Assembly: GCA_003248075.1 (NCBI GenBank)
Contig: QJYK01000299.1
Span: forward strand, 1 to 55,737
Origin: Gemmatimonadota bacterium
GTDB taxonomy: Bacteria > Gemmatimonadota > Gemmatimonadetes > Longimicrobiales > Gaopeijiaceae
DNA: 55,737 bases
Direction of reading: 5' to 3'
The first letter of the stretch is position 1. Every line of letters starts with the position of its first letter. Positions 1 to 55,737 of this stretch are shown here, in pieces. The notes beneath the pieces were generated by a model. The model made no database searches, was not told where the DNA came from, and saw only the letters and a list, made by a program, of their open reading frames with translations. The position numbers were made by a program, and so were the translations under genes.

Positions 1-183
1 GTCCAGGACGACCAGGTCCGGGACGTCCCGGGCCACCGCGCTCAGCGCCTCGGTGCCGTTGCCGGCGGTCTCGACGCGGAAGCCCTCCCGCGTGAGCTGG
101 TAGGCGATGAGCGCGGCGATGTCGGGCTCGTCTTCCACGACCAGGATGCGGGGCACGCCCGGGGTATTCGGAGCCATGTCCAT
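1..183 (-). CDS. Response regulator receiver domain, PhoB-like (partial)
   Basis: The gene runs off the left edge, so only the first 61 codons are present. They encode a CheY-type receiver N-terminus: strand 1 ILVVEDEPD carries the acidic pocket (E-D-E), helix 1 reads IAALIAYQLTREGF, and the fragment ends exactly at the likely phosphoacceptor Asp of the VVLD strand. The wording of strand 1 and helix 1 is close to PhoB/PhoP-type OmpR-family regulators, but the output domain is not visible, so the class is inferred. Two in-frame ATGs exist (183 and 177). AGGAGG lies 9 bases upstream of the second and 3 upstream of the first, which favours 177. A PhoB identity would fit the phased repeats near 6.9 kb. 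Confidence 0.85.
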   Translation of the reverse strand, partial: MDMAPNTPGVPRILVVEDEPDIAALIAYQLTREGFRVETAGNGTEALSAVARDVPDLVVLD

Positions 184-259
184 GATCCTCCTGGCGACTG
201 CGCCGTTCATAGGAGCGTCCCGAGCCGAGCACGCTCCCCGTTGGGGACGGACCGGCGGG

Positions 260-1492
260 TCAGTCGCCTCGGCAGAGGGTCTCTAGCTCTTCTTGGGTGA
301 GGGTATGATCCGTGTGCTTGGCGGCCTCGAAGAGCCGTCGGCACAGCATTTCGTCGTCGGGGTCGTAGCCGTGCTTTTCCAGCCAGTGCTTCACGTTGGA
401 CAGGCCCGACATCGGGCTGATGTCGATCGTCTGCGAGCGCCCCACGAGGGACGCCGGAATCCCGGAGTAGATCCGGTCGGCCAGCCAGGCGTCGCCCTTG
501 CGCTCCGCCTTCACGATGGCCGCCGCGTGCACGCCCGTGGCGGTGCGGAAGGCGTCCCTGCCCACCACCGGGTAGGAGTGCACGAGAGGCACCCGGCACG
601 CCCGGGCGGTCAGCTCGCAGTATTCCGGCAGGACCGTGAGGTCCGCTTCGTGCAACCCCAGGAGCGCCAGGTTCACGAGTAGGAGGTCCATCTCGGTGTT
701 GCCGCATCGCTCGCCGATCCCGAGCGCGGTCCCGTGGATCCGTGTCGCCCCGGCCTCGATCGCCGCCAGCGCGTTCGCGAGCCCCAGCCCGCGGTCGCGG
801 TGGCCATGCCAGTCCACCTCCACGTCGGCCCCCGACGGCTCCACGATCTCCTCGATGACGAAGCGCACCACCGCCCGGGCGCCGTCGGGCGTCGCGTGCC
901 CCACGGTGTCCGCGATGCACAGGCGCTCGGCGCCCCAACCGATGGCATTGGCGTACAGGGCCTTCAGCACCTCTGGCCGAGCCCGTGTCGTGTCCTCGGT
1001 GACCATCATGACGGGAAGACCCTCCCGGACCGCGAAGGTCACCGCCGCCTCGCAGGTCTCGAGCATGCGCTCGAGGGTCCAATCCTCGGCATAACGACGG
1101 ATGGGCGAGCTGCCGATGAAGGTGCACGCCTCGATGGGGATGCCGACCCGCTGCGAGATCTCGGCGATGGGCCTGACGTCCGCGATGACCGTCCTGGCAG
1201 CGCAGTTGGGCCGGATGCCGAGCTTTGCGTCCACGACCTCCCGGGCCAGGGCCTCCACGGCCTCCACGGCTCGCGGTCCCGCGCCGGGCAACCCGATATC
1301 GGCCGTGTGGATCCCCAGCCGATCCATGAGGTGAAGGAGCCTGATCTTGTCCTCGATCGGGGGATCGACCACCGACGGGTTCTGAAGGCCGTCGCGGAGG
1401 GTCTCGTCGTCGAGCTGAAGCCCCCGTACGGAGGTCCAGTCGAAGGCCGCCGACGAGGCGTTCCAGTCGTAGATGAGCTCCTGCTCCTTCAA
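260..1492 (-). CDS. 2-Isopropylmalate synthase / homocitrate synthase-like enzyme (HMGL-like family), short form
   Basis: A 410-aa DRE-TIM metallolyase that would condense acetyl-CoA with a 2-oxo acid. Visible motifs are DDETLRDGLQ (28-37) with metal-binding Asp and Arg, IADTVG (193-198), and WHGHRD with the metal ligands H229 and H231, followed by a Gly-Asn-Thr-Glu segment typical of LeuA/NifV proteins. A GVHAAAI segment matches the post-barrel subdomain. It ends near residue 410, so the roughly 120-residue C-terminal leucine-sensing domain of full LeuA is absent. The start is TTG at 1492, chosen because AAGGGG sits 7 bases upstream. Substrate (oxoisovalerate, oxoglutarate or other) cannot be decided, and no leucine genes are adjacent. 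Confidence 0.8.
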   Translation of the reverse strand: MKEQELIYDWNASSAAFDWTSVRGLQLDDETLRDGLQNPSVVDPPIEDKIRLLHLMDRLGIHTADIGLPGAGPRAVEAVEALAREVVDAKLGIRPNCAARTVIADVRPIAEISQRVGIPIEACTFIGSSPIRRYAEDWTLERMLETCEAAVTFAVREGLPVMMVTEDTTRARPEVLKALYANAIGWGAERLCIADTVGHATPDGARAVVRFVIEEIVEPSGADVEVDWHGHRDRGLGLANALAAIEAGATRIHGTALGIGERCGNTEMDLLLVNLALLGLHEADLTVLPEYCELTARACRVPLVHSYPVVGRDAFRTATGVHAAAIVKAERKGDAWLADRIYSGIPASLVGRSQTIDISPMSGLSNVKHWLEKHGYDPDDEMLCRRLFEAAKHTDHTLTQEELETLCRGD

Positions 1493-1532
1493 TCCCGATC
1501 CCCTTCGACGGCAGTGGACGCGAGCTCATGGA

Positions 1533-2105
1533 TCAGAGCTCGTCGTAGTTCATGAGCTTCCAACCACCACCAACTTTCACCAGCACGTCGAAGCTGGGAA
1601 GGGTCCCCTCGACGCCGTCATCCATACGACGGACCGTGACCCGTACGTCCGGATGGAGCGTGAAGTGGTCGTGGACCTCGGGCTCACCGTCGAAGGTAAC
1701 GGAGACGAGCTCCAGTCTCATCCCTCCGTATTCCGCCAGGAGCTGGCGGAGCCCCTTTCGGTTGTTGGTCGACGCCAGGCTCCACACGAACTCGAAGGGG
1801 GTGTACCGGCCGTCCGGGAGCTCGGGCCAGAGGACCGTCTCGTATTCCTCTCGGGTGACCAGGAGCGCGGCCAGAGCGCTCCGGTCTTCATTCGCCACGG
1901 CCACGAGGGCCGTGCGGATCAAGTCCTCCGGGGACTCGCTGAAGCCCTCCATGACGGCGTTGGCCGCCTCGGCGCACCCCGTGGCTCCCAGCACCAGGGA
2001 GGCCGCCAGGGCCATGCGGCGGAGGGCCAGCCCCGACCGCCGGCATGCGGGGCGGGCGGACACACGGCCCGCCCGCCCCTTCATCCCACTCACGCTCTCG
2101 TGCAA
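1533..2105 (-). CDS. Putative lipoprotein, unknown function
   Basis: A 190-aa protein with a basic N-terminus, a hydrophobic stretch (about 30-42) and LGATGC, a non-ideal lipobox (Ala instead of Leu at -3) that still suggests a lipid-anchored or exported protein. The rest is an alpha/beta sequence with alternating acidic and hydrophobic residues ending in GGGWKLMNYDEL, reminiscent of small NTF2-like or DUF4878-type domains, but I do not recognise the family. It lies 11 bases downstream of the beta-helix lipoprotein gene on the same strand and may be cotranscribed with it. The start is uncertain, since an in-frame Met at residue 8 is also possible. Confidence 0.6.
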   Translation of the reverse strand: MHESVSGMKGRAGRVSARPACRRSGLALRRMALAASLVLGATGCAEAANAVMEGFSESPEDLIRTALVAVANEDRSALAALLVTREEYETVLWPELPDGRYTPFEFVWSLASTNNRKGLRQLLAEYGGMRLELVSVTFDGEPEVHDHFTLHPDVRVTVRRMDDGVEGTLPSFDVLVKVGGGWKLMNYDEL

Positions 2106-2116
2106 GGGCTCGACTC

Positions 2117-3934
2117 CTAGTTCCCCGAGTGGTTGGGGCGGGAGTCACTTCCGTCCACGGACCAGACCGTCCATCCGTAGAACCATGCGTCGGCCAGGGC
2201 GGTGCCGGGCTCGACCGCACCGGGATAGGTGGTCGCCTGGAGCGACCGTCCGTCCGTCGGCGCGAACAGGTTCGTGTTGTCGGCGGCGATGGTGCTCAGG
2301 TCGAAGGCCGTGTACCCGGCCGGGACGCCCGTCGCGATCAAGTTCGGCGGGCTCGACTGAGAGCCGATGTTGTTGTACCCGGCGCCCAGCATCGGGTCGG
2401 CCACCATGTTGTGGAAGCCAGCGCTCGTGAAGAACGTCTTGTTCTGCGCGTCCGTGTAGCCCGAGCAGCCCTTGAAGTTCAGGTCCCCGCCCTCGTCGCC
2501 CGCGGCCGTCGAGTTGTTCCAGATCACGAGGCCTTCAGCGGACAGCGTGGTCTGCGGATCGGTGGCGCCGCCCAGCCGGTTGTTCGCGTTGGTCACCGTC
2601 GCCGCGTGCTCGACGCAGAAGCCCGCGTCCCCGAAGTCGCGCAGGATCGAGTTGTACACCCGGTAGTGGGAAGCCTCGCGGAACATGAGACCGACGTCGC
2701 TGTTCGGACCGCCGATCTCGCCGGTCTGCTGATCCATGTCGGCACCGATCATGGTGGCGTTCGCGATCACGGCCGTGGAATGGGGCGCGCGATCGGCCTG
2801 CTCGCCGTCGTTCGAGAGCTCGAAGCCCTGGTCGGCGTCGTCGCCGCGCTGCTGCCCGATCACGAACTGCATGAAGCCCCGATAGCCATCCGTACCGTCC
2901 ACCGAGTCGTCACCGATGCCCGTCACCACCAGGTGGTCCACGGAGAAGGTGCCTCCGAAGGGCTCGATGCCGTCGTCGACGTTGTAGTGGATCTGCACGT
3001 ACGAGATGGTCGTGCCGGCGCCCACGCCCTGCGGCGCGAGGCCGTTGAGCTCGTCCGTGGGCGTCACCCGGTCTCCGGCGAACTCGATGCGCACCCCGCG
3101 CAGGATGCCCGAGCTGTCCATCGGATCGTTGCCGCCGTAGAAGCCGGAGTCCCCCTCGCCCTCGGCCTCGAGGCCGGCGTTGGTCGGGGCACGGCCGTTG
3201 ATCACCATGCCGCCCCAGTCCCCACGGTCCCGTTCGCCGCGCGGCTTGTCCGAGGTGAACACGATCACGTCGGCCGCGTTCGGGCGGGCCGTCTTGTCGG
3301 CGCGGTTCGCGTTGGCGTCGGCGATGATCTTCGACCCGCGGGAAACGACCAGGTACGCCCCACGCACGCCCTGTGGGAGGTCCGTCTTGCCCACGATGGT
3401 CGTGCCGGGCTCGATGGTGAGCGTGGCCGGGACGCACCCTGCCGCGGCGCCGTCCCCACCGCAGTCGACGCCCACGAAGACCGGCTGGGTCAGAACCCAG
3501 GTCTTGTCGCTGGTCCACGTGGTGTTGGCCAGGATGTCCCCGGTGACCTCCACGTACGTCGGAGCGGATTCGGGGATCTCTGCGGTCGCGACGCCGGACG
3601 CCGTCTCGCCGGCCGCGTTGATCGCGAACACCTGCGCCGCATAGGTCTGGCCTTCGGTGAGCCCGGCGAAATCCATCGAGCCGACGCCTGAAGCGGCCGT
3701 CTCCGTGCGCTGGCTCTCACCCGGAGCGGTCAGAGCGACCCGGTGAGAGGTCGCGCCGGTCCCGGCCGTCCAGGAGACCGTGATCGTGGTGCCGTTGACC
3801 GACGCCGAAACCGCACTCGGCGCGCCTGGCAGGGTGGGTGTCTCAGGGCCGGAGCTGTCGGTGTTGCAGGCTCCCAGACCCAGCGCAGCGAGGGCGACCA
3901 TGGCTGCGCCGGTGATCCGTCGCGTGGACTTCAT
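2117..3934 (-). CDS. Lipoprotein with N-terminal fibronectin III domain and beta-helix-like body, partner of TonB receptor
   Basis: About 605 aa from the ATG at 3934. An upstream in-frame ATG at 3988 would overlap the TonB gene and would put 18 extra residues before the signal. The signal peptide ends in the classic lipobox LGAC. Residues about 35-125 look like a fibronectin type III module (SVNGTTITVSW, GLTEGQTYAAQVFAIN). The remainder is rich in Gly, Asn and Asp, with repeats such as ATLTIEPGTTIVG, like surface right-handed beta-helix proteins. It starts 41 bases after the TonB receptor stop, so the two probably form one operon, giving a receptor with an outer-membrane-attached partner. It is not SusD-like. 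The ligand is unknown. Confidence 0.8.
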   Translation of the reverse strand: MKSTRRITGAAMVALAALGLGACNTDSSGPETPTLPGAPSAVSASVNGTTITVSWTAGTGATSHRVALTAPGESQRTETAASGVGSMDFAGLTEGQTYAAQVFAINAAGETASGVATAEIPESAPTYVEVTGDILANTTWTSDKTWVLTQPVFVGVDCGGDGAAAGCVPATLTIEPGTTIVGKTDLPQGVRGAYLVVSRGSKIIADANANRADKTARPNAADVIVFTSDKPRGERDRGDWGGMVINGRAPTNAGLEAEGEGDSGFYGGNDPMDSSGILRGVRIEFAGDRVTPTDELNGLAPQGVGAGTTISYVQIHYNVDDGIEPFGGTFSVDHLVVTGIGDDSVDGTDGYRGFMQFVIGQQRGDDADQGFELSNDGEQADRAPHSTAVIANATMIGADMDQQTGEIGGPNSDVGLMFREASHYRVYNSILRDFGDAGFCVEHAATVTNANNRLGGATDPQTTLSAEGLVIWNNSTAAGDEGGDLNFKGCSGYTDAQNKTFFTSAGFHNMVADPMLGAGYNNIGSQSSPPNLIATGVPAGYTAFDLSTIAADNTNLFAPTDGRSLQATTYPGAVEPGTALADAWFYGWTVWSVDGSDSRPNHSGN

Positions 3935-3975
3935 CTTCGTATCGTGCTCCCTGGTGGAATTGGGCAGAGTGGGAA

Positions 3976-6777
3976 TCAGAACTCCCATGAAAGGCCGACC
4001 GAGAAGACCCGGCCGACCGAGTACTGGCGCTGGACGAGCGTCACGCCGTTGGCGGACTGCTCGAACCGGTAGTGGGCATCCAGAAGGTTGTTGCCCTTCA
4101 GCTTGGCGGTGGCTCCACCGGGCAGGGGGAAGCCGAGGGTCGCGTCCAGGGCGTTGCGGGGACGCTCGTAGATGTCGGGGATGCCGAGGCCACCGGCCGC
4201 GGTGAGACGTGCGCCGAAGCGATTGTAGAAGACCCCTGCCTCGACGCCGGACGTCGGGGACGCCCAGTTGAGCCCCGCGTTCAGGACGTAGGGCGCCTGG
4301 CCCTCGAGGGGCCGCGTCAGGTTGGTCGGCTCGAAGCCGGCCACGCCCTGACGAACGTTCACCTTCGAGCGGATCTTCGAGTAGTTGAGCTGGGCGGCGT
4401 AGTTCCGCAGGGCCGGTGCCAGTCGCTCCAGGCCCATCTGAGCGTCGATCTCCACGCCGAAGATGCGGGCGTCCTTCGCGTTCTGGAACGAATAGGCGGC
4501 CGACGCCGCGGCGACGAAGACCTGCTCGATGGGATCGGTGAGGTCCTTGTAGAAACCCCCGACGGAGAGCATCTCGCCCGGTCTGGGAAACCAGTCGAGG
4601 CGCAGATCGGAGCTCACGATCTCGGCCGGGACCAGCCTCTCGTTCCCGAAGACCTGCCGCAGACTGGTCGCCTCCGTGAACTGGAAGGGAGCCAGCTCAC
4701 GAAACTCCGGACGGTCGAGCGTGCGGCTGACCGCGCCGCGCAGCTTGACCGCATCGCCGATCGAGTACACGAGGTTGATGGACGGAGCGACGTCGGTCTG
4801 ATCGAGGTCGCTGAGCACGTTCCCGCGCGACCGAAGCCCGAGCGTGTACTGCTCGACGCGGGCACCGACGATGGCCTCCAGGCGATCGGTCACCGGAAGA
4901 TCCAGGAGGAGGTATCCCGCCTTCCGGTCGTCGGCGGCGTCGTAGAGGTCGCCCGGCTCAACCACCTCGTCGATGGACAGCTCGCCGATCCGGCGCGCAT
5001 TCGGCACGATCGTCGCCGAGGCGAGCGCCTGGTCGAGACTCTCGATGACGCCTCCGAGGAACTTCCAGTTGAGACGCCGGGCGGCGAAGTCGCGCGTTCG
5101 GGTCCGGTACTCGCCGCCGACCTTGAGGGACGCGTCGTGGCCCAGGAAGCCGAATGGCAGCGTCCAATCCAAGGCCCCGCTCAGGTCGTCGTCTGTGAGC
5201 TCGCTCCAGAAGTAGCGGCCGGACTCGCCGATGTTGTGCAGGCGGAAGACGCCGTCGGACTGGAGGTACACGGCCTCGCGCAGCATGGGCTCGTCGCGAC
5301 CGGCCCGCGCGGCCGTCGCCCGCCACTCGAGGCGCGAGCCCGCGAAGAGGGCGTGCTCGCCCGAGAGCTGACTCCACAGCATGAGGCGGGACACGAATCG
5401 GAGGCGGTCCGACCGCACGATGCCGCCGATGTCCTCGCTGTTCAGCCCCTGGTACACCCGCGCCTCGTCCTCCGTGTTGACGTTCACGGTGGTGCGCAGG
5501 CTGACCTTCTGGTCCGGGTTGGGCTTGAAGGTCACGTTCGCGATCGTGCCCCAGGTGATGGCCCGGCTGCCCCGCTGGAACGCGTAGTCCACGTTCGCCA
5601 TCGGGTCCGCACCGGAGATCTCAGGATCGAAGGACGCGACCGTCCACTTCCGCTCCACCTCGTCGTCGTGGATCGAGTAATCGTCGGCGTATGTCCCGGC
5701 CACGAAGTACCCGATCTCGCCGCCATCGAAGACGTCGTTTCGCCCACCCACCGAGAGGTTGAAGGAGCGATTCAGAGGCGTCGATTCCGGCACCGGCGCG
5801 AAGCCGCGCCCCGAGGCGCGGAACGCCTCTCCGATCTGCACGAGCTGGCTCGGGTCCGCCGGGAGCCGTTCACCGGTGGTGACCTCTCCCATGATCTGCC
5901 GCACGACCTCGGGCTGGTCGCGCGTGCCGTCGTCGAAGCCCAGGAAGTCCCTGCCGCCCCCGGCGTAGGCGAGAAAGCCCTCGTGGAACTGGCTGTTGGT
6001 GTTGAAGCTCGAGCTCAGGCCGAAGCGAACGACGAATTGGCTGGGAAAATCCCGGGTCTCGATCTTCACCGAGCCACCGGAGAAGTCCGCAGGTAGGTCG
6101 GGGGTGTAGGACTTCTGCGTCTCTAGGCTCTCCAGGAAGCCGGAGGGGAAGAGGTCGAGCGGGACGACCTCGCGCTCGGGCTCCGGGCTGGGGAGCGAGG
6201 ACCCGTTCAGCGTGGTTTGGGAGTAGCGCTCGCCCAGGCCCCGCACGAACACGTACTTTCCGTCCGTCACCGTGACACCGGTGAGGCGCTGGGCGACGTC
6301 GGCCGCGTCCGAGTCGGGGCGACGGCTGATCTCCTGGGCACCCACCGCCTCGACCATCGCGGGCGCGATGCGCCGCTGATCCAGGAGGAAGGCCTGACTG
6401 CCACGTTCACGCGAAGCCTCGACGACGATCCCCTCGAGGGCCACGGACGACTCCTCCAGGGTGATGTCGAGCGCGGTCACCAGGTTCGCTTCCACCACCA
6501 CGCCCGTCACGGTCTTCGTGGCATAGCCGATCAGCTGAGCCGTCACCGCAACCGTCCCGGGCTGCACCCCTGCGATCACGTAGCGGCCGTCGACGCCTGC
6601 CAGCGACCCGGCGGACCCCTCCCCCACGTAGACCTGGGCACCCGACAGCACCTTTCCGGATCCGGCGTCGAGGACGCGCCCGACGATCCGACCCGCGCCG
6701 TCCTGGGCGACCCCCACGGTCGGTGCGAAGGGGGCCAGTGCCATCGCGGCACAGATGAGTCCGAGTGTTCGCTTCAT
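3976..6777 (-). CDS. TonB-dependent outer-membrane receptor with carboxypeptidase-regulatory-like N-terminal domain
   Basis: About 933 aa from the ATG at 6777, which precedes a good signal peptide ending VGVAQ; the in-frame ATG at 6849 would only add a basic tail. Domains in order are a CarboxypepD_reg-like beta sandwich (about 28-115, IVGRVLDAGSGKVLSGAQVYV), the TonB plug (about 140-240, VTDGKYVFVRGLGERYSQTTLNG), and a 22-strand-type barrel ending in the aromatic C-terminus LSWEF expected for BAM insertion. Such receptors import large or scarce solutes using TonB-ExbBD energy. The lipoprotein gene follows at 41 bases. The upstream region holds GTAA repeats phased at 11 and 22 bases and a possible -10, suggesting control by an OmpR/PhoB-family activator. 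Confidence 0.93.
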   Translation of the reverse strand: MKRTLGLICAAMALAPFAPTVGVAQDGAGRIVGRVLDAGSGKVLSGAQVYVGEGSAGSLAGVDGRYVIAGVQPGTVAVTAQLIGYATKTVTGVVVEANLVTALDITLEESSVALEGIVVEASRERGSQAFLLDQRRIAPAMVEAVGAQEISRRPDSDAADVAQRLTGVTVTDGKYVFVRGLGERYSQTTLNGSSLPSPEPEREVVPLDLFPSGFLESLETQKSYTPDLPADFSGGSVKIETRDFPSQFVVRFGLSSSFNTNSQFHEGFLAYAGGGRDFLGFDDGTRDQPEVVRQIMGEVTTGERLPADPSQLVQIGEAFRASGRGFAPVPESTPLNRSFNLSVGGRNDVFDGGEIGYFVAGTYADDYSIHDDEVERKWTVASFDPEISGADPMANVDYAFQRGSRAITWGTIANVTFKPNPDQKVSLRTTVNVNTEDEARVYQGLNSEDIGGIVRSDRLRFVSRLMLWSQLSGEHALFAGSRLEWRATAARAGRDEPMLREAVYLQSDGVFRLHNIGESGRYFWSELTDDDLSGALDWTLPFGFLGHDASLKVGGEYRTRTRDFAARRLNWKFLGGVIESLDQALASATIVPNARRIGELSIDEVVEPGDLYDAADDRKAGYLLLDLPVTDRLEAIVGARVEQYTLGLRSRGNVLSDLDQTDVAPSINLVYSIGDAVKLRGAVSRTLDRPEFRELAPFQFTEATSLRQVFGNERLVPAEIVSSDLRLDWFPRPGEMLSVGGFYKDLTDPIEQVFVAAASAAYSFQNAKDARIFGVEIDAQMGLERLAPALRNYAAQLNYSKIRSKVNVRQGVAGFEPTNLTRPLEGQAPYVLNAGLNWASPTSGVEAGVFYNRFGARLTAAGGLGIPDIYERPRNALDATLGFPLPGGATAKLKGNNLLDAHYRFEQSANGVTLVQRQYSVGRVFSVGLSWEF

Positions 6778-6860
6778 TGTCTGCTTCTTCCTTGTAGCTC
6801 GAGCTCGATCCATGTTCGGGCGGCTCACGGGGTGTGTTCGAGTCGTCATCGTCTACTTCA

Positions 6861-6933
6861 ACCGTACCTTTTCGCCGTAACGACCCCTGGGACTCCCGGT
6901 AACGAAACCGTAAAGCGACCAACCTCCGGGTAA
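6861..6933 (-). promoter_or_regulatory. Phased GTAA repeats with downstream -10 (Pho-box-like control region of the TonB gene)
   Basis: On the plus strand GTAA occurs at 6877, 6899, 6910 and 6930. The spacings are 22, 11 and 20 bases, so three of the four are in 11-bp helical phase. Read on the minus strand (CGTTAC repeats), the nearest repeat lies 10 bases upstream of TACGGT (6866 to 6861), a plausible -10. No -35 match is seen. Direct 11-bp repeats placed 10 bases before a -10 are the established layout of PhoB-type activated promoters. The repeats sit between the divergent TonB and M20 genes, so a role for the plus strand is also possible. The assignment to PhoB is inference. Confidence 0.45.
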
Positions 6934-6987
6934 CGTCCTCGCGACGACCCGATGAAGCCCCTACCACGGATCCGAAGGCCGGAGCGC

Positions 6988-8226
6988 ATGACGTCGACGC
7001 CGAATCACCGGTTGCACAGCGCCCCGCGGGCGGACGAGCTCGCGGCAGAGGCGGCTGCGCAGCCAGGCTTCCTCGCGGCGCTGCGGCAGCTCGAGGACGA
7101 GGACGAACGCACGCTCTCGGAGCAGATCGAGTTGACACGGATCCCCGCGCCGCCCTTCGGGGAGGAGCTTCGCGGGCGGCGCTTCGCGCAGCTCTTGTCG
7201 GAGTCGTTGTCCGACACCTGCCGCACCGACGAGATCGGCAACGTGCTGGCGCGTTCGGGCGGACGGGACGACGCAGCGCCGATCGTGCTGACGGCGCACC
7301 TCGATACGGTTTTTCCGGCCGACACCCGCGTCGACGTGAGGCGCTCGGGGGACCACATCCAGGGACCCGGCATCAGCGACGACGGCCGTGGGCTCGCCGC
7401 CCTGCTGGCCCTGGCACGCGTGGTCCGGGCCGGTAAGCTACCCATCCATCGTCCGGTCCTGTGGGTCGGTACCGTGGGTGAAGAGGGAGCCGGCGACCTC
7501 CGGGGCGTGCGACATCTCTTCAGACCGGACGGGCCCGCGCGTGATGCCGCCGCGTTCGTGTCCCTCGACGGGGCGGGAAGCACGCGCATCGTGACGCGCG
7601 GGATCGGGTCGAGGCGCTACCGGCTGGGGTTCGAGGGGCCCGGCGGACACTCCTGGGCGGACCGAGGCGTCGTCAACCCGCTGCACGCCCTCGGGCGGGT
7701 CGTGGCGGACCTGAGCCGACTACCGCTGCCGCCGGACGCCGGGCTGACCGTGGGTCGCCTCGCCGGCGGGATCAGCGTGAACGCGATCCCCGAGCATGCC
7801 TTCCTCGAGCTCGACGTCCGGAGCGCGGACACGAGCCAGATCACCGGCCTGGAGTCGACGATTCGAGAAGCGATGGAGCGGTCGCTCACCGAGGCCAACG
7901 CGGAGCGTCGCGCCGGGACCCCTGCTCTGTCCGCGGCGTGGGAGGTGTTCGGCGACCGGCCCGCCGGAGACACGCCCGACGAGGCGCCACTGGTCGTGGC
8001 GGCGGAGGCGGCCACTCGGCAGCTCTTCGGTGTGGCCGAGCGCACGGCGTCGTCCACCGACGCCAACGTGCCCATGAGCCTCGGAATCCAGGCGATCACT
8101 CTCGGAGGTGGCGGAGAGGCCGGGCTCGCTCACACCACGGAGGAGTGGTTCCAGAACGTCCGGGGTCCGGAGGGGATCGCGCGCGCGCTGCTCACCCTCG
8201 CGATCTTCGAGCGACTGACCGGCTGA
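6988..8226 (+). CDS. M20-family zinc peptidase (peptidase T / ArgE / CPG2-like)
   Basis: About 412 aa. It shows the two-zinc signature of the M20 family: HLDT with first His/Asp, the bridging Asp region GISDDGRG, the catalytic EE in TVGEEGAG, a further SLDG, and a C-terminal His in AHTTEEW. A lid (dimerisation) domain sits between with GGHSW. It should hydrolyse di- or tripeptides or N-acyl amino acids in the cytoplasm; no signal peptide is seen. I chose ATG 6988 because AAGG and GGAG precede it, while ATG 6952 has no ribosome site and would add a basic, proline-rich leader. Its stop faces the convergent nucleotidyltransferase gene. Confidence 0.9.
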   Translation: MTSTPNHRLHSAPRADELAAEAAAQPGFLAALRQLEDEDERTLSEQIELTRIPAPPFGEELRGRRFAQLLSESLSDTCRTDEIGNVLARSGGRDDAAPIVLTAHLDTVFPADTRVDVRRSGDHIQGPGISDDGRGLAALLALARVVRAGKLPIHRPVLWVGTVGEEGAGDLRGVRHLFRPDGPARDAAAFVSLDGAGSTRIVTRGIGSRRYRLGFEGPGGHSWADRGVVNPLHALGRVVADLSRLPLPPDAGLTVGRLAGGISVNAIPEHAFLELDVRSADTSQITGLESTIREAMERSLTEANAERRAGTPALSAAWEVFGDRPAGDTPDEAPLVVAAEAATRQLFGVAERTASSTDANVPMSLGIQAITLGGGGEAGLAHTTEEWFQNVRGPEGIARALLTLAIFERLTG

Positions 8227-8278
8227 GGGCCCCCAGTCGGGCACCCGAAGAGAGGTGGATCACCCCGATCGAGGCGAC

Positions 8279-9277
8279 CTATTCGACCTCGACCACCGAG
8301 TGGTCAGTCACGAAGAGTGCCCCGCGCATCCCGCGTACCGTCGCGTGCCCACCGACCAGGGAGTCGTGCAGCACCGAGTCCGTGAGCGCCGCGGCCGGCC
8401 CCACCACGGTGTCACGGAGCGTGCAGCGCTCGACCCGCGCGCCCCTCTCGAGCGTGACGTTGGGGCCGATGCGGCCGCCCCGCACGACCACGTCGGCCTC
8501 GATGCGCACGGGGTCGATGATCTCCGCGTCCTCGAGTCGCGCGCTGGGGTCGGTCCCGCCCCTCCCGGTTTCGAGGAGGTGCCCGTTGGTTTCCAGGAGC
8601 GTCTCGACCTTGCCCGCGTCCCACCATCCCTCGACGGGTGCCGTCACGATGCGGGCGCCGTGGTCCACCATGTACTGGAAGGCATCGGTGAGATAGAACT
8701 CCCCCCCCGGCCCGGCCGTCTGCTCGAGGGTGTGGTGTATCCCCTCGAAGAGCAGCTCGTGGTCCCGGATGTAGTACAGCCCGATGTTGGCCAGGCGGGA
8801 AACCGGCTCGCGGGGCTTCTCCACGATGCGGCTCATGGTGCCGTCCTCGTGCGTCACGATCACGCCGAAGCGCTGGTAGTCCTCGACCTCCTTGGCCCAG
8901 ATGACGCCGTCGACGTCCAGGCCGAGCTCACGCAGAAGCCCGTAGTCGACCTCGAGCACCGCGTCCGCGAACACGATGAGCACGTCCTCGTCCACGTACG
9001 GCTCCGCCAGCGCGATCGCACCGGCCGTACCGTCCTGGACCTCCTGCAGGACGTAGTGCGCCTTCAGGCTCGGATACTCCCGGGCGATCCAGGCCTCCAC
9101 CACGTCCCGTAGGTACCCCACCACGAAGACCATCTCGGTGACGCCGACGGCGATGAGGTCGTCCAGGATGAAGCTCAGAACGGGCTTGCCCGCGACCTTC
9201 AGGAGGGGCTTGGGTGTATGGTGCGTCTGCGGGCGCAGGCGTGTGCCTTTGCCCGCCAGCGGAATGATGGCTTTCAT
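8279..9277 (-). CDS. Sugar-1-phosphate nucleotidyltransferase with C-terminal left-handed beta-helix
   Basis: About 332 aa starting at ATG 9277, where the Rossmann-like fold begins directly (MKAIIPLAGKGTRLRP, the nucleotide-binding GxGTRLRP loop, then KPLL). It has FADAV as the metal-binding Asp strand, VEKP, and after about residue 235 hexapeptide-type repeats (IGPNVTLERGARV, TVVGPAAALTDSVL) of a beta-helix. This is the layout of GlmU/RfbA-like and glucose-1-phosphate uridylyl- or thymidylyltransferases. The enzyme would form an NDP-sugar for cell-envelope polysaccharide. The exact sugar and nucleotide cannot be read. The extra 35 codons upstream of 9277 look noncoding. Confidence 0.88.
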   Translation of the reverse strand: MKAIIPLAGKGTRLRPQTHHTPKPLLKVAGKPVLSFILDDLIAVGVTEMVFVVGYLRDVVEAWIAREYPSLKAHYVLQEVQDGTAGAIALAEPYVDEDVLIVFADAVLEVDYGLLRELGLDVDGVIWAKEVEDYQRFGVIVTHEDGTMSRIVEKPREPVSRLANIGLYYIRDHELLFEGIHHTLEQTAGPGGEFYLTDAFQYMVDHGARIVTAPVEGWWDAGKVETLLETNGHLLETGRGGTDPSARLEDAEIIDPVRIEADVVVRGGRIGPNVTLERGARVERCTLRDTVVGPAAALTDSVLHDSLVGGHATVRGMRGALFVTDHSVVEVE

Positions 9278-9380
9278 GGTTCTCGCGTCGGCGGGGACTG
9301 GCGGTCCGCTACACGATACCCGCAAGCTCGGTCTGGTGTAAACCGAGCACCCCCCACCCGACCACGACGGAGCTCCTTCC

Positions 9381-10199
9381 ATGCGCCCGATGCATTATGC
9401 GATCCCCCTCCTCCTGTCCGCCGCGTGCGGCGGCAGGCCCGCAGTGGCCCAGGGGCCGGTGCCCGCCCCGACGGAGGGCCTCGCACGGCCCTATTTCTAC
9501 CCGGTCGCCGCGGAGCAGCTCAGCCCGCAGGAGGCCCCCCCGTTCATCGAGGTCAGCGGGAGCGCCTCCGTAGAGGTGAGCCCCGACCGGGCCCTGATCA
9601 GCTTCGCTGTCGAAAGCCAGGCCCGGACCGCCGCCGAGGCGTCCGCCGCGAACGCCGACGCCATGGACGCCGTGGTGCGGGCGCTCCGGAGCTCCGGGAC
9701 CCAGGGACTACGGGTCGAGACCTTCGGGTACATGCTTCGGCCCGACTATGCGTACTCCACGGCCCCGACCACGCCCGAGCGGACACGCCAGATCGCGGGC
9801 TACACCGCGCTCAACAACGTCCGTGTCACGCTGGCGGAGGTCGACGCCGTGGGCAGGATGATCGACCTCGCCATCGGTGCCGGGGCCAATCGCGTGTCGT
9901 CCCTTGCCTTCGAGGCCGCCGACACCGAGGCCGCGGGACAGCAGGCGCTGAACCGGGCGGTCCGACAGGCCAGGCTCCAGGCCGAGACCATGGCCACCGC
10001 CCTCGGCCGCGCGCTCGGCGCGCCGCTGGAGGTGCGAGGCGGTGTGCAGACCCCCACGCCCCGCGTGCAGATGCAGACGGTTCAGGTCCGCGCGGCAATG
10101 GAGCTCGCGACCGAGACCCCCATCGAGGCGGGGGCACAGACGGTGTACGCCAACGTGACCATACGGTTCGCGCTGGGTGGCCCGACGGGGGGACGTTGA
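9381..10199 (+). CDS. SIMPL-domain (DUF541) exported protein
   Basis: A 272-aa protein with a signal peptide (hydrophobic 5-15, cleavage near AVAQ) and a SIMPL/DUF541 domain covering roughly 55-268, recognised by IEVSGSASVEVSPDRALISFAVESQA at its start and the strand-helix pattern after it. The family forms periplasmic or outer-membrane-associated assemblies of unclear function, and some members relate to oxidative-stress resistance. GGAG lies 8 bases before the ATG. Its TGA stop overlaps the TTG start of the next gene, so translation is probably coupled. I restricted an otherwise longer residue run to this description; the domain call is from pattern memory, not from a search. Confidence 0.85.
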   Translation: MRPMHYAIPLLLSAACGGRPAVAQGPVPAPTEGLARPYFYPVAAEQLSPQEAPPFIEVSGSASVEVSPDRALISFAVESQARTAAEASAANADAMDAVVRALRSSGTQGLRVETFGYMLRPDYAYSTAPTTPERTRQIAGYTALNNVRVTLAEVDAVGRMIDLAIGAGANRVSSLAFEAADTEAAGQQALNRAVRQARLQAETMATALGRALGAPLEVRGGVQTPTPRVQMQTVQVRAAMELATETPIEAGAQTVYANVTIRFALGGPTGGR

Positions 10200-10651
10200 C
10201 CGACGCGGTCGGTCCCGCACCGCGGCGCCCCCTGTCGACCGACCCGGGGGCACGCGACCCCCGACTCCGGGGACGCACCTACGCCATTCCCTTCGCGAAG
10301 GTGTGGAGGGCGGCCCTGTTCCTCGTCGGGGGCGGCCTGGCCGGTTGGCGCCTCCTGCGCGCCGACGAGAGCTCGGGCGTGATCGAGGCCGAGGCGACCT
10401 CGAAGATCCTGCGACGACGGAGCGCGATCCGCGTCGAGGTCGGTCTCGACGGCAACGCGCAGACCCGCGTCGACCTGACCGCTCGGGCCCTCACGGGTCG
10501 CTATCCGCACCTGGGCCGCAACACACGCTTCGTCGGCGCCTTTCTCCGGCGCCTGGACACCGCTGCGGGTGCCGACCCGAAGCACATCCTGGACCCGGTC
10601 GCGGAGGGCGTGCGAGGGGCATCGGGTACGACCGGAAGGGCGCATCGCTGA
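10196..10651 (+). CDS. DUF1499 family protein
   Basis: A 151-aa protein beginning with TTG whose last bases are shared with the stop of the SIMPL gene (TTGA overlap). After a variable proline-rich N-terminus, residues about 30-120 match DUF1499: a helix with VWRAALF, then SGVIEAEATS, RRRSAIRVEV, TRVDLTARAL, and the closing helix NTRFVGAFLRRLD. DUF1499 proteins are small soluble or membrane-linked proteins of unknown function, common in proteobacteria and plastids. No signal peptide or membrane segment is evident. Translational coupling to the SIMPL gene is the main contextual clue. Confidence 0.75.
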   Translation: MTDAVGPAPRRPLSTDPGARDPRLRGRTYAIPFAKVWRAALFLVGGGLAGWRLLRADESSGVIEAEATSKILRRRSAIRVEVGLDGNAQTRVDLTARALTGRYPHLGRNTRFVGAFLRRLDTAAGADPKHILDPVAEGVRGASGTTGRAHR

Positions 10652-10714
10652 GCACCCGAACCGGATCCCTCGGGGTACCGACAGGGCGTGGTTCTTCCCG
10701 GCCGGTCGATGGGC

Positions 10715-10720
10715 TACCTT
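10715..10720 (+). promoter_or_regulatory. Candidate -10 for a leaderless lipoprotein gene
   Basis: TACCTT ends 7 bases before the GTG at 10728, so transcription would start at or next to the start codon. There is no Shine-Dalgarno sequence in that gap. The same hexamer is the -10 of the rho and TPR promoters proposed elsewhere in this window. No convincing -35 is seen 18 bases upstream (GTTCTT). Confidence 0.35.
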
Positions 10721-10727
10721 CCCGGCC

Positions 10728-11672
10728 GTGAAAGCCCTGCTCTTCTTGACCCTCGGGGTCCTGCCGACCGTGGGCTGCGGTGATTCCGAGTCGGCGCCGC
10801 CCCGTAGCCCCGTGTCGACGGGCGGGTCGGTCGCGGCCGGAAACTTCGAGGGCCGGGCCTACGAACGGAACTTCGTGTTCACGACGCTCGGCGGCGACAG
10901 CGCCTTTCTCGTCCCCTGGTTGATCGACACCCGGACCCGTCCCGGTGCCGTCGACCGTCGCGCCCGCGGATGGATCTTCCGGGGCGCGGCCTGGGATGCG
11001 TTCTACGACGAAGGCTGGGAGACCGCACCGACCCGAACTCCCTGGCGCCTCCTTCCACACGGGAGCCTGAGGCTGATCGTGGGGGAGGGGGACGCGATCG
11101 AGCACGTCCTTTTCTCGGAGGGAGCACGCGAGCTGGACCTGGAGCTTTCCTCGGTGCTGGTCGAGTGGACCGGGCCCCGCGGACAGGTGTTCCGGATCCA
11201 GGAAGCGGCGATCTATCTCTCCGACCAGCGGGTCGCCGGCGTGGCCCTCGACATGTCCAGGGTGCACGCCCCCGACCAGACCGAGCCCGGCGATTGGGCG
11301 TTCCTCACTTCGGGGGACTCCCTCCAGGTGGTGCTGGAGAGCCAGGAACACTCCGAGCCAGGGACCCCCGGTGCCTTCCGTGGGTGGGGACGGTTGGACT
11401 TCCGAGAGCTGCAGTGGCCGGCCCTGACCCTCGACTGGGCCGAGCTGCGCGCGTTCCGGCCGGCTCGCCAAGACGTGCCGGTGTCCTGGACCGTCGTATC
11501 CGAGGACGCAGACGTCGAGGGAGAGCTCGCGGTCCAATCCGCCCAGATCCAGGCCGGCCAGGGGCCGGGACCGCTCCTTCCTGTAGAGGCGCTGTTCGTG
11601 GTCACGGGGGAGCTCAGGCTCGAGGGTGGTGCCTACCCCGTACGCGGCCTGTTCCGGCTCACCCGCCCGTGA
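10728..11672 (+). CDS. Putative lipoprotein, unknown function
   Basis: A 314-aa protein from GTG 10728, which immediately precedes a signal peptide (KALLFLTLGVLPTVGC) ending in a lipobox-like TVGC. An open frame extends upstream to 10569 but overlaps the DUF1499 gene and looks noncoding. The mature part is beta-rich with many Trp residues (GWIFRGAAWDAFY, PWRLLPHG, SWTVVSED) and may form a lipocalin-like or CrtC/AttH-like sandwich. I do not recognise it firmly. Its TGA overlaps the GTG of the DUF445 gene, so the two are probably translated together. Confidence 0.72.
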   Translation: MKALLFLTLGVLPTVGCGDSESAPPRSPVSTGGSVAAGNFEGRAYERNFVFTTLGGDSAFLVPWLIDTRTRPGAVDRRARGWIFRGAAWDAFYDEGWETAPTRTPWRLLPHGSLRLIVGEGDAIEHVLFSEGARELDLELSSVLVEWTGPRGQVFRIQEAAIYLSDQRVAGVALDMSRVHAPDQTEPGDWAFLTSGDSLQVVLESQEHSEPGTPGAFRGWGRLDFRELQWPALTLDWAELRAFRPARQDVPVSWTVVSEDADVEGELAVQSAQIQAGQGPGPLLPVEALFVVTGELRLEGGAYPVRGLFRLTRP

Positions 11673-13237
11673 ACGACGAGATCCTGCGCATGCTCGTCAC
11701 GGTGGCCTTCGGCGCCCTCGCGGGGGGGCTGACCAACACGGTGGCCATCTGGATGCTCTTCCACCCCTACGAGCCTCCATCGTTGGGACGGTGGCGGCTG
11801 CGCTTCTTCCAGGGCGCCGTGCCCAAGAACCAGCCACGCCTGGCGGCCGCGATCGGACGCACCGTGGGAAACCGGCTCCTCACGGCGGAGGATCTCACGA
11901 GAACGTTCACCGATCGGGAGTTCCGGGAGGCGTTCGACCAGCGGCTGGCGATCTTCCTGGACGAGGTGCTTCGCCGCGAGCGAGGGTCCCTCCGCGACCT
12001 GATCCCTCCGGCGCTGGCTGCGGAGCTCGAGCCGGTGCTGGCCGAGGTCGTCGACATGTCCATCGCTCGCCTACAGGCCTATCTCGATTCGGATCGGTTC
12101 GAGGAGGTCGTGCTCGAGCGGACCGACGCCTTCGTTACGGCCCTGGCGGACGAGCCGATCGGTGGAGTCCTGACGCCCGCCCGAGGCGAAGCCCTCGAGA
12201 CGGCGGTCCAGGACTGGTTGGTGGGCGCGGTGGAGAGCCCCGACTTCCGTCAGGCGGTGGACGACTACCTCGGGCGTGCAGCCGACAAACTGCTTGCGCC
12301 GGGCCGCACGTTCGAGGAGATCCTCCCCCTCGGGCTCGTGGGTGCCGTCGAAAAAGCCATCGCGAGCTATCTGCCCCTGGCGATCGAGAGGCTGGGCAGC
12401 CTCCTGGAGGACGGCCGCGCGCGGGCCCGCTTCGAAGCGACGATCCACGACCTGCTCCACCGCTTCCTCCGCGACCTGAAGTTCCATCAGCGCGTGGTGG
12501 CCCGCCTGGTGATGACCGAGGAGACCGTCGAGAAGGTTCTCGACACGATCGAGTCGGAGGGTGCCGACCGACTCTCGGAGATCCTGCGGGATCCCGCCGT
12601 CCAGGACGCGATGGCGAAGGGCGTGAACGAAGCCATCGTCGACTTCCTGCGTCGCCCCGTCGCCGAGGTGCTCGGCACGCCGGAGGACCCCAGCGTCCTG
12701 GAGGCCCGTGGGACGCTCACGGACTGGGTGACCGGGATGGCCCGTGACCCGGCGTCTCGGGACTTCCTGGTGGAAAAGCTCCACTCGGGGCTGGAAAAGG
12801 CGGGCGCGCGCACCTGGGGCGAGGTGCTCGAGCGTGTGCCGCCGCAACGGGTCGCCGAATGGATCGTGGCGGCGGCGCGCAGCGAGGCCGCTCAGAAGGC
12901 CTACCGCGAGGGAGCTTCGAGGCTCCTCCCGGCGCTTCTCGACCGACCCATCGGGACGCCCGCGAACTGGCTGCCTCCCGGCACGCCGGAGCGACTGGAG
13001 CACGCCCTCGGCGATCCGGTGTGGGATTGGCTGCAGACCCAGGTCCCCGACGTCGTCGAGCGGCTGGACGTCGCTCGACGGGTGGAGCAGAAGGTGCTCG
13101 ACTTCCCCACGCCGAAGATGGAGGAGCTCGTACGCAAGGTCACGGACCGAGAGCTCCGACTGATCGTGCGGCTTGGCTACGTCCTGGGCGCGGTCATCGG
13201 AGTGATCCTCCTCGCCGTGCAGGCCATGCTGGGTTAG
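11669..13237 (+). CDS. DUF445 family membrane-associated protein
   Basis: A 522-aa protein starting at GTG 11669, overlapping the previous stop (GTGA). It opens with a hydrophobic segment (MLVTVAFGALAGGLTNTVAIWMLFHPYEP); the TN-VAI-MLF-PY wording is diagnostic of DUF445. A long, mostly helical region follows with several repeats of a VE(x)V/RL pattern, and a C-terminal membrane segment (about 500-520, VLGAVIGVILLAVQAML) ends the protein. The family (YjiN/YheB-like) is a membrane protein group of unknown function. The coupled upstream lipoprotein suggests an envelope role, which is inference. Confidence 0.9.
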   Translation: MNDEILRMLVTVAFGALAGGLTNTVAIWMLFHPYEPPSLGRWRLRFFQGAVPKNQPRLAAAIGRTVGNRLLTAEDLTRTFTDREFREAFDQRLAIFLDEVLRRERGSLRDLIPPALAAELEPVLAEVVDMSIARLQAYLDSDRFEEVVLERTDAFVTALADEPIGGVLTPARGEALETAVQDWLVGAVESPDFRQAVDDYLGRAADKLLAPGRTFEEILPLGLVGAVEKAIASYLPLAIERLGSLLEDGRARARFEATIHDLLHRFLRDLKFHQRVVARLVMTEETVEKVLDTIESEGADRLSEILRDPAVQDAMAKGVNEAIVDFLRRPVAEVLGTPEDPSVLEARGTLTDWVTGMARDPASRDFLVEKLHSGLEKAGARTWGEVLERVPPQRVAEWIVAAARSEAAQKAYREGASRLLPALLDRPIGTPANWLPPGTPERLEHALGDPVWDWLQTQVPDVVERLDVARRVEQKVLDFPTPKMEELVRKVTDRELRLIVRLGYVLGAVIGVILLAVQAMLG

Positions 13238-13310
13238 GAGATCGCTGACGCAAGGGAGTACCCCGCGTGACCACCCGTTTCGCGGCGGTGCCCACGCCTT
13301 GGCGCGTGAC

Positions 13311-13556
13311 TCAGCGGTCCTCGGGTGTCTCCATCCTGAAAGCCCGCTTCGGTTGCCGAGTCGCTCCGCGAGCGCTCGCCTTGCGCTGCAGCCAGGCCAT
13401 AGGTGTGAAGACCCGCTTCACCTTCCGATGACGGCGCATCTCGGAATCGAAGTTCTGCTCCAGGTCTTCGTAGCTCTGGGCGTAGCGCCCGGGCAATCCG
13501 AGCCAGATCCCTATGCCCAGAGCGATCACCGCGCCCAGGATCTTCAGGGTCAGCAT
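13311..13556 (-). CDS. Small single-pass membrane protein
   Basis: 81 aa from ATG 13556, which has GGAGG 6 bases upstream; the 34 codons further upstream look noncoding. Residues 3-20 (LTLKILGAVIALGIGIWLGL) form one membrane helix, followed by a charged soluble tail with RRHRKVKRVFTPMAWLQRKASAR, rich in Arg and Lys. Function is unknown. The topology rule (positive tail after the helix) would place the C-terminus in the cytoplasm. It is the last gene of a long minus-strand run and converges with the DUF445 gene. Confidence 0.6.
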   Translation of the reverse strand: MLTLKILGAVIALGIGIWLGLPGRYAQSYEDLEQNFDSEMRRHRKVKRVFTPMAWLQRKASARGATRQPKRAFRMETPEDR

Positions 13557-13673
13557 CCTTGTCCTCCCGTCGGCGTCGCCACGGAATCTACCGCATGGCA
13601 CACCCGTCGTTCCGGCGCCGTGCGCGACTGCCGGGCGCAGATCTCGCCGGCGCGGCACGTCGGATCGCGGGTG

Positions 13674-13823
13674 TCAGCCCTTGCCGATCGACTCGAGGGC
13701 CAGAAGCACGAGCCCGACCGACAGGATGATGGGCACGGCATTCGTGCCGATCGCCACCATCGCGATGACGGTCCAGAACAACGCATGGGTGAAGAGATAC
13801 CCTCCGGGCACCAGATCGCGCAT
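13674..13823 (-). CDS. Very small hydrophobic protein (two predicted membrane helices)
   Basis: A 49-codon frame from ATG 13823 to TGA 13674 reads MRDLVPGGYLFTHALFW, then VIAMVAIGTNAVPIILSVGL and VLLALESIGKG. The composition is that of a small inner-membrane protein with two short helices. AGGA lies about 10 bases upstream of the ATG. It sits between the TerB gene and another small membrane protein on the same strand. The function is unknown, and because of its size it could still be a chance frame. Confidence 0.45.
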   Translation of the reverse strand: MRDLVPGGYLFTHALFWTVIAMVAIGTNAVPIILSVGLVLLALESIGKG

Positions 13824-13907
13824 GTCGTGTCGTCCTCGGATGATCGGGGCTATGGCCGCGGAAATATGAGGGGGGCGCTCGGCGGTGTCACCCCCGGGTG
13901 CATGGGC

Positions 13908-14381
13908 TCACTCGATGGCCGGATAGCCGCCGTCCTCGAGCCGCTTGCGCGCCTCCGCCAGGTACCCCGGCTCGAGGCGCAGGAGGTTGCTGATCTTCCG
14001 CATCAGATAGTCCTCCTTCCCACTCAGGTCGCCGTCCGAGTACACGAGGCCCCACATGATCTCCGCGAGCACCATCTTCTGGCCCAACGAGTAGTTGTCC
14101 GCGATCAGGCTCGTGAACTGCCACAGGTCCACCGCCTCGGCGCGGGCCTCCTCCGCGAGGCGGAGAAGCTTCTCGGCCTGCCCCGCGTCGAGGCCGAACT
14201 GACGCCGAACCGCGCCGCCCAGGTGGTCCCGCTCTTCCTGGGTGAAGTCCGAGTCCGCGTGGGCCAGCTCCAGGAGCAGGGCACAGGCTGCGAGCCTCAG
14301 GTCCGCCCGCGCGGCCTGGGGGTCCGCCTCCGGCTCGGGCATCATGGACGAAGAAAAGAACCTCCTGATCGACTCGAGCAT
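13908..14381 (-). CDS. TerB-like (tellurite resistance TerB / DUF533-type) protein
   Basis: A 157-aa all-helical soluble protein. Two copies of the acidic metal-binding pattern of TerB domains are visible: LELAHADSDFTQEE (about 37-50) and LVYSDGDLSGKED (about 112-124), each with closely spaced Asp/Glu, framed by long helices. TerB domains bind divalent metal and act in envelope stress or scaffold complexes. The ATG at 14381 has AGAGG 5 bases upstream. It follows the ABC exporter permease on the same strand with an 82-base gap, so it may be part of that operon. No other ter genes are nearby. Confidence 0.82.
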   Translation of the reverse strand: MLESIRRFFSSSMMPEPEADPQAARADLRLAACALLLELAHADSDFTQEERDHLGGAVRRQFGLDAGQAEKLLRLAEEARAEAVDLWQFTSLIADNYSLGQKMVLAEIMWGLVYSDGDLSGKEDYLMRKISNLLRLEPGYLAEARKRLEDGGYPAIE

Positions 14382-14463
14382 GCGTCCTCTCGCGGTTTTT
14401 CGACATCGGCCCTGGGACGAATCGCCGCCCGGTCGGCGCGCGTCAAGAGCGGGCCGCGGGGGG

Positions 14464-16185
14464 TCACAGCTCCACGGACCGGATCCGCCGGATTCCTGCC
14501 CGCAGGGGAAGGACCACCGTGGCCGCGGTGAACAGGGCCGCCCCCGTCACGCCGGACACGAGCGGAAGCCCCTCCGGGCCGGCGTCCCCACCGCCGGCCC
14601 CGGCCACCAGGAACCGGTATACGGGCCAGGCCTCGAGGATGACCACGCCGGCCAGGTACAGGACGGCCGCCATCATGAACATGAGTCCGCCGAACGAGGT
14701 GGGGATCTCGGCCACGTTCTCGGTCTCGAAGCTCGGGTAGAGGGCCCCGAAGCCCAGCGCCAGCGCGGTCAGGGCGAAGGTGACCCCGACCATGGTGGCC
14801 GTGGTGAGCACGAGCATGAACGGGGATACGTCCAGGACCAGGTTGGTCACGACGATGAGGGGTAGCGCCACCAAGAGCAGAGGGATGGTCCCCACCCAAT
14901 ACTTCGCCCAGAAGAGCCGGCGCACGTCGAGGGGCGACGAGCGCAGAAGCCACATCATGCGCCCCTCGAGGGACATCGCCGGAAACACGAAACGGGCGGC
15001 GATCGCCGCGACCACGAACCCCGCCAGGCCCAGATTGAGGAAGGATACGACGTTGATCAGGAAGAAGGACACTCGCTCGCCGGTGTACAGCGGCAGCACC
15101 GTGATGTTGTACACGTAGACCGCCACCAATACGCCCAGCAGGATGAGCTGAGACCACTGGGTCGTGTCCCGGAAGAAGATGCGAACCTCCTTCGAGACCA
15201 GGCCGCGCGTGCTCGGGTGCAGCCCGGCCGTCACACGCTCGAGCAGCTTCGAGCGCCGGCGCTCCGACCTCCTCGCGGCACCCTCCTGCGCCCTCGTGAA
15301 ACCAGTCGCGAACGCCCTCCCGTGCAGCCAAGCGCCCATCACGAAGAACGCGGCCGCGGTGCTCCAGAGAAGGAAGAACGGGAACGGCTGGAAGGTTCCG
15401 TTCAAGTGGGACATGAGCGCGTCGGCCGCCCACTCGCTGGGCAGCCAGGGAGAGGTGGGGGCCCGCAACACGGACATGAAGTCGACCAGGTCCCTGAACT
15501 CCTCGGGGCGCACGAGCCGCTCCGGCCGCAGGAAGCGGAACAACGCCACGACGCCCGCGGTGGCAAAGAGCCCGACCAGCGCCAGCAGGTCGCGGGTGCG
15601 TCGCGCGGGAAAGACGTTGACCAGGATCAGCGTCGTACCGCCCCCGATCACCGCCGGCAACGCGAGAAAAGGAAGCACCGTGGCCACTGCCAGGGCGTAG
15701 TACTGCCACGAGGCGCCGTACACGACCCCGTACGCCACGAGAAGCGGCACGGCCATGAGCGCCACCATCCACGACGAGTCCACCACGGTCTCCACGAGCC
15801 GAGCCGCATACAGGCGCAACGGGTCGACGGGCGCGGCAACGAGCAGCTCCAGGTCGTCGGCAAGGAAGTACGTCGACAGCGCGGTGATCACGTTCGACAG
15901 GACCAGGATCATCAGGAACGTGAGGAACGCGATACCGAGCAGCTTCGCCGCAAGCAGATTCCCGAGCCCCTGAGTGCCCCTGAAGTACAGGAGCATGCGG
16001 AAGATCCCCGCGAAGATGAGCGCCCAGAAGAAGAGTCCGACCAGGCCGAGAAGGAGTGCCTTGTACAGGCGCCCTTCGTCCGTGCGCGCCCTGTTGATAC
16101 GGGTGCGCAGCTTCGGTCTCAGCAGCCAACGAATGCCCGCGCTGCGCAGGGGAGCGGTCCGATCGGGCGCCGCCACGCCGCTCAT
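14464..16185 (-). CDS. ABC exporter permease (ABC-2-like, large type)
   Basis: A 573-aa polytopic membrane protein. I count roughly 10-12 hydrophobic segments, for example ALLLGLVGLFFWALIFAGIF near 43-62, a pair after 95, several between 130 and 210, and four or more in the C-terminal third. A soluble charged loop rich in Arg lies near 310-340 (AARRSERRRSKLLERV). The ATG overlaps the ATPase stop by 4 bases, so the pair is coupled. This matches the putative ABC exporter class with one long permease chain rather than two half-size ABC-2 subunits. The substrate is unknown; the neighbouring transglutaminase-like gene is the only hint. Confidence 0.85.
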   Translation of the reverse strand: MSGVAAPDRTAPLRSAGIRWLLRPKLRTRINRARTDEGRLYKALLLGLVGLFFWALIFAGIFRMLLYFRGTQGLGNLLAAKLLGIAFLTFLMILVLSNVITALSTYFLADDLELLVAAPVDPLRLYAARLVETVVDSSWMVALMAVPLLVAYGVVYGASWQYYALAVATVLPFLALPAVIGGGTTLILVNVFPARRTRDLLALVGLFATAGVVALFRFLRPERLVRPEEFRDLVDFMSVLRAPTSPWLPSEWAADALMSHLNGTFQPFPFFLLWSTAAAFFVMGAWLHGRAFATGFTRAQEGAARRSERRRSKLLERVTAGLHPSTRGLVSKEVRIFFRDTTQWSQLILLGVLVAVYVYNITVLPLYTGERVSFFLINVVSFLNLGLAGFVVAAIAARFVFPAMSLEGRMMWLLRSSPLDVRRLFWAKYWVGTIPLLLVALPLIVVTNLVLDVSPFMLVLTTATMVGVTFALTALALGFGALYPSFETENVAEIPTSFGGLMFMMAAVLYLAGVVILEAWPVYRFLVAGAGGGDAGPEGLPLVSGVTGAALFTAATVVLPLRAGIRRIRSVEL

Positions 16186-17006
16186 GGATCCAGTGCCTCG
16201 CGGAGGCTCTCGATGACGTCCGCCATCGCCTCACCGCCGGTCACCTTGAGGAAGATCTCCTCCAGGTGCGCGCCTCCGGCCTGTGCCTGCGCACGAAGCT
16301 CGTCCATGCCTCCGAGGGCGATGATGCTCCCTTCGTGGATGATGGCGATGCGGTCGCACAAGGCCTCGGCCACCTCGAGCGTGTGCGTCGAGAGGAAGAT
16401 CGTGCCGCCCTGGTCGGCGAACGCGCGAAAGAGATCTTTGAGCACGCGTGCCGCACGCGGGTCCAGGCCCACCATGGGCTCGTCGACCACGATCATCTCG
16501 GGCTGGTGGATGAGCGCGGACGTGATGAGCAGCTTCTGACGCATCCCGTGCGAGTAGCTCTCGATCAGCTCGTTCTTCCACTCGGAGAGTCGGAAAAGCT
16601 CGAGCAGGCGGTCCGCCCGGGACTCGGCCTCCGCGCCGTCCCGCCCCCACAACCCCGCCACGAAGCGCAGGAACTCGCCCCCGGACAGCTTCTCGTACAG
16701 GAACGGGCGGTCCGGAATGTAGCCCACCCTGGACTTGGCGCGGGCCGGGCTGTCCAGGAGGTCGTCCCCACCGATGATGATCCTCCCCTCCGAGGGACGG
16801 AGCACCCCGGCCACCATCCGGATCGTCGTGGTCTTGCCGGCCCCGTTCGGCCCCAGAAAGCCGAAGATCTCACCGCGGGGCACGTCGAGCGTGACGCCCT
16901 TCACCGCCTCGAATCGGCCGTATCGCTTGCGCAGGCCCTCCAGCCGCAGCATGGGCCCGTCACGCTCCTTCGTGGCGGCCGTGGCGGGCGCTCGGGTCTC
17001 GATCAT
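16182..17006 (-). CDS. ABC exporter ATPase
   Basis: A 274-aa ATP-binding subunit. Walker A GPNGAGKTT is at 52-60, the signature region is the SHGMRQK variant typical of ABC-2 exporters (instead of LSGGQ), Walker B reads MIVVDEPMVGLDP, and the switch His lies in FLSTHTLEVAE. The N-terminal 18 residues are a variable extension. The stop overlaps the permease start (ATGA), so both subunits should be made together. It begins 36 bases after the transglutaminase-like gene. Substrate unknown; the family exports drugs, lipids, polysaccharides or peptides. Confidence 0.93.
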   Translation of the reverse strand: MIETRAPATAATKERDGPMLRLEGLRKRYGRFEAVKGVTLDVPRGEIFGFLGPNGAGKTTTIRMVAGVLRPSEGRIIIGGDDLLDSPARAKSRVGYIPDRPFLYEKLSGGEFLRFVAGLWGRDGAEAESRADRLLELFRLSEWKNELIESYSHGMRQKLLITSALIHQPEMIVVDEPMVGLDPRAARVLKDLFRAFADQGGTIFLSTHTLEVAEALCDRIAIIHEGSIIALGGMDELRAQAQAGGAHLEEIFLKVTGGEAMADVIESLREALDP

Positions 17007-17041
17007 CGCAGCTCTCGCTCGGGGATCTCGGCCAGCGGCGC

Positions 17042-18604
17042 TCAGCGGTCCGCGGCGGGGGCGGAAAGGTCCAGGACCTCGATGTCCAGGTTGCCGATCA
17101 GGCGCACGATCTCAACCTGCTGCGCCAGCCCACCCACGACGAAGCGAATGTGGGCCGCGTCGGCCGGAACCTGACCGAAGGTCGGATCCACCGCCACCCA
17201 TTCGCCCAGCCACACCTCCGGCCACGCGTGATAGAAGAACGACCCGTTCAGGTACACCAAACCCACGGCGGTCCGCGCAGGCAGCCCCAGGGCCCGGGCG
17301 AGCGCCACGTACAGCACCGTGTGCTCGTTGCAGTCTCCCCGGCGCGTCTCCAGGACCTGGACGGCATTCGGCACGGAGAACGTCACGGCCTTCGTCAGCA
17401 TGCCGTACACGACGGTGGTGAGCTGGCGCGCCACCTGCTTCGGATCCTGACGCCACTGGGCTCGGCGGGCGGTCGCCTGCTGTGCGACGTCCAGGATCCG
17501 CTGGTCATCGCTCTGGATGAGCGGCTCGGGCTCCAGGGCGTCTCGCAGATCCATGCGGGGGTATGGCAAGCGGTACCCCGGCTCTACCTGGCCCCATGAC
17601 TCACGCCGCACGGTCAAGGTGTCACCCCGAAGGGTCTGACGTCCGCCTTCGAGCTCGAAGCCCGCCAGGTCGACGCCGGTGAGTCGGAAGCGAAGCTCGT
17701 CGTACTGGTCGAGCGCGTCGAGCGCGACATTGCTGCGCACGGCGGTGGAGAAGATCACGTCCCCGGCCAGCGGTGCCGCATCGGCGAGTCGCGCCTCCTC
17801 CTGGGCCTGGAGCGCGAGCTCGTATTCTGTCTTCTCCATGGAGAAGCCGAGCGGGCTCACGGCGCGCAGAACGCGGCCGTCCTCGTCCACCCAGCTCTCG
17901 ACCGAGACTCCCCCGAAGACCTCCACGATCCGCCATGCCGGCACCGAGTCCCACGCGGCGGGCTCCCAGCGCCCCGTGGTCGTGTCCACGCTCGCGCTGT
18001 CCGGCACCACCAGGGTGTCGTGCTCCAGGACGCGGATCTCGACGGGCCGCGTGCTCAGGGTCGTGGGGTCGAACACGGGAAGCCGTACGGACCGGCCCAC
18101 CTCCAGACCCCCACCCATCGCCACCCTCACGGGCACCGCGGAGGAGAACACGGGCGGCTGGGGCAGGCGGAAGGCCAGCTTCTGCTCGCTGCCCGCGGAG
18201 CGGATCGTCACGGAGAGCGTCGTATCCGCGCCCAGCTCTCCCGAGGCCTCGAAGCGCCCGACCTCGCTGTCGAGCGAGAACTCGAACGATTGCATGACCA
18301 GGGCTGGCGACAGACGGACACGGGTGCGCGCGACGGCGGTACCGGTCTCTCCGAGAGCAGGCAGGCGAAGGCTCATCAGATCCTCCAGCTCGAAGCCACC
18401 CGGCACGGTGTCCAGGCGTGACGTGGCCCTGCCCACCGTCGCCCCGCCCATGGTCAGCGTATAGAAGCTCACTCCCGGTGCGAGCGAGAGCGCGGCTTCG
18501 GCCAACCGCGCCAGCTCCGGCTGGAAGTACTCGCGACGTGCCTGCCAGGCGACCATCACGAGCCAGCACGCCAGGACCGCGGCGCCGGCCACCCTCCTAC
18601 CCAT
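17042..18604 (-). CDS. Membrane-anchored transglutaminase-like protein
   Basis: A 520-aa protein with one N-terminal membrane helix (about 4-21), so most of it should lie outside the cytoplasm. The C-terminal domain (about 380-490) is a transglutaminase/protease fold: RRGDCNEHT with catalytic Cys425, YHAWPEVW with His459, and VAVDPTFGQ with Asp473, so the triad is intact. The N-terminal 370 residues are beta-rich with no family I recognise, like the large bacterial transglutaminase-like proteins of DUF3857 type. It overlaps the macro-domain stop by 8 bases. Likely roles are protein cross-linking or amide hydrolysis; the substrate is unknown. Confidence 0.85.
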   Translation of the reverse strand: MGRRVAGAAVLACWLVMVAWQARREYFQPELARLAEAALSLAPGVSFYTLTMGGATVGRATSRLDTVPGGFELEDLMSLRLPALGETGTAVARTRVRLSPALVMQSFEFSLDSEVGRFEASGELGADTTLSVTIRSAGSEQKLAFRLPQPPVFSSAVPVRVAMGGGLEVGRSVRLPVFDPTTLSTRPVEIRVLEHDTLVVPDSASVDTTTGRWEPAAWDSVPAWRIVEVFGGVSVESWVDEDGRVLRAVSPLGFSMEKTEYELALQAQEEARLADAAPLAGDVIFSTAVRSNVALDALDQYDELRFRLTGVDLAGFELEGGRQTLRGDTLTVRRESWGQVEPGYRLPYPRMDLRDALEPEPLIQSDDQRILDVAQQATARRAQWRQDPKQVARQLTTVVYGMLTKAVTFSVPNAVQVLETRRGDCNEHTVLYVALARALGLPARTAVGLVYLNGSFFYHAWPEVWLGEWVAVDPTFGQVPADAAHIRFVVGGLAQQVEIVRLIGNLDIEVLDLSAPAADR

Positions 18605-19139
18605 GGGAGCGCTCCCGGTCTTCCGCCACCGGCGGATCGGCCTCCGCCTCGTCGACGATCCTCGCGAAGACCTCCGCCTCGTACCCGCTCCGAACGACGA
18701 TCGCGATCTCGGCCGGCGTCGGACTCCCGACCCAATGCTCGCGCACGACGTCGACGAGCGCTCGAGCCGCCTGTTCGTAGTCCATGGACCCCGCTCCGGT
18801 ACCCAGCGCCGGTACCGCGAGCGACTTCAGGCCGAATTCCGCGGCGCGTCGAAGCCCGTTGAGCAAGGCGCTTCGGACGGACGACGGCGACTCCGGCTCG
18901 TCGGCCGCGGACGTGACCACATGGATCAGGAACGAGGCCGGAAGCTCGCCGGCCGCCGTGATAACCGCGCCGCCGACGGGAATCGCACCCATCTGGTCGA
19001 GCCTCTCGGCCACCCGGGTGCCGGCCCCGAGGAGCACGTCGCGCGCAGCCGCCGTGGCCGGGGACAGGTCGGAGCGGACCGCCCTGACCACGCCCTCGCA
19101 CGGCTGCGTGGCCAGCTCTCCGATGACGACCCGGATCAC
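18597..19139 (-). CDS. Macro domain protein
   Basis: A 180-aa protein made almost entirely of one macro (ADP-ribose binding) domain. Strand 1 leads to VRSDLSPATAA in place of the usual NAAN loop, GGAVITAAGELPASFLIHVV gives the central strand and glycine loop, and PALGTGAGSMD is the phosphate-binding loop. Macro domains bind or hydrolyse ADP-ribose, or remove it from proteins or nucleic acids. The lost Asn of the NAAN motif means deacylase/hydrolase activity is uncertain. The start is GTG 19139, overlapping the TPR gene stop (GTGA), which decides the start; a longer frame upstream would run into the TPR gene. Confidence 0.85.
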   Translation of the reverse strand: MIRVVIGELATQPCEGVVRAVRSDLSPATAAARDVLLGAGTRVAERLDQMGAIPVGGAVITAAGELPASFLIHVVTSAADEPESPSSVRSALLNGLRRAAEFGLKSLAVPALGTGAGSMDYEQAARALVDVVREHWVGSPTPAEIAIVVRSGYEAEVFARIVDEAEADPPVAEDRERSHG

Positions 19140-19945
19140 GCTTTGAGGAACTCCCTGGCCTTCCGGTACATGAGCGAAGCCTCTTCCGGAAGATGCTTCC
19201 GGTCGTAGAGGATTCCCAGGGTGTAGAACGCCCTGCCATTGGTGGGCTGCAGGGTCACGGCGTGCTCCAGGGCACGCATGGCTTCTTCGTAGCGGCCGAG
19301 GCGGTTGAGCGCCTCCCCACGGTAGAAGAAGGCGTTCCCGTGGTCCCGATCCTGCTCGCAGGCCCAACGGAGCTCGGCCTCCGCCTGCGCGTAGAGCCCC
19401 CGGCGGAAGAAGAGGATGCCCAGGCTGGCGTGAACGTCCGAGCTGTCGGGTGCCAAGCGGGCCGCGCGGCGGAGGAAGCTCTCAGCCTCCTCGTAGCGGC
19501 CAAGCGCTCCCAACACCGAGCCGAGGTTGTTCAGGACCTCGACGTGCTCCGGCTCGAGCTTGACGGCCGCCTCGAACTGCTCGAGGGCGAGGCCGTGCTG
19601 ACCCATCGCCTCGAACAGCTCCCCAAGCCCGTTGCGCGCGCCCAGGCTACCCGGGTTGTCCGCCAGGATCGCGCGGTACAGCCTCGACGCCTCGTCGACC
19701 CGCCCGGCCTGGATCAGCTCCCTCGCCCTCTCCAGCCGGTCCGGGGGCGTCGAATGTTCCGCCTCCGCCGGACTCACGGATACGAGCTCGAAAACGACCC
19801 CCCGGCGGTCCAGCCGGAGGCTGCGCTGTTCCGAGGGTTCCTCTTCGCGATCCTCCTCGGGCTGCAATAGGTCCCCCTGTGTCACGCTCTCGGGTGGGTC
19901 CGGGGGTCGGGAGGCGCGTGAGCCGCGCTTCTTCCTCCGTGACAT
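19136..19945 (-). CDS. TPR-repeat protein
   Basis: A 269-aa soluble protein. The first 65 residues are charged and probably disordered. From about 70 onward there are six or so tetratricopeptide repeats, recognisable by the A-x-N/L-G and Y-x-A/E patterns (ARNGLGELFEAMGQHGLALEQ, VLNNLGSVLGALGRYEEAESF, AFYTLGILYDRKH). TPRs are protein-docking scaffolds. The gene begins 25 bases after the acyl-CoA ligase gene and its stop overlaps the macro-domain start, so it belongs to the same transcription unit. No catalytic domain is visible. Confidence 0.85.
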   Translation of the reverse strand: MSRRKKRGSRASRPPDPPESVTQGDLLQPEEDREEEPSEQRSLRLDRRGVVFELVSVSPAEAEHSTPPDRLERARELIQAGRVDEASRLYRAILADNPGSLGARNGLGELFEAMGQHGLALEQFEAAVKLEPEHVEVLNNLGSVLGALGRYEEAESFLRRAARLAPDSSDVHASLGILFFRRGLYAQAEAELRWACEQDRDHGNAFFYRGEALNRLGRYEEAMRALEHAVTLQPTNGRAFYTLGILYDRKHLPEEASLMYRKAREFLKA

Positions 19946-19970
19946 GCTATCCGCGCCGAGACGCCATGGG

Positions 19971-21806
19971 TCAGTGCCCCCCGTCCTCGTCGGTGTACAT
20001 CCCGTCGATCACGTCCTTGAACCGCTCCTGGATCACGCGCCGCTTCACCTTGAGCGTGGGTGTGAGGCTCCCGTTTGCGATGGTGAACTCCTCCTCCAGC
20101 AGCGCGATCTTCTTGGGGGTCTCATACGAGGCGAGTCCACGTAGGGCCGCCTCGACCTCGTTATCCATGTGGACCCGGACCGCGGGCAAAGCAAGAAGCT
20201 CAGCGCGATCCGACCACTGCAGCCCTTTGCCTCGTGCCCATCCCTCGAGGGCGTCGAAGCCGGGGACGATCAGGACGGACGGGAATCGCCGGCGGTCGCC
20301 GATCATGACGGCCTGCTCGACGAAGGGGCTCGCCTTGAGCCGGTTCTCGATGGGTTGAGGCGCAACGTTCTTACCGCCGGCGGTGACGATGAGGTCCTTC
20401 TTCCGATCCGTGATGCGTAGGAAGCCGTCCTCGTCGAGCTCGCCGATGTCGCCCGTGCGAAACCAACCCTCGTGGTCGATGGCCTCCGCGGTCGCTTCGG
20501 GCTTCCCGTGATAACCTTTCATCACCTGTGGACCCCTGACCAGGATCTCTCCGTCGTCGGCGATCCGGATCTCGGTCCCCGGAATCGGCTTCCCGACCGT
20601 CCCGATGCGCAAGTGCTCCTGCGTGTTCACGTTGGTCACCGGGCTGGTCTCGGTCAGCCCGTACCCCTCAAGGATCGTCAGTCCGATCGAGTAGAAGAAG
20701 CGGTTGAGCGGGGGTGCCAGGGGCGCCGAGCCGCTCACGAAGAAGCGAATGCGCCCGCCGACGGCGCCCCGGACCTTCCTGAACACGAGCCGATCGGCCA
20801 GCCTGTATTGAAGCGAGAGCAGCCCCGACGGCGTCCTATGGGAGAGACGGAGACCGGCCATGCGGTCGGCCACGTCCACCGCCCAATCGACCACGAGGCG
20901 CTTGACGCCCTTCACGTCCATGACCGCCGCGTGGATCTTCTCGTACACCCGGGGCACGGCGACCCCGACCGTTGGACGCACGAGCTTCATGTCCTCGACC
21001 GCGGTGAGCATCGACCGCGCGTGGACGACCGTGCACCGGCGCATGAAGAACAGATAGTCCACCATGCGCTGGAAGATGTGCGACAGGGGAAGGAAGCTTA
21101 CGGTGGAGTCCCCTTCCCCGATCTCCAGCACCATGCCACTCGCGACCACGTTCGAGCCGACGTTGCCGTGCGTGAGCATGACCCCCTTGGGCTCCCCCGT
21201 CGTTCCCGACGTGTACAGAATGGTGGCCACGTCTTCCAGTCGCGCCCTGAGTGCCTCGGAGCGGAAGTCCCCTTCACTCGTCGCTGCCGCGCGCGCCTGC
21301 CCGCTTTCCAGGAACGCCCTCCAGCTCGTGGCGAAGTCGGGAAGCTCCGGCGGCGGCTCGAACACCACGGCTCGGACATCCAGCGCCCCCTCCGCACGCG
21401 CCTGGGCGATCTTGTCGAGCTGTCCCTGGTCCTGGACGAACGCGAGCCGCGCACCGCTGTCGCGCAGGATGTGGGCCACCTGACCCGCCGGAAGCGTCGG
21501 GTAGATCGGCACCACCTCGACCCCAGCGCACAGACAGCCGTAGTCGGCGAGTGCCCACTCCAGCCGGTTGTGCGACATGATGGCCGCCCGTGCGCCTCGA
21601 CTCAGGCCGGCCTCGACGAGCGCGCCCCCTATCCGGCGCACCTCGTAGAGCACCTCGGCGTAGGACACGTACGTGATCTCGAGCTCCGGGCTGATCCGTC
21701 CGAACGCCGCCGCGTCCCCGAAGCGCTCCACGGCCTCCAGGAAGAGCTCCGTGAGCGTTCGCGGCTCGAACTCCCGGGCGTCGGCCGCATAGGTGGGGTT
21801 GCTCAT
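19971..21806 (-). CDS. Long-chain fatty-acid-CoA ligase (AMP-binding)
   Basis: A 611-aa adenylate-forming enzyme that activates a fatty acid with ATP and CoA. Motifs are ILYTSGTTGEPKG (P-loop-like AMP loop, near 195), YGLTETSP (A5, near 375), FRTGDIGELDEDGF (A7) and the DRKKDLIVTAGGKNV hinge region (A8/A9). The C-terminal Lys segment (PTLKVKRR) carries the expected A10 Lys. Length and wording match FAA1/FadD15-type ligases. AGGAG precedes the ATG. It follows OsmC by 35 bases and probably shares its transcript. Confidence 0.93.
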   Translation of the reverse strand: MSNPTYAADAREFEPRTLTELFLEAVERFGDAAAFGRISPELEITYVSYAEVLYEVRRIGGALVEAGLSRGARAAIMSHNRLEWALADYGCLCAGVEVVPIYPTLPAGQVAHILRDSGARLAFVQDQGQLDKIAQARAEGALDVRAVVFEPPPELPDFATSWRAFLESGQARAAATSEGDFRSEALRARLEDVATILYTSGTTGEPKGVMLTHGNVGSNVVASGMVLEIGEGDSTVSFLPLSHIFQRMVDYLFFMRRCTVVHARSMLTAVEDMKLVRPTVGVAVPRVYEKIHAAVMDVKGVKRLVVDWAVDVADRMAGLRLSHRTPSGLLSLQYRLADRLVFRKVRGAVGGRIRFFVSGSAPLAPPLNRFFYSIGLTILEGYGLTETSPVTNVNTQEHLRIGTVGKPIPGTEIRIADDGEILVRGPQVMKGYHGKPEATAEAIDHEGWFRTGDIGELDEDGFLRITDRKKDLIVTAGGKNVAPQPIENRLKASPFVEQAVMIGDRRRFPSVLIVPGFDALEGWARGKGLQWSDRAELLALPAVRVHMDNEVEAALRGLASYETPKKIALLEEEFTIANGSLTPTLKVKRRVIQERFKDVIDGMYTDEDGGH

Positions 21807-21841
21807 GCTGCGTCCTGACTCCTTCGGTGCGACGGTCGCGA

Positions 21842-22249
21842 TCAGATCGGCTCGATGGCGAAATCGAGGTCGAGGTCCGGGGCGAGGGTATGTAAGACGC
21901 TGCAGTACTTGTCGCGTGACAGGTCGACCGCACGCTGCACCTTGCCGCGGTCCCGGTCGGAAGGTCCCGCCATCCGGAAGATCATCCGCATCGACAGGAA
22001 CCGTCGAGGCGGCTCTTCCCGCCGCTCACCCTCTACCACCACCTCGAGCCGGTCGAGCCTGACTCGTGATTTCTCGAGGATCATCACGATGTCCACTCCC
22101 ATGCATCCGGCCAGGGAAAGCATCAACAGCTGCGTGGGAGAGGGTCCCTCCACGCCGCCGCTCGCCAGCGTGATCTCCGGCCCTCCCTCGGCCCCTCCAC
22201 GGAAGGCACGCCCCTCGGTCCATCGGATCCGGACCCTAGAAGAGCTCAT
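21842..22249 (-). CDS. OsmC family peroxiredoxin-like protein
   Basis: A 135-aa OsmC/Ohr-fold protein. The start ATG 22249 lies inside the preceding TPR gene (14-base overlap). The family features are SPTQLLMLSLAGCMGVDI with the first redox Cys, a strand rich in Glu and Val (LEVVVEGERREEPPRRF), and KYCSVLHTL with the second Cys. OsmC proteins reduce organic hydroperoxides using a Cys pair. The spacing and the second motif SRDKYCSVL fit the YhfA/OsmC subgroup rather than Ohr. An in-frame upstream extension to 22438 is noncoding because it overlaps the TPR gene out of frame. Confidence 0.88.
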   Translation of the reverse strand: MSSSRVRIRWTEGRAFRGGAEGGPEITLASGGVEGPSPTQLLMLSLAGCMGVDIVMILEKSRVRLDRLEVVVEGERREEPPRRFLSMRMIFRMAGPSDRDRGKVQRAVDLSRDKYCSVLHTLAPDLDLDFAIEPI

Positions 22250-22688
22250 CCGGTGGCGGCTCGGGTGGGCTCTCGTGTCGTTCCCCGCGGAGCTGGGCGA
22301 GCGTCGCCCGCGCGTGGGCGATGTGGTTGGAGGCGGTCTCGGGCGGGGGCGCGTGTGCCAGGAACGCCTCCAGGTGACCGATCGCCTCGTCCGGGAGCCC
22401 CGAGCGGAGCAGAATGAAGGCGAGCCCGTAATGCGCACCGGACGCCTCTGGGTCCTTCTGGAGGACGTGCCGGTACGTCTTGGCCGCCTCTTCGGTCATG
22501 CCGATGCGGGTGTAGCAGACCGCGATCTGCTGAAGCACCACGGTATCTCCCGGAGCGTCCTTGAGGGCGAGCCGAAAGGACGTCAGGGCGTCGTGGAACT
22601 TGCCCTCTCTCAGGAGGTCGACCCCCTCCCGGTAGTAGTCGACCCGGTGCGGGTCGCCGGTCCCGAAGAGCTTGTTCCAGAACGCCAT
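22236..22688 (-). CDS. Small TPR protein
   Basis: A 150-aa protein starting at ATG 22688. It carries three TPR-like helix pairs (YYREGVDLLREGKFHDALTS, VLQQIAVCYTRIGMTEEAAKT, GLAFILLRSGLPDEAIGHL) and a proline-rich acidic tail. The frame is open far upstream but reads noncoding there, since the zinc-ribbon gene occupies it on another frame. A promoter candidate (TTGCGC, 18 bases, TACCTT) lies 66 bases upstream. It overlaps OsmC by 14 bases, implying coupled translation. Role unknown, probably a scaffold. Confidence 0.8.
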   Translation of the reverse strand: MAFWNKLFGTGDPHRVDYYREGVDLLREGKFHDALTSFRLALKDAPGDTVVLQQIAVCYTRIGMTEEAAKTYRHVLQKDPEASGAHYGLAFILLRSGLPDEAIGHLEAFLAHAPPPETASNHIAHARATLAQLRGERHESPPEPPPDELF

Positions 22689-22753
22689 GCGCACGGGGAT
22701 GGAGTGCCGGGGGCGCGATTGACGCCCCGCCGGGAGCCAACCGAGATCCAAGG

Positions 22754-22783
22754 AAGGTAGACGACGGCGGGGCCGGGGCGCAA
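22754..22783 (-). promoter_or_regulatory. Candidate promoter for the TPR-OsmC-acyl-CoA ligase unit
   Basis: On the minus strand TTGCGC (22783-22778), an 18-base spacer, then TACCTT (22759-22754). It lies just after the stop of the zinc-ribbon gene and 66 bases before the TPR start. The spacer length and -10 match the promoter proposed for rho in this window. Confidence 0.45.
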
Positions 22784-22797
22784 TGACGCCGGAGCCC

Positions 22798-23427
22798 TCA
22801 AGCCCTTGCCGCGACGACGGTTCCGGCCTCCGAGGCGAGGATGGCGAGTCCGGCCTCCGAGAGCGTCCCGTCGGCGTCCTCCGGCGCCGACACCACCACC
22901 ACACGGCCGTGACGAGCCACGACGCGCGCCGCCTCTCGGATCCACGTGGCGCCAAGAGCGCCGTCCACCACGGCGCCGCGCAGCGCCCGACCGGACAACG
23001 GTAGCCCGGGGCCTGCCGCCAGTCGGCTGACCCTGGGCGATTCGCGCCATCGGGCGAGATCCTCGTCCACGGCCACGACTTCGATGTCGGGAACCCGGTC
23101 GGCGAAGCCGGCCGCATGGCGCGCGGGCTCGCCCACCAGCGCGATCGTGCCCGGCCCCTCGGGGACGCCCACGAGAGCCACGAGCCGTTCGGTCTCGCCC
23201 GCGTCCACGTCTCCCGGGGGGCCCGCCCTCCCCCGTGGAAGCTCCCCCCGTGGGGGGGCCCGCAGATCTCCGAACCCATCGCGGATGGGGAAGTTGTCGC
23301 GGCAATTGGCGCATCCCAGTCGACCCCGAAGGACGCGGCGCCCCTCCATCTCCTCGGTGAGGACGATCAGGCCGAATTCCGGTCCACAGCGGGGACACGT
23401 CAGCCGGTCGGTCAGGAGCAGGTGCAC
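22798..23427 (-). CDS. Trm112-like zinc-ribbon protein with methyltransferase-like tail
   Basis: A 209-aa protein. The N-terminus has a zinc-ribbon of the Trm112p type: LTCPRCGPEF (two Cys) and, after about 20 residues, GRLGCANCRDNFPI with two more Cys, followed by the typical GFGDL. Residues about 85-205 look like a Rossmann-like domain (GTIALVGEP, DIEVVAVDEDL, GRVVVVSAPED) similar to the tail of SAM methyltransferases, but with no clear SAM GxGxG motif. It may be a degenerate partner protein. It starts 14 bases before the end of QueD, and the two are likely cotranscribed. Confidence 0.7.
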   Translation of the reverse strand: MHLLLTDRLTCPRCGPEFGLIVLTEEMEGRRVLRGRLGCANCRDNFPIRDGFGDLRAPPRGELPRGRAGPPGDVDAGETERLVALVGVPEGPGTIALVGEPARHAAGFADRVPDIEVVAVDEDLARWRESPRVSRLAAGPGLPLSGRALRGAVVDGALGATWIREAARVVARHGRVVVVSAPEDADGTLSEAGLAILASEAGTVVAARA

Positions 23428-23440
23428 GGAGGCCGGCGGC

Positions 23441-23866
23441 TCAGGCGGTCGGCGATACCAGGGGAGGCAGGGGAGCGCCCGCCGGGCCGTACTGCGCCCA
23501 TTGTGTCGGTGTCTCCCAGACGCGGGCGTACAAGAGGCCGGAGCCCAGAGGCTCAGGAAGGCGACCGCGGAGCTCTTCGTAGAACCAGCGGGCCTGGTTC
23601 TCGGCGCTGGTCTCCACCCCCTCGAACTCCGGCAGCTCGTTGAGGAGCTGGTGGTCCAGCCGATCGGCCAGGACTCGCAGCTCCCGCTTCAGGTCCACGA
23701 AGTCGAAGGCGATCCCGGCCTGATCGAGCTCGGCGGCCTGTACGGCCACGTCCACCACGTACCGGTGACCATGGAGTCGCTCACACTTCCCCTTGTAGTT
23801 CACCAGGAAGTGTGCCGAGTCGTAATGGGCCTGAACGGACACGGTGTACACGAAACGTTCGGACAT
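23441..23866 (-). CDS. queD: 6-carboxytetrahydropterin synthase (QueD-type)
   Basis: A 141-aa COG0720 enzyme. Zinc ligands His19, His32 and His34 sit in HYDSAHF and CERLHGH, with the catalytic Cys28. The spacing is Cys-X3-His-Gly-His, which marks the QueD class that makes 6-carboxytetrahydropterin, the second step to preQ0. Downstream LDHQLLNE and TSAEN give the pterin-binding Glu. It starts one base inside the stop of the SDR (TGATG), so the four genes from the second synthase to this one are coupled. The rest of the queuosine pathway is not in the window. Confidence 0.87.
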   Translation of the reverse strand: MSERFVYTVSVQAHYDSAHFLVNYKGKCERLHGHRYVVDVAVQAAELDQAGIAFDFVDLKRELRVLADRLDHQLLNELPEFEGVETSAENQARWFYEELRGRLPEPLGSGLLYARVWETPTQWAQYGPAGAPLPPLVSPTA

Positions 23867-24582
23867 CAGGCACGCTCGATCTGAAGGAGGGGGATCGTCA
23901 CCGTCGCGGGGCGGGTGGCCAGGAAAAGCACGGCGTCCGCGACGTCCCCCGCGGTGAGCATCCGGCTGCGATCGGGAAGGGACGGGTCTTGATCGGGGTC
24001 GAGCTCGTCCCAGAGGTCGGTGTCGGTCGCGGCGGGCTCGAGAAGCGTCGCTCGAACGCCGGTGCCGCGCAGCTCCTCGACGAGGACCTCGTGGAATCCC
24101 CGCAGCCCGTACTTCGAAGCCGAGTAGGATGCGTTGCCCGCGAGTGCCCTACGACCCGCCACCGAACCCACGTTGACGATGAGGCCGTCGCCCCGCTCGA
24201 GCATCGATGGAAGCAGCGCCCGGACGATCAGGAACGGTCCGCGCAGGTTGACCGAGAGGTGGTCGTCGAAGGAGCCGACGGACTCGTCCACGCACGCGCG
24301 CAGGCCGAACGTGCCAGCCGCATTCACCACCAGTGAGGGGGGGCCACCGATCGCCTCCTGCATCGTCTCGAGGGCGTTCCAGACGGCGTCCTCGTCCCTC
24401 AGATCCGCCGGGAGTGCGCGCCCCCCGACCCGGGCCGCGACCTCGTTGAGCGCCGCGCTTCCCCGCGCCAGCACCCAGACGTCCGCGCCGGCATCCGCGA
24501 GGCGTGTGGCGACCTCCGCGCCGATCCCGCGACTCCCGCCGGTCACCAGCGCGCTCGTCCCGGAGGGGAGTGGGACGCTCAT
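23866..24582 (-). CDS. Short-chain dehydrogenase in pterin cluster (sepiapterin-reductase candidate)
   Basis: A 238-aa NAD(P)-dependent SDR. The nucleotide loop TGGSRGIG is at 14-21, NAAG follows, catalytic Ser lies in NVGSVAG and the YSASK motif supplies Tyr and Lys. Arg after GG (SRGIG) suggests NADPH. It starts in the stop of folE (ATGA overlap) and ends in the start of queD, so translation is coupled. Position in a PTPS-folE cluster suggests sepiapterin-reductase activity completing tetrahydrobiopterin. That is inference; SDR sequences alone do not fix the substrate. Confidence 0.85.
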
Positions 24583-25181
24583 AGCGGGGTGTGCGTGCTG
24601 GTGATCAACCGCAGGAACTCCTCCCGGGTGCGCAGGTCCTCGAGAAAAGCGCCGCGCATCGCCGAGGTGACCGTCTTTGAATTCTGCTTCTGCACGCCGC
24701 GCATCATCATGCACAGGTGGTATGCCTCGATCACGACCGCCACGCCCTGGGGCAGGATCGTGTCCCAGATGGCCTGGGCGATCTGCTCGGTGAGGCGCTC
24801 CTGGACCTGGAAGCGGCGGGAGAACACCTCCACCAAGCGCGCCGCCTTGGAGAGCCCCATGATGCGACCGTCGGGGATGTAGGCGACGTGCGCCTTTCCG
24901 AAGAAGGGCAAGAGATGGTGCTCGCAGAGCGAGTACAACTCGATGTCCTTCACCAGCACCATATTGTGGTGCTGCTCCTCGAAGAGCGCGCTCCCGATGG
25001 CGTCCGCGGCCGTCATCCGGTATCCCTGCGTCAGGAACCTCATCGAGTCGCGCACGCGCACCGGCGTGCGGCTCATGCCATCGCGCTCCGGATCGTCGCC
25101 GCATCGGCGGATGATCTCTGCGACCAACGCCTCGAAGGGGACCGCCGCAAGGTCTTTTCCCTCTTCCGATCGCTCCGTCAT
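24579..25181 (-). CDS. folE: GTP cyclohydrolase I
   Basis: A 200-aa enzyme that opens GTP to dihydroneopterin triphosphate, the first step of folate and biopterin synthesis. The family signature is complete: [21 protein letters not shown] with zinc ligands Cys86 and His89, [24 protein letters not shown], and HLCMMMRGV with the third zinc ligand Cys157. The ATG overlaps the stop of the upstream PTPS gene, giving coupled synthesis of the two enzymes that act in sequence. The open frame upstream of 25181 belongs to another frame of PTPS and is noncoding. Confidence 0.97.
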
Positions 25182-25603
25182 GAGCGGTCTCCTCCCGTGT
25201 ACTCGACCGAGTTCCTCGGTGTCTCGTGCAGCACCACGCGGGCGAGTCGGACGCCATCGGGAAGATGCGTCACGATCCGGTCCCATATCGCGACCACGAG
25301 GTTCTCCGTGGTGGGGTTCACTCCGGCCAGCCACTCGACCTCGAGATTCAGATTCCGGTGGTCGACATCCTCCACCACGCGCGACTCGAGCGCGGCGCGC
25401 AGCCGCTTGAGGTCCATCACGTACCCCGTCTCCGGGTCGACTTCCCCCTCGACCGTGACCTCCAGCTCGTAGTTGTGACCGTGCCAGTTCGGATTCGCGC
25501 AGCTCCCGAATACCTCCTGGTTCCGTTCTTCGGGCCAATCTGGACGGAACAGGCGATGGGCGGCCGAGAAGTGGACGCGCCGGGTGGCGCGGACTCTGGG
25601 CAT
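25178..25603 (-). CDS. 6-pyruvoyl-tetrahydropterin synthase (PTPS-I type)
   Basis: A 141-aa COG0720 enzyme and a second, distinct member from QueD. The zinc ligands are His16, His41 and His43, and the catalytic Cys35 is in [11 protein letters not shown]. The Cys-X5-His-Gly-His spacing is that of true PTPS, which converts dihydroneopterin triphosphate to 6-pyruvoyl-tetrahydropterin. PTTENLVV gives the pterin Glu. ATG 25603 is chosen because GGAGG lies 6 bases upstream. It is first in the PTPS-folE-SDR-queD run and sits after an intergenic region with strong inverted repeats. Confidence 0.88.
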
Positions 25604-25794
25604 CGGGAGCCTCCGGCAGGGTGGACTCGGCCGGCCCCGCGCCGCCGCGAGCGCGCGCACCGGAGGGGGCCGATTCGGGACACCAGGCTACCCCCCCGAG
25701 GGTCCCCGGATCCGCCGGTCGGGGCGCCCCGACGGGTCAGCGGAAACGCGAAAGGGCCGACGTCCCAACGGACGCCGGCCCCCGCTGACGTACC
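25604..25794. repeat. Intergenic inverted repeats upstream of the pterin operon
   Basis: No gene is seen here. It holds two strong inverted repeats. A 16-base perfect palindrome lies at 25718-25733 (GTCGGGGCGCCCCGAC). A hairpin at 25736-25789 has arms GTCAGCGG and CCGCTGAC, an inner stem GGGCC/GGCCC plus CGTCC/GGACG, and a CAAC loop; an 11-base purine-rich bulge sits on the left side. Neither is followed by a T-run on either strand. They may be part of a leader of the PTPS gene (minus strand) or of the RNA candidate beside them. Confidence 0.55.
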
Positions 25795-25933
25795 GGAGGG
25801 GGTTTATTGAAGCCCGGGAAGTACATCTGGTGACCTCCCCGTGCCTTGCCGCTTTCCCCGCACCGGGGGCCTAGCGTCCAGCCCGGGAGTCAGTCCCGGC
25901 TTCAGGAGTGTTGGCTCAATAAATGGGCCCTCC
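25795..25933. ncRNA. Candidate structured RNA (long imperfect hairpin, 6S-like layout)
   Basis: The ends pair as GGAGGG (25795) with CCCTCC (25928), then TTTATTGA (25803) with TCAATAAA (25916), then AGCCcGGGA with TCCCGGCT, leaving a 3' bulge. Inside lies a terminal stem CCCCGTGC / GCACcGGGG. A competing small hairpin CCGGGA-gtcag-TCCCGG (about 25883-25899) shares bases with the closing stem, so two folds are possible, as in 6S RNA. The AT-rich stem stands out in GC-rich DNA. Strand is undecided; no clear promoter or terminator is seen. It could instead be a leader element of the minus-strand PTPS gene. I do not see 6S sequence identity. Confidence 0.4.
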
Positions 25934-26000
25934 AAGCACGTCTCCCGAATATGGGGGATGCGGAGACGGGGCACCAGCGCGTCGTCGTCGGGGAAGGCCG

Positions 26001-28244
26001 TCACCAGATGAATGCGTGTGAGTATTTGACCATGATGGCTCGTCCGGACGAGAGCGGGAGTCGGGGGCGATCGAGGACGTCCCGGTCCATGTTCAACCCC
26101 TCGTTGTACACGATCCAGAGATCCGTCCCCTCACTGAAGTTGTAGCGAAGGCGGATGTTGAACGTGGTCAGATCCGTGTCGTTGCTGAACTGGGCGAAGG
26201 AGCTCAGAGACAGTCTCGTGTCGAAGGCGATCTGGACCTTGAGGCGAGCCAGGTGAGCGGTCGTGGCGAGCCCGCGCCGGGAAAAGGTCAAACGGTTGAC
26301 CTCGTAGCCCCCGCCCAGCTCGAGGTGGCGCGACGGATTCCACGCGGGGTTGAGCGCCAGGCCGACCCGCCGACCTCCGTAGAAGCTGCCGACGGTCGCG
26401 GTGAAGTCTCCGCGGAGCAGGTCGCTACGCGGGAGCTGCAGGCGGGCCTTTCCCTCATGGTACCAGTACTCGCCGGGCGGCACGACCAGGTCCGAGACGT
26501 CGAAGGAATCCCGGACGCTTTCGAAGGCGGCGGTCCAGGTGAGCTGCACCTCTGTGGCTCCCTTGGTCTCGATGTGGAGCTCCGGCACGACCGTCCGCGA
26601 CTCGGCGGACCCATCCTCGGTCCGGATGTAGTGACCGGTGCTCACCCTAAGCGCGGCGCTTCTCAGCGACGAGCTCGCGTCTCGGAACGTCTTGAGCTGC
26701 GCGCTACCTCCGAAGTAGCGGTACGCCGTCCGGTTCTGAAAGCCCAGCCGCGGCAGGTAGTCGCCACCCACTCGCATGAACTCACCCGAGTAGGATAGCC
26801 CCTCGTCGCGCTGTCTGTCCCACCGGGCCTGCACCAGGCCGGACTCCAGGGCGGACTCTTCGTCGATGGCCTCGTCGAAGGTCTGGGCCCACTTGACGGT
26901 CACGTACTCGTCGCCGAAGGGACGGACGACCGCATCGACCCCATACGCCACGTTGTCCTCGCCGTTGGACCCGAGGCGCGACGTCAGCATCCCACCCACG
27001 GAGGAGTACGGGTTCAACACCTGCTGATTGAGACGCAACACGCCCATGTTCTCCGAGGAGCGCCCGTCATGGGAGGCCGTCTGCATGTCGAGGAATCCGA
27101 AATCGAGTCCCCCCAGACGCCCCACCGCCCTGGCGCCGCCGTAGATGCGGACAATCTCGCCGTCGTCGAGGCCGATGCGCCGGCTATGGAAGAGGCGGTT
27201 GCTGAAGCCACCCGTGCCGAACTGGAACGTGGACGCCCGCTCCTGGAAGAACTGCCGCTTCTCCGGAAAGAAAAGGGCGAAGCGCGTGAGGTTGATCTGT
27301 TGATCGTCCGCCTCCACCTGGGCGAAGTCCGTGTTGGCGGTCAGATCCAGGGTGAGATTGGACGTCGGGGAGAACCTCAGATCGCCTCCCAGCTCCTTGG
27401 TAGGCTCCGAGTCGATGCCCCACCGCCCTCCGAGGCCGTCCGGCCCCTTGAGAACCGGGAACTGGTTCAGGCCGGCCAGGGAATACGGAGTGACGTAGAC
27501 CGGTTTTGCCTCGTGGACGTCGTGGAGCACGATCCGGCGAGCCTGGCTGGGCTTCGCGAAACCCAGACCGCCCCAGGACGGGTCGATGGCAGGAAACACC
27601 TGTCTCTCGTTCCTCCGTGCGATGAAGCGATAGGAGATGAGCCCCATCACCACATCGCCGCCCTGGTCCTGAAACCCGAGGGTGGAGAAGGGGATGCGGA
27701 ACTCCGCATACCAGCCGTCGTCGTCCTGGGACGTCATGACATCCCAATGGGCGTTCCAGTCGGCGTTCATGGGCATCTCGCCGCCGGTGAACACGGCGTC
27801 CCCCGAAACCGTCCGGTCCGTCCGGACTCCCGCGGGGTTGGTGACGAACCACACCGCGGTCTCGTAGTCGTTGTAGCTGTCTACGACCACGGCGAGGAGA
27901 TCGTCCCCGCTGTAGGCGTCCCGGACCAGCGTGTTCGTCCGGACGCCCGTCGGATCGGAGTCGTACATGCGCCCGGACACGTAGAGGTACCGATCGTCGT
28001 GGGCCAGCCGGATCTCGGTGCGCTCACTCAGCTCTCCCCGAAACGTCGGCGAGAACATCGTCATCTCCAGGGGCTCCACGGCGGCCCACGCGGGCTCGTC
28101 GACGACGCCGTCGAGCCGGATGGCGCCGCTTAGGCGCGCGATCGGCATCGGCTGTGTCGACCCGTTCTCCTGGGCCCAGGCCGGACCCCCGCACAGCAGG
28201 GCAAGGACCGCGAGCGGCGCGCAGGCGAGGAGACGGGCGGACAC
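26001..28244 (-). CDS. DUF5916 outer-membrane protein with CBM9-like N-terminal domain
   Basis: About 747 aa. After a signal peptide (ARLLACAPLAVLALLCGGPAWAQ), a domain at roughly 30-220 resembles the CBM9-like module that opens DUF5916 proteins (GAIRLDGVVDEPAW, LAHDDRYLYVSGRMYD, WYAEFRIPFSTLGF). The rest is a long beta-barrel-type DUF5916 domain with the family phrases FFPEKRQFFQE and NTDFAQVEADD, ending in alternating aromatic strands. GTG 28244 is chosen because it begins the signal peptide; the frame stays open to 28355 but would add a basic leader. Function unknown; it probably binds glycan or peptide in the outer membrane. Confidence 0.85.
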   Translation of the reverse strand: MSARLLACAPLAVLALLCGGPAWAQENGSTQPMPIARLSGAIRLDGVVDEPAWAAVEPLEMTMFSPTFRGELSERTEIRLAHDDRYLYVSGRMYDSDPTGVRTNTLVRDAYSGDDLLAVVVDSYNDYETAVWFVTNPAGVRTDRTVSGDAVFTGGEMPMNADWNAHWDVMTSQDDDGWYAEFRIPFSTLGFQDQGGDVVMGLISYRFIARRNERQVFPAIDPSWGGLGFAKPSQARRIVLHDVHEAKPVYVTPYSLAGLNQFPVLKGPDGLGGRWGIDSEPTKELGGDLRFSPTSNLTLDLTANTDFAQVEADDQQINLTRFALFFPEKRQFFQERASTFQFGTGGFSNRLFHSRRIGLDDGEIVRIYGGARAVGRLGGLDFGFLDMQTASHDGRSSENMGVLRLNQQVLNPYSSVGGMLTSRLGSNGEDNVAYGVDAVVRPFGDEYVTVKWAQTFDEAIDEESALESGLVQARWDRQRDEGLSYSGEFMRVGGDYLPRLGFQNRTAYRYFGGSAQLKTFRDASSSLRSAALRVSTGHYIRTEDGSAESRTVVPELHIETKGATEVQLTWTAAFESVRDSFDVSDLVVPPGEYWYHEGKARLQLPRSDLLRGDFTATVGSFYGGRRVGLALNPAWNPSRHLELGGGYEVNRLTFSRRGLATTAHLARLKVQIAFDTRLSLSSFAQFSNDTDLTTFNIRLRYNFSEGTDLWIVYNEGLNMDRDVLDRPRLPLSSGRAIMVKYSHAFIW

Positions 28245-28346
28245 GATGAGGAGGGAGGCTCCGAGGGGCGGTGGGTGGCGGCAGGAACAATCATCACGAC
28301 GAGCGCTGCGACGCAACCCAGAGGGCGACCAGGGGTAGATACTCGA

Positions 28347-28364
28347 TCCGGACAAGCGTCCGGA
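28347..28364. promoter_or_regulatory. Perfect inverted repeat, candidate operator
   Basis: TCCGGAC-aagc-GTCCGGA, two perfect 7-base arms around a 4-base centre. It ends 12 bases upstream of the -35 of the metal-uptake promoter and lies between the divergent DUF5916 and metal-operon genes, a typical place for a dimeric regulator. It does not resemble the AT-rich Fur/Zur box; the regulator is unknown. Confidence 0.45.
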
Positions 28365-28376
28365 CGCCGGGGACGT

Positions 28377-28406
28377 TTGACATCTTTAGGCTTCGATCCG
28401 TACCGT
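28377..28406 (+). promoter_or_regulatory. Promoter of the metal-uptake operon
   Basis: TTGACA (28377-28382), an 18-base spacer, and TACCGT (28401-28406). The -35 is a perfect consensus match. The predicted start of transcription (about 28413) is only 3 bases from the ATG at 28416, so the first mRNA would be nearly leaderless. Confidence 0.6.
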
Positions 28407-28415
28407 CCAAGCAAG

Positions 28416-28754
28416 ATGAATCCCAACCGAAGGGGAGCTCTGGCGGCTTTCGCCGCTCCGCTGTCCGCGCTCATGCTGCTCCTGAGCGTGGCGGTTCCCC
28501 TGCTGGAACGGGCTGACATACGGCACGAAACCGCCGTCGAGAGCCGGCACGATCCCTCCACGTGCCCGGTCGCGCACGACCACACGATCTGCACCCAGGT
28601 CGGGGCCAACCACGGGGCGCCGTCGCGCGGTGTCGCCCGTCGGCCCCAGCCGACCTGGTTCGCTTCACCGGCCCCCGGCTCCACGACGCCCTACGGATCG
28701 GCTCCGCCAGCCCTTGGGCCACCCTCCCGAGCCCCTCCTGTCTCGACGGCCTGA
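28416..28754 (+). CDS. Small secreted Cys/His-containing protein heading the metal-uptake operon
   Basis: 112 aa from ATG 28416. A signal or membrane segment (about 8-28, ALAAFAAPLSALMLLLSVAVPLL) is followed by a metal-binding-looking stretch HDPSTCPVAHDHTICTQ with two Cys and several His, then a Pro/Ser-rich low-complexity tail. The frame is open upstream, but the promoter at 28377-28406 and the codon use favour this start. Being first in a zinc-type uptake operon suggests a metal chaperone, sensor or leader role; no family is recognised, and the low-complexity tail could be partly noncoding. Confidence 0.55.
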   Translation: MNPNRRGALAAFAAPLSALMLLLSVAVPLLERADIRHETAVESRHDPSTCPVAHDHTICTQVGANHGAPSRGVARRPQPTWFASPAPGSTTPYGSAPPALGPPSRAPPVSTA

Positions 28755-28803
28755 CGCCGTCCACCTGGCCGCGCCGGTCCCCGGCACGGCCGATCGACAA
28801 ACA

Positions 28804-28837
28804 CCCACGACCGGAGGATAGGCCTCCGATCCGTGGG
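28804..28837 (+). other. Intercistronic stem-loop before the porin gene
   Basis: CCCACG (28804) pairs with CGTGGG (28832) and CGGAGG (28812) with CCTCCG (28823), loop ATAGG. The second stem includes an AGG that resembles a ribosome site, while the actual one (AGGAGGGAGG) is just downstream. There is no T-run, so termination is unlikely. It may stabilise or process the mRNA, or set a lower level for downstream genes. Confidence 0.45.
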
Positions 28838-28858
28838 CTCCCAGGAGGGAGGTCATCG

Positions 28859-30214
28859 ATGCGACACCGCTCGACATTTCGGGTCGTCGGCCTGGTCCTC
28901 GTGCTCTGGATCGCAGCGCCGAGCGCACGCGCGTCCGCCCAGCAGACCGCAACGGATTCGTTGCGCATCGAGATTCTGCGACTGGCCGCGCTCGTGGACA
29001 GCCTCCGGTCCGAGGTGGACCGGCTTCGCTCCGCCGGAGCCGAGGAGCAGGCGGGTGATGCCCTGGCTCAGCTCCGTGCCGCCGCGGCGGCAGCGGCAGC
29101 GACCGCGGGGCCGCCACCCACCGCCACAGACGAGCAGCCCCAGCAGTTCGTGGGACGACAGCGTTCGCTGCAGGCGTTGAACCCCGAGATCAGCATGACG
29201 GGTGACCTCTTCGCCAGCCTCGATCCGGACAACACCGATAGCGAGAACTTCATCCCTCGCGAATTCGAGCTCTCCGTGGTGTCCAGCCTCGACCCGTTCT
29301 CCAGGGCGAAGGTGTTCATCTCGCGCCACCAGGAAGGCGGAGACCTCGCCCTGTTTCCGGCCGCGGGTGACGCCGGTGGTCCGGAAGAAGCGGGGCACGA
29401 CGGCGGATTCGCCGTCGAGGAGGGTTATGTCGAGTGGGTGGGCCTTCCGGGTGGCCTCGGACTCAAGCTGGGGCGCTTCTTCCAGCAGTTCGGGCAGCTC
29501 AACCGTTGGCACTCCCACGCCCTACCGTTCCAGAACCGCTCGCTTCCCCATCAGGCGTTCATCGGCGAGGAGCAGCTCGCCCAGACCGGCGCGTCCATGC
29601 ACTGGCTCCTTCCCTTCGGCGGGGGCGTCGGTACCTACGATGCCACCTTCGAGGTCACGACCAGCGACAACGCCAGCCTCTTCGGCAGCTCGGGACGCCC
29701 GTCCGTGCTCGGTACGCTGAACGGCTTCTGGCAGCTGTCCGAGGCGACCGACCTCGATCTGGCGCTCAGCTGGGTGAACGGGAGCTACGAGGACGATACG
29801 AGCCTCCTGGACCGGAACCTCTACGGCGCCGAGATGTCCTTCACCTGGCGTCCCCCGGCTGCGTCGCTGTACCGGGGTGCCAACGTGCGCGCGGGGGTCA
29901 TGGTCCTCGACGGGCTCCTGCCCGATGCCACCGGTGCCCCGGGCGTCGATCGAGCCAAGGGATTCTGGTCGATGGCGGAGGTCCGCCTCGATCGGTCCTG
30001 GCTGGCAGGGGGCCGCTTCGACTGGGTCGAGAACCCTCTCGACACGAAGGACACGGCCTGGCTGGCAGGACCGACCCTCACCTGGTGGCAGAGCGAGTAT
30101 GTGCGGGTCCGCGGCGAATACGACCTTCTGGGACAGAGCCGGCTGGACAGGCAGGGGAGGTTCTTTCTCCAGGTGACGCTCGCCATGGGCCCACACAAGC
30201 ACGAAACGTACTGA
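28859..30214 (+). CDS. Outer-membrane porin-like protein of the metal-uptake operon
   Basis: A 451-aa protein from ATG 28859 with AGGAGGGAGG upstream. The signal peptide ends near ASAQ. Residues about 33-55 form a short coiled coil (LRIEILRLAALVDSLRSEVDRLRS), then an Ala/Pro linker, and from about 100 a 16-strand-type barrel with alternating aromatic and polar residues; near 180 a run of HSHALPFQNRSLPHQ is His-rich and could bind metal. Its place between a Cys/His protein and a metal-binding protein suggests it passes metal ions across the outer membrane. This is inference; the protein family is not certain (OprO/phosphoporin-like barrels look similar). Confidence 0.75.
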   Translation: MRHRSTFRVVGLVLVLWIAAPSARASAQQTATDSLRIEILRLAALVDSLRSEVDRLRSAGAEEQAGDALAQLRAAAAAAAATAGPPPTATDEQPQQFVGRQRSLQALNPEISMTGDLFASLDPDNTDSENFIPREFELSVVSSLDPFSRAKVFISRHQEGGDLALFPAAGDAGGPEEAGHDGGFAVEEGYVEWVGLPGGLGLKLGRFFQQFGQLNRWHSHALPFQNRSLPHQAFIGEEQLAQTGASMHWLLPFGGGVGTYDATFEVTTSDNASLFGSSGRPSVLGTLNGFWQLSEATDLDLALSWVNGSYEDDTSLLDRNLYGAEMSFTWRPPAASLYRGANVRAGVMVLDGLLPDATGAPGVDRAKGFWSMAEVRLDRSWLAGGRFDWVENPLDTKDTAWLAGPTLTWWQSEYVRVRGEYDLLGQSRLDRQGRFFLQVTLAMGPHKHETY

Positions 30215-30264
30215 CCCGAGATGACGACCCTTCCGGCGTGCCTGCCACGCTCCAAGGAGACGGC

Positions 30265-31308
30265 ATGACCATGTTCACCAAGCTACTCAGCGTCGCCCTC
30301 CTGACGGTCCACGGCGGAGGCGGTACGGCGCCGGGCGCCGCGCCGCTGCGGGTGGTGGCCACGCTCCCGGTGTACGCGGAGCTCACCCGCGAGATCGGGG
30401 GAGCCGAGGTCGAGGTGTCGAGCATCGCCAACCCCAACGAGGATGCACACTTCGTAAGGCCCAAGCCGAGCTTCGCCCTGGACCTCCGCCGGGCGGACGT
30501 CTTCGTCACCACGGGGCTCGACCTCGAGCTCTGGGTGCCCACGCTGCTGGACCGAGCAGGGAACACCCAGGTCATCGAGGGTGGTCGGGGTTACATCACG
30601 GCCTACACCGGGATCAAGCTCCTCGACATCCCGGTCTCGGCGGACCGATCGGCGGGTGACGTACACATATACGGCAACCCGCACCTCACGACGGACCCGC
30701 TGCGGACTCTCCATGTCGCGCGAAACATCACCACCGGCCTGAAGCGGGTCGCGCCGGAACGGGCCGCCGCGTTCGACGCCGGGCTGGCGCGGTTCACCGA
30801 CCGCATCCACCGGAAGCTCTTCGGCGACCGGCTGGTCGATCTGCTAGGCGGACCGACATTGGAGCAGCTGGCGCTGAACGGGACACTGTTCCAGTTCCTG
30901 GACCAGCAGCAGTACGAGGACCACCCGCTCACGGCTCAGCTCGGCGGCTGGCTCCAGCAGGCGGCTCCGTTTCGGGGGAAGGCGATCATCTGCTATCACA
31001 AGAACTGGGCGTACTTCGAGGACCGCTTCCAGGTCCACTGCGTGGACTACGTCGAGGCGAAGCCCGGGATACCACCGACGCCCGGGCATGTGGCCCAACT
31101 CATAAAACGGATGCAAGATGAGCACATCAACGTGCTCTTCGCGGCTTCGTATTTCGACAAGAACAAGGTCGAGACGGTGGCCAACCGCGGCAGGGCGAAG
31201 CTCGTCCAGGTTCCCCTGTCGCCCGGTGCGCGGGCGGGTGTCAACGACTACTTCCAACTCGTCGACACCTGGGTGACCGAGCTGGCGGGTGCCTTCACCG
31301 GACGCTGA
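30265..31308 (+). CDS. Metal ABC transporter substrate-binding protein (ZnuA/TroA-like)
   Basis: A 347-aa cluster A-I binding protein with a signal peptide near residues 5-25 and no lipobox. Metal ligand candidates lie in NEDAHFVRPKPS (first His), HIYGNPHLTTDP (second), CYHKNWAYF (third) and AASYFDKNKV near the end; the long helix linking the two lobes is present. AGGAG precedes the ATG. It follows the porin by 50 bases and precedes the permease by 22. The family takes up zinc or manganese; His-rich neighbours make zinc more likely. Confidence 0.9.
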   Translation: MTMFTKLLSVALLTVHGGGGTAPGAAPLRVVATLPVYAELTREIGGAEVEVSSIANPNEDAHFVRPKPSFALDLRRADVFVTTGLDLELWVPTLLDRAGNTQVIEGGRGYITAYTGIKLLDIPVSADRSAGDVHIYGNPHLTTDPLRTLHVARNITTGLKRVAPERAAAFDAGLARFTDRIHRKLFGDRLVDLLGGPTLEQLALNGTLFQFLDQQQYEDHPLTAQLGGWLQQAAPFRGKAIICYHKNWAYFEDRFQVHCVDYVEAKPGIPPTPGHVAQLIKRMQDEHINVLFAASYFDKNKVETVANRGRAKLVQVPLSPGARAGVNDYFQLVDTWVTELAGAFTGR

Positions 31309-31330
31309 CCTCAGGAAAAGGGGCTGTACG

Positions 31331-32185
31331 ATGCTCGATCTCATGATCCCGCCGGTGGTGGCGGCCCTCGTCATCCTCTCGATCCACGCCTACCTCGGGC
31401 TCCACGTCATCGCCCGTGAGGTCATCTTCGTGGACCTCGCCTTCGCGCAGATCGCCGCATTGGGCACGACGATCGCGCTGCTGATGGGGATCGAGCTCGG
31501 AACCACCACCTCCCTGGCGTTCGCCCTCGGGGCGACGCTGATCGGCGCTCTGATCTTCAGCTTCACGCGTATGGAGCATTCAGCGGTTCCTCAAGAAGCC
31601 ATCATCGGCATCGCCTACGTCATGGCCTCGGCCGCCGTGATCCTCCTGGCCGGCATGACCGCCGAAGGCGCCGAGCATATCAAGGAGACCCTCACCGGGA
31701 CGCTGATCTGGGTCGGGTGGCCGGCAATCGCCAAAATGGCCGTGGTGTACGCGCTGGTCGGCGCATTCCACTTCATCCTCCGACGATACTTCCTGGCGGT
31801 GTCCTTCCACCCCGAGAAGGCGGAGAAAGTGCGCCTGTGGGATTTCCTTTTCTACGTCTCGTTCGGGATCGTGATCTCGTTCTCGGTGGAGATCGCCGGC
31901 GTCCTCATGGTCTTCAGCTCGCTCGTGGTCCCCGCCGTGGTCGCGTTCTTCTTCACCGACCGCTTCGGCAGCGCCATACTCATCGCCTGGGGCTCGGGCG
32001 CAGTCGCCATCGTCGCCGGGATCGGCGCTTCGTTCTACTGGGACCTCGCGACCGGACCGCTCCTGGTCTGCGCCTTCGGTGCCGTCCTTGTGGTCGCCGT
32101 GCTGCTCAGGCCGTCCCTGGGCGTCCACCCGGACGCGCGCATCCGGGTCAAAGCGCTGGCGGACGAGCCGGCGGGCGCGGACTGA
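31331..32185 (+). CDS. Metal ABC transporter permease (ZnuB-like, ABC-3 family)
   Basis: A 284-aa protein with about 8-9 membrane helices, matching the ABC-3 permease family (opening LGLHVIAREVIFVDLAFAQIAALGT; central EAIIGIAYVMASAAVIL; LTGTLIWVGW). Acidic helix ends and the C-terminal soluble tail follow the ZnuB layout. ATG 31331 is chosen because the family starts there; an upstream Met at 31289 would add only polar residues overlapping the previous stop. No ATPase gene follows: the next gene on this strand is more than 1 kb away and unrelated. It must share an ATPase encoded elsewhere. Confidence 0.92.
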   Translation: MLDLMIPPVVAALVILSIHAYLGLHVIAREVIFVDLAFAQIAALGTTIALLMGIELGTTTSLAFALGATLIGALIFSFTRMEHSAVPQEAIIGIAYVMASAAVILLAGMTAEGAEHIKETLTGTLIWVGWPAIAKMAVVYALVGAFHFILRRYFLAVSFHPEKAEKVRLWDFLFYVSFGIVISFSVEIAGVLMVFSSLVVPAVVAFFFTDRFGSAILIAWGSGAVAIVAGIGASFYWDLATGPLLVCAFGAVLVVAVLLRPSLGVHPDARIRVKALADEPAGAD

Positions 32186-32215
32186 CCGCCGAGGTAATGC
32201 CACCAGGGTCCCCGA

Positions 32216-33106
32216 TCAGCCCCGACACGCCCGGAGAAAGGCCAGGTTCACCCGGTCCCCGTCGTCGTCCTTCGGCGTCTCCAGGATCTTTGGCACGGAC
32301 CGAAGTCGCTCGTCGGTCATGAGCCGCCGGAACGTGCCGGACCCGAGCGTCCCTTCTCCCAGCTTCTCGTGTCGATCGCGGCGGGATCCGAGCGGGTGGC
32401 GGGAGTCGTTCAGGTGTAGGAGCCCGAGCACGTCACGTCCCACGACGTCATCGAAGGCCCGCCAGACACCCTCGTAATCCCCAGCGAGGTCGTATCCCGC
32501 GGCGAAGGCGTGACACGTGTCGACGCAGACGCCAACGCGCCCACGAACCGTCGAGGGGATCGCCTCGCGTAGCGCTGCCAGGTTCCCGAAGCTCCCGCCC
32601 ACGCTGGTCCCGGCGCCGGCCGTGAGCTCCAACAGCACCCGGGTCGCGCCAGGCACCTCCCCCAGCACCTCCGCGATTCCCTCCGCGTTTCGAGCCAGCC
32701 CTGCCGCGAGGTCTCCGTCCACGGCGTGGCCCGGGTGCGTGACCAGGAAATCCAGCCCCAGGGCCACGCAGCGCTCCAGCTCGGCCCGGAATGCGGTGAC
32801 CGACCGTCTCCAGAGACGGGTGTCGGGCGACGCCAGGTTGTTGAGATAGGAGTCGTGGGCGCCTGCGACCCGTATGCGATGGGCCTCCCGCTCCGCACGG
32901 AAGCGCGCGACCGCCACGCGGTCCAGGACGGGCTCGGCCCAGCGGCTGGGCTGTTTGGTGAAGAGCTGCAGGTTCGCGCCACCGATGGCTCGCGCGCGTG
33001 CGGGGGCCCGCCAGACGCCTCCCTCGGCCGACACATGAGCGCCGAGCTCGTCATCGAACCCGATTGGGGAAGCGCGCCCTTGTGGGGACGCCGAACGGCC
33101 GGACAT
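32216..33106 (-). CDS. nfo: Deoxyribonuclease IV / apurinic endonuclease (Nfo family)
   Basis: A 296-aa TIM-barrel nuclease of base-excision repair. Zinc motifs of endonuclease IV are visible: GAHVSAEGG near the N-terminus, a His in AHDSYLNN, HPGHAVDG, the Glu-bearing LELTAG strand, GVCVDTCHAFAAG, LHLNDS, HEKLGEG and a terminal LETP. The enzyme cuts 5' to abasic sites. Start ATG 33106 is selected because the family begins there and a longer frame would run into the divergent gene; no ribosome site is obvious. Codon use is like the neighbours. Its stop converges with the permease gene, leaving 30 bases between. Confidence 0.88.
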   Translation of the reverse strand: MSGRSASPQGRASPIGFDDELGAHVSAEGGVWRAPARARAIGGANLQLFTKQPSRWAEPVLDRVAVARFRAEREAHRIRVAGAHDSYLNNLASPDTRLWRRSVTAFRAELERCVALGLDFLVTHPGHAVDGDLAAGLARNAEGIAEVLGEVPGATRVLLELTAGAGTSVGGSFGNLAALREAIPSTVRGRVGVCVDTCHAFAAGYDLAGDYEGVWRAFDDVVGRDVLGLLHLNDSRHPLGSRRDRHEKLGEGTLGSGTFRRLMTDERLRSVPKILETPKDDDGDRVNLAFLRACRG

Positions 33107-33329
33107 GGCCCGGAAGGTGGGAAAAAAGTGCCCGGGCTGGAACCACGTGCAACACGTCGCCGGGTTTTCCCGGTATACCGCAGCGCTCGGGAAAGCCTGA
33201 TAATGTATTGATGTGAAACACTTTACGTCCGCACCCCCCCCCAGCGGCATCCTGGGCACGGAGCTTGTCGAAGCCCTACTGCAGACGTGCTCTCCCCAGG
33301 GTGCGCCAGGCAACGCTCAGGAGACTGAG

Positions 33330-33779
33330 ATGCGAATTGCGGCTGATGGATTCATCGACATCCGGGACGGTAAGCGGGTCAGGACGCCCGGCCTCCACAA
33401 GGAGGTGTCGCTGGAGCCCATGCCCGAAGCGGAGGCACTCGCGTTCCTCCTGTCGCACAGCTTTCGGGGACACCGCAGGATGGTCCGGTCCCTGAGCGTG
33501 GCCGAGCGGCGTCGAATCCGTCTCGCCTCGTGGGCCGACTCCGTGTCGGAGCGGATGGCACTGGTCGATCGCGTCTGGCGATCGGTCACCGAGCCGGCCG
33601 AGTCCCCCGACGAGGGTGAGGGAGCGACGCTACTCCAAGTGGTTCAGGAGGGGAACTGGGCCTATCCGCTGCACGCTGACGGCCCGGTGACGCGCGTCTT
33701 GCCAGCAGGGGGTGTCCCCGCATCAGAGGTCAAGGGACGCAAGAAGGACATCTTCCGGCTGGATCGGAAGACGGCTTGA
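33330..33779 (+). CDS. Unknown small basic protein
   Basis: 149 aa from ATG 33330 with AGGAG 6 bases upstream. An earlier in-frame GTG at 33213 would add 39 residues of poor quality. It has a short beta start (IAADGFIDIRDGKRVRT), acidic helices, then RGHRRMVRSLSVAERRRIRLASW with many Arg, and a second helical part. I see no known domain or motif; the Arg-rich stretch could bind nucleic acid. It ends 105 bases before an intrinsic terminator, so it is probably a single-gene transcript. Confidence 0.6.
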   Translation: MRIAADGFIDIRDGKRVRTPGLHKEVSLEPMPEAEALAFLLSHSFRGHRRMVRSLSVAERRRIRLASWADSVSERMALVDRVWRSVTEPAESPDEGEGATLLQVVQEGNWAYPLHADGPVTRVLPAGGVPASEVKGRKKDIFRLDRKTA

Positions 33780-33883
33780 GAACGTAGCGCCGGTCACGGC
33801 CGACTCGGTCGGTCGGGGACTCGGCCATGGTGTGCCCACGCCCAGTCCGGGCTGGGCCTCACGCCCTGGGGGGGGCGTGCCAA

Positions 33884-33921
33884 AGCGGCGGCAGGCTTCG
33901 GCCTGCCGTCGCTGTTTTTTT
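33884..33921 (+). terminator. Rho-independent terminator
   Basis: A stem AGCGgCGGCAGGC and GCCTGCCGtCGCT closed by a UUCG tetraloop is followed by TTTTTTT (33915-33921). It lies 105 bases after the stop at 33779 on the same strand and is the clearest intrinsic terminator in the window. Confidence 0.9.
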
Positions 33922-34298
33922 GGGGGTGCCGATCGAGGGCCCGGCTCCGACGTCGGCCGTCCTCGGCGCGCAGCGCGCTGCCTGTGCGGGGCGTGCCGGA
34001 AGGGAGGCGTCGACTCCATCCCGCGATGGGGGTGTTCCCGCCCCCGCGTGACGGGCCCTCGCGCCCGGACGGACGGGTCGCAGCGCTCGCACCGGCTTGG
34101 CCCCGGGGCTGCCTACGCCGAGGCGGGTCGAAGCATACGCCGGCGCAGCGGTACGACGCCCTGGTGTGCGGACGGACGGGGCCCGGGTGCACGAGGGGCC
34201 CGCACGCGAGGCCGGGCCTCACACACGGCTCAGGGACGAAGCCCTGGAAGCCGTGTGCGGGAAGCCCCCATAGGGGGCCGCCCGGGGCCCTTTAGGCC
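33922..34298. other. GC-rich intergenic segment between convergent genes, nothing recognised
   Basis: No credible frame is seen on either strand (short, Arg/Pro/Gly-rich readings only). It contains several strong hairpins: CACACGGCTcAGGG and CCCTGgaAGCCGTGTG (about 34231-34260), GCCCCC-ATA-GGGGGC, and a GAGGCCgGGCCTC palindrome. A 12-base direct repeat CGGACGGACGGG occurs at 34066 and 34169. I cannot assign an RNA family. Confidence 0.5.
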
Positions 34299-36177
34299 TC
34301 AGTGCGCGGGGATCAGCGAAACGACGCGGCGGCTTCCCGGCTCGAGATCACCGACGGGGACCCTCACGCCCCACGGGGTCCCGACGTAGGGCACCGGCTC
34401 GCCGTCGACCAGAGGCCCCAGGGCCTCGGCACCCTTGGGGAGCACGAGGTCGACCCACACCCCGGTCAGCGAGCCGCCCACAGAGGCCTGGACGACGACC
34501 TCGAAGGCGAGGGCGTCGGGGTCGTCGGGCACCGCGGCCGGCCCCCCGGGCTCGGCGGCGACCACCGACACGGACAGCACGGACCGTTCCCGCCACCAGC
34601 GGGCGATGTCACCGGCTGTCGCGACCCACCAGTCACCTTCGGTCGCGGCGGTCTCGATCACGGTCCGGATCGCTGAAAGCCGGGTGTCGACAGAGCCGAT
34701 GATCTGTGTGTGGGAGGCCACCACGGCCAGGCCACCCATCGAGCGCACCTTTCGCAGACCGTTCAGGTACGCGGTCTCCAGCCGCTCGGCCCGCATGGCG
34801 CCTTCCTGCACGAAGACATTGTAGTCGTCCTTGATCAGCCTCGGCAGCACCGCCATTCGTCGCTCGCCGATCGCGTGGATCTCCGGGCTCGCCGAGCGCG
34901 CCTCGTTCACGGCCAGCAGATAGGTACCGCCGGCCTCGGACCACGCACGCAGTGTGTTCGCATCGAAGGCCTCCTCCGGGGGTCGAAGCCCATCAGGAGG
35001 TATTCCCGTCCAATTCTTGATCTCGCTCCAACCCCGACGCAGGCGCACGGCCTGGTCTCGGTGGGTGAGGCCGGCCACCCGTTGATGGTCCGACGTCTGA
35101 CTTCCGACCTCGCCGGCGGACCTGAGGGCTTGGGCCAGCCCTACATCGTCGAGCACCATCTGGGAGACCGGGTAGAACGAGCCGCGCACGCCCTGTTCGC
35201 GGAGCAGATCCGCCATCGCCCTTGCGTTCTCGTACGCGGCCTCCACGTCCTCCGCGATCACCAGGGCGGCTCGGTGACCTCGCTTGGCCCGCGGCCCATC
35301 GAATCCCATTCACCACGAGGCGCTCCAGGTACGCGCTGTCCGCCGGAGTGGCGAACTGACCCAGGCGAAAACCGAACCAGGTGGAGGTTCCGCCGCCCGA
35401 CGTTCGCGCGGCGAGGGCTGCCACATCGGCGCCGCCCCCGCTTTCGTCGGGCTGCGGGTTCAGGGCCCAGTCGGACCAGTAGACGCGCGCTCCGGCGAGC
35501 GTCAGCGCCAGCGACGGCTCAGGCACCAATTCGATGCGCGTTCCAGGATCGAGACCGGGAGACAGGGGCGTTCCCGCCGGCACCACCATGAACAGGGCCT
35601 CGCGCACCGGCAGCTCGCGCACGTCGGGCGCCCCCGTCAGCTCGGCCACGGTGCCCCATCCCCTCCACGCGCAGCGCTCGTCCCGAGCCCCGACCGCCCA
35701 GTTGCTCACCAGGCTGCCGCCCCGCGACACATGGGCGTGCAACGCCCGCACTTCCTCGGCTGACAGACACGGGGCGTCCGGAACCACCAGAACTTCGTCC
35801 GGGGAGACCTGATCGAGCTCCAACGAGTTGGTGGCGACCCGGACCGTGCCGCCAGCGGCGGCGATCAGCTGACGCCAGCGTTCGAGCGAGACCCGGTAAT
35901 AGTCCCGGTCGGGGTAGAACGCCCGATTGCGCAGCGAGCGAAGCAGCACGGCGTCGAACCGCACGGGCTCATGGCCGGCCGAAAGCGCGGGCTCCGGCAA
36001 GGGAAGGGGCCCCGCATCGGCGACCAGGACGGGCGCGAGCTGTCGGACGTCGAGGTTCTCCCACAGGAGCACGGCCGCGGAGACCACGCCTCCCGCGAGT
36101 AGCCCGAGGACGAGGATCCCTGCCAGCCAGTGCGTCGCCGCCCGGGCTCGGGGGACCGGATCACGCCTCGGTCGCAT
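34299..36177 (-). pseudogene. Polysaccharide-deacetylase-like membrane protein with a frameshift
   Basis: One protein spread over two frames. From ATG 36177 the first part has a basic N-terminus, a membrane helix (about 17-38) and a beta/alpha domain (like a glutamine-amidotransferase-type fold) down to GIRWAAGQ near 35285. It then continues 97 codons in a meaningless Arg/Gly-rich frame to 34993. The next frame, open from 35309, supplies a NodB-like domain (RAALVIAEDVEAA, RPPEEAFD, GGLAVVASHTQI) to the stop at 34299, so one base was lost or gained near 35280-35300. Metal motifs of NodB are incomplete: no clear His-His pair. It may be a mutation, a sequencing error, or two coupled genes. It overlaps the small membrane protein by 17 bases and is PgaB-like in context. 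Confidence 0.7.
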
Positions 36178-36370
36178 GTTCCTCGGCCGAGCTTTCGGCC
36201 CTGAGGGGCGCGTACTCTACGAAATAGCGTAGCTCGCCGTCCCCACCCTTCTCTTCCTCGGGCAAGCGAGCGAGGCGCAGCTTGTAGGCTACGTAGGTGA
36301 TGACGGCGAGCACGATGGTCACGAGAATCGTGACCACCACGATGGTAATCAGCAGGTCGACGACATTCAT
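36161..36370 (-). CDS. Small single-helix membrane protein of exopolysaccharide operon (PgaD-like position)
   Basis: A 69-aa protein: one membrane helix (about 5-29, LLITIVVVTILVTIVLAVITYVAY) followed by a short charged tail with LARLPEEEKGG and an acidic end. It lies between the synthase and the deacetylase-like gene and overlaps the latter by 17 bases, so it is translated in series. In PGA operons a small membrane partner (PgaD) assists the glycosyltransferase; here the topology is simpler (one helix), so equivalence is only positional. No sequence similarity to PgaD is claimed. Confidence 0.7.
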   Translation of the reverse strand: MNVVDLLITIVVVTILVTIVLAVITYVAYKLRLARLPEEEKGGDGELRYFVEYAPLRAESSAEEHATEA

Positions 36371-36395
36371 GGCGAGTCCTCGACTCGATCGGCGG

Positions 36396-37712
36396 CTAGG
36401 TGGTCGCGACCCGTCGGAGCTTCTCCCATCCCATGCCGAGATTGAAGAACTCCTCCAGGGCCGCGAACGTCTTCGCGACGTCCAGGAAAAGGATGAAGAA
36501 GAAGCGGTAGATCACCGCGAACGGAACCAACCCCAGCGACTCCTCCTCCATGGATACCGTCACGAAGGCCGCGACCAGATCGAGCAGCGTGAGCAGGATC
36601 CACCAGTACAGCAGGAGCTCGCCCGCACCGAACAACAGCGCGACGATGGCGAAGAAGAGGTGGGCGTACACGTTCATGATCGGCCAGAGGACGGCCTCGA
36701 AGCCCATCTCGAAAATGGACAGCCAGAGAGGGAAGTCCGGGAACGGCCTCAGGAACAGACCCTTGCGCTTCTTGAGGGACTGGAGGATGCCACGGGTCCA
36801 GCGGTACCTCTGCTGGACCAGGTCCAGCCACCGCTCCGGCGCCTCCGTCCAGGCGATAGCGGTGTCCTCGTACACGATCTTCCACCCCGCCGCCACCATC
36901 TTCAGCGTGAGGTCCGCATCCTCGGCGAAGGTGTCCGTGTCGTAACCGCCGACTTCCTCGAGGGCCTCTCGCCGGAACAGGCCCACCGGTCCCGGGACGA
37001 TGTTCACGGCCGCGATGAACCCCTGGGCACGCCTAGGCATGTTGAGCCCCTCGATGTACTCGAGGGCCTGAAGGCTCGTGATGAGCTTTCCGCGGTTGGC
37101 CACCTTCACGTTGCCCGCGACCGCACCGACCGACTCGTCCTCCATGAGGCGGACGGCGCGGCGGAGCGTCTGCGGCTCGAGGTGGGAGTCCGCGTCCATG
37201 CAGAACACGAAGGGGTAGCGCCCCATCGCGATCCCGGTGTTGAGCGCGGTCGCCTTCCCGCCGTTCCGCTTCGTGAAGACCCTGAAGTCCACCGTTCCAT
37301 GGGTGCCCTCCCACACGGACGCACGCTCCAGCGTGTCGTCCGTGGAGCCGTCGTCGATCACGACGACCTCGTACTGCGGGTAGTCCAGGCCCACCAGGCT
37401 GGCGAGCGCCCCGTCGATCACCTGGCCCTCGTTGTAGGCCGGCACGATGATCGTGATGGGTGGCAGGTCCACGTGGTCCTGTGGCTTGAGCGCGTTCCGC
37501 TCTGCATGCTCCAGGTACGCGAACCACAACAGAGAGAAGTACCTGACGAACAAGATCATCAGGAAGATGAGCAGGCTCACCAGGACGATGCGCAGAAGGA
37601 GCAGCTGCGTGGCCGGTGGCGCACCGACCGCCCACAGAATGAACGTGATCGTGGCGACGACGAGGAGCTCCACGAGGAGCAAGGACGCGAGGACGCGTGT
37701 GCGTCGGCTCAT
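36396..37712 (-). CDS. Family 2 processive glycosyltransferase (PgaC/IcaA-like)
   Basis: A 438-aa membrane synthase. Two N-terminal membrane segments (about 9-30 and 35-60) are followed by a GT-A domain with IDDGS (D120-S123), DADS (173-176, metal-binding DxD), EDAD (264-267, catalytic base region) and Q301-RYRW (QxxRW acceptor motif), then four or so C-terminal helices. This is the layout of processive beta-glycan synthases such as PgaC/IcaA or HasA. The substrate is most likely UDP-N-acetylglucosamine by context. It starts in the stop of the TPR-barrel gene (ATGA overlap) and is followed by the small membrane protein 25 bases on. Confidence 0.92.
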   Translation of the reverse strand: MSRRTRVLASLLLVELLVVATITFILWAVGAPPATQLLLLRIVLVSLLIFLMILFVRYFSLLWFAYLEHAERNALKPQDHVDLPPITIIVPAYNEGQVIDGALASLVGLDYPQYEVVVIDDGSTDDTLERASVWEGTHGTVDFRVFTKRNGGKATALNTGIAMGRYPFVFCMDADSHLEPQTLRRAVRLMEDESVGAVAGNVKVANRGKLITSLQALEYIEGLNMPRRAQGFIAAVNIVPGPVGLFRREALEEVGGYDTDTFAEDADLTLKMVAAGWKIVYEDTAIAWTEAPERWLDLVQQRYRWTRGILQSLKKRKGLFLRPFPDFPLWLSIFEMGFEAVLWPIMNVYAHLFFAIVALLFGAGELLLYWWILLTLLDLVAAFVTVSMEEESLGLVPFAVIYRFFFILFLDVAKTFAALEEFFNLGMGWEKLRRVATT

Positions 37713-40000
37713 CGCTCGCTCGGCCGCAGGGGATCCACGACCGCGATCCCGAGACGCGCCCCCCAGGCCCGGTACCCGTCGAATCGGCCCTGATAGTAGA
37801 AGAGGTCCATGGAGGTGCGCACGCGATCTCCCCGACGGGTGAGGCCGCCCTCGGCCGACAGATGCGGCACGCGCTGCGACTGCTCGGCCGCGCGCTCACC
37901 GATCCATGCCAGCGCGGGCCCTACCCTCCCCCGCACTTCCCATCCTGGCGCCACGGACCGGTCCATCTGGGCGTAGGCGCCCACCGCGAAGACCGCCTCG
38001 GGGTCCCAGAAGAGCGGACGTCCGTTCGACACGGGCGCAGCGTCCGTGTACGACAGCGCCCGGCCGTTGACACCGAGGGTCACGTCGTCGGTCACGGCGC
38101 GCCCCAGGCTGACCCCGCCCTCGAAGCGGAACGCCGACGAGGAGGGCCACAGCGCGGGATCGGACCCGGCGAGACGGGCCCCGTCGGCCGCCAGGGACAA
38201 GCTCCAGCGGCTTCCGAGCTGGCGTGCCGCCGTGAGCATGAGGCGGTCCTGGCGAACCGGCAGGAGGAGGCTCGACAGCGTTACGGTCAGGGGATACGCT
38301 GGCCCGTGGTCGTACGCCAGGTCCGTTCGGAAACCCAGGAGGTTCGACCACCTCAGAGTCGCTCCCAGGGTGGCGTCCGTACCGGTGGGACGAACCCTCT
38401 CCATGCCCAGGCGCAGGCCCGTACGCAGGGTTCCCCACCGCCACCAGCGCGCCAGCTCCACTTCGGCGAACAAGCCTCGCTCCGAGCCGGACGCCCCGTC
38501 GATGCCGTTGCCGCGGACGACGCGGGATCCTGCTTTCCCTCCATAGACCCACGCGCCAGTGACCGCGACGGATTCCATCCCCAGGTCCAGGCGGATGAAC
38601 TCGTCGCTGTCGGAGAACGCATACGCGTCCGTGCCGAGTCGGGGACGCTCGACTTCGTCGATCTGGTGATCGACGTCCGTGCCGAGCGCCTCGAGTCCCT
38701 TGAGCGCCTCCGGATTCTCAGGATCCTCGGCGAGGGCCTGCGCGTAGGCATCGGCGGAGAGCACGCGCAGCCCCTCCCAACGATACAAGTCCCCTAGCAA
38801 CGCCCGAGCCTGTGCGTCGAGCGTGGGATCGAGACGCGCGGAAGGTCCCTGCCCCGGGGGGGCCAAGAGCCCTTCCAACCGGGCCATCGCCTCGGCGTTC
38901 CGGCCGGTCCACGCTTCCAGTTGGGCGATCCGGAACGTCAATGCGGGGTCAGCGCCACGGAGGGCCTCGAGCTCCACCAGGGCCTGCCGCGCGCCTTCGA
39001 GGTCCTCCACCCGATACTGGAGCACGTCCGCATACGTGCGGAGCAGGGCGGTGTCGCCCGGCTGCTCCGCTACAGCGGCCCGATATCCCTCCGCGGCCCT
39101 CGGGACGTCGCCCGCCGCGAGGGCGAGCGCCGCCTCCTCCGCGGTGGTGAGCGGGACGGGCCCGGGCGTGGACCGGGCATCTTCCCTCGGGGGCGTGAGC
39201 GCCGCACTCAGGCGCTCCCGAAGCTCGGACGCACCCGCGGCGCCGCTGCCCTCGCGGGGGAGCCCCGCCAGAACGCGTTCGGCTTCGGCCAGGTGTCCCG
39301 CCCAGAAGAGAACCTGCGCCAACTCGAGCCGGGCAGCGGCGTCCTCGGGGTCGGCAGCGACGATGTCCCGGAGGATCTCGGCCGCCTCCTCGTAACGCTC
39401 GGCCCAAGCGAGGGCCCTCGCCGCTTCGCGCGCGAGCTCCAGGTCGTCGGGATCCGCCCCCATCAGCACGCCGTACTGGCGGAGCGCTTCATCGATCCGG
39501 CCCTGGTCCCGGAGCGCGCGGGCGTAGAGCAGCCGCAGCTCGGGCTCGTCTCGCTGCGTGAGCAGGGCCCGGTACGCCGCCGTGGCTTCTTCGTGGCCTC
39601 CGGCGCGGTCCAGGGTGATCGCCTGCTCCCTGCGTACGGACCGATCCGACGGGTGTTGCTGCAGATAGGACTCGAAGAGGGGAAGGGCCGCCTGGTACCG
39701 AGCGCTCTCGAGGAGGGGCATGACCTCGCTCCAGAAGCGCTCGGCGGGGCCGATCGGAACGGGTCCCGGCTCCATACGTGGCACGACGGCGATCCGTCGC
39801 AACTCCAGGGTCGGGGTGAAGGACGGTGCCGTCGTGGGGAAGTTGACCCCCGACTCACGGAGGCCCGTGTGCAGCACGTAGCGGCGCGGCAGCACGACCA
39901 GAACGAGCACGAGGGTCAGGCCTCCGAGGAGACCTGCCATCGTCATGAAGCCAACTGCGTAGCGCGTCGAGTTCGCGCGTGCGTCAGACCGCCTTCGCAC
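37709..40000 (-). CDS. TPR plus beta-barrel polysaccharide export protein (PgaA/BcsC-like)
   Basis: A 763-aa protein. A hydrophobic segment (about 15-38) acts as signal or anchor. Residues about 75-440 are tetratricopeptide repeats (YQAALPLFESYLQQ, ATAAYRALLTQR, RYEEAAEILRDIV, HLAEAERVLAGLP), and from about 450 to the end there is a beta-barrel with alternating polar and aromatic strands finishing in the soluble tail WGARLGIAVVDPLRPSER. Periplasmic TPR scaffold plus outer-membrane barrel is the known layout of PgaA and BcsC, which carry nascent glycan outward. The GTG at 40000 overlaps the upstream stop by 17 bases. The barrel is not in a family I recall exactly. Confidence 0.78.
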   Translation of the reverse strand: MRRRSDARANSTRYAVGFMTMAGLLGGLTLVLVLVVLPRRYVLHTGLRESGVNFPTTAPSFTPTLELRRIAVVPRMEPGPVPIGPAERFWSEVMPLLESARYQAALPLFESYLQQHPSDRSVRREQAITLDRAGGHEEATAAYRALLTQRDEPELRLLYARALRDQGRIDEALRQYGVLMGADPDDLELAREAARALAWAERYEEAAEILRDIVAADPEDAAARLELAQVLFWAGHLAEAERVLAGLPREGSGAAGASELRERLSAALTPPREDARSTPGPVPLTTAEEAALALAAGDVPRAAEGYRAAVAEQPGDTALLRTYADVLQYRVEDLEGARQALVELEALRGADPALTFRIAQLEAWTGRNAEAMARLEGLLAPPGQGPSARLDPTLDAQARALLGDLYRWEGLRVLSADAYAQALAEDPENPEALKGLEALGTDVDHQIDEVERPRLGTDAYAFSDSDEFIRLDLGMESVAVTGAWVYGGKAGSRVVRGNGIDGASGSERGLFAEVELARWWRWGTLRTGLRLGMERVRPTGTDATLGATLRWSNLLGFRTDLAYDHGPAYPLTVTLSSLLLPVRQDRLMLTAARQLGSRWSLSLAADGARLAGSDPALWPSSSAFRFEGGVSLGRAVTDDVTLGVNGRALSYTDAAPVSNGRPLFWDPEAVFAVGAYAQMDRSVAPGWEVRGRVGPALAWIGERAAEQSQRVPHLSAEGGLTRRGDRVRTSMDLFYYQGRFDGYRAWGARLGIAVVDPLRPSER

Positions 40001-41657
40001 CGCCGCCCCCCGGGGCCCTCGCCGACTCCGCGACCGTCACGCCGACGTCCACGGACGCGAGCCGGAGGATCCCCAGCCGGTCCCCGGGGTGCGAATACAC
40101 CTCGGTCAGAAGGCCGGCTTCCGCGGATCCGGCTGCCGCGAGGCGACCGCGAACCCGCTCGGCGAAGGCTCGTGCAGCCTCTCTCCGAGCCCCCTGGAGC
40201 AGGACGAGGAAACCGGTCTGACCCGGCACGACCAGGTCTCCCTGGTCGGAGCGGATCTCGTCGGCGAGGTACCGACTGAGCTCGCGGTCGCTCCCACCTG
40301 GCCGTGTCACGCGCAGCACCGTGAGAACGGAGTAGAACGGGTCTCCGAGCCGCTTCTCGACCTCGCCCCGGAACACCGAACGGTCCACCGAGCCCCCCAC
40401 GGGCCGCTGGGGCCGCCGCGACGCTTCTTCCGGGGTCGGTGCCGGCTTGCCGCCGCTCTCGGCCGCCTGCCTGATGCGCACGGCCAGCTCGCGAACGTCC
40501 ACTCCGGCGCTGAGGCAGTCGTCGGCCCCCGCTTCGAGGATGTCTACGCGATCCGTCGAGCGGATGGCATCGTCGAAGGCCGCGATGATGGGAGACCCGG
40601 TCAGCGGCCTCATCGCACGGCTGGCGCGGACGACCTCCGGAACCCGCTCGCGCGGGGCGTAGATCAACACGCACCCGAAGCCGGCTCCGCTCTGAAGCGC
40701 CGAAACGCCGTCGAGCGCCTCGCGCACGACGTCGGTGGTGAAGATCTTGCAAGCCCACTCCTCGAGGGGCTGCTGAGGCTCGTCGCCCAGGTCGACCAGA
40801 AGCAGCCTGCTCCCGTGGCCCATGCTCCGGTCTGCACGCCTCCGGGACAGGCCCACCTCGGGAGCGACGAGGCCTCGACCGGCCACGAGCTGGAGCGTGA
40901 CCTGCTCGGGACCCTCGCGCCCGTGGCGCGCATGCCGGAGGTCGACGTGGTAGACGCCGTCCGGACCGTGATCCAGCAGGAGAACTCCATCCGTCACCTG
41001 CGTGAGCCACTCTGCCGAAGCAGGAAGCTCGAGCCCGTCGATGGCCAGCGTCACGAAGACCGACGCCCGCTGGCGCCGTGCCCATTCCACGAAGGCCCGG
41101 CCGAGCAGGGTGCGCGCACCGCCCTGTATGAACAGTCCCCCCGGATCAACGACGATGCGATCGAGCCCCTTGGGCGCGAGGGCGTCCAGCTCCTCCAGGA
41201 CGTCCTCCGGCTCCGCGGAACGCAGCACACGGAGCTCGAAATCGTCACGGAACCCGAGGATCCGCAGTGCCCCGCTCTCGTAGGCCGGACGGAGCTCGAG
41301 GCCCCAGGCCGCCGCCACGTCCAGGATGTCCGATGCGACGGCGTTCGTGACCAGCAGTACGCGCTGGCCCACCGACACCCCCGCGGCGGCGAACTGCAGG
41401 CCGGCCACGAGCTTCGCCGGACCGGGCGGGCCCGCCAGCACATGGAACGAGCCCGGTCCGAGACCGTTGGTACGCTCGTCAAGCGGCGAAATGCCCCACC
41501 CAGGAGCGGCAACAGCCAAAGGAGTCGTGTCCGCTCCCTCGATTGAAGTCAACGCTTCTTTCACGGCTGCGTCCTGCCTGGCCCCGACCTCGGACCCGGA
41601 AGATTGAAAGTTATCGAAAGAAAGTGCGAAGGGTCTTGCCTCGACCCGTTGCGCCAC
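39984..41657 (-). CDS. BcsE-like regulator: degenerate KaiC/RecA-like, receiver-like and GGDEF-like domains
   Basis: 557 aa from GTG 41657 (GTG 41564 with AGGA 8 bases upstream is an alternative). Residues about 45-265 follow KaiC-type ATPases, but the Walker A reads AGPPGPAKLVA (75-85) and lacks the GKT, so ATP hydrolysis is unlikely; VVVD (about 168-171) is the Walker B strand. Residues about 283-398 resemble a receiver (LLLVD 285-289, AGADD 376-380), but the acceptor Asp is Tyr333. Residues about 425-535 resemble GGDEF with the signature replaced by PGQTGF (478-483). An R469..D474 segment lies where the c-di-GMP I-site is found, without exact RxxD. This order matches BcsE. First gene of the polysaccharide operon. 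Confidence 0.75.
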   Translation of the reverse strand: MAQRVEARPFALSFDNFQSSGSEVGARQDAAVKEALTSIEGADTTPLAVAAPGWGISPLDERTNGLGPGSFHVLAGPPGPAKLVAGLQFAAAGVSVGQRVLLVTNAVASDILDVAAAWGLELRPAYESGALRILGFRDDFELRVLRSAEPEDVLEELDALAPKGLDRIVVDPGGLFIQGGARTLLGRAFVEWARRQRASVFVTLAIDGLELPASAEWLTQVTDGVLLLDHGPDGVYHVDLRHARHGREGPEQVTLQLVAGRGLVAPEVGLSRRRADRSMGHGSRLLLVDLGDEPQQPLEEWACKIFTTDVVREALDGVSALQSGAGFGCVLIYAPRERVPEVVRASRAMRPLTGSPIIAAFDDAIRSTDRVDILEAGADDCLSAGVDVRELAVRIRQAAESGGKPAPTPEEASRRPQRPVGGSVDRSVFRGEVEKRLGDPFYSVLTVLRVTRPGGSDRELSRYLADEIRSDQGDLVVPGQTGFLVLLQGARREAARAFAERVRGRLAAAGSAEAGLLTEVYSHPGDRLGILRLASVDVGVTVAESARAPGGGGAKAV

Positions 41658-42224
41658 AACCTAAACGAGGCCCTCCTAGAAAGGGAATACATTTGTTTCC
41701 GCTGTCCTGGACCCGGCTCTGCCGTGACCGCCTGGGGGGCCGGCTCACGGCGGGGGCATCAGAGTCGGTTGTCGGCCCCCTCCGGCAGGAGGCGGCCTGG
41801 CGAACGCCGATCCAATCGATCAGTTTCCGTGCCGTGCCCGGCTCGTATTCTCAAGATGTTTGTGTACAATGACTTAGACCTCCAAGCACCCGATCGCGCT
41901 GTAATGGGGTGATGCACGCTGCGCGGGAGGGCCCAAGGGCGCTGCAATGGTTCGTGCCAGGTCGTCTCCGCACTGTGGCGCCGGCACCACAGGGTCCCGG
42001 ATGGCTTCTCGTGCCGCCTTCGGCGTCCTGTCGGGAGGACACGGTCGAGACACCCACCGTCCGCCACTCAGGACGGGATCGTCACCTCGAGCAGCAGAGG
42101 GCATTCGCACAACCTCATGTATCCGAACACGTTGGAACACCCGATACCCCAGACGTAGCACCGGCACGCCGCTTGCCTCCCTGACGAGGGTCGGTCGGTC
42201 GGGATCTTCGGCGGAGGTGGTGTG
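41658..42224. other. Intergenic region, no gene recognised
   Basis: 567 bases between the exopolysaccharide operon (leftward) and the carboxypeptidase-like gene (rightward). No convincing frame on either strand. It has a hairpin GGGGGCCG...CGGCCCCC near 41736-41781, and a TACAAT hexamer (41865-41870) read rightward. Near 42132 a weak TTGGAA, 18-base spacer and TAGCAC could serve the rightward gene. No promoter is convincing for the leftward operon. Confidence 0.4.
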
Positions 42225-43001
42225 ATGATGGCGCTCTCGAGGTGGTCAATCGTTTCCGGGGAGGGCTCCCGATTGCGGGCGCTCACCACGATCGTGCTCG
42301 TGATCGTGGCCATCGCCCTGATGGCATCTCGGTCCTTCGCTCAGGAGCGGCCGGAGTCCCGCTCCTTCGACCTCGTGGGCCACGTCCTGGATGAGGGTGG
42401 ACGCCCGCTGGCGGGGGCGTTCGTCGCCCTCGCAGGCTCGGATTGGGGCTCGCTGACCAACGAGGACGGACGCTTTCTGATCCCCGACGTGTTCGAGGGG
42501 ACCGTAGAGCTTCGCGCCGAGCAGCTCGGCTACGAAACGCTGGAGTGGCGCGGCTACGTGCAGGTCCAGGAGCCGGTGGAGCTTCGGCTGAGTGCCCGGG
42601 CGATCGTGTTGGAGGGGCTGAACGTGGTGACCGACCGCTTCAGGGCCCGCCGCAACGGGACGGCCACCAGCGTGCGTTGGTTCGACCGGACGGCTCTCGC
42701 CACCTCCGTGCAGAACACGGCGCTGGACTTCGTCACCACGCGAGCCGGGCTGACCCGATACTCATGCAACGGGCGCTACTCGACATCGTGCCTGATGGTA
42801 CGTGGGCGGCTGGCCGAGCCGATCGTGTACGTGGACGAGGTTCCCGTGATCGGGGGCATGGAGTACCTCGAAGCGATCCAACCCCACGAGCTCTACATGA
42901 TCGAGGTGTACGGTGCCGGCCGGCACATCAGGGCCTACACGCCCCAGTTCATGGAGCGGGCCGCCAAGCAGCGGCTCCACCCGATCGCGCTCCTGTTCTG
43001 A
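42225..43001 (+). CDS. Orphan carboxypeptidase-regulatory-like and TonB-plug-like protein
   Basis: 258 aa from ATG 42225, chosen because GGAGG lies 7 bases upstream (a GTG and another ATG flank it). After a signal peptide ending SFAQ, residues about 50-125 form a CarboxypepD_reg-like sandwich (VGHVLDEGGRPLAGAFVAL, NEDGRFLIPDV), and about 135-235 look like a TonB plug (LDFVTTRAGLTRYSCNG, LAEPIVYVDEVPVIGG). The barrel is missing and the protein ends normally, so it is a free plug-like protein, not an obvious fragment: no barrel remnants follow. Role unknown, possibly a periplasmic or outer-membrane-linked accessory. Confidence 0.75.
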   Translation: MMALSRWSIVSGEGSRLRALTTIVLVIVAIALMASRSFAQERPESRSFDLVGHVLDEGGRPLAGAFVALAGSDWGSLTNEDGRFLIPDVFEGTVELRAEQLGYETLEWRGYVQVQEPVELRLSARAIVLEGLNVVTDRFRARRNGTATSVRWFDRTALATSVQNTALDFVTTRAGLTRYSCNGRYSTSCLMVRGRLAEPIVYVDEVPVIGGMEYLEAIQPHELYMIEVYGAGRHIRAYTPQFMERAAKQRLHPIALLF

Positions 43002-43006
43002 TCGCC

Positions 43007-43042
43007 CGGAGCCGGGGCTTCATTCGGGAAGCCCCGGCTCCG
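43007..43042. terminator. Bidirectional stem-loop between convergent genes
   Basis: A perfect 15-base stem CGGAGCCGGGGCTTC / GAAGCCCCGGCTCCG with the loop ATTCGG. It overlaps the last codons of fumC and lies just after the orphan plug gene stop. There is no T-run on either side, so it may stop transcription with Rho or protect 3' ends. Confidence 0.6.
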
Positions 43043-44405
43043 TCATTCCCCGGACGTCGAGGGCCGAATCCACCTGGTCAGGGGGTAGAAGCCCTTCCCG
43101 CAGAACGATTTCCCGCACGCTCTTCCGCTCCTTCGCCGCGGCCTTGGCGACCTCTGCGGCCTTGTCGTACCCCACGTACGGATTGAGCGCGGTGGCGATG
43201 GATGGGTTCAGCTCCAGAAGCTCTCGGCAGCGCGCCTCGTTCGCCTCGATCCCGACGACACACTTGTCGGCGAATGCCCGTGCGGCGCTCGCCAGCAAGG
43301 TGATCGACTCGAGCAGCGCCTGAGCCAGCACCGGCATCATGACGTTGAGCTCGAAGTTGCCGCGGCTGCCCGCGAGGGTGACCGTCGTGTGGTTCCCCAT
43401 GACGCGGGCGCTCACCATCATGACGGCCTCGGACATGACGGGGTTGACCTTCCCCGGCATGATGGACGAGCCCGGCTGGATGGCGGGAATCCGGATCTCG
43501 AAGATACCGGACGTGGGCCCGCTCCCCAGCCAGCGGACGTCGTCGGCGATCTTCATGAGGCTCGTGGCCACGGTATTGAGCGCACCGGACGCGCTGACGG
43601 CCGCGTCCTTCCCCCCCTGCGCCTCGAAATGGTCGTCGGCCTCCCGGAACGCGATGCCGGTGAGGGCCGAGACGTGGCCGATCGCACGTCCGGCGAATTC
43701 CGGGTGCGTGTTGATGCCCGTGCCGGTCGCCGTACCGCCCAAAGCCAGCTCTTCGAGCTCCGCAGAGGCACGCCGCACACGCTCGATCCCCTTCTGGACC
43801 TGGGTCGCGTAGCCTCGGAACTCCTGCCCCAGACGGACCGGTGTGGCATCCATCAGGTGCGTTCTACCGGACTTCACGATGCCGTCGAACGCGATCGCTT
43901 TCTCTGCCAGGGCCCCGCGAAGGTGCTCGAGGGCCGGTAACAGCTCCTTCTCGATGGCCACCCGCGCGGCGACGTGGATGGCGGTCGGAATCACGTCGTT
44001 CGATGACTGGGCGAAGTTGACGTGATCATTGGGGTGCACCTTCGATCCGAGGATCTGCGTGGCACGGTTCCCGACGACCTCGTTGGCGTTCATGTTGGTC
44101 GACGTCCCGGAACCCGTCTGGTAGACGTCGAGGACGAACTGGTCGTCCCACCTGCCCTGCGCGACCTCGGTGGCCGCCTGTACCACTGCGTCGGCGATCT
44201 CGGCATCGACTTGGCCCATGTCCCGGTTCGCGAGGGCGGCCGCCTGCTTGATGATGCCCAGCGCCTCGATGAAACGCCGACCGAATCGCTGGCCGCTGAT
44301 GGGGAAGTTCTCGACGGCGCGCTGCGTCTGTGGGCCGTAGAGGGCGTCGGCTGGGACCTTCATCTCACCGAGCGAGTCCTTCTCGATCCGATAGCGGTCC
44401 GACAT
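43020..44405 (-). CDS. fumC: Fumarate hydratase class II
   Basis: A 461-aa homotetrameric fumarase, TCA cycle. It shows SGSGTSTNMNANEVV-type wording near 100-115, HPNDHVN, a TGINTHPEF segment, and the lyase signature GSSIMPGKVNP near 320, with catalytic Ser in that loop. ATG 44405 is selected because the family begins here (MSDRYRIEKDSLG) and GGAG lies 10 bases upstream; the upstream frame to 44522 is noncoding. A possible promoter (TTTACC, 16 bases, TAGATT on the minus strand) is at 44500 to 44473. It is a single-gene unit ending in the bidirectional hairpin. Confidence 0.96.
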   Translation of the reverse strand: MSDRYRIEKDSLGEMKVPADALYGPQTQRAVENFPISGQRFGRRFIEALGIIKQAAALANRDMGQVDAEIADAVVQAATEVAQGRWDDQFVLDVYQTGSGTSTNMNANEVVGNRATQILGSKVHPNDHVNFAQSSNDVIPTAIHVAARVAIEKELLPALEHLRGALAEKAIAFDGIVKSGRTHLMDATPVRLGQEFRGYATQVQKGIERVRRASAELEELALGGTATGTGINTHPEFAGRAIGHVSALTGIAFREADDHFEAQGGKDAAVSASGALNTVATSLMKIADDVRWLGSGPTSGIFEIRIPAIQPGSSIMPGKVNPVMSEAVMMVSARVMGNHTTVTLAGSRGNFELNVMMPVLAQALLESITLLASAARAFADKCVVGIEANEARCRELLELNPSIATALNPYVGYDKAAEVAKAAAKERKSVREIVLREGLLPPDQVDSALDVRGMTEPGLPE

Positions 44406-44472
44406 CTCGGGGCGTCTCCAGGGAGGGTCGCTTCTAGTGAGGTCGACAGGCCGAACGGGACGGCCCGGCCTG

Positions 44473-44500
44473 AATCTACCGGAGGCCCGGAGGGGGTAAA
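44473..44500 (-). promoter_or_regulatory. Possible fumC promoter
   Basis: On the minus strand TTTACC (44500-44495), 16 bases, TAGATT (44478-44473). It is 68 bases before the fumC ATG. The match is moderate and the spacer differs from the 18-base spacer seen elsewhere in the window. Confidence 0.3.
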
Positions 44501-44570
44501 GGCACTCGGCCAAGACCCTCACCCCACCACCACGCCGTGATCTCGAGTGATGGTGGACTGCGGCGGACGG

Positions 44571-46619
44571 CTAGGAGTGACCTGCGCCGACGATCCAGTC
44601 CCTGAGCTCCCGCTCGTACTGGCGGGTCGTAATCAACGTGAGCACGTCACCGGGCTCGACCCTGGTGAATCCGCGCGGCACCACCACCCGATCCCCCCGC
44701 CGAAGAAGGGCGATCAGGGCGTGCTCCGGGACACGGATCTCTCGGATGGCGTGGTTGCACACGCCGTCGTGCTCAGGCATGACCTGCATGTCGAAGTGGA
44801 TCGACTCGAAGCGACTCCCCGGAGGAAGGGCGTCAGACCTCTCGACCAGGCGCTGATGCTCGTCGGAAAGCTCCTTGAAGGCCCACATCATCTCGGTGCG
44901 ACGGAGCACGCCCGTGACGCGCCCAGGGTCACGCGGGTCCACCACGGGGATCTGGTACACGTCCCGATCGGTGAAGCGGCGGAAGGCGTGGCGCAGGGTC
45001 TCGTCGTGCGCGCAGGTCACCACGTTCGCGGTCATGACGTCGCGCACGGTCCGTCCGGCCAGGTCGCCTTCCACGATCGCACGCTCCAGGTCGGTCAACG
45101 CGACCATCCCGGCCAGACGCCCCTCCCCGTCCGTCACCACCCAGCTCCGGCTCCGGTCCTCACGCGCCCGGTCAGCCAGAGAGTCCAGGCTGTCGTCGAC
45201 CGCGGCCATCGGCACGTCCTCGCTCATCGCGTCCGCCACGAGCAGGATGTCCAAGGTCCCGAGCTCGGCGCGGGGACGCGCGAGGGCGCCGCGCCGCCGC
45301 AGCTTGATCGAGTAGATGGAGTCCGGATCGATGCGAGACGCGATGAGCTGGGCGAGCACCACCGAGAACATCAGGGGCAGGATGATCCGGTAGTTGTCGG
45401 TCATCTCGAACAGGATGATGATCGCCGTCATGGGCGCATGTGCCGACGCGCCGAACACCGCCGCCGCCCCGACCAGCGCGTACGCCCCCGGCGACGCGGC
45501 GATCCCGGGCAACCAAGCGTCGGCGATGGTGCCGAAGGCGCCCCCGGTCATGGCCCCGATGAAGAGCGCCGGCGCGAAAACACCTCCGGACCCCCCGGCG
45601 CCCAAGGTCACCGACGTCGCCAGGATCTTCATGAACGCCAGGGCGAACATCAGGCGCGCCGTGAGCTCCCCCGCCATGGCGAGCTCCACGCCCTCGTGGC
45701 CGACCCCGAAGAGGTGGGTGCTCCCGAACGTACCGAGCAAGCCGACCACGAGGCCGCCGGCCACGGCCTTGAACCAGGTGCTCGCCTCCCAGCGATCGAA
45801 CCAATCCTCGATGCCGTAGACCGAGCGGACGTAAAGGAGCGAGACCACGCCGGTGATCCCCCCCAGAAGCACGTAGAGGCCCAGCTCCCAGTTGCTCAGG
45901 AACTCGAATTGCTCGACCAGCCTGAAGGCCGGTTCCGTGCCGAGCGCGGACTGGGCGACCGCAGTGGCGCTCACCGAGGCGACCACCACGAGGCCGAACG
46001 AGCGGGCGGCGAAGCTCCCGAGGATGACCTCGAGCGCGAAGAGGACCCCCGCGATCGGCGCATTGAAGGTGGCCCCGATCGCCCCCGCGGCCCCCGCCGC
46101 CACCATCAGCTTCACCTCCTCCGCACCCATTCCCGCCGCTTGTGCCACCGCGGAGCCGAGGGACGATCCGATCTGAACGATCGGGCCCTCGCGGCCCACC
46201 GAGCCCCCCGAGCCGATGGACAGCGCACTGGCGACCGCCTTGGCGAACGCCACCCGGGGTCGAATCCGGCCTCCGCGCATGCGGACCGCGAACTGGACCT
46301 CGGGAACCCCGTGGCCCTTGGCCTCGGGCGCCCAGCGCTTCACCATCTCGGCGACGATCACCATGCCCACCGCCGGCGCCGTGACGGTGACGACCCACGG
46401 GGGAATGGGGAGGCCCAGGTCGGGCCCGAGCTGCGTGCCCTCGTCGAAGAAGACCCACTGGACGGCCCTGATCATCCAGCGTAGGACGATCGCCCCGACC
46501 CCGGACAGCACACCCACTGCCACGGCCATCGTCAGGGGGCCCAGGGTGGTCGAGCGCTGTACGCGCAGGCGCAGGTCCCGGAGGGCGCCGGAAACGCTCA
46601 CGCGGAAGCGGGCATCCAC
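44571..46619 (-). CDS. ClC-type chloride channel/antiporter with CBS pair and TrkA-C domain
   Basis: A 682-aa membrane protein. The ClC selectivity motifs are GSGGS (136-140), GREGP (142-146, gating Glu144) and the GAGGSGGVFAPALF loop; an internal AHAPMTA follows. Two CBS domains occupy about 445-570 (VADAMSEDVPMAAVDDS; DVMTANVVTCAHDETL), and the last about 75 residues resemble TrkA-C (RCK_C; RVPEHALIALLRRGDRVVVPRGFTRVEPGDVL). It starts 19 bases after the SDR gene. CBS pairs usually sense adenine nucleotides and RCK_C domains bind nucleotides or ions, so activity is probably ligand-gated. Whether channel or Cl/H antiporter is not certain; no proton-Glu is confirmed. Confidence 0.93.
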   Translation of the reverse strand: MDARFRVSVSGALRDLRLRVQRSTTLGPLTMAVAVGVLSGVGAIVLRWMIRAVQWVFFDEGTQLGPDLGLPIPPWVVTVTAPAVGMVIVAEMVKRWAPEAKGHGVPEVQFAVRMRGGRIRPRVAFAKAVASALSIGSGGSVGREGPIVQIGSSLGSAVAQAAGMGAEEVKLMVAAGAAGAIGATFNAPIAGVLFALEVILGSFAARSFGLVVVASVSATAVAQSALGTEPAFRLVEQFEFLSNWELGLYVLLGGITGVVSLLYVRSVYGIEDWFDRWEASTWFKAVAGGLVVGLLGTFGSTHLFGVGHEGVELAMAGELTARLMFALAFMKILATSVTLGAGGSGGVFAPALFIGAMTGGAFGTIADAWLPGIAASPGAYALVGAAAVFGASAHAPMTAIIILFEMTDNYRIILPLMFSVVLAQLIASRIDPDSIYSIKLRRRGALARPRAELGTLDILLVADAMSEDVPMAAVDDSLDSLADRAREDRSRSWVVTDGEGRLAGMVALTDLERAIVEGDLAGRTVRDVMTANVVTCAHDETLRHAFRRFTDRDVYQIPVVDPRDPGRVTGVLRRTEMMWAFKELSDEHQRLVERSDALPPGSRFESIHFDMQVMPEHDGVCNHAIREIRVPEHALIALLRRGDRVVVPRGFTRVEPGDVLTLITTRQYERELRDWIVGAGHS

Positions 46620-46638
46620 GGGTAGCTCGGAGACCCGG

Positions 46639-47361
46639 TCAACCCCGTTTCGGCTGGCTGGGACGCATCTCGACGCGGCTCACGTGCGCCTCCTTCGGAT
46701 ACGACAAGAGCTGCAGGACGGCCAAGGCACAGTCGTCGGCCTCGAGCCGCCAGGTTCGCTCCTCGGCCGGGGTGCGCCCGGCGAAATGGGTGTCCACGCT
46801 TCCCGGCATCACGATGCTCACGCGAATGTCGGCGTAGCGCACGTCCAGCATGGTCGCCTCGGTCATCCCCAGGAGCCCGAACTTGGAGGCGTTGTAGCCG
46901 GTCCCGCCCGCGAACGCGTTGCGGCTGGCCAGGGAGCCCACGTTGATGATCCACCCGTCGCCCGTACGGCTCAGGTGCGGAACCGCCGCCTTGGTGCAGT
47001 AGAAGACCCCACCGAGATTCACGTCGATCTGCATTCGCCACTCGTCGACCGTCAACTCCGTCAGCGGCTTGATGATCCCGATGCCCGCGTTGTTCACCAG
47101 GATGTCCAGCCTCCCCAGGCGCGATACGGTCTGCTCCACCATCGCCCGGCAGGCATCGGGATCCCGGACGTCGCACACCGCCCCCATCACGGTGCCCGCC
47201 CCCGTCCCCGAGAGTCGAGCGACGACCTCGTCCACGGTGGCGGGCGTCCGCGACGAGACCATCACGGACGCATTCGCGCGGGCGAGGTGCTCCGCGATCG
47301 CCCGCCCGATCCCCTTGGTGCTACCCGTGACGATGGCGACCTTGCCGGTCAGATCCGGCAT
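46639..47361 (-). CDS. Short-chain dehydrogenase/reductase
   Basis: A 240-aa classical SDR starting at ATG 47361 (AGAGGT about 6 bases upstream; the frame upstream is noncoding). It has TGSTKGIG (nucleotide loop, near 12-19), NNAGIG, catalytic Ser in NVGSLAS, and YNASK with Tyr and Lys intact. The Arg in SRTP suggests NADPH preference. It is divergent from the pteridine-reductase-like gene and upstream of the ClC gene. Substrate unknown; 3-oxoacyl-ACP-reductase-like enzymes have this wording. Confidence 0.9.
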   Translation of the reverse strand: MPDLTGKVAIVTGSTKGIGRAIAEHLARANASVMVSSRTPATVDEVVARLSGTGAGTVMGAVCDVRDPDACRAMVEQTVSRLGRLDILVNNAGIGIIKPLTELTVDEWRMQIDVNLGGVFYCTKAAVPHLSRTGDGWIINVGSLASRNAFAGGTGYNASKFGLLGMTEATMLDVRYADIRVSIVMPGSVDTHFAGRTPAEERTWRLEADDCALAVLQLLSYPKEAHVSRVEMRPSQPKRG

Positions 47362-47424
47362 CGCGACCTCTCTTGTTCCGGTGATCCGCATCCGCTGGAC
47401 GGACGACAGCCGTATGAGTGTTCC

Positions 47425-48186
47425 ATGAGCGATACCGAATATCAACGGGTGGCCCTGGTTACAGGAGGGGCCGTGCGCGTCGGCCGCGCCGTCTCCCTGG
47501 CCCTCGCTGAAGCCGGGTTCGACATGGCCGTGCACTACCACTCGTCCGCCGACGGGGCCGAGGCGGTGAGGGCCCGGGTCGAGCAGCTGGGACGTTCCTG
47601 TCATCTGGTCCGAGGGGATCTATCGCATCCCGAGGGGCCAGAGCGGATCGTGTCCGAGATCGACGGTCACTACGGGAGGCTCGACCTGGTCGTCAACAGC
47701 GCCGCCGGCTTCGACGAACACCCCCTCGAAGCGGTGGACGCCACGGTTTGGGACCGGGTGATGAACCTGAACGTCCGCGCGCCGCACCTGTTGGTGCGGG
47801 CCGCGGCGCCGTTGCTCCGATCCGGCCGGGGCGCCGTGGTCAACATCCTGGATCTGTCGGCGTTCCAGCCCTGGACGGAGCACCCCGCGCACGCCGTCTC
47901 GAAGGCCGCGCTCGCCCACCTCACTCGGGTCCAGGCGAGGGCGCTGGCACCTGAGGTGCGGGTGAATGCGATCGCGCCCGGCGCGGTCCTCCCCCCGGAC
48001 GACTACCCGCCCGAACGCCTGGACGCGCTCCGCGTGAGAACCCCGTTGGGCCGCCTGGGGACCCCGGAGGACGTCGCGCGCACCGTCCTGTTCCTTGCCG
48101 ATTCACCGTTCGTGACGGGGCAGGTGGTCGCTGTGGACGGGGGCCGGCTGTTGGGCCCCCAGGGCCCGCCTTCCCACGCCTCGTGA
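47425..48186 (+). CDS. Pteridine reductase-like SDR (PTR1/FolM group) with altered catalytic residue
   Basis: A 253-aa SDR. The nucleotide motif TGGAVRVG (13-20) has the TGxxxRxG form of pteridine reductases rather than TGxxxGxG. The serine position reads NILD with Asp143, as in PTR1. The YxxxK motif reads HAVSK, so the expected Tyr is His156 (codon CAC at 47890) while Lys160 stays. This keeps fold and family but makes ordinary reductase catalysis doubtful. The N-terminus begins cleanly at ATG 47425, with no obvious Shine-Dalgarno. It would fit the pterin genes at 23-25 kb as a biopterin or dihydrofolate-like reductase. Confidence 0.8.
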   Translation: MSDTEYQRVALVTGGAVRVGRAVSLALAEAGFDMAVHYHSSADGAEAVRARVEQLGRSCHLVRGDLSHPEGPERIVSEIDGHYGRLDLVVNSAAGFDEHPLEAVDATVWDRVMNLNVRAPHLLVRAAAPLLRSGRGAVVNILDLSAFQPWTEHPAHAVSKAALAHLTRVQARALAPEVRVNAIAPGAVLPPDDYPPERLDALRVRTPLGRLGTPEDVARTVLFLADSPFVTGQVVAVDGGRLLGPQGPPSHAS

Positions 48187-48214
48187 GCGCTGCGGACCCG
48201 AGCCGGCTACTTGG

Positions 48215-49222
48215 TCAGTGCCCGGCCGCCGTCGCCGCCGCCGCTGCGATACCCCCGTGGGCCAGCCAGCGCTCTGCATCCAACGCCGCCATGCAGCCCG
48301 TACCGGCGGCGGAGACAGCCTGGCGATAGTAGTCGTCCATGACGTCCCCGCAGGCGAAGACCCCGGGTACCGAGGTGTGGGTGCGCCACGGTACCGGCAT
48401 CTCGACATACCCGTTGTCCTTGAGCCTGACCTTTCCCTCGAGAAACCCGGTGTTGGGGGTGTGTCCGATGGCCACGAAGAGCCCGGACACCGCCAGCTCG
48501 CTCTTTTCGCCGGTGACCGTGTCCTGAAGGAGGAGCCCCGTGATCTCCCCTTCGCCGAGCACTTCGAGGACGACCTTGTTCCAGGCGACCCGGATCTTCG
48601 GGTTGGCCAGTGCCCGATCCGCCATGATTCTCGACGCGCGCAGCTCGTCCCGCCGGTGCACGACGACCACTTCGCGGGCGAACTTGGTCAGGTACAGGGC
48701 GTCCTCCATCGCGGAATCCCCTCCGCCGACGACGGCGAGGACCCTGTCTCGGAAGGCGGGCAGCGCGCCGTCGCACACCGCGCACGCACTCACCCCGCCC
48801 CCGGATTGGGCCAGCCGCTCCTCGTTGGGCAGACCGATCCACTTGGCGTTGGCTCCGGTGGCCAGGATGACCGCCTCGGTGCGCACCTCACGCCCCTGGC
48901 TGGAGCGCAGCACCAACGGACGCTGCTCGAAGTCGACGTCGACGATGTCTTCCGTGAGGATGCGCGTGCCGAACCGCTCGGCCTGCGCGCGCATCTCCAT
49001 CATGAGCTCCTGGCCCGTGACCCCGTCCCGGAAGCCCGGATAGTTCTCGACCTCGGTGGTGAACATGAGCTGGCCACCCGGGATCATGGTCCTGCTCCCC
49101 GCCCCCTCGAAGACCAGGGGCTTCAGGCTGGCGCGGGCCGCGTAGATCGCCGCCGTCCAGCCGGCCGGGCCCGATCCGATGATGACCACCTGCTCCAGGT
49201 CTCGAGGGGAGTTGTCCTTCAT
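48215..49222 (-). CDS. trxB: Thioredoxin reductase
   Basis: A 335-aa low-molecular-weight thioredoxin reductase. FAD motif [10 protein letters not shown] (16-25), the redox pair CAVCDG (Cys147, Cys150), NADPH motif [12 protein letters not shown] and the FAD-binding [10 protein letters not shown] are all present. It keeps thioredoxin reduced in the cytoplasm. It begins 7 bases after the ferredoxin-NADP reductase stop, so the two related flavoproteins form an operon. The Ala-rich C-terminus ([12 protein letters not shown]) is a short tail. Convergent with the pteridine reductase gene. Confidence 0.96.
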
Positions 49223-49229
49223 CGCAACC

Positions 49230-50237
49230 TCACTTGTCCTTGAAGATCTTCATGTTCGTGGAGTGGCCCGGATTGACGCGCGCCTTCGGATCCACGAAGT
49301 GCACCGCGTTGTTGACGGCCACCGCCGCCTCGGCGAAGCCCGTAGCGATGAGGTCGAGCTTCCCCTCGTAGTCCACGATGTCCCCGGCTGCGAAGATGCC
49401 CGGGACGTTCGTCTCCATGAGCGCATTGACCTTCACTCGATTCTTCGTGATCTCGACACCCCAGTGTTGGATGGGTCCCAGGTCGGGCTTGAAGCCAAGG
49501 AAGGAAAGCACCGCGTCGCACTCGATGCAGGTTTCCTCGTCGGTCCGGTTGTCGAAGATCGTCGTACGCTCCACTACCTCGGTACCCTCGATGTTCCGCA
49601 CCTCGTGGAAGGTGCGCAGCTCGATCTCGCCGGCCTCCGACGCAGCCTGCACACTGTTCACGGTCGCCTGGTGCGCCCGCCACCCGTCCCGACGGTGGAC
49701 CAGAACCAGCCGGTCGGTCATGTCTTTGAGGATCAACGCCCAGTCGAGGGCGGAGTCCCCTCCACCCACGATGACGACCCTCGCGCCCCGGTATCGCTCG
49801 GGGTCCTTCACCGCATACTCGACGCCCCTACGCAGGAACTCGTCGTAGCCCGGTACGTCCAACCGCATGGGCTCGAAGGCACCCTTGCCCCCGGCGATCA
49901 CCAGCGCCTTGGTCAGGTACTGGGCCGAGGCGCCGCGAAGCCGAAAATGCCCACCCTCCCAATGGACCTCCTCCACCTGCTCGTCCAGCACCAGGTCGGG
50001 CTGGAACTGCATGGCCTGGGCGACCAGGTTCTTCGAAAGGTCCTTCGCCAGGATCTTCGGGAAGCCACCGACGTCGAAGATGTCCTTCTCGGGGTAGAGC
50101 GCCGTCAGCTGGCCGCCCAGCTCAGGGAGCGAGTCGATGATGCGGGTGCTGCACCCGCGCATGCCCGCGTAGAAAGCGCCGAAGAGCCCGGTCGGCCCGC
50201 CGCCGATGATCGTGATATCCCGGATTTCGTTCGCCAT
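49230..50237 (-). CDS. Ferredoxin/flavodoxin-NADP reductase, TrxR-like (YumC type)
   Basis: A 335-aa flavoprotein related to TrxB. FAD motif [10 protein letters not shown] (near 12-21), a long [20 protein letters not shown] segment, NADP motif [12 protein letters not shown]-like [11 protein letters not shown], and [10 protein letters not shown]. The redox CxxC between the domains is absent, which is the mark of TrxR-like ferredoxin-NADP reductases. It should move electrons between NADPH and ferredoxin or flavodoxin. It starts shortly after the AI-2E permease gene (77 bases) with a TATA-like sequence there, and continues into trxB. Confidence 0.93.
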
Positions 50238-50314
50238 CGGGTTCCGTGGAGATTCGCCGAGAACGGGGTATCGGGGCGTCCGGCCGCCCCGGGGAGGCCA
50301 TATAGTCTAACCAA

Positions 50315-51631
50315 TCAACCCGTTTCGGTCCCCGGGCCTGCCTCCACGCCCAGATAGGTCCGCGAAACCTTGTATCGGGCCAGGGCCCGCTCCACGAGGA
50401 GCTTCACGCCCACGGCGCCCGGAACCCCGATCAGAAGTCCCACGAAGCCGAAGAAGAAGCCGCTCAGAGCCAGCGCCAACACGACCCACACGGGGTGGAG
50501 TCCCACCGAGTCCCCGACCACCCGGGGGCTGATGACCGAGCCCTCCAACCCCTGGGCGACCCCGTACACGACCACGACCTTGAGGAGCGACACCCCCACG
50601 CTCCCGCTCACCAGCGCGATGAACAGGGCGGGCACCAGACTGAGCACGAGGCCGAGGTAGGGCACCACGCTGAACACGGCCACCAGGAGGCCCAGGGTCC
50701 CCGCGTAGGGGAAGCGCGCCAGCCACAGGCCGAGCCCGGTGATGGCCCCGATCGCGATCGCGACCGTGATCTGGCCGCGCAGGTACCGGCCGAGCAGCCG
50801 GTCGTACTCCCTGAAGTACGCGACGACTCCGTCGCGTCGCGGCCTGGGCACCAGATCACCCGCACCCCGCACGATCCCGTCCCAGTCCCGCAGGAGGTAG
50901 AATGTGAGGGCCGGCGTGAGGACCACGTACCCCAGCACGGACAGGATGGAGCCGACCCCCCGGCCGAGCCCGAGCACGCCGGTCCAGAGCTGCTGGGCCA
51001 GCGCGGATCGCCGCTCCTCGAGGAATGCGACGACGGCAGCCGAATCCACCGCGCGCAGCCGAGCCACGAGCTCCCGCTCATCGAGGATCGGCAGGTCGAT
51101 GCGCAGCAGGCGCTGTTGGCCTACCTCCACCCAATCGGCGACGCGCTGGAAGAACACCGGGATACGCTGCACCATCGTGCCCAGCTGCTCGACCGCCGCG
51201 GGGATCGCGAGCAGGAGGAGCGCCGCCAGAAGCGCAAGCGCGGGAAGGGTGAGGACCGCGATGGCCACCGGGCGCGGGAGGCGCCGCCGTTGCAGCGCGT
51301 CCACCATCGGGTCGAGCAGGTAGGCGAGCACCACCGACAGCACGAACGGTGCGAGCAACGACCCGGTGGCCCTCAGCATCCAGAACAGGGTCAGCAGGCC
51401 TGTGGTGACGAGCAGGGCCCCATGCCCCGGTCTCCCGCGAAACGGAAGCAGGACCGCCCACAACACCACGAAGAGCAGGAACGGGTTCAGGACCCCCCGG
51501 ACCGAGTAGAGCAAGAACACCAGCACCGCAAGCGCAGTGATCGCCTCGAGCCCGCGCCAGGCGACGATGTCGGCGCGTTCGCCCCCTCCGCCCCGCGGGC
51601 CGGTCGGGCTCGCTTCGTCCCGCCCGCTCAC
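50315..51631 (-). CDS. AI-2E family (PerM-like) transporter
   Basis: A 438-aa membrane protein. After an acidic/Pro-rich start it shows two helix pairs (about 22-60 and 65-95), a soluble part, and a C-terminal set of four to five helices with the family phrases SVVPYLGLVLSLVPALF and VVGDSVGLHPVWVVLAL. GTG 51631 overlaps the NUDIX stop (GTGA), so coupling decides the start. The AI-2E/PerM family exports small molecules or ions; a role in quorum signals is not supported here. It is part of the mla-NUDIX unit by overlap. Confidence 0.9.
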   Translation of the reverse strand: MSGRDEASPTGPRGGGGERADIVAWRGLEAITALAVLVFLLYSVRGVLNPFLLFVVLWAVLLPFRGRPGHGALLVTTGLLTLFWMLRATGSLLAPFVLSVVLAYLLDPMVDALQRRRLPRPVAIAVLTLPALALLAALLLLAIPAAVEQLGTMVQRIPVFFQRVADWVEVGQQRLLRIDLPILDERELVARLRAVDSAAVVAFLEERRSALAQQLWTGVLGLGRGVGSILSVLGYVVLTPALTFYLLRDWDGIVRGAGDLVPRPRRDGVVAYFREYDRLLGRYLRGQITVAIAIGAITGLGLWLARFPYAGTLGLLVAVFSVVPYLGLVLSLVPALFIALVSGSVGVSLLKVVVVYGVAQGLEGSVISPRVVGDSVGLHPVWVVLALALSGFFFGFVGLLIGVPGAVGVKLLVERALARYKVSRTYLGVEAGPGTETG

Positions 51632-52080
51632 GGAGCCTGCCCCCCTTCGTCTGCGAGGACTTCGCGGGCTACCCGAACGACCTCGCGCGCGTTGTCGTAA
51701 GTGATGCGGGCCTCCGCCTCGGGCAGGGTGAGCCACACGCACTCGCTGATGCCCTCCGCGAGCTCGGGGACCGCGTCGCCCTCCGTCGACCGCATCAGAT
51801 AGAAGGCGCAGAACTTGTGGACCAGCTCGTCTCGGGCCCGGAAATACCAGTCGATGGTCGCCAGCTCGGGCCCCAGCGTCAGGTCCGCCAGGCCGGTCTC
51901 CTCCGCCACCTCCCGGAGCGCCGCGTCGCCGCTCTGCTCACCAGACTCCAGGTGCCCCTTGGGCAGTCCCCAGTTCTGGTACGGGTCCCTGATCAGGAGG
52001 ACGTGGACGGTCCCGTCGATCGTGCGTACCACGACGCCGCCCGCACTTCGCTCGACCTTCGCCCGCCCCCGCCCCGCCAC
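51628..52080 (-). CDS. NUDIX hydrolase
   Basis: A 150-aa NUDIX enzyme. The Nudix box is complete: G42-x5-E48-x7-R56-E57-x2-E60-E61-x-G63 in GHLESGEQSGDAALREVAEETG. SAGGVVVR at the N-terminus and NWGLPKGH before the box are typical of diadenosine polyphosphate (Ap4A) or related nucleotide hydrolases. The start is GTG 52080, 15 bases after the MlaD stop with no clear ribosome site. It overlaps the permease start. It probably clears signalling or damaged nucleotides. Confidence 0.9.
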   Translation of the reverse strand: MAGRGRAKVERSAGGVVVRTIDGTVHVLLIRDPYQNWGLPKGHLESGEQSGDAALREVAEETGLADLTLGPELATIDWYFRARDELVHKFCAFYLMRSTEGDAVPELAEGISECVWLTLPEAEARITYDNAREVVRVAREVLADEGGQAP

Positions 52081-52095
52081 GCGCTCGGCCCCCGC

Positions 52096-53100
52096 CTAGA
52101 AGATCGAGAGGCGCACGTAACGCCTCGGGTTCTCGCGGAGGTCCTGCAACAAGAGGTCGAGCTGGCCCAGGACGCCCTCGGCCCGGACGGCGAATGTGGT
52201 GTCGGCGAACAGGCGCCCCAGGGTCCCCTCGCCCGCCTCGACCCGCGCACTCAGGCGGTCCAGCCGTGCAAGCGTCGAGTCGGCACGGCCCATCGTCGTC
52301 GCGAAGTTGTCCGACGAGCCCGCGAGGTCCTCGGCGATGTCCTGGATGTGTCCCGAGGCCAGGCGAACGTTCGTGACGATCGAGTCGATCTGCACATCGG
52401 TGAGCAGCTCCTCGATCCGCTCGAAGGAGCGCCGTGCGACCCGGGTCGCGAGCTCGATCTCGGTCAGCGCGCTGTCGGCGCTCGACGTGACGCTGAGCGC
52501 GATCGCGGACTGCTGGTCGACCAGGCGACGAAGATCGTCGCTCAGCACGCCGAAGTTCTCGATGGCACGCGCCAGATCGGCGGCCGTCTCTTCATTGAAG
52601 GCGATGCCGAGTCGCTCGGTGAGGTCGGCCAGGTTCGCCGAGATCTGCTCAGCCGCTGCGGATAGCCGCGACAGCTCGGGGAGCGCCCAGCCACCCAGCA
52701 CCCGCACGTCTCCCTCCATCGGCTGCTGGACCTCGTAGAACGGGAACGACGGGTACCGGTCTCGACGGATGATCTCTGCCTGCCAGGATCCGAAGAACGA
52801 CTCGGGCGACAGCAGCACGACGACGTCGTCTGGGAGGCTCACGGACTCCTGCAGCTGGAGGCGCACTCGCACCGCTTGGCCATCGGGCTCGACCGCGATC
52901 GTCGCGACCCGTCCGATCTGGACCCCCCGGAACTTGACTCCGTTTCCGGGCGCCAGTTGTGCGACATCGGTCAGCAGCACGTCCACCTCGATCGAGGGGC
53001 GCCCCCAGTTCGTGCCCTTGAGCCAGAGCGTGCCCACGACACCCACTGCGATGGCCGACAGGATGACCAGACCAACGCCGAACTCCCGTGTCCTGCTCAT
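52096..53100 (-). CDS. mlaD: MCE-domain lipid-transport protein (MlaD-like)
   Basis: A 334-aa protein with an N-terminal membrane anchor (about 6-26) and an MCE domain at roughly 38-115 (VDVLLTDVAQLAPGNGVKFRGVQIG, the VxFxGxxIG signature). Residues about 150-300 are long helices with heptad-like repeats (coiled coil), longer than E. coli MlaD (183 aa), as in Gemmatimonadota-type or LetB-like homologues. It faces the periplasm and passes phospholipids between membranes with MlaE and MlaF. The ATG overlaps the mlaF stop (ATGA). No mlaA, B or C is in the window. Confidence 0.9.
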   Translation of the reverse strand: MSRTREFGVGLVILSAIAVGVVGTLWLKGTNWGRPSIEVDVLLTDVAQLAPGNGVKFRGVQIGRVATIAVEPDGQAVRVRLQLQESVSLPDDVVVLLSPESFFGSWQAEIIRRDRYPSFPFYEVQQPMEGDVRVLGGWALPELSRLSAAAEQISANLADLTERLGIAFNEETAADLARAIENFGVLSDDLRRLVDQQSAIALSVTSSADSALTEIELATRVARRSFERIEELLTDVQIDSIVTNVRLASGHIQDIAEDLAGSSDNFATTMGRADSTLARLDRLSARVEAGEGTLGRLFADTTFAVRAEGVLGQLDLLLQDLRENPRRYVRLSIF

Positions 53101-53846
53101 GGCGCCGCCCCCATGAGCTCGGGTCGGCCCTCGATGAACCCCCGCACGATCCGATCGTCGGCGGCGCGCATCTCGGTAGGCGTGCCCTGGAAGCGGACGC
53201 GCCCCTCGTGGAGCAGCGCCACGCGATCCGAGACCCTGAAGGCGCTGTTCATGTCGTGCGTGATGACCACTCCCGTCACGCCCAGCTCCCTGCGCATTCT
53301 CATGATCAGCTCGTCGATGACGGCCGTGGTCACGGGGTCGAGCCCCGTGGTCGGCTCGTCGTACAGCAGGTATTTCGGCTCCGTAGCGATGGCGCGGGCG
53401 AAGCCCACCCGCTTGCGTTGTCCGCCGGAGATCTCCGCCGGCATGCGCTCCTCGAAGCCTTCCAGGTCGACTAGGCGGAGACACTCGGCCACGCGCTCGG
53501 CGATCGAGGCGCGGGACATCTCGGGAATCCGCCTGAGGCCCATTCCCACATTCTCCCCGATCGTCATCGAATCGAACAGTGCCGCGAACTGGAAGACGTA
53601 CCCCACGTTGCGCCGGAGTTTGTAGAGCTCCTGCTGAGGCATACGGCCGACGTTCTCACCGTCCACCCAGACCTCGCCGCGATCGGGACGCAGCAGACCC
53701 ACGATGTGCTTGAGTGCGACAGACTTGCCCACGCCCGAGCCCCCGATGATCGAAACCGTCTCGCCCTCGTGGATCTCGATCGTGAACCCGCGCAGAACCT
53801 CCTTTCGCCCGAACGCCTTGTGCACTTCCTCGAGTCGAATGCTCAC
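53097..53846 (-). CDS. mlaF: Lipid ABC transporter ATPase (MlaF-like)
   Basis: A 249-aa ATPase. Walker A GGSGVGKS (35-42), signature ISGGQRKRVGFARA (near 139), Walker B LLYDEPTTGLDP, and the switch His in VITHDMNSAF. The phrase LLYDEPTTGLDPVT is typical of MlaF/Ttg2A. It overlaps MlaE and MlaD genes by 4 bases on each side, so all three are coupled. It energises phospholipid transport from the inner membrane side. Confidence 0.95.
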   Translation of the reverse strand: MSIRLEEVHKAFGRKEVLRGFTIEIHEGETVSIIGGSGVGKSVALKHIVGLLRPDRGEVWVDGENVGRMPQQELYKLRRNVGYVFQFAALFDSMTIGENVGMGLRRIPEMSRASIAERVAECLRLVDLEGFEERMPAEISGGQRKRVGFARAIATEPKYLLYDEPTTGLDPVTTAVIDELIMRMRRELGVTGVVITHDMNSAFRVSDRVALLHEGRVRFQGTPTEMRAADDRIVRGFIEGRPELMGAAP

Positions 53847-54625
53847 AGGAGCACCGCCGCGAGGAAGGCGTCCAGGACGAGGATGATCATGGAGCTCGCC
53901 ACCACCGAGTGTGTCGTGGATCGGCCGACGCCCTCCGCCCCCCCGGTGGTGTGCAGCCCGAAGAAGCAGCCTACCGACGTCACGGTCAGGCCGAAAGTGA
54001 CCGACTTGATGACCGAGAACCAGACATCCCAGGAGCGGAAGAAGAGGCGGAGTCCCTTGAGGAACTCAGGCGAGGACATGTCGAGCAGCCACAGCGAGGT
54101 GAGCCAACCGGCGACGATGCCCACGGCGTTCGCCATCAACACGACCATGGGAAACATGATGGCTCCCGCGAGGACCCTCGGCACGACCAGGTAAGCGATC
54201 GGATCGTATGCGAGCGTCTCGAGCGCGTCGACCTGCTCGGTGACCCTCATCGTGCCGAGCTCCGCGGCGATATTCGCCCCGACGCGACCCGAGAGGGCCA
54301 GGCCCGTCAGCACCGGGCCCAATTCCAGCACCATGGTCTTGCCGACCAGCGTGCCGACGAAATACAGCGGAATCGCACCGGTGAAGGTGTAGGAGGCCTG
54401 GAGCGCGAGGACGATGCCCGTGAACGTGGCGATGAACAGGGCGATGGGGAGGGAGTGGACACCGATACGGGCCATCTGGGCCAGGATGTGGGGTCCCCAC
54501 ATGTCGCCCTTGCGCAGGGCCCGCAGTGCGCCGACGCCCAGGTGTCCCGCTGTCCCCACGGAGGCCACAGCCGACAAGACGGCGCTGCCCAAGCCCTGTA
54601 TCGGAGCCACCACGGAAGCACGCAT
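53843..54625 (-). CDS. mlaE: Lipid ABC transporter permease (MlaE-like)
   Basis: A 260-aa protein with about 5-6 membrane helices and the MlaE signature ELGPVLTGLALSGRVGA followed by ELGTMRVTEQVDALE. The start ATG 54625 is chosen because family members begin there; the upstream frame to 54967 reads as Arg/Pro-rich noncoding. There is no Shine-Dalgarno; TATCTT ends 6 bases before the ATG, so the mRNA is probably leaderless. First gene of the mlaEFD unit. Confidence 0.93.
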   Translation of the reverse strand: MRASVVAPIQGLGSAVLSAVASVGTAGHLGVGALRALRKGDMWGPHILAQMARIGVHSLPIALFIATFTGIVLALQASYTFTGAIPLYFVGTLVGKTMVLELGPVLTGLALSGRVGANIAAELGTMRVTEQVDALETLAYDPIAYLVVPRVLAGAIMFPMVVLMANAVGIVAGWLTSLWLLDMSSPEFLKGLRLFFRSWDVWFSVIKSVTFGLTVTSVGCFFGLHTTGGAEGVGRSTTHSVVASSMIILVLDAFLAAVLL

Positions 54626-54631
54626 GGAGGC

Positions 54632-54637
54632 AAGATA
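54632..54637 (-). promoter_or_regulatory. Candidate -10 of the leaderless mlaE transcript
   Basis: On the minus strand TATCTT is followed by 6 bases and the mlaE ATG, so the start of transcription falls on the start codon. No good -35 is seen upstream. Confidence 0.4.
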
Positions 54638-54794
54638 AGCCGACGGAGCGCGGGTCGACCACCGACGACCATATCCGGCCGTGGGACGCACCCTCGAACC
54701 CCGAGCCGACTCCTCTCCCCGCCGGCGCCGCCGAAGACGAGGGCACCTGCCCGCGGCGCCGCGGGGCGGGTCTAGCCCGGCGGACGGACTACCC

Positions 54795-55148
54795 TCACTC
54801 CGAAGGTGGTGCCAGCTCGGATTCCAGTGTGAACTCCACCTCTTCCTCACCCATGCCCGTCGGAAGCGCGTACGCCACCCGGATGCGCCGCACGGCGGAC
54901 CGGGGGTCGGTGATGGCGATTTCGAAGTCGAGACCCTGGTCCGCGGAGGCGATGCGGGTGCGCACACGGTCGCCAGGCTGGGACACGGCGCGCGACGAGG
55001 GGTTTCTGAAGAGGGTCTTCGTGGACTGGCGACCGGTCTCGAGGTCCCGAGTGACCTTGACCTGCCTCAGCCAGTCGGGCTGGTAGCTCACCGCGTATTG
55101 GAAGCCTCTCTGGTCGACTCCCTGGCCTTCCCGGTTGTGTCTCGCCAC
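54795..55148 (-). CDS. Unknown small protein
   Basis: 117 aa from GTG 55148, which has GGAGG 5 bases upstream. The sequence has a basic opening, an acid/basic soluble body with short strands (YAVSYQPDWLRQVKVTRDLE, RTRIASADQGLDFEIAITD) and an acidic end with EEEVEFTLESELAPPSE. No known domain, signal peptide or membrane helix. It resembles small phage-like or FHA-free beta proteins only vaguely. It is a single gene with its own promoter candidate (55192-55221), divergent from rho. Confidence 0.65.
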   Translation of the reverse strand: MARHNREGQGVDQRGFQYAVSYQPDWLRQVKVTRDLETGRQSTKTLFRNPSSRAVSQPGDRVRTRIASADQGLDFEIAITDPRSAVRRIRVAYALPTGMGEEEVEFTLESELAPPSE

Positions 55149-55191
55149 CCGTCCCTCCGCGGTGGGGTCCAGGACAAGAAATGGGTAAACT

Positions 55192-55221
55192 AATGTTTCT
55201 CATCGCCTCCGAGATTGTCAA
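55192..55221 (-). promoter_or_regulatory. Promoter of the small unknown gene at 55148
   Basis: On the minus strand TTGACA (55221-55216), an 18-base spacer, AACATT (55197-55192). The -35 is a perfect match and the -10 weak. It lies 44 bases upstream of the GTG. The spacer is the same 18 bases as the other promoters here. Confidence 0.4.
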
Positions 55222-55400
55222 GTTTTGTGATTGGACCACTGCTGGATAAGGCCTGTCAGTCAATGGAAACCCCGGACACGCCAGACCCATATTCCGTCAT
55301 CTTCGCGTCGCCGATCGAAGCCCGTTAGCGAGGCAAATCCGATGCAGGTGCCCGTGGTCGCCGGGCCGAGCCACGGGTGTCGGCAGTGGCGGCAGCGTCC

Positions 55401-55430
55401 TTGACTGAGCGAAAAGCCCGCCCGTACCTT
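55401..55430 (+). promoter_or_regulatory. Promoter of rho
   Basis: TTGACT (55401-55406), an 18-base spacer, TACCTT (55425-55430). The transcript would carry a leader of about 170 bases before the GTG at 55606, long enough for autoregulation by Rho, which is known for rho genes in other bacteria. The gap 55222-55400 shows nothing else. Confidence 0.6.
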
Positions 55431-55605
55431 GATCTTATCTGCTGATCAGTTCGTCCAGGCTCCCGGATCCGTCCCCTCGGTCGCGCTCGCACGATCGATC
55501 CCGGGAGCTCCCGTCGATTCCACGACCGCCCGGTCGTTCCCCCTCTTTCGTTCCCACCTCAGCAGCCTTCCCGAGGCCGCACCGTCCTCCCATCGGAGCC
55601 AATCC

Positions 55606-55737
55606 GTGGACATCGCAGAGCTCAAGAGCAAGAGCGTCGGCGAGCTGCACGACCTCGCCGAGGACCTGAGCATCCAGAACTACGTCGGGCTCCGGAAGCA
55701 GGACCTCATCTTCCGGATCGAGCAGAGCCTGCTGGAG
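55606..55737 (+). CDS. rho: Transcription termination factor Rho (5' partial)
   Basis: The first 44 codons only; the gene runs off the right edge. They read VDIAELKSKSVGELHDLAE, then LRKQDLIFRIEQSLLE, matching the N-terminal Rho domain (SAP-like helices that precede the RNA-binding fold). GTG 55606 has GGAG 7 bases upstream. Rho is the hexameric RNA helicase that ends many transcripts; its presence fits the scarcity of T-run terminators here. The motor domains are not visible. Confidence 0.88.
   Translation, partial: MDIAELKSKSVGELHDLAEDLSIQNYVGLRKQDLIFRIEQSLLE

Follow-up and report, generated by a model that had tools for sequence, protein, structure and literature searches.

A BcsE-like protein with three degenerate domains leads a PGA-type operon in Gemmatimonadota

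The DNA analysed here (the window, 55,737 nucleotides of contig QJYK01000299.1 from a Gemmatimonadota bacterium) carries on its minus strand, at 39984–41657, an open reading frame of 557 residues. It encodes a distant homologue of BcsE, the protein by which Type II cellulose secretion is enhanced in E. coli. The gene leads an operon of the PGA type, as the earlier note had proposed, and we consider its product a probable BcsE-type regulator or assembly factor, likely cytosolic, of a PNAG-type synthase. Studies of BcsE have treated it as an aid to cellulose secretion in Proteobacteria; a phylum-wide association of a homologue with a PNAG-type operon would show one sensor design serving different polymers. 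Among the papers searched, the single one that names both BcsE and Gemmatimonadota deals with raw milk and antibiotic resistance and is apparently unrelated.

The gene and its operon

The BcsE-like ORF starts with GTG, is the first gene in a minus-strand run and overlaps the next gene of the operon by 17 bp. It is real and conserved, with its frame kept in close homologues of 44–54% identity at nine Gemmatimonadota loci (L014–L022) and with family members (E 1e-20 or better) in 41 of 395 Gemmatimonadota genomes, spread over 30 of 138 genera. The family was not seen in the 396 Acidobacteriota genomes searched, which gave KaiC-domain matches only. A scan for promoters and terminators returned nothing above chance.

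The second gene (37709–40000, minus strand) encodes a 763-residue protein with TPRs and a probable outer-membrane barrel, which resembles PgaA and BcsC; this assignment draws on Pfam TPR matches, on weak NCBIfam matches to BcsC and PgaA (the PgaA equivalog scores just 23 bits) and on its conserved place as the next gene. The third (36396–37712, minus strand) encodes a GT2 synthase of 438 residues resembling PgaC and IcaA, in which the QRYRW motif is present and for which the best NCBIfam match is PgaC_IcaA (TIGR03937) at 208 bits, under the cut-off of 422. The fourth (34299–36177, minus strand) joins an N-terminal part with sub-threshold likeness to DUF4350/GH42M to a polysaccharide deacetylase (PF01522). 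It is split in two frames, both matching one homologue, by a frameshift near 35.28 kb that is either an assembly error or genuine; in most complete relatives the gene is a single ORF of about 590–700 residues.

The order BcsE-like gene, TPR/barrel gene, PgaC-like GT2 gene and deacetylase gene recurs in most loci with sufficient flank, and this order together with the Pfam and NCBIfam matches supports the PGA-type assignment. A BcsE-like gene scores in 32 of the 34 genomes containing the operon's GT2 (Fisher p 1.5e-36, uncorrected for relatedness); of the two exceptions, one (G397) has a fragment beside the GT2 gene, and in the other (G237) the contig ends inside the exporter gene. In several genomes of family 7 the homologue adjoins GCS2-CBS and AstE-like genes and the operon is absent there. 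Relatives at loci L099, L101 and L102 adjoin GCS2-CBS and AstE/AspA-like genes, not a glycan operon.

The operon resembles that for PNAG in E. coli in combining a PgaC-like synthase, a TPR exporter and a deacetylase, and differs from it in having a BcsE-like leader and no recognisable PgaD-like gene. Environmental forms without a pgaD locus were also found in a survey of pga operons (PMC7112194). The BcsE-like leader would supply a regulator where PgaD is missing. Elsewhere in the window, at 30255–32185, lie genes that by eye resemble a metal ABC transporter substrate-binding protein and permease (ZnuA/ZnuB-like).

Domain architecture and predicted structures

The N-terminal domain, residues 55–261 (40875–41495, minus strand), is KaiC/RecA-like. 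PF06745 matches residues 55–174 (E 6.4e-7) and is the sole Pfam match in the ORF, and residues 55–260 compare with the KaiC CI domain by VIA with a Z of 18.7 and an rmsd of 2.7 over 192 residues. The likeness to KaiC lies in this N-terminal fold; the window protein differs from KaiC in having a single such domain, whose ATP site is degenerate, and in the REC-like and GGDEF-like parts that come after it. The Walker A segment, residues 76–84 (GPPGPAKLV; 41406–41432, minus strand), does not conform to the KaiC consensus GxxxxGK[ST], reading GPPGPAKL from G76 to L83, so that Lys 82 is retained while the preceding Gly and the following Ser/Thr are gone. In an unrooted tree of 31 family members the motif is degenerate in 18 and intact in 13, and the two groups are split by a branch with 100/100 support. 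We infer that Walker A was lost in the window's clade, because the KaiC family has it intact. At locus L017 a second KaiC-like copy fused to a receiver is encoded directly upstream of the BcsE-like gene (L017:1726–2949), and the phosphoacceptor Asp of that receiver is apparently normal.

The degenerate receiver domain spans residues 283 to 403 approximately (40449–40811, minus strand) and was delimited from the model and structure searches, as was the degenerate GGDEF-like domain, about residues 422–536 (40050–40394, minus strand), which is predicted with block pLDDT of 83–94. In the receiver, Tyr 333 (40659–40661, minus strand) stands at the phosphoacceptor position, which is His in close relatives, and Ala 384 occupies the position of the KP lysine; the domain is best explained as phosphorylation-incompetent. 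The GGDEF motif occurs in none of the aligned family members, and the C-terminal domain is best explained as diguanylate-cyclase-like and devoid of an active site. An active KaiC-type ATPase, or a clock-like regulator with a phosphorylated receiver, would accord with the Pfam KaiC match and with the intact Walker A of 13 of the 31 relatives, but in the window's clade Walker A has lost its Gly and Ser/Thr and the receiver no longer has the phosphoacceptor Asp or the KP lysine, which makes this reading very improbable. For the window member, a plain active KaiC was rejected on account of the degenerate ATP site.

The full-length model, built with 10 close rows, is modest (pLDDT 63, pTM 0.40) and weak around residues 364–386; residues 278–545 folded alone, with seven receiver rows added, reached a pLDDT of 83, with about 364–382 still low. 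When the full-length model was searched with Foldseek against 350,542 PDB chains, ranks 1–3 were taken by chains of E. coli BcsE (9fnn_E, 9fnn_U and 9fp0_E; 513–544 columns, E 1.3e-12 to 4.2e-12), which precede every KaiC chain; the identity of 9fnn_E and 9fp0 as BcsE was confirmed. The TM-scores to BcsE are low (0.24–0.28) because domain orientation is poorly predicted. With the 278–545 model, the GGDEF-like half compares with BcsE chain 6ybu_L by VIA with a Z of 12.1 and an rmsd of 3.3 over 115 residues, and entire BcsE tandems give Z of 11.5–12.1 over 207–231 residues, with rmsd of 6–12 that reflects free domain orientation. Taking VIA Z differences under 1 as ties, BcsE chains are best or tied-best for this C-terminal model, followed by receivers and cyclases with Z of 10–12; by Foldseek alone, PleD slightly outranks BcsE for the C-terminal half.

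Cyclases of the PleD/WspR type share the REC-GGDEF tandem fold, and the window protein differs from them in lacking the phosphoacceptor and the GGDEF motif and, by eye, in a short stretch from strand β1 to helix α2. PelD of the Pel polysaccharide system is likewise encoded in a glycan operon and has a degenerate GGDEF-like domain; the comparison with its structure 4dmz gives a VIA Z of 10.5 and an rmsd of 3.1 over 114 residues. It has no KaiC or REC part, and contains membrane and GAF domains instead.

The earlier note had read the frame as three degenerate domains in the order found in BcsE: a KaiC-type domain without GKT in its Walker A, a receiver-like domain with Tyr at the phosphoacceptor site and a GGDEF-like domain lacking the signature. 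Taken together, the Pfam match, the structure comparisons, the predicted models and the aligned residues confirm this reading. It had also called for a predicted structure to be compared with BcsE by Foldseek, which placed BcsE on top as described, and had named two outcomes that would speak against the reading. The first, a lack of REC or GGDEF folds in residues 283–535, did not arise, both folds being predicted; the second, intact motifs in homologues, was found in part, for Walker A and not for GGDEF.

Relationship to BcsE

Profiles were needed to establish the relationship, since BLASTP with the window protein as a single sequence gave no significant match to E. coli BcsE; a single-sequence search of the PDB returned mostly KaiC and receiver matches, with BcsE not among them. 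The BcsE profile comprised ten proteins from E. coli, other Enterobacterales, Photobacterium, Alteromonadales, Caballeronia and one further genome, one of them obtained by genome search and most others from plasmid records. By hhalign the 34-member family aligned collinearly with these over 435 columns (98.2%, E 5.4e-14), the window's close clade alone gave E 8e-11, the N-terminal, receiver and GGDEF-like domains taken separately gave 4e-7, 7e-5 and 3e-5, and reversed and column-shuffled BcsE controls gave 0.5–0.9, each E-value referring to one comparison. The Pfam model CBP_BcsE (PF10995) found its E. coli control and had no match in the window protein, in 15 relatives or in the genome. We therefore describe the protein as a homologue and not as a formal family member: the profile match is collinear, yet PF10995 is unmatched. 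The BcsE-like domain order given in the earlier note, and the fold, are supported by Foldseek and VIA, and the profile homology to BcsE is collinear.

The window protein shares with BcsE the order of NTPase-like, REC-like and GGDEF-like domains (from models and structure searches), a degenerate Walker A, an RxxD on the receiver and the GD of the GGDEF I-site, and its gene, too, leads a glycan-secretion operon. It differs in that the operon is PGA-type and not cellulose, that Arg 415 is replaced by Asp, that some relatives have an intact Walker A, and that no BcsF/BcsG-like gene was seen adjoining the window gene; the BcsQ model matches in the genome only below its cut-off. Relatives with an intact ATP site would help explain the origin of the BcsE N-terminal domain.

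The likeness would instead be convergent if a KaiC-REC protein and a decayed GGDEF domain had been joined apart from BcsE. KaiC, REC and GGDEF are common domains, KaiC-REC fusions occur in Acidobacteriota (L111, L114), the N-terminal domain is far closer in sequence to KaiC than to BcsE, the PleD ranking for the C-terminal half points the same way, and BcsE itself has been suggested to derive from fused smaller proteins (PMC7439463). Nevertheless, each domain matches BcsE separately and collinearly, the coincidences with BcsE extend to the RxxD of the receiver, to the GD pair and to the Arg that follows Asp 474 by 17 residues, and both genes lead or sit in glycan-synthase operons, and we regard an independent fusion as unlikely. 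Counting against the BcsE-type reading as a whole are the unmatched PF10995, the BLASTP result, the use of common domains, the Asp in place of the I-site Arg, the occurrence of the receiver Arg in L111 and L114 as well, the homologues outside the operon, the lack of a BcsQ above cut-off and the modest confidence of the full-length model.

I-site residues, ligand and proposed role

In E. coli BcsE a composite site formed by R306ATD and R415TGD holds a c-di-GMP dimer, with R415TGD needed for binding (PMC11470070), and changing the I-site to D415TGA makes c-di-GMP binding defective (PMC7439463). The receiver of the window protein carries R366-S-T-D369 (40551–40562, minus strand), an RxxD aligned to R306ATD309 of the BcsE REC I-site, and the GGDEF-like domain carries R469-S-D-Q-G-D474 (40236–40253, minus strand), in which D471, G473 and D474 align to R415, G417 and D418. 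The main I-site thus reads D471-Q-G-D474 where BcsE has R415TGD, and the earlier statement that an exact RxxD is not seen holds for the GGDEF I-site and fails for the receiver. In three alignment modes R366, T368, D369 and G377 pair with E. coli R306, T308, D309 and G317, and G473, D474, L487 and R491 pair with G417, D418, L431 and R435, R491 being the Arg 17 residues past D474.

Among the 31 members the RxxD is on the receiver in 26, on the GGDEF-like domain in three and on both in none, and position 471 is Asp or Glu in 21. R366 and D369 are nearly invariant within the window's clade, and G473 and D474 are invariant in a 16-sequence alignment. An Arg at the GGDEF I-site is found only in L004, L005 and L006, whose receivers are without RxxD, the reverse of the window's clade. 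Judged from these alignments, the window protein keeps the secondary, receiver site and has an acidic residue at the primary I-site, which resembles the published binding-dead mutant.

A purine dinucleotide such as c-di-GMP is the leading candidate ligand, with candidate contacts at R366 and D369 on the receiver and G473 and D474, perhaps also R469, on the GGDEF-like domain; the binding geometry would have to differ from that in E. coli, since D471 takes the place of R415. The genome encodes three proteins with GGDEF/GGEEF motifs and has one PilZ match, and c-di-GMP signalling is therefore likely present, but we put binding of c-di-GMP by the window member at somewhat less than an even chance. 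With the same architecture and descent, the protein could also have ceased to bind a dinucleotide and serve, without a ligand, as a scaffold for assembly of the synthase-exporter complex, its I-site reversed to an acidic patch. The prevalence of Asp or Glu at the R415 equivalent and the defect of D415TGA (PMC7439463) favour such a scaffold; a dead site, however, need not keep G473 and D474 invariant and R366 and D369 nearly so, and three relatives have RxxD at the GGDEF site, so we hold it to be rather unlikely.

On our preferred reading as a BcsE-type regulator or assembly factor, the protein would be cytosolic and act on the PgaC-like synthase, promoting its assembly or raising its activity as BcsE does for the BcsA complex, and would take this role where a PgaD-like gene is not recognised; the cytosolic location, synthase contact and activation are proposed by analogy. 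We also suggest, tentatively and with limited confidence, that BcsE-type proteins form a wider class of glycan-synthase regulators, serving PNAG in Gemmatimonadota, some with an intact ATP site, with the RxxD moved between domains and the ligand possibly changed. Because of the acidic I-site residue, a change of ligand can be tested directly.

With the position counted by its offset from the GA motif, an Arg equivalent to R366 was unseen in 15 other sequences, mostly receivers and a few of them doubtful as such. Two Acidobacteriota KaiC-REC proteins of 768–809 residues (L111 and L114) have this Arg, in receivers that carry RxxDR and an intact KPF motif, and the Arg is therefore neither specific to nor proof of dinucleotide binding. 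These two proteins are possible relatives of the ancestor.
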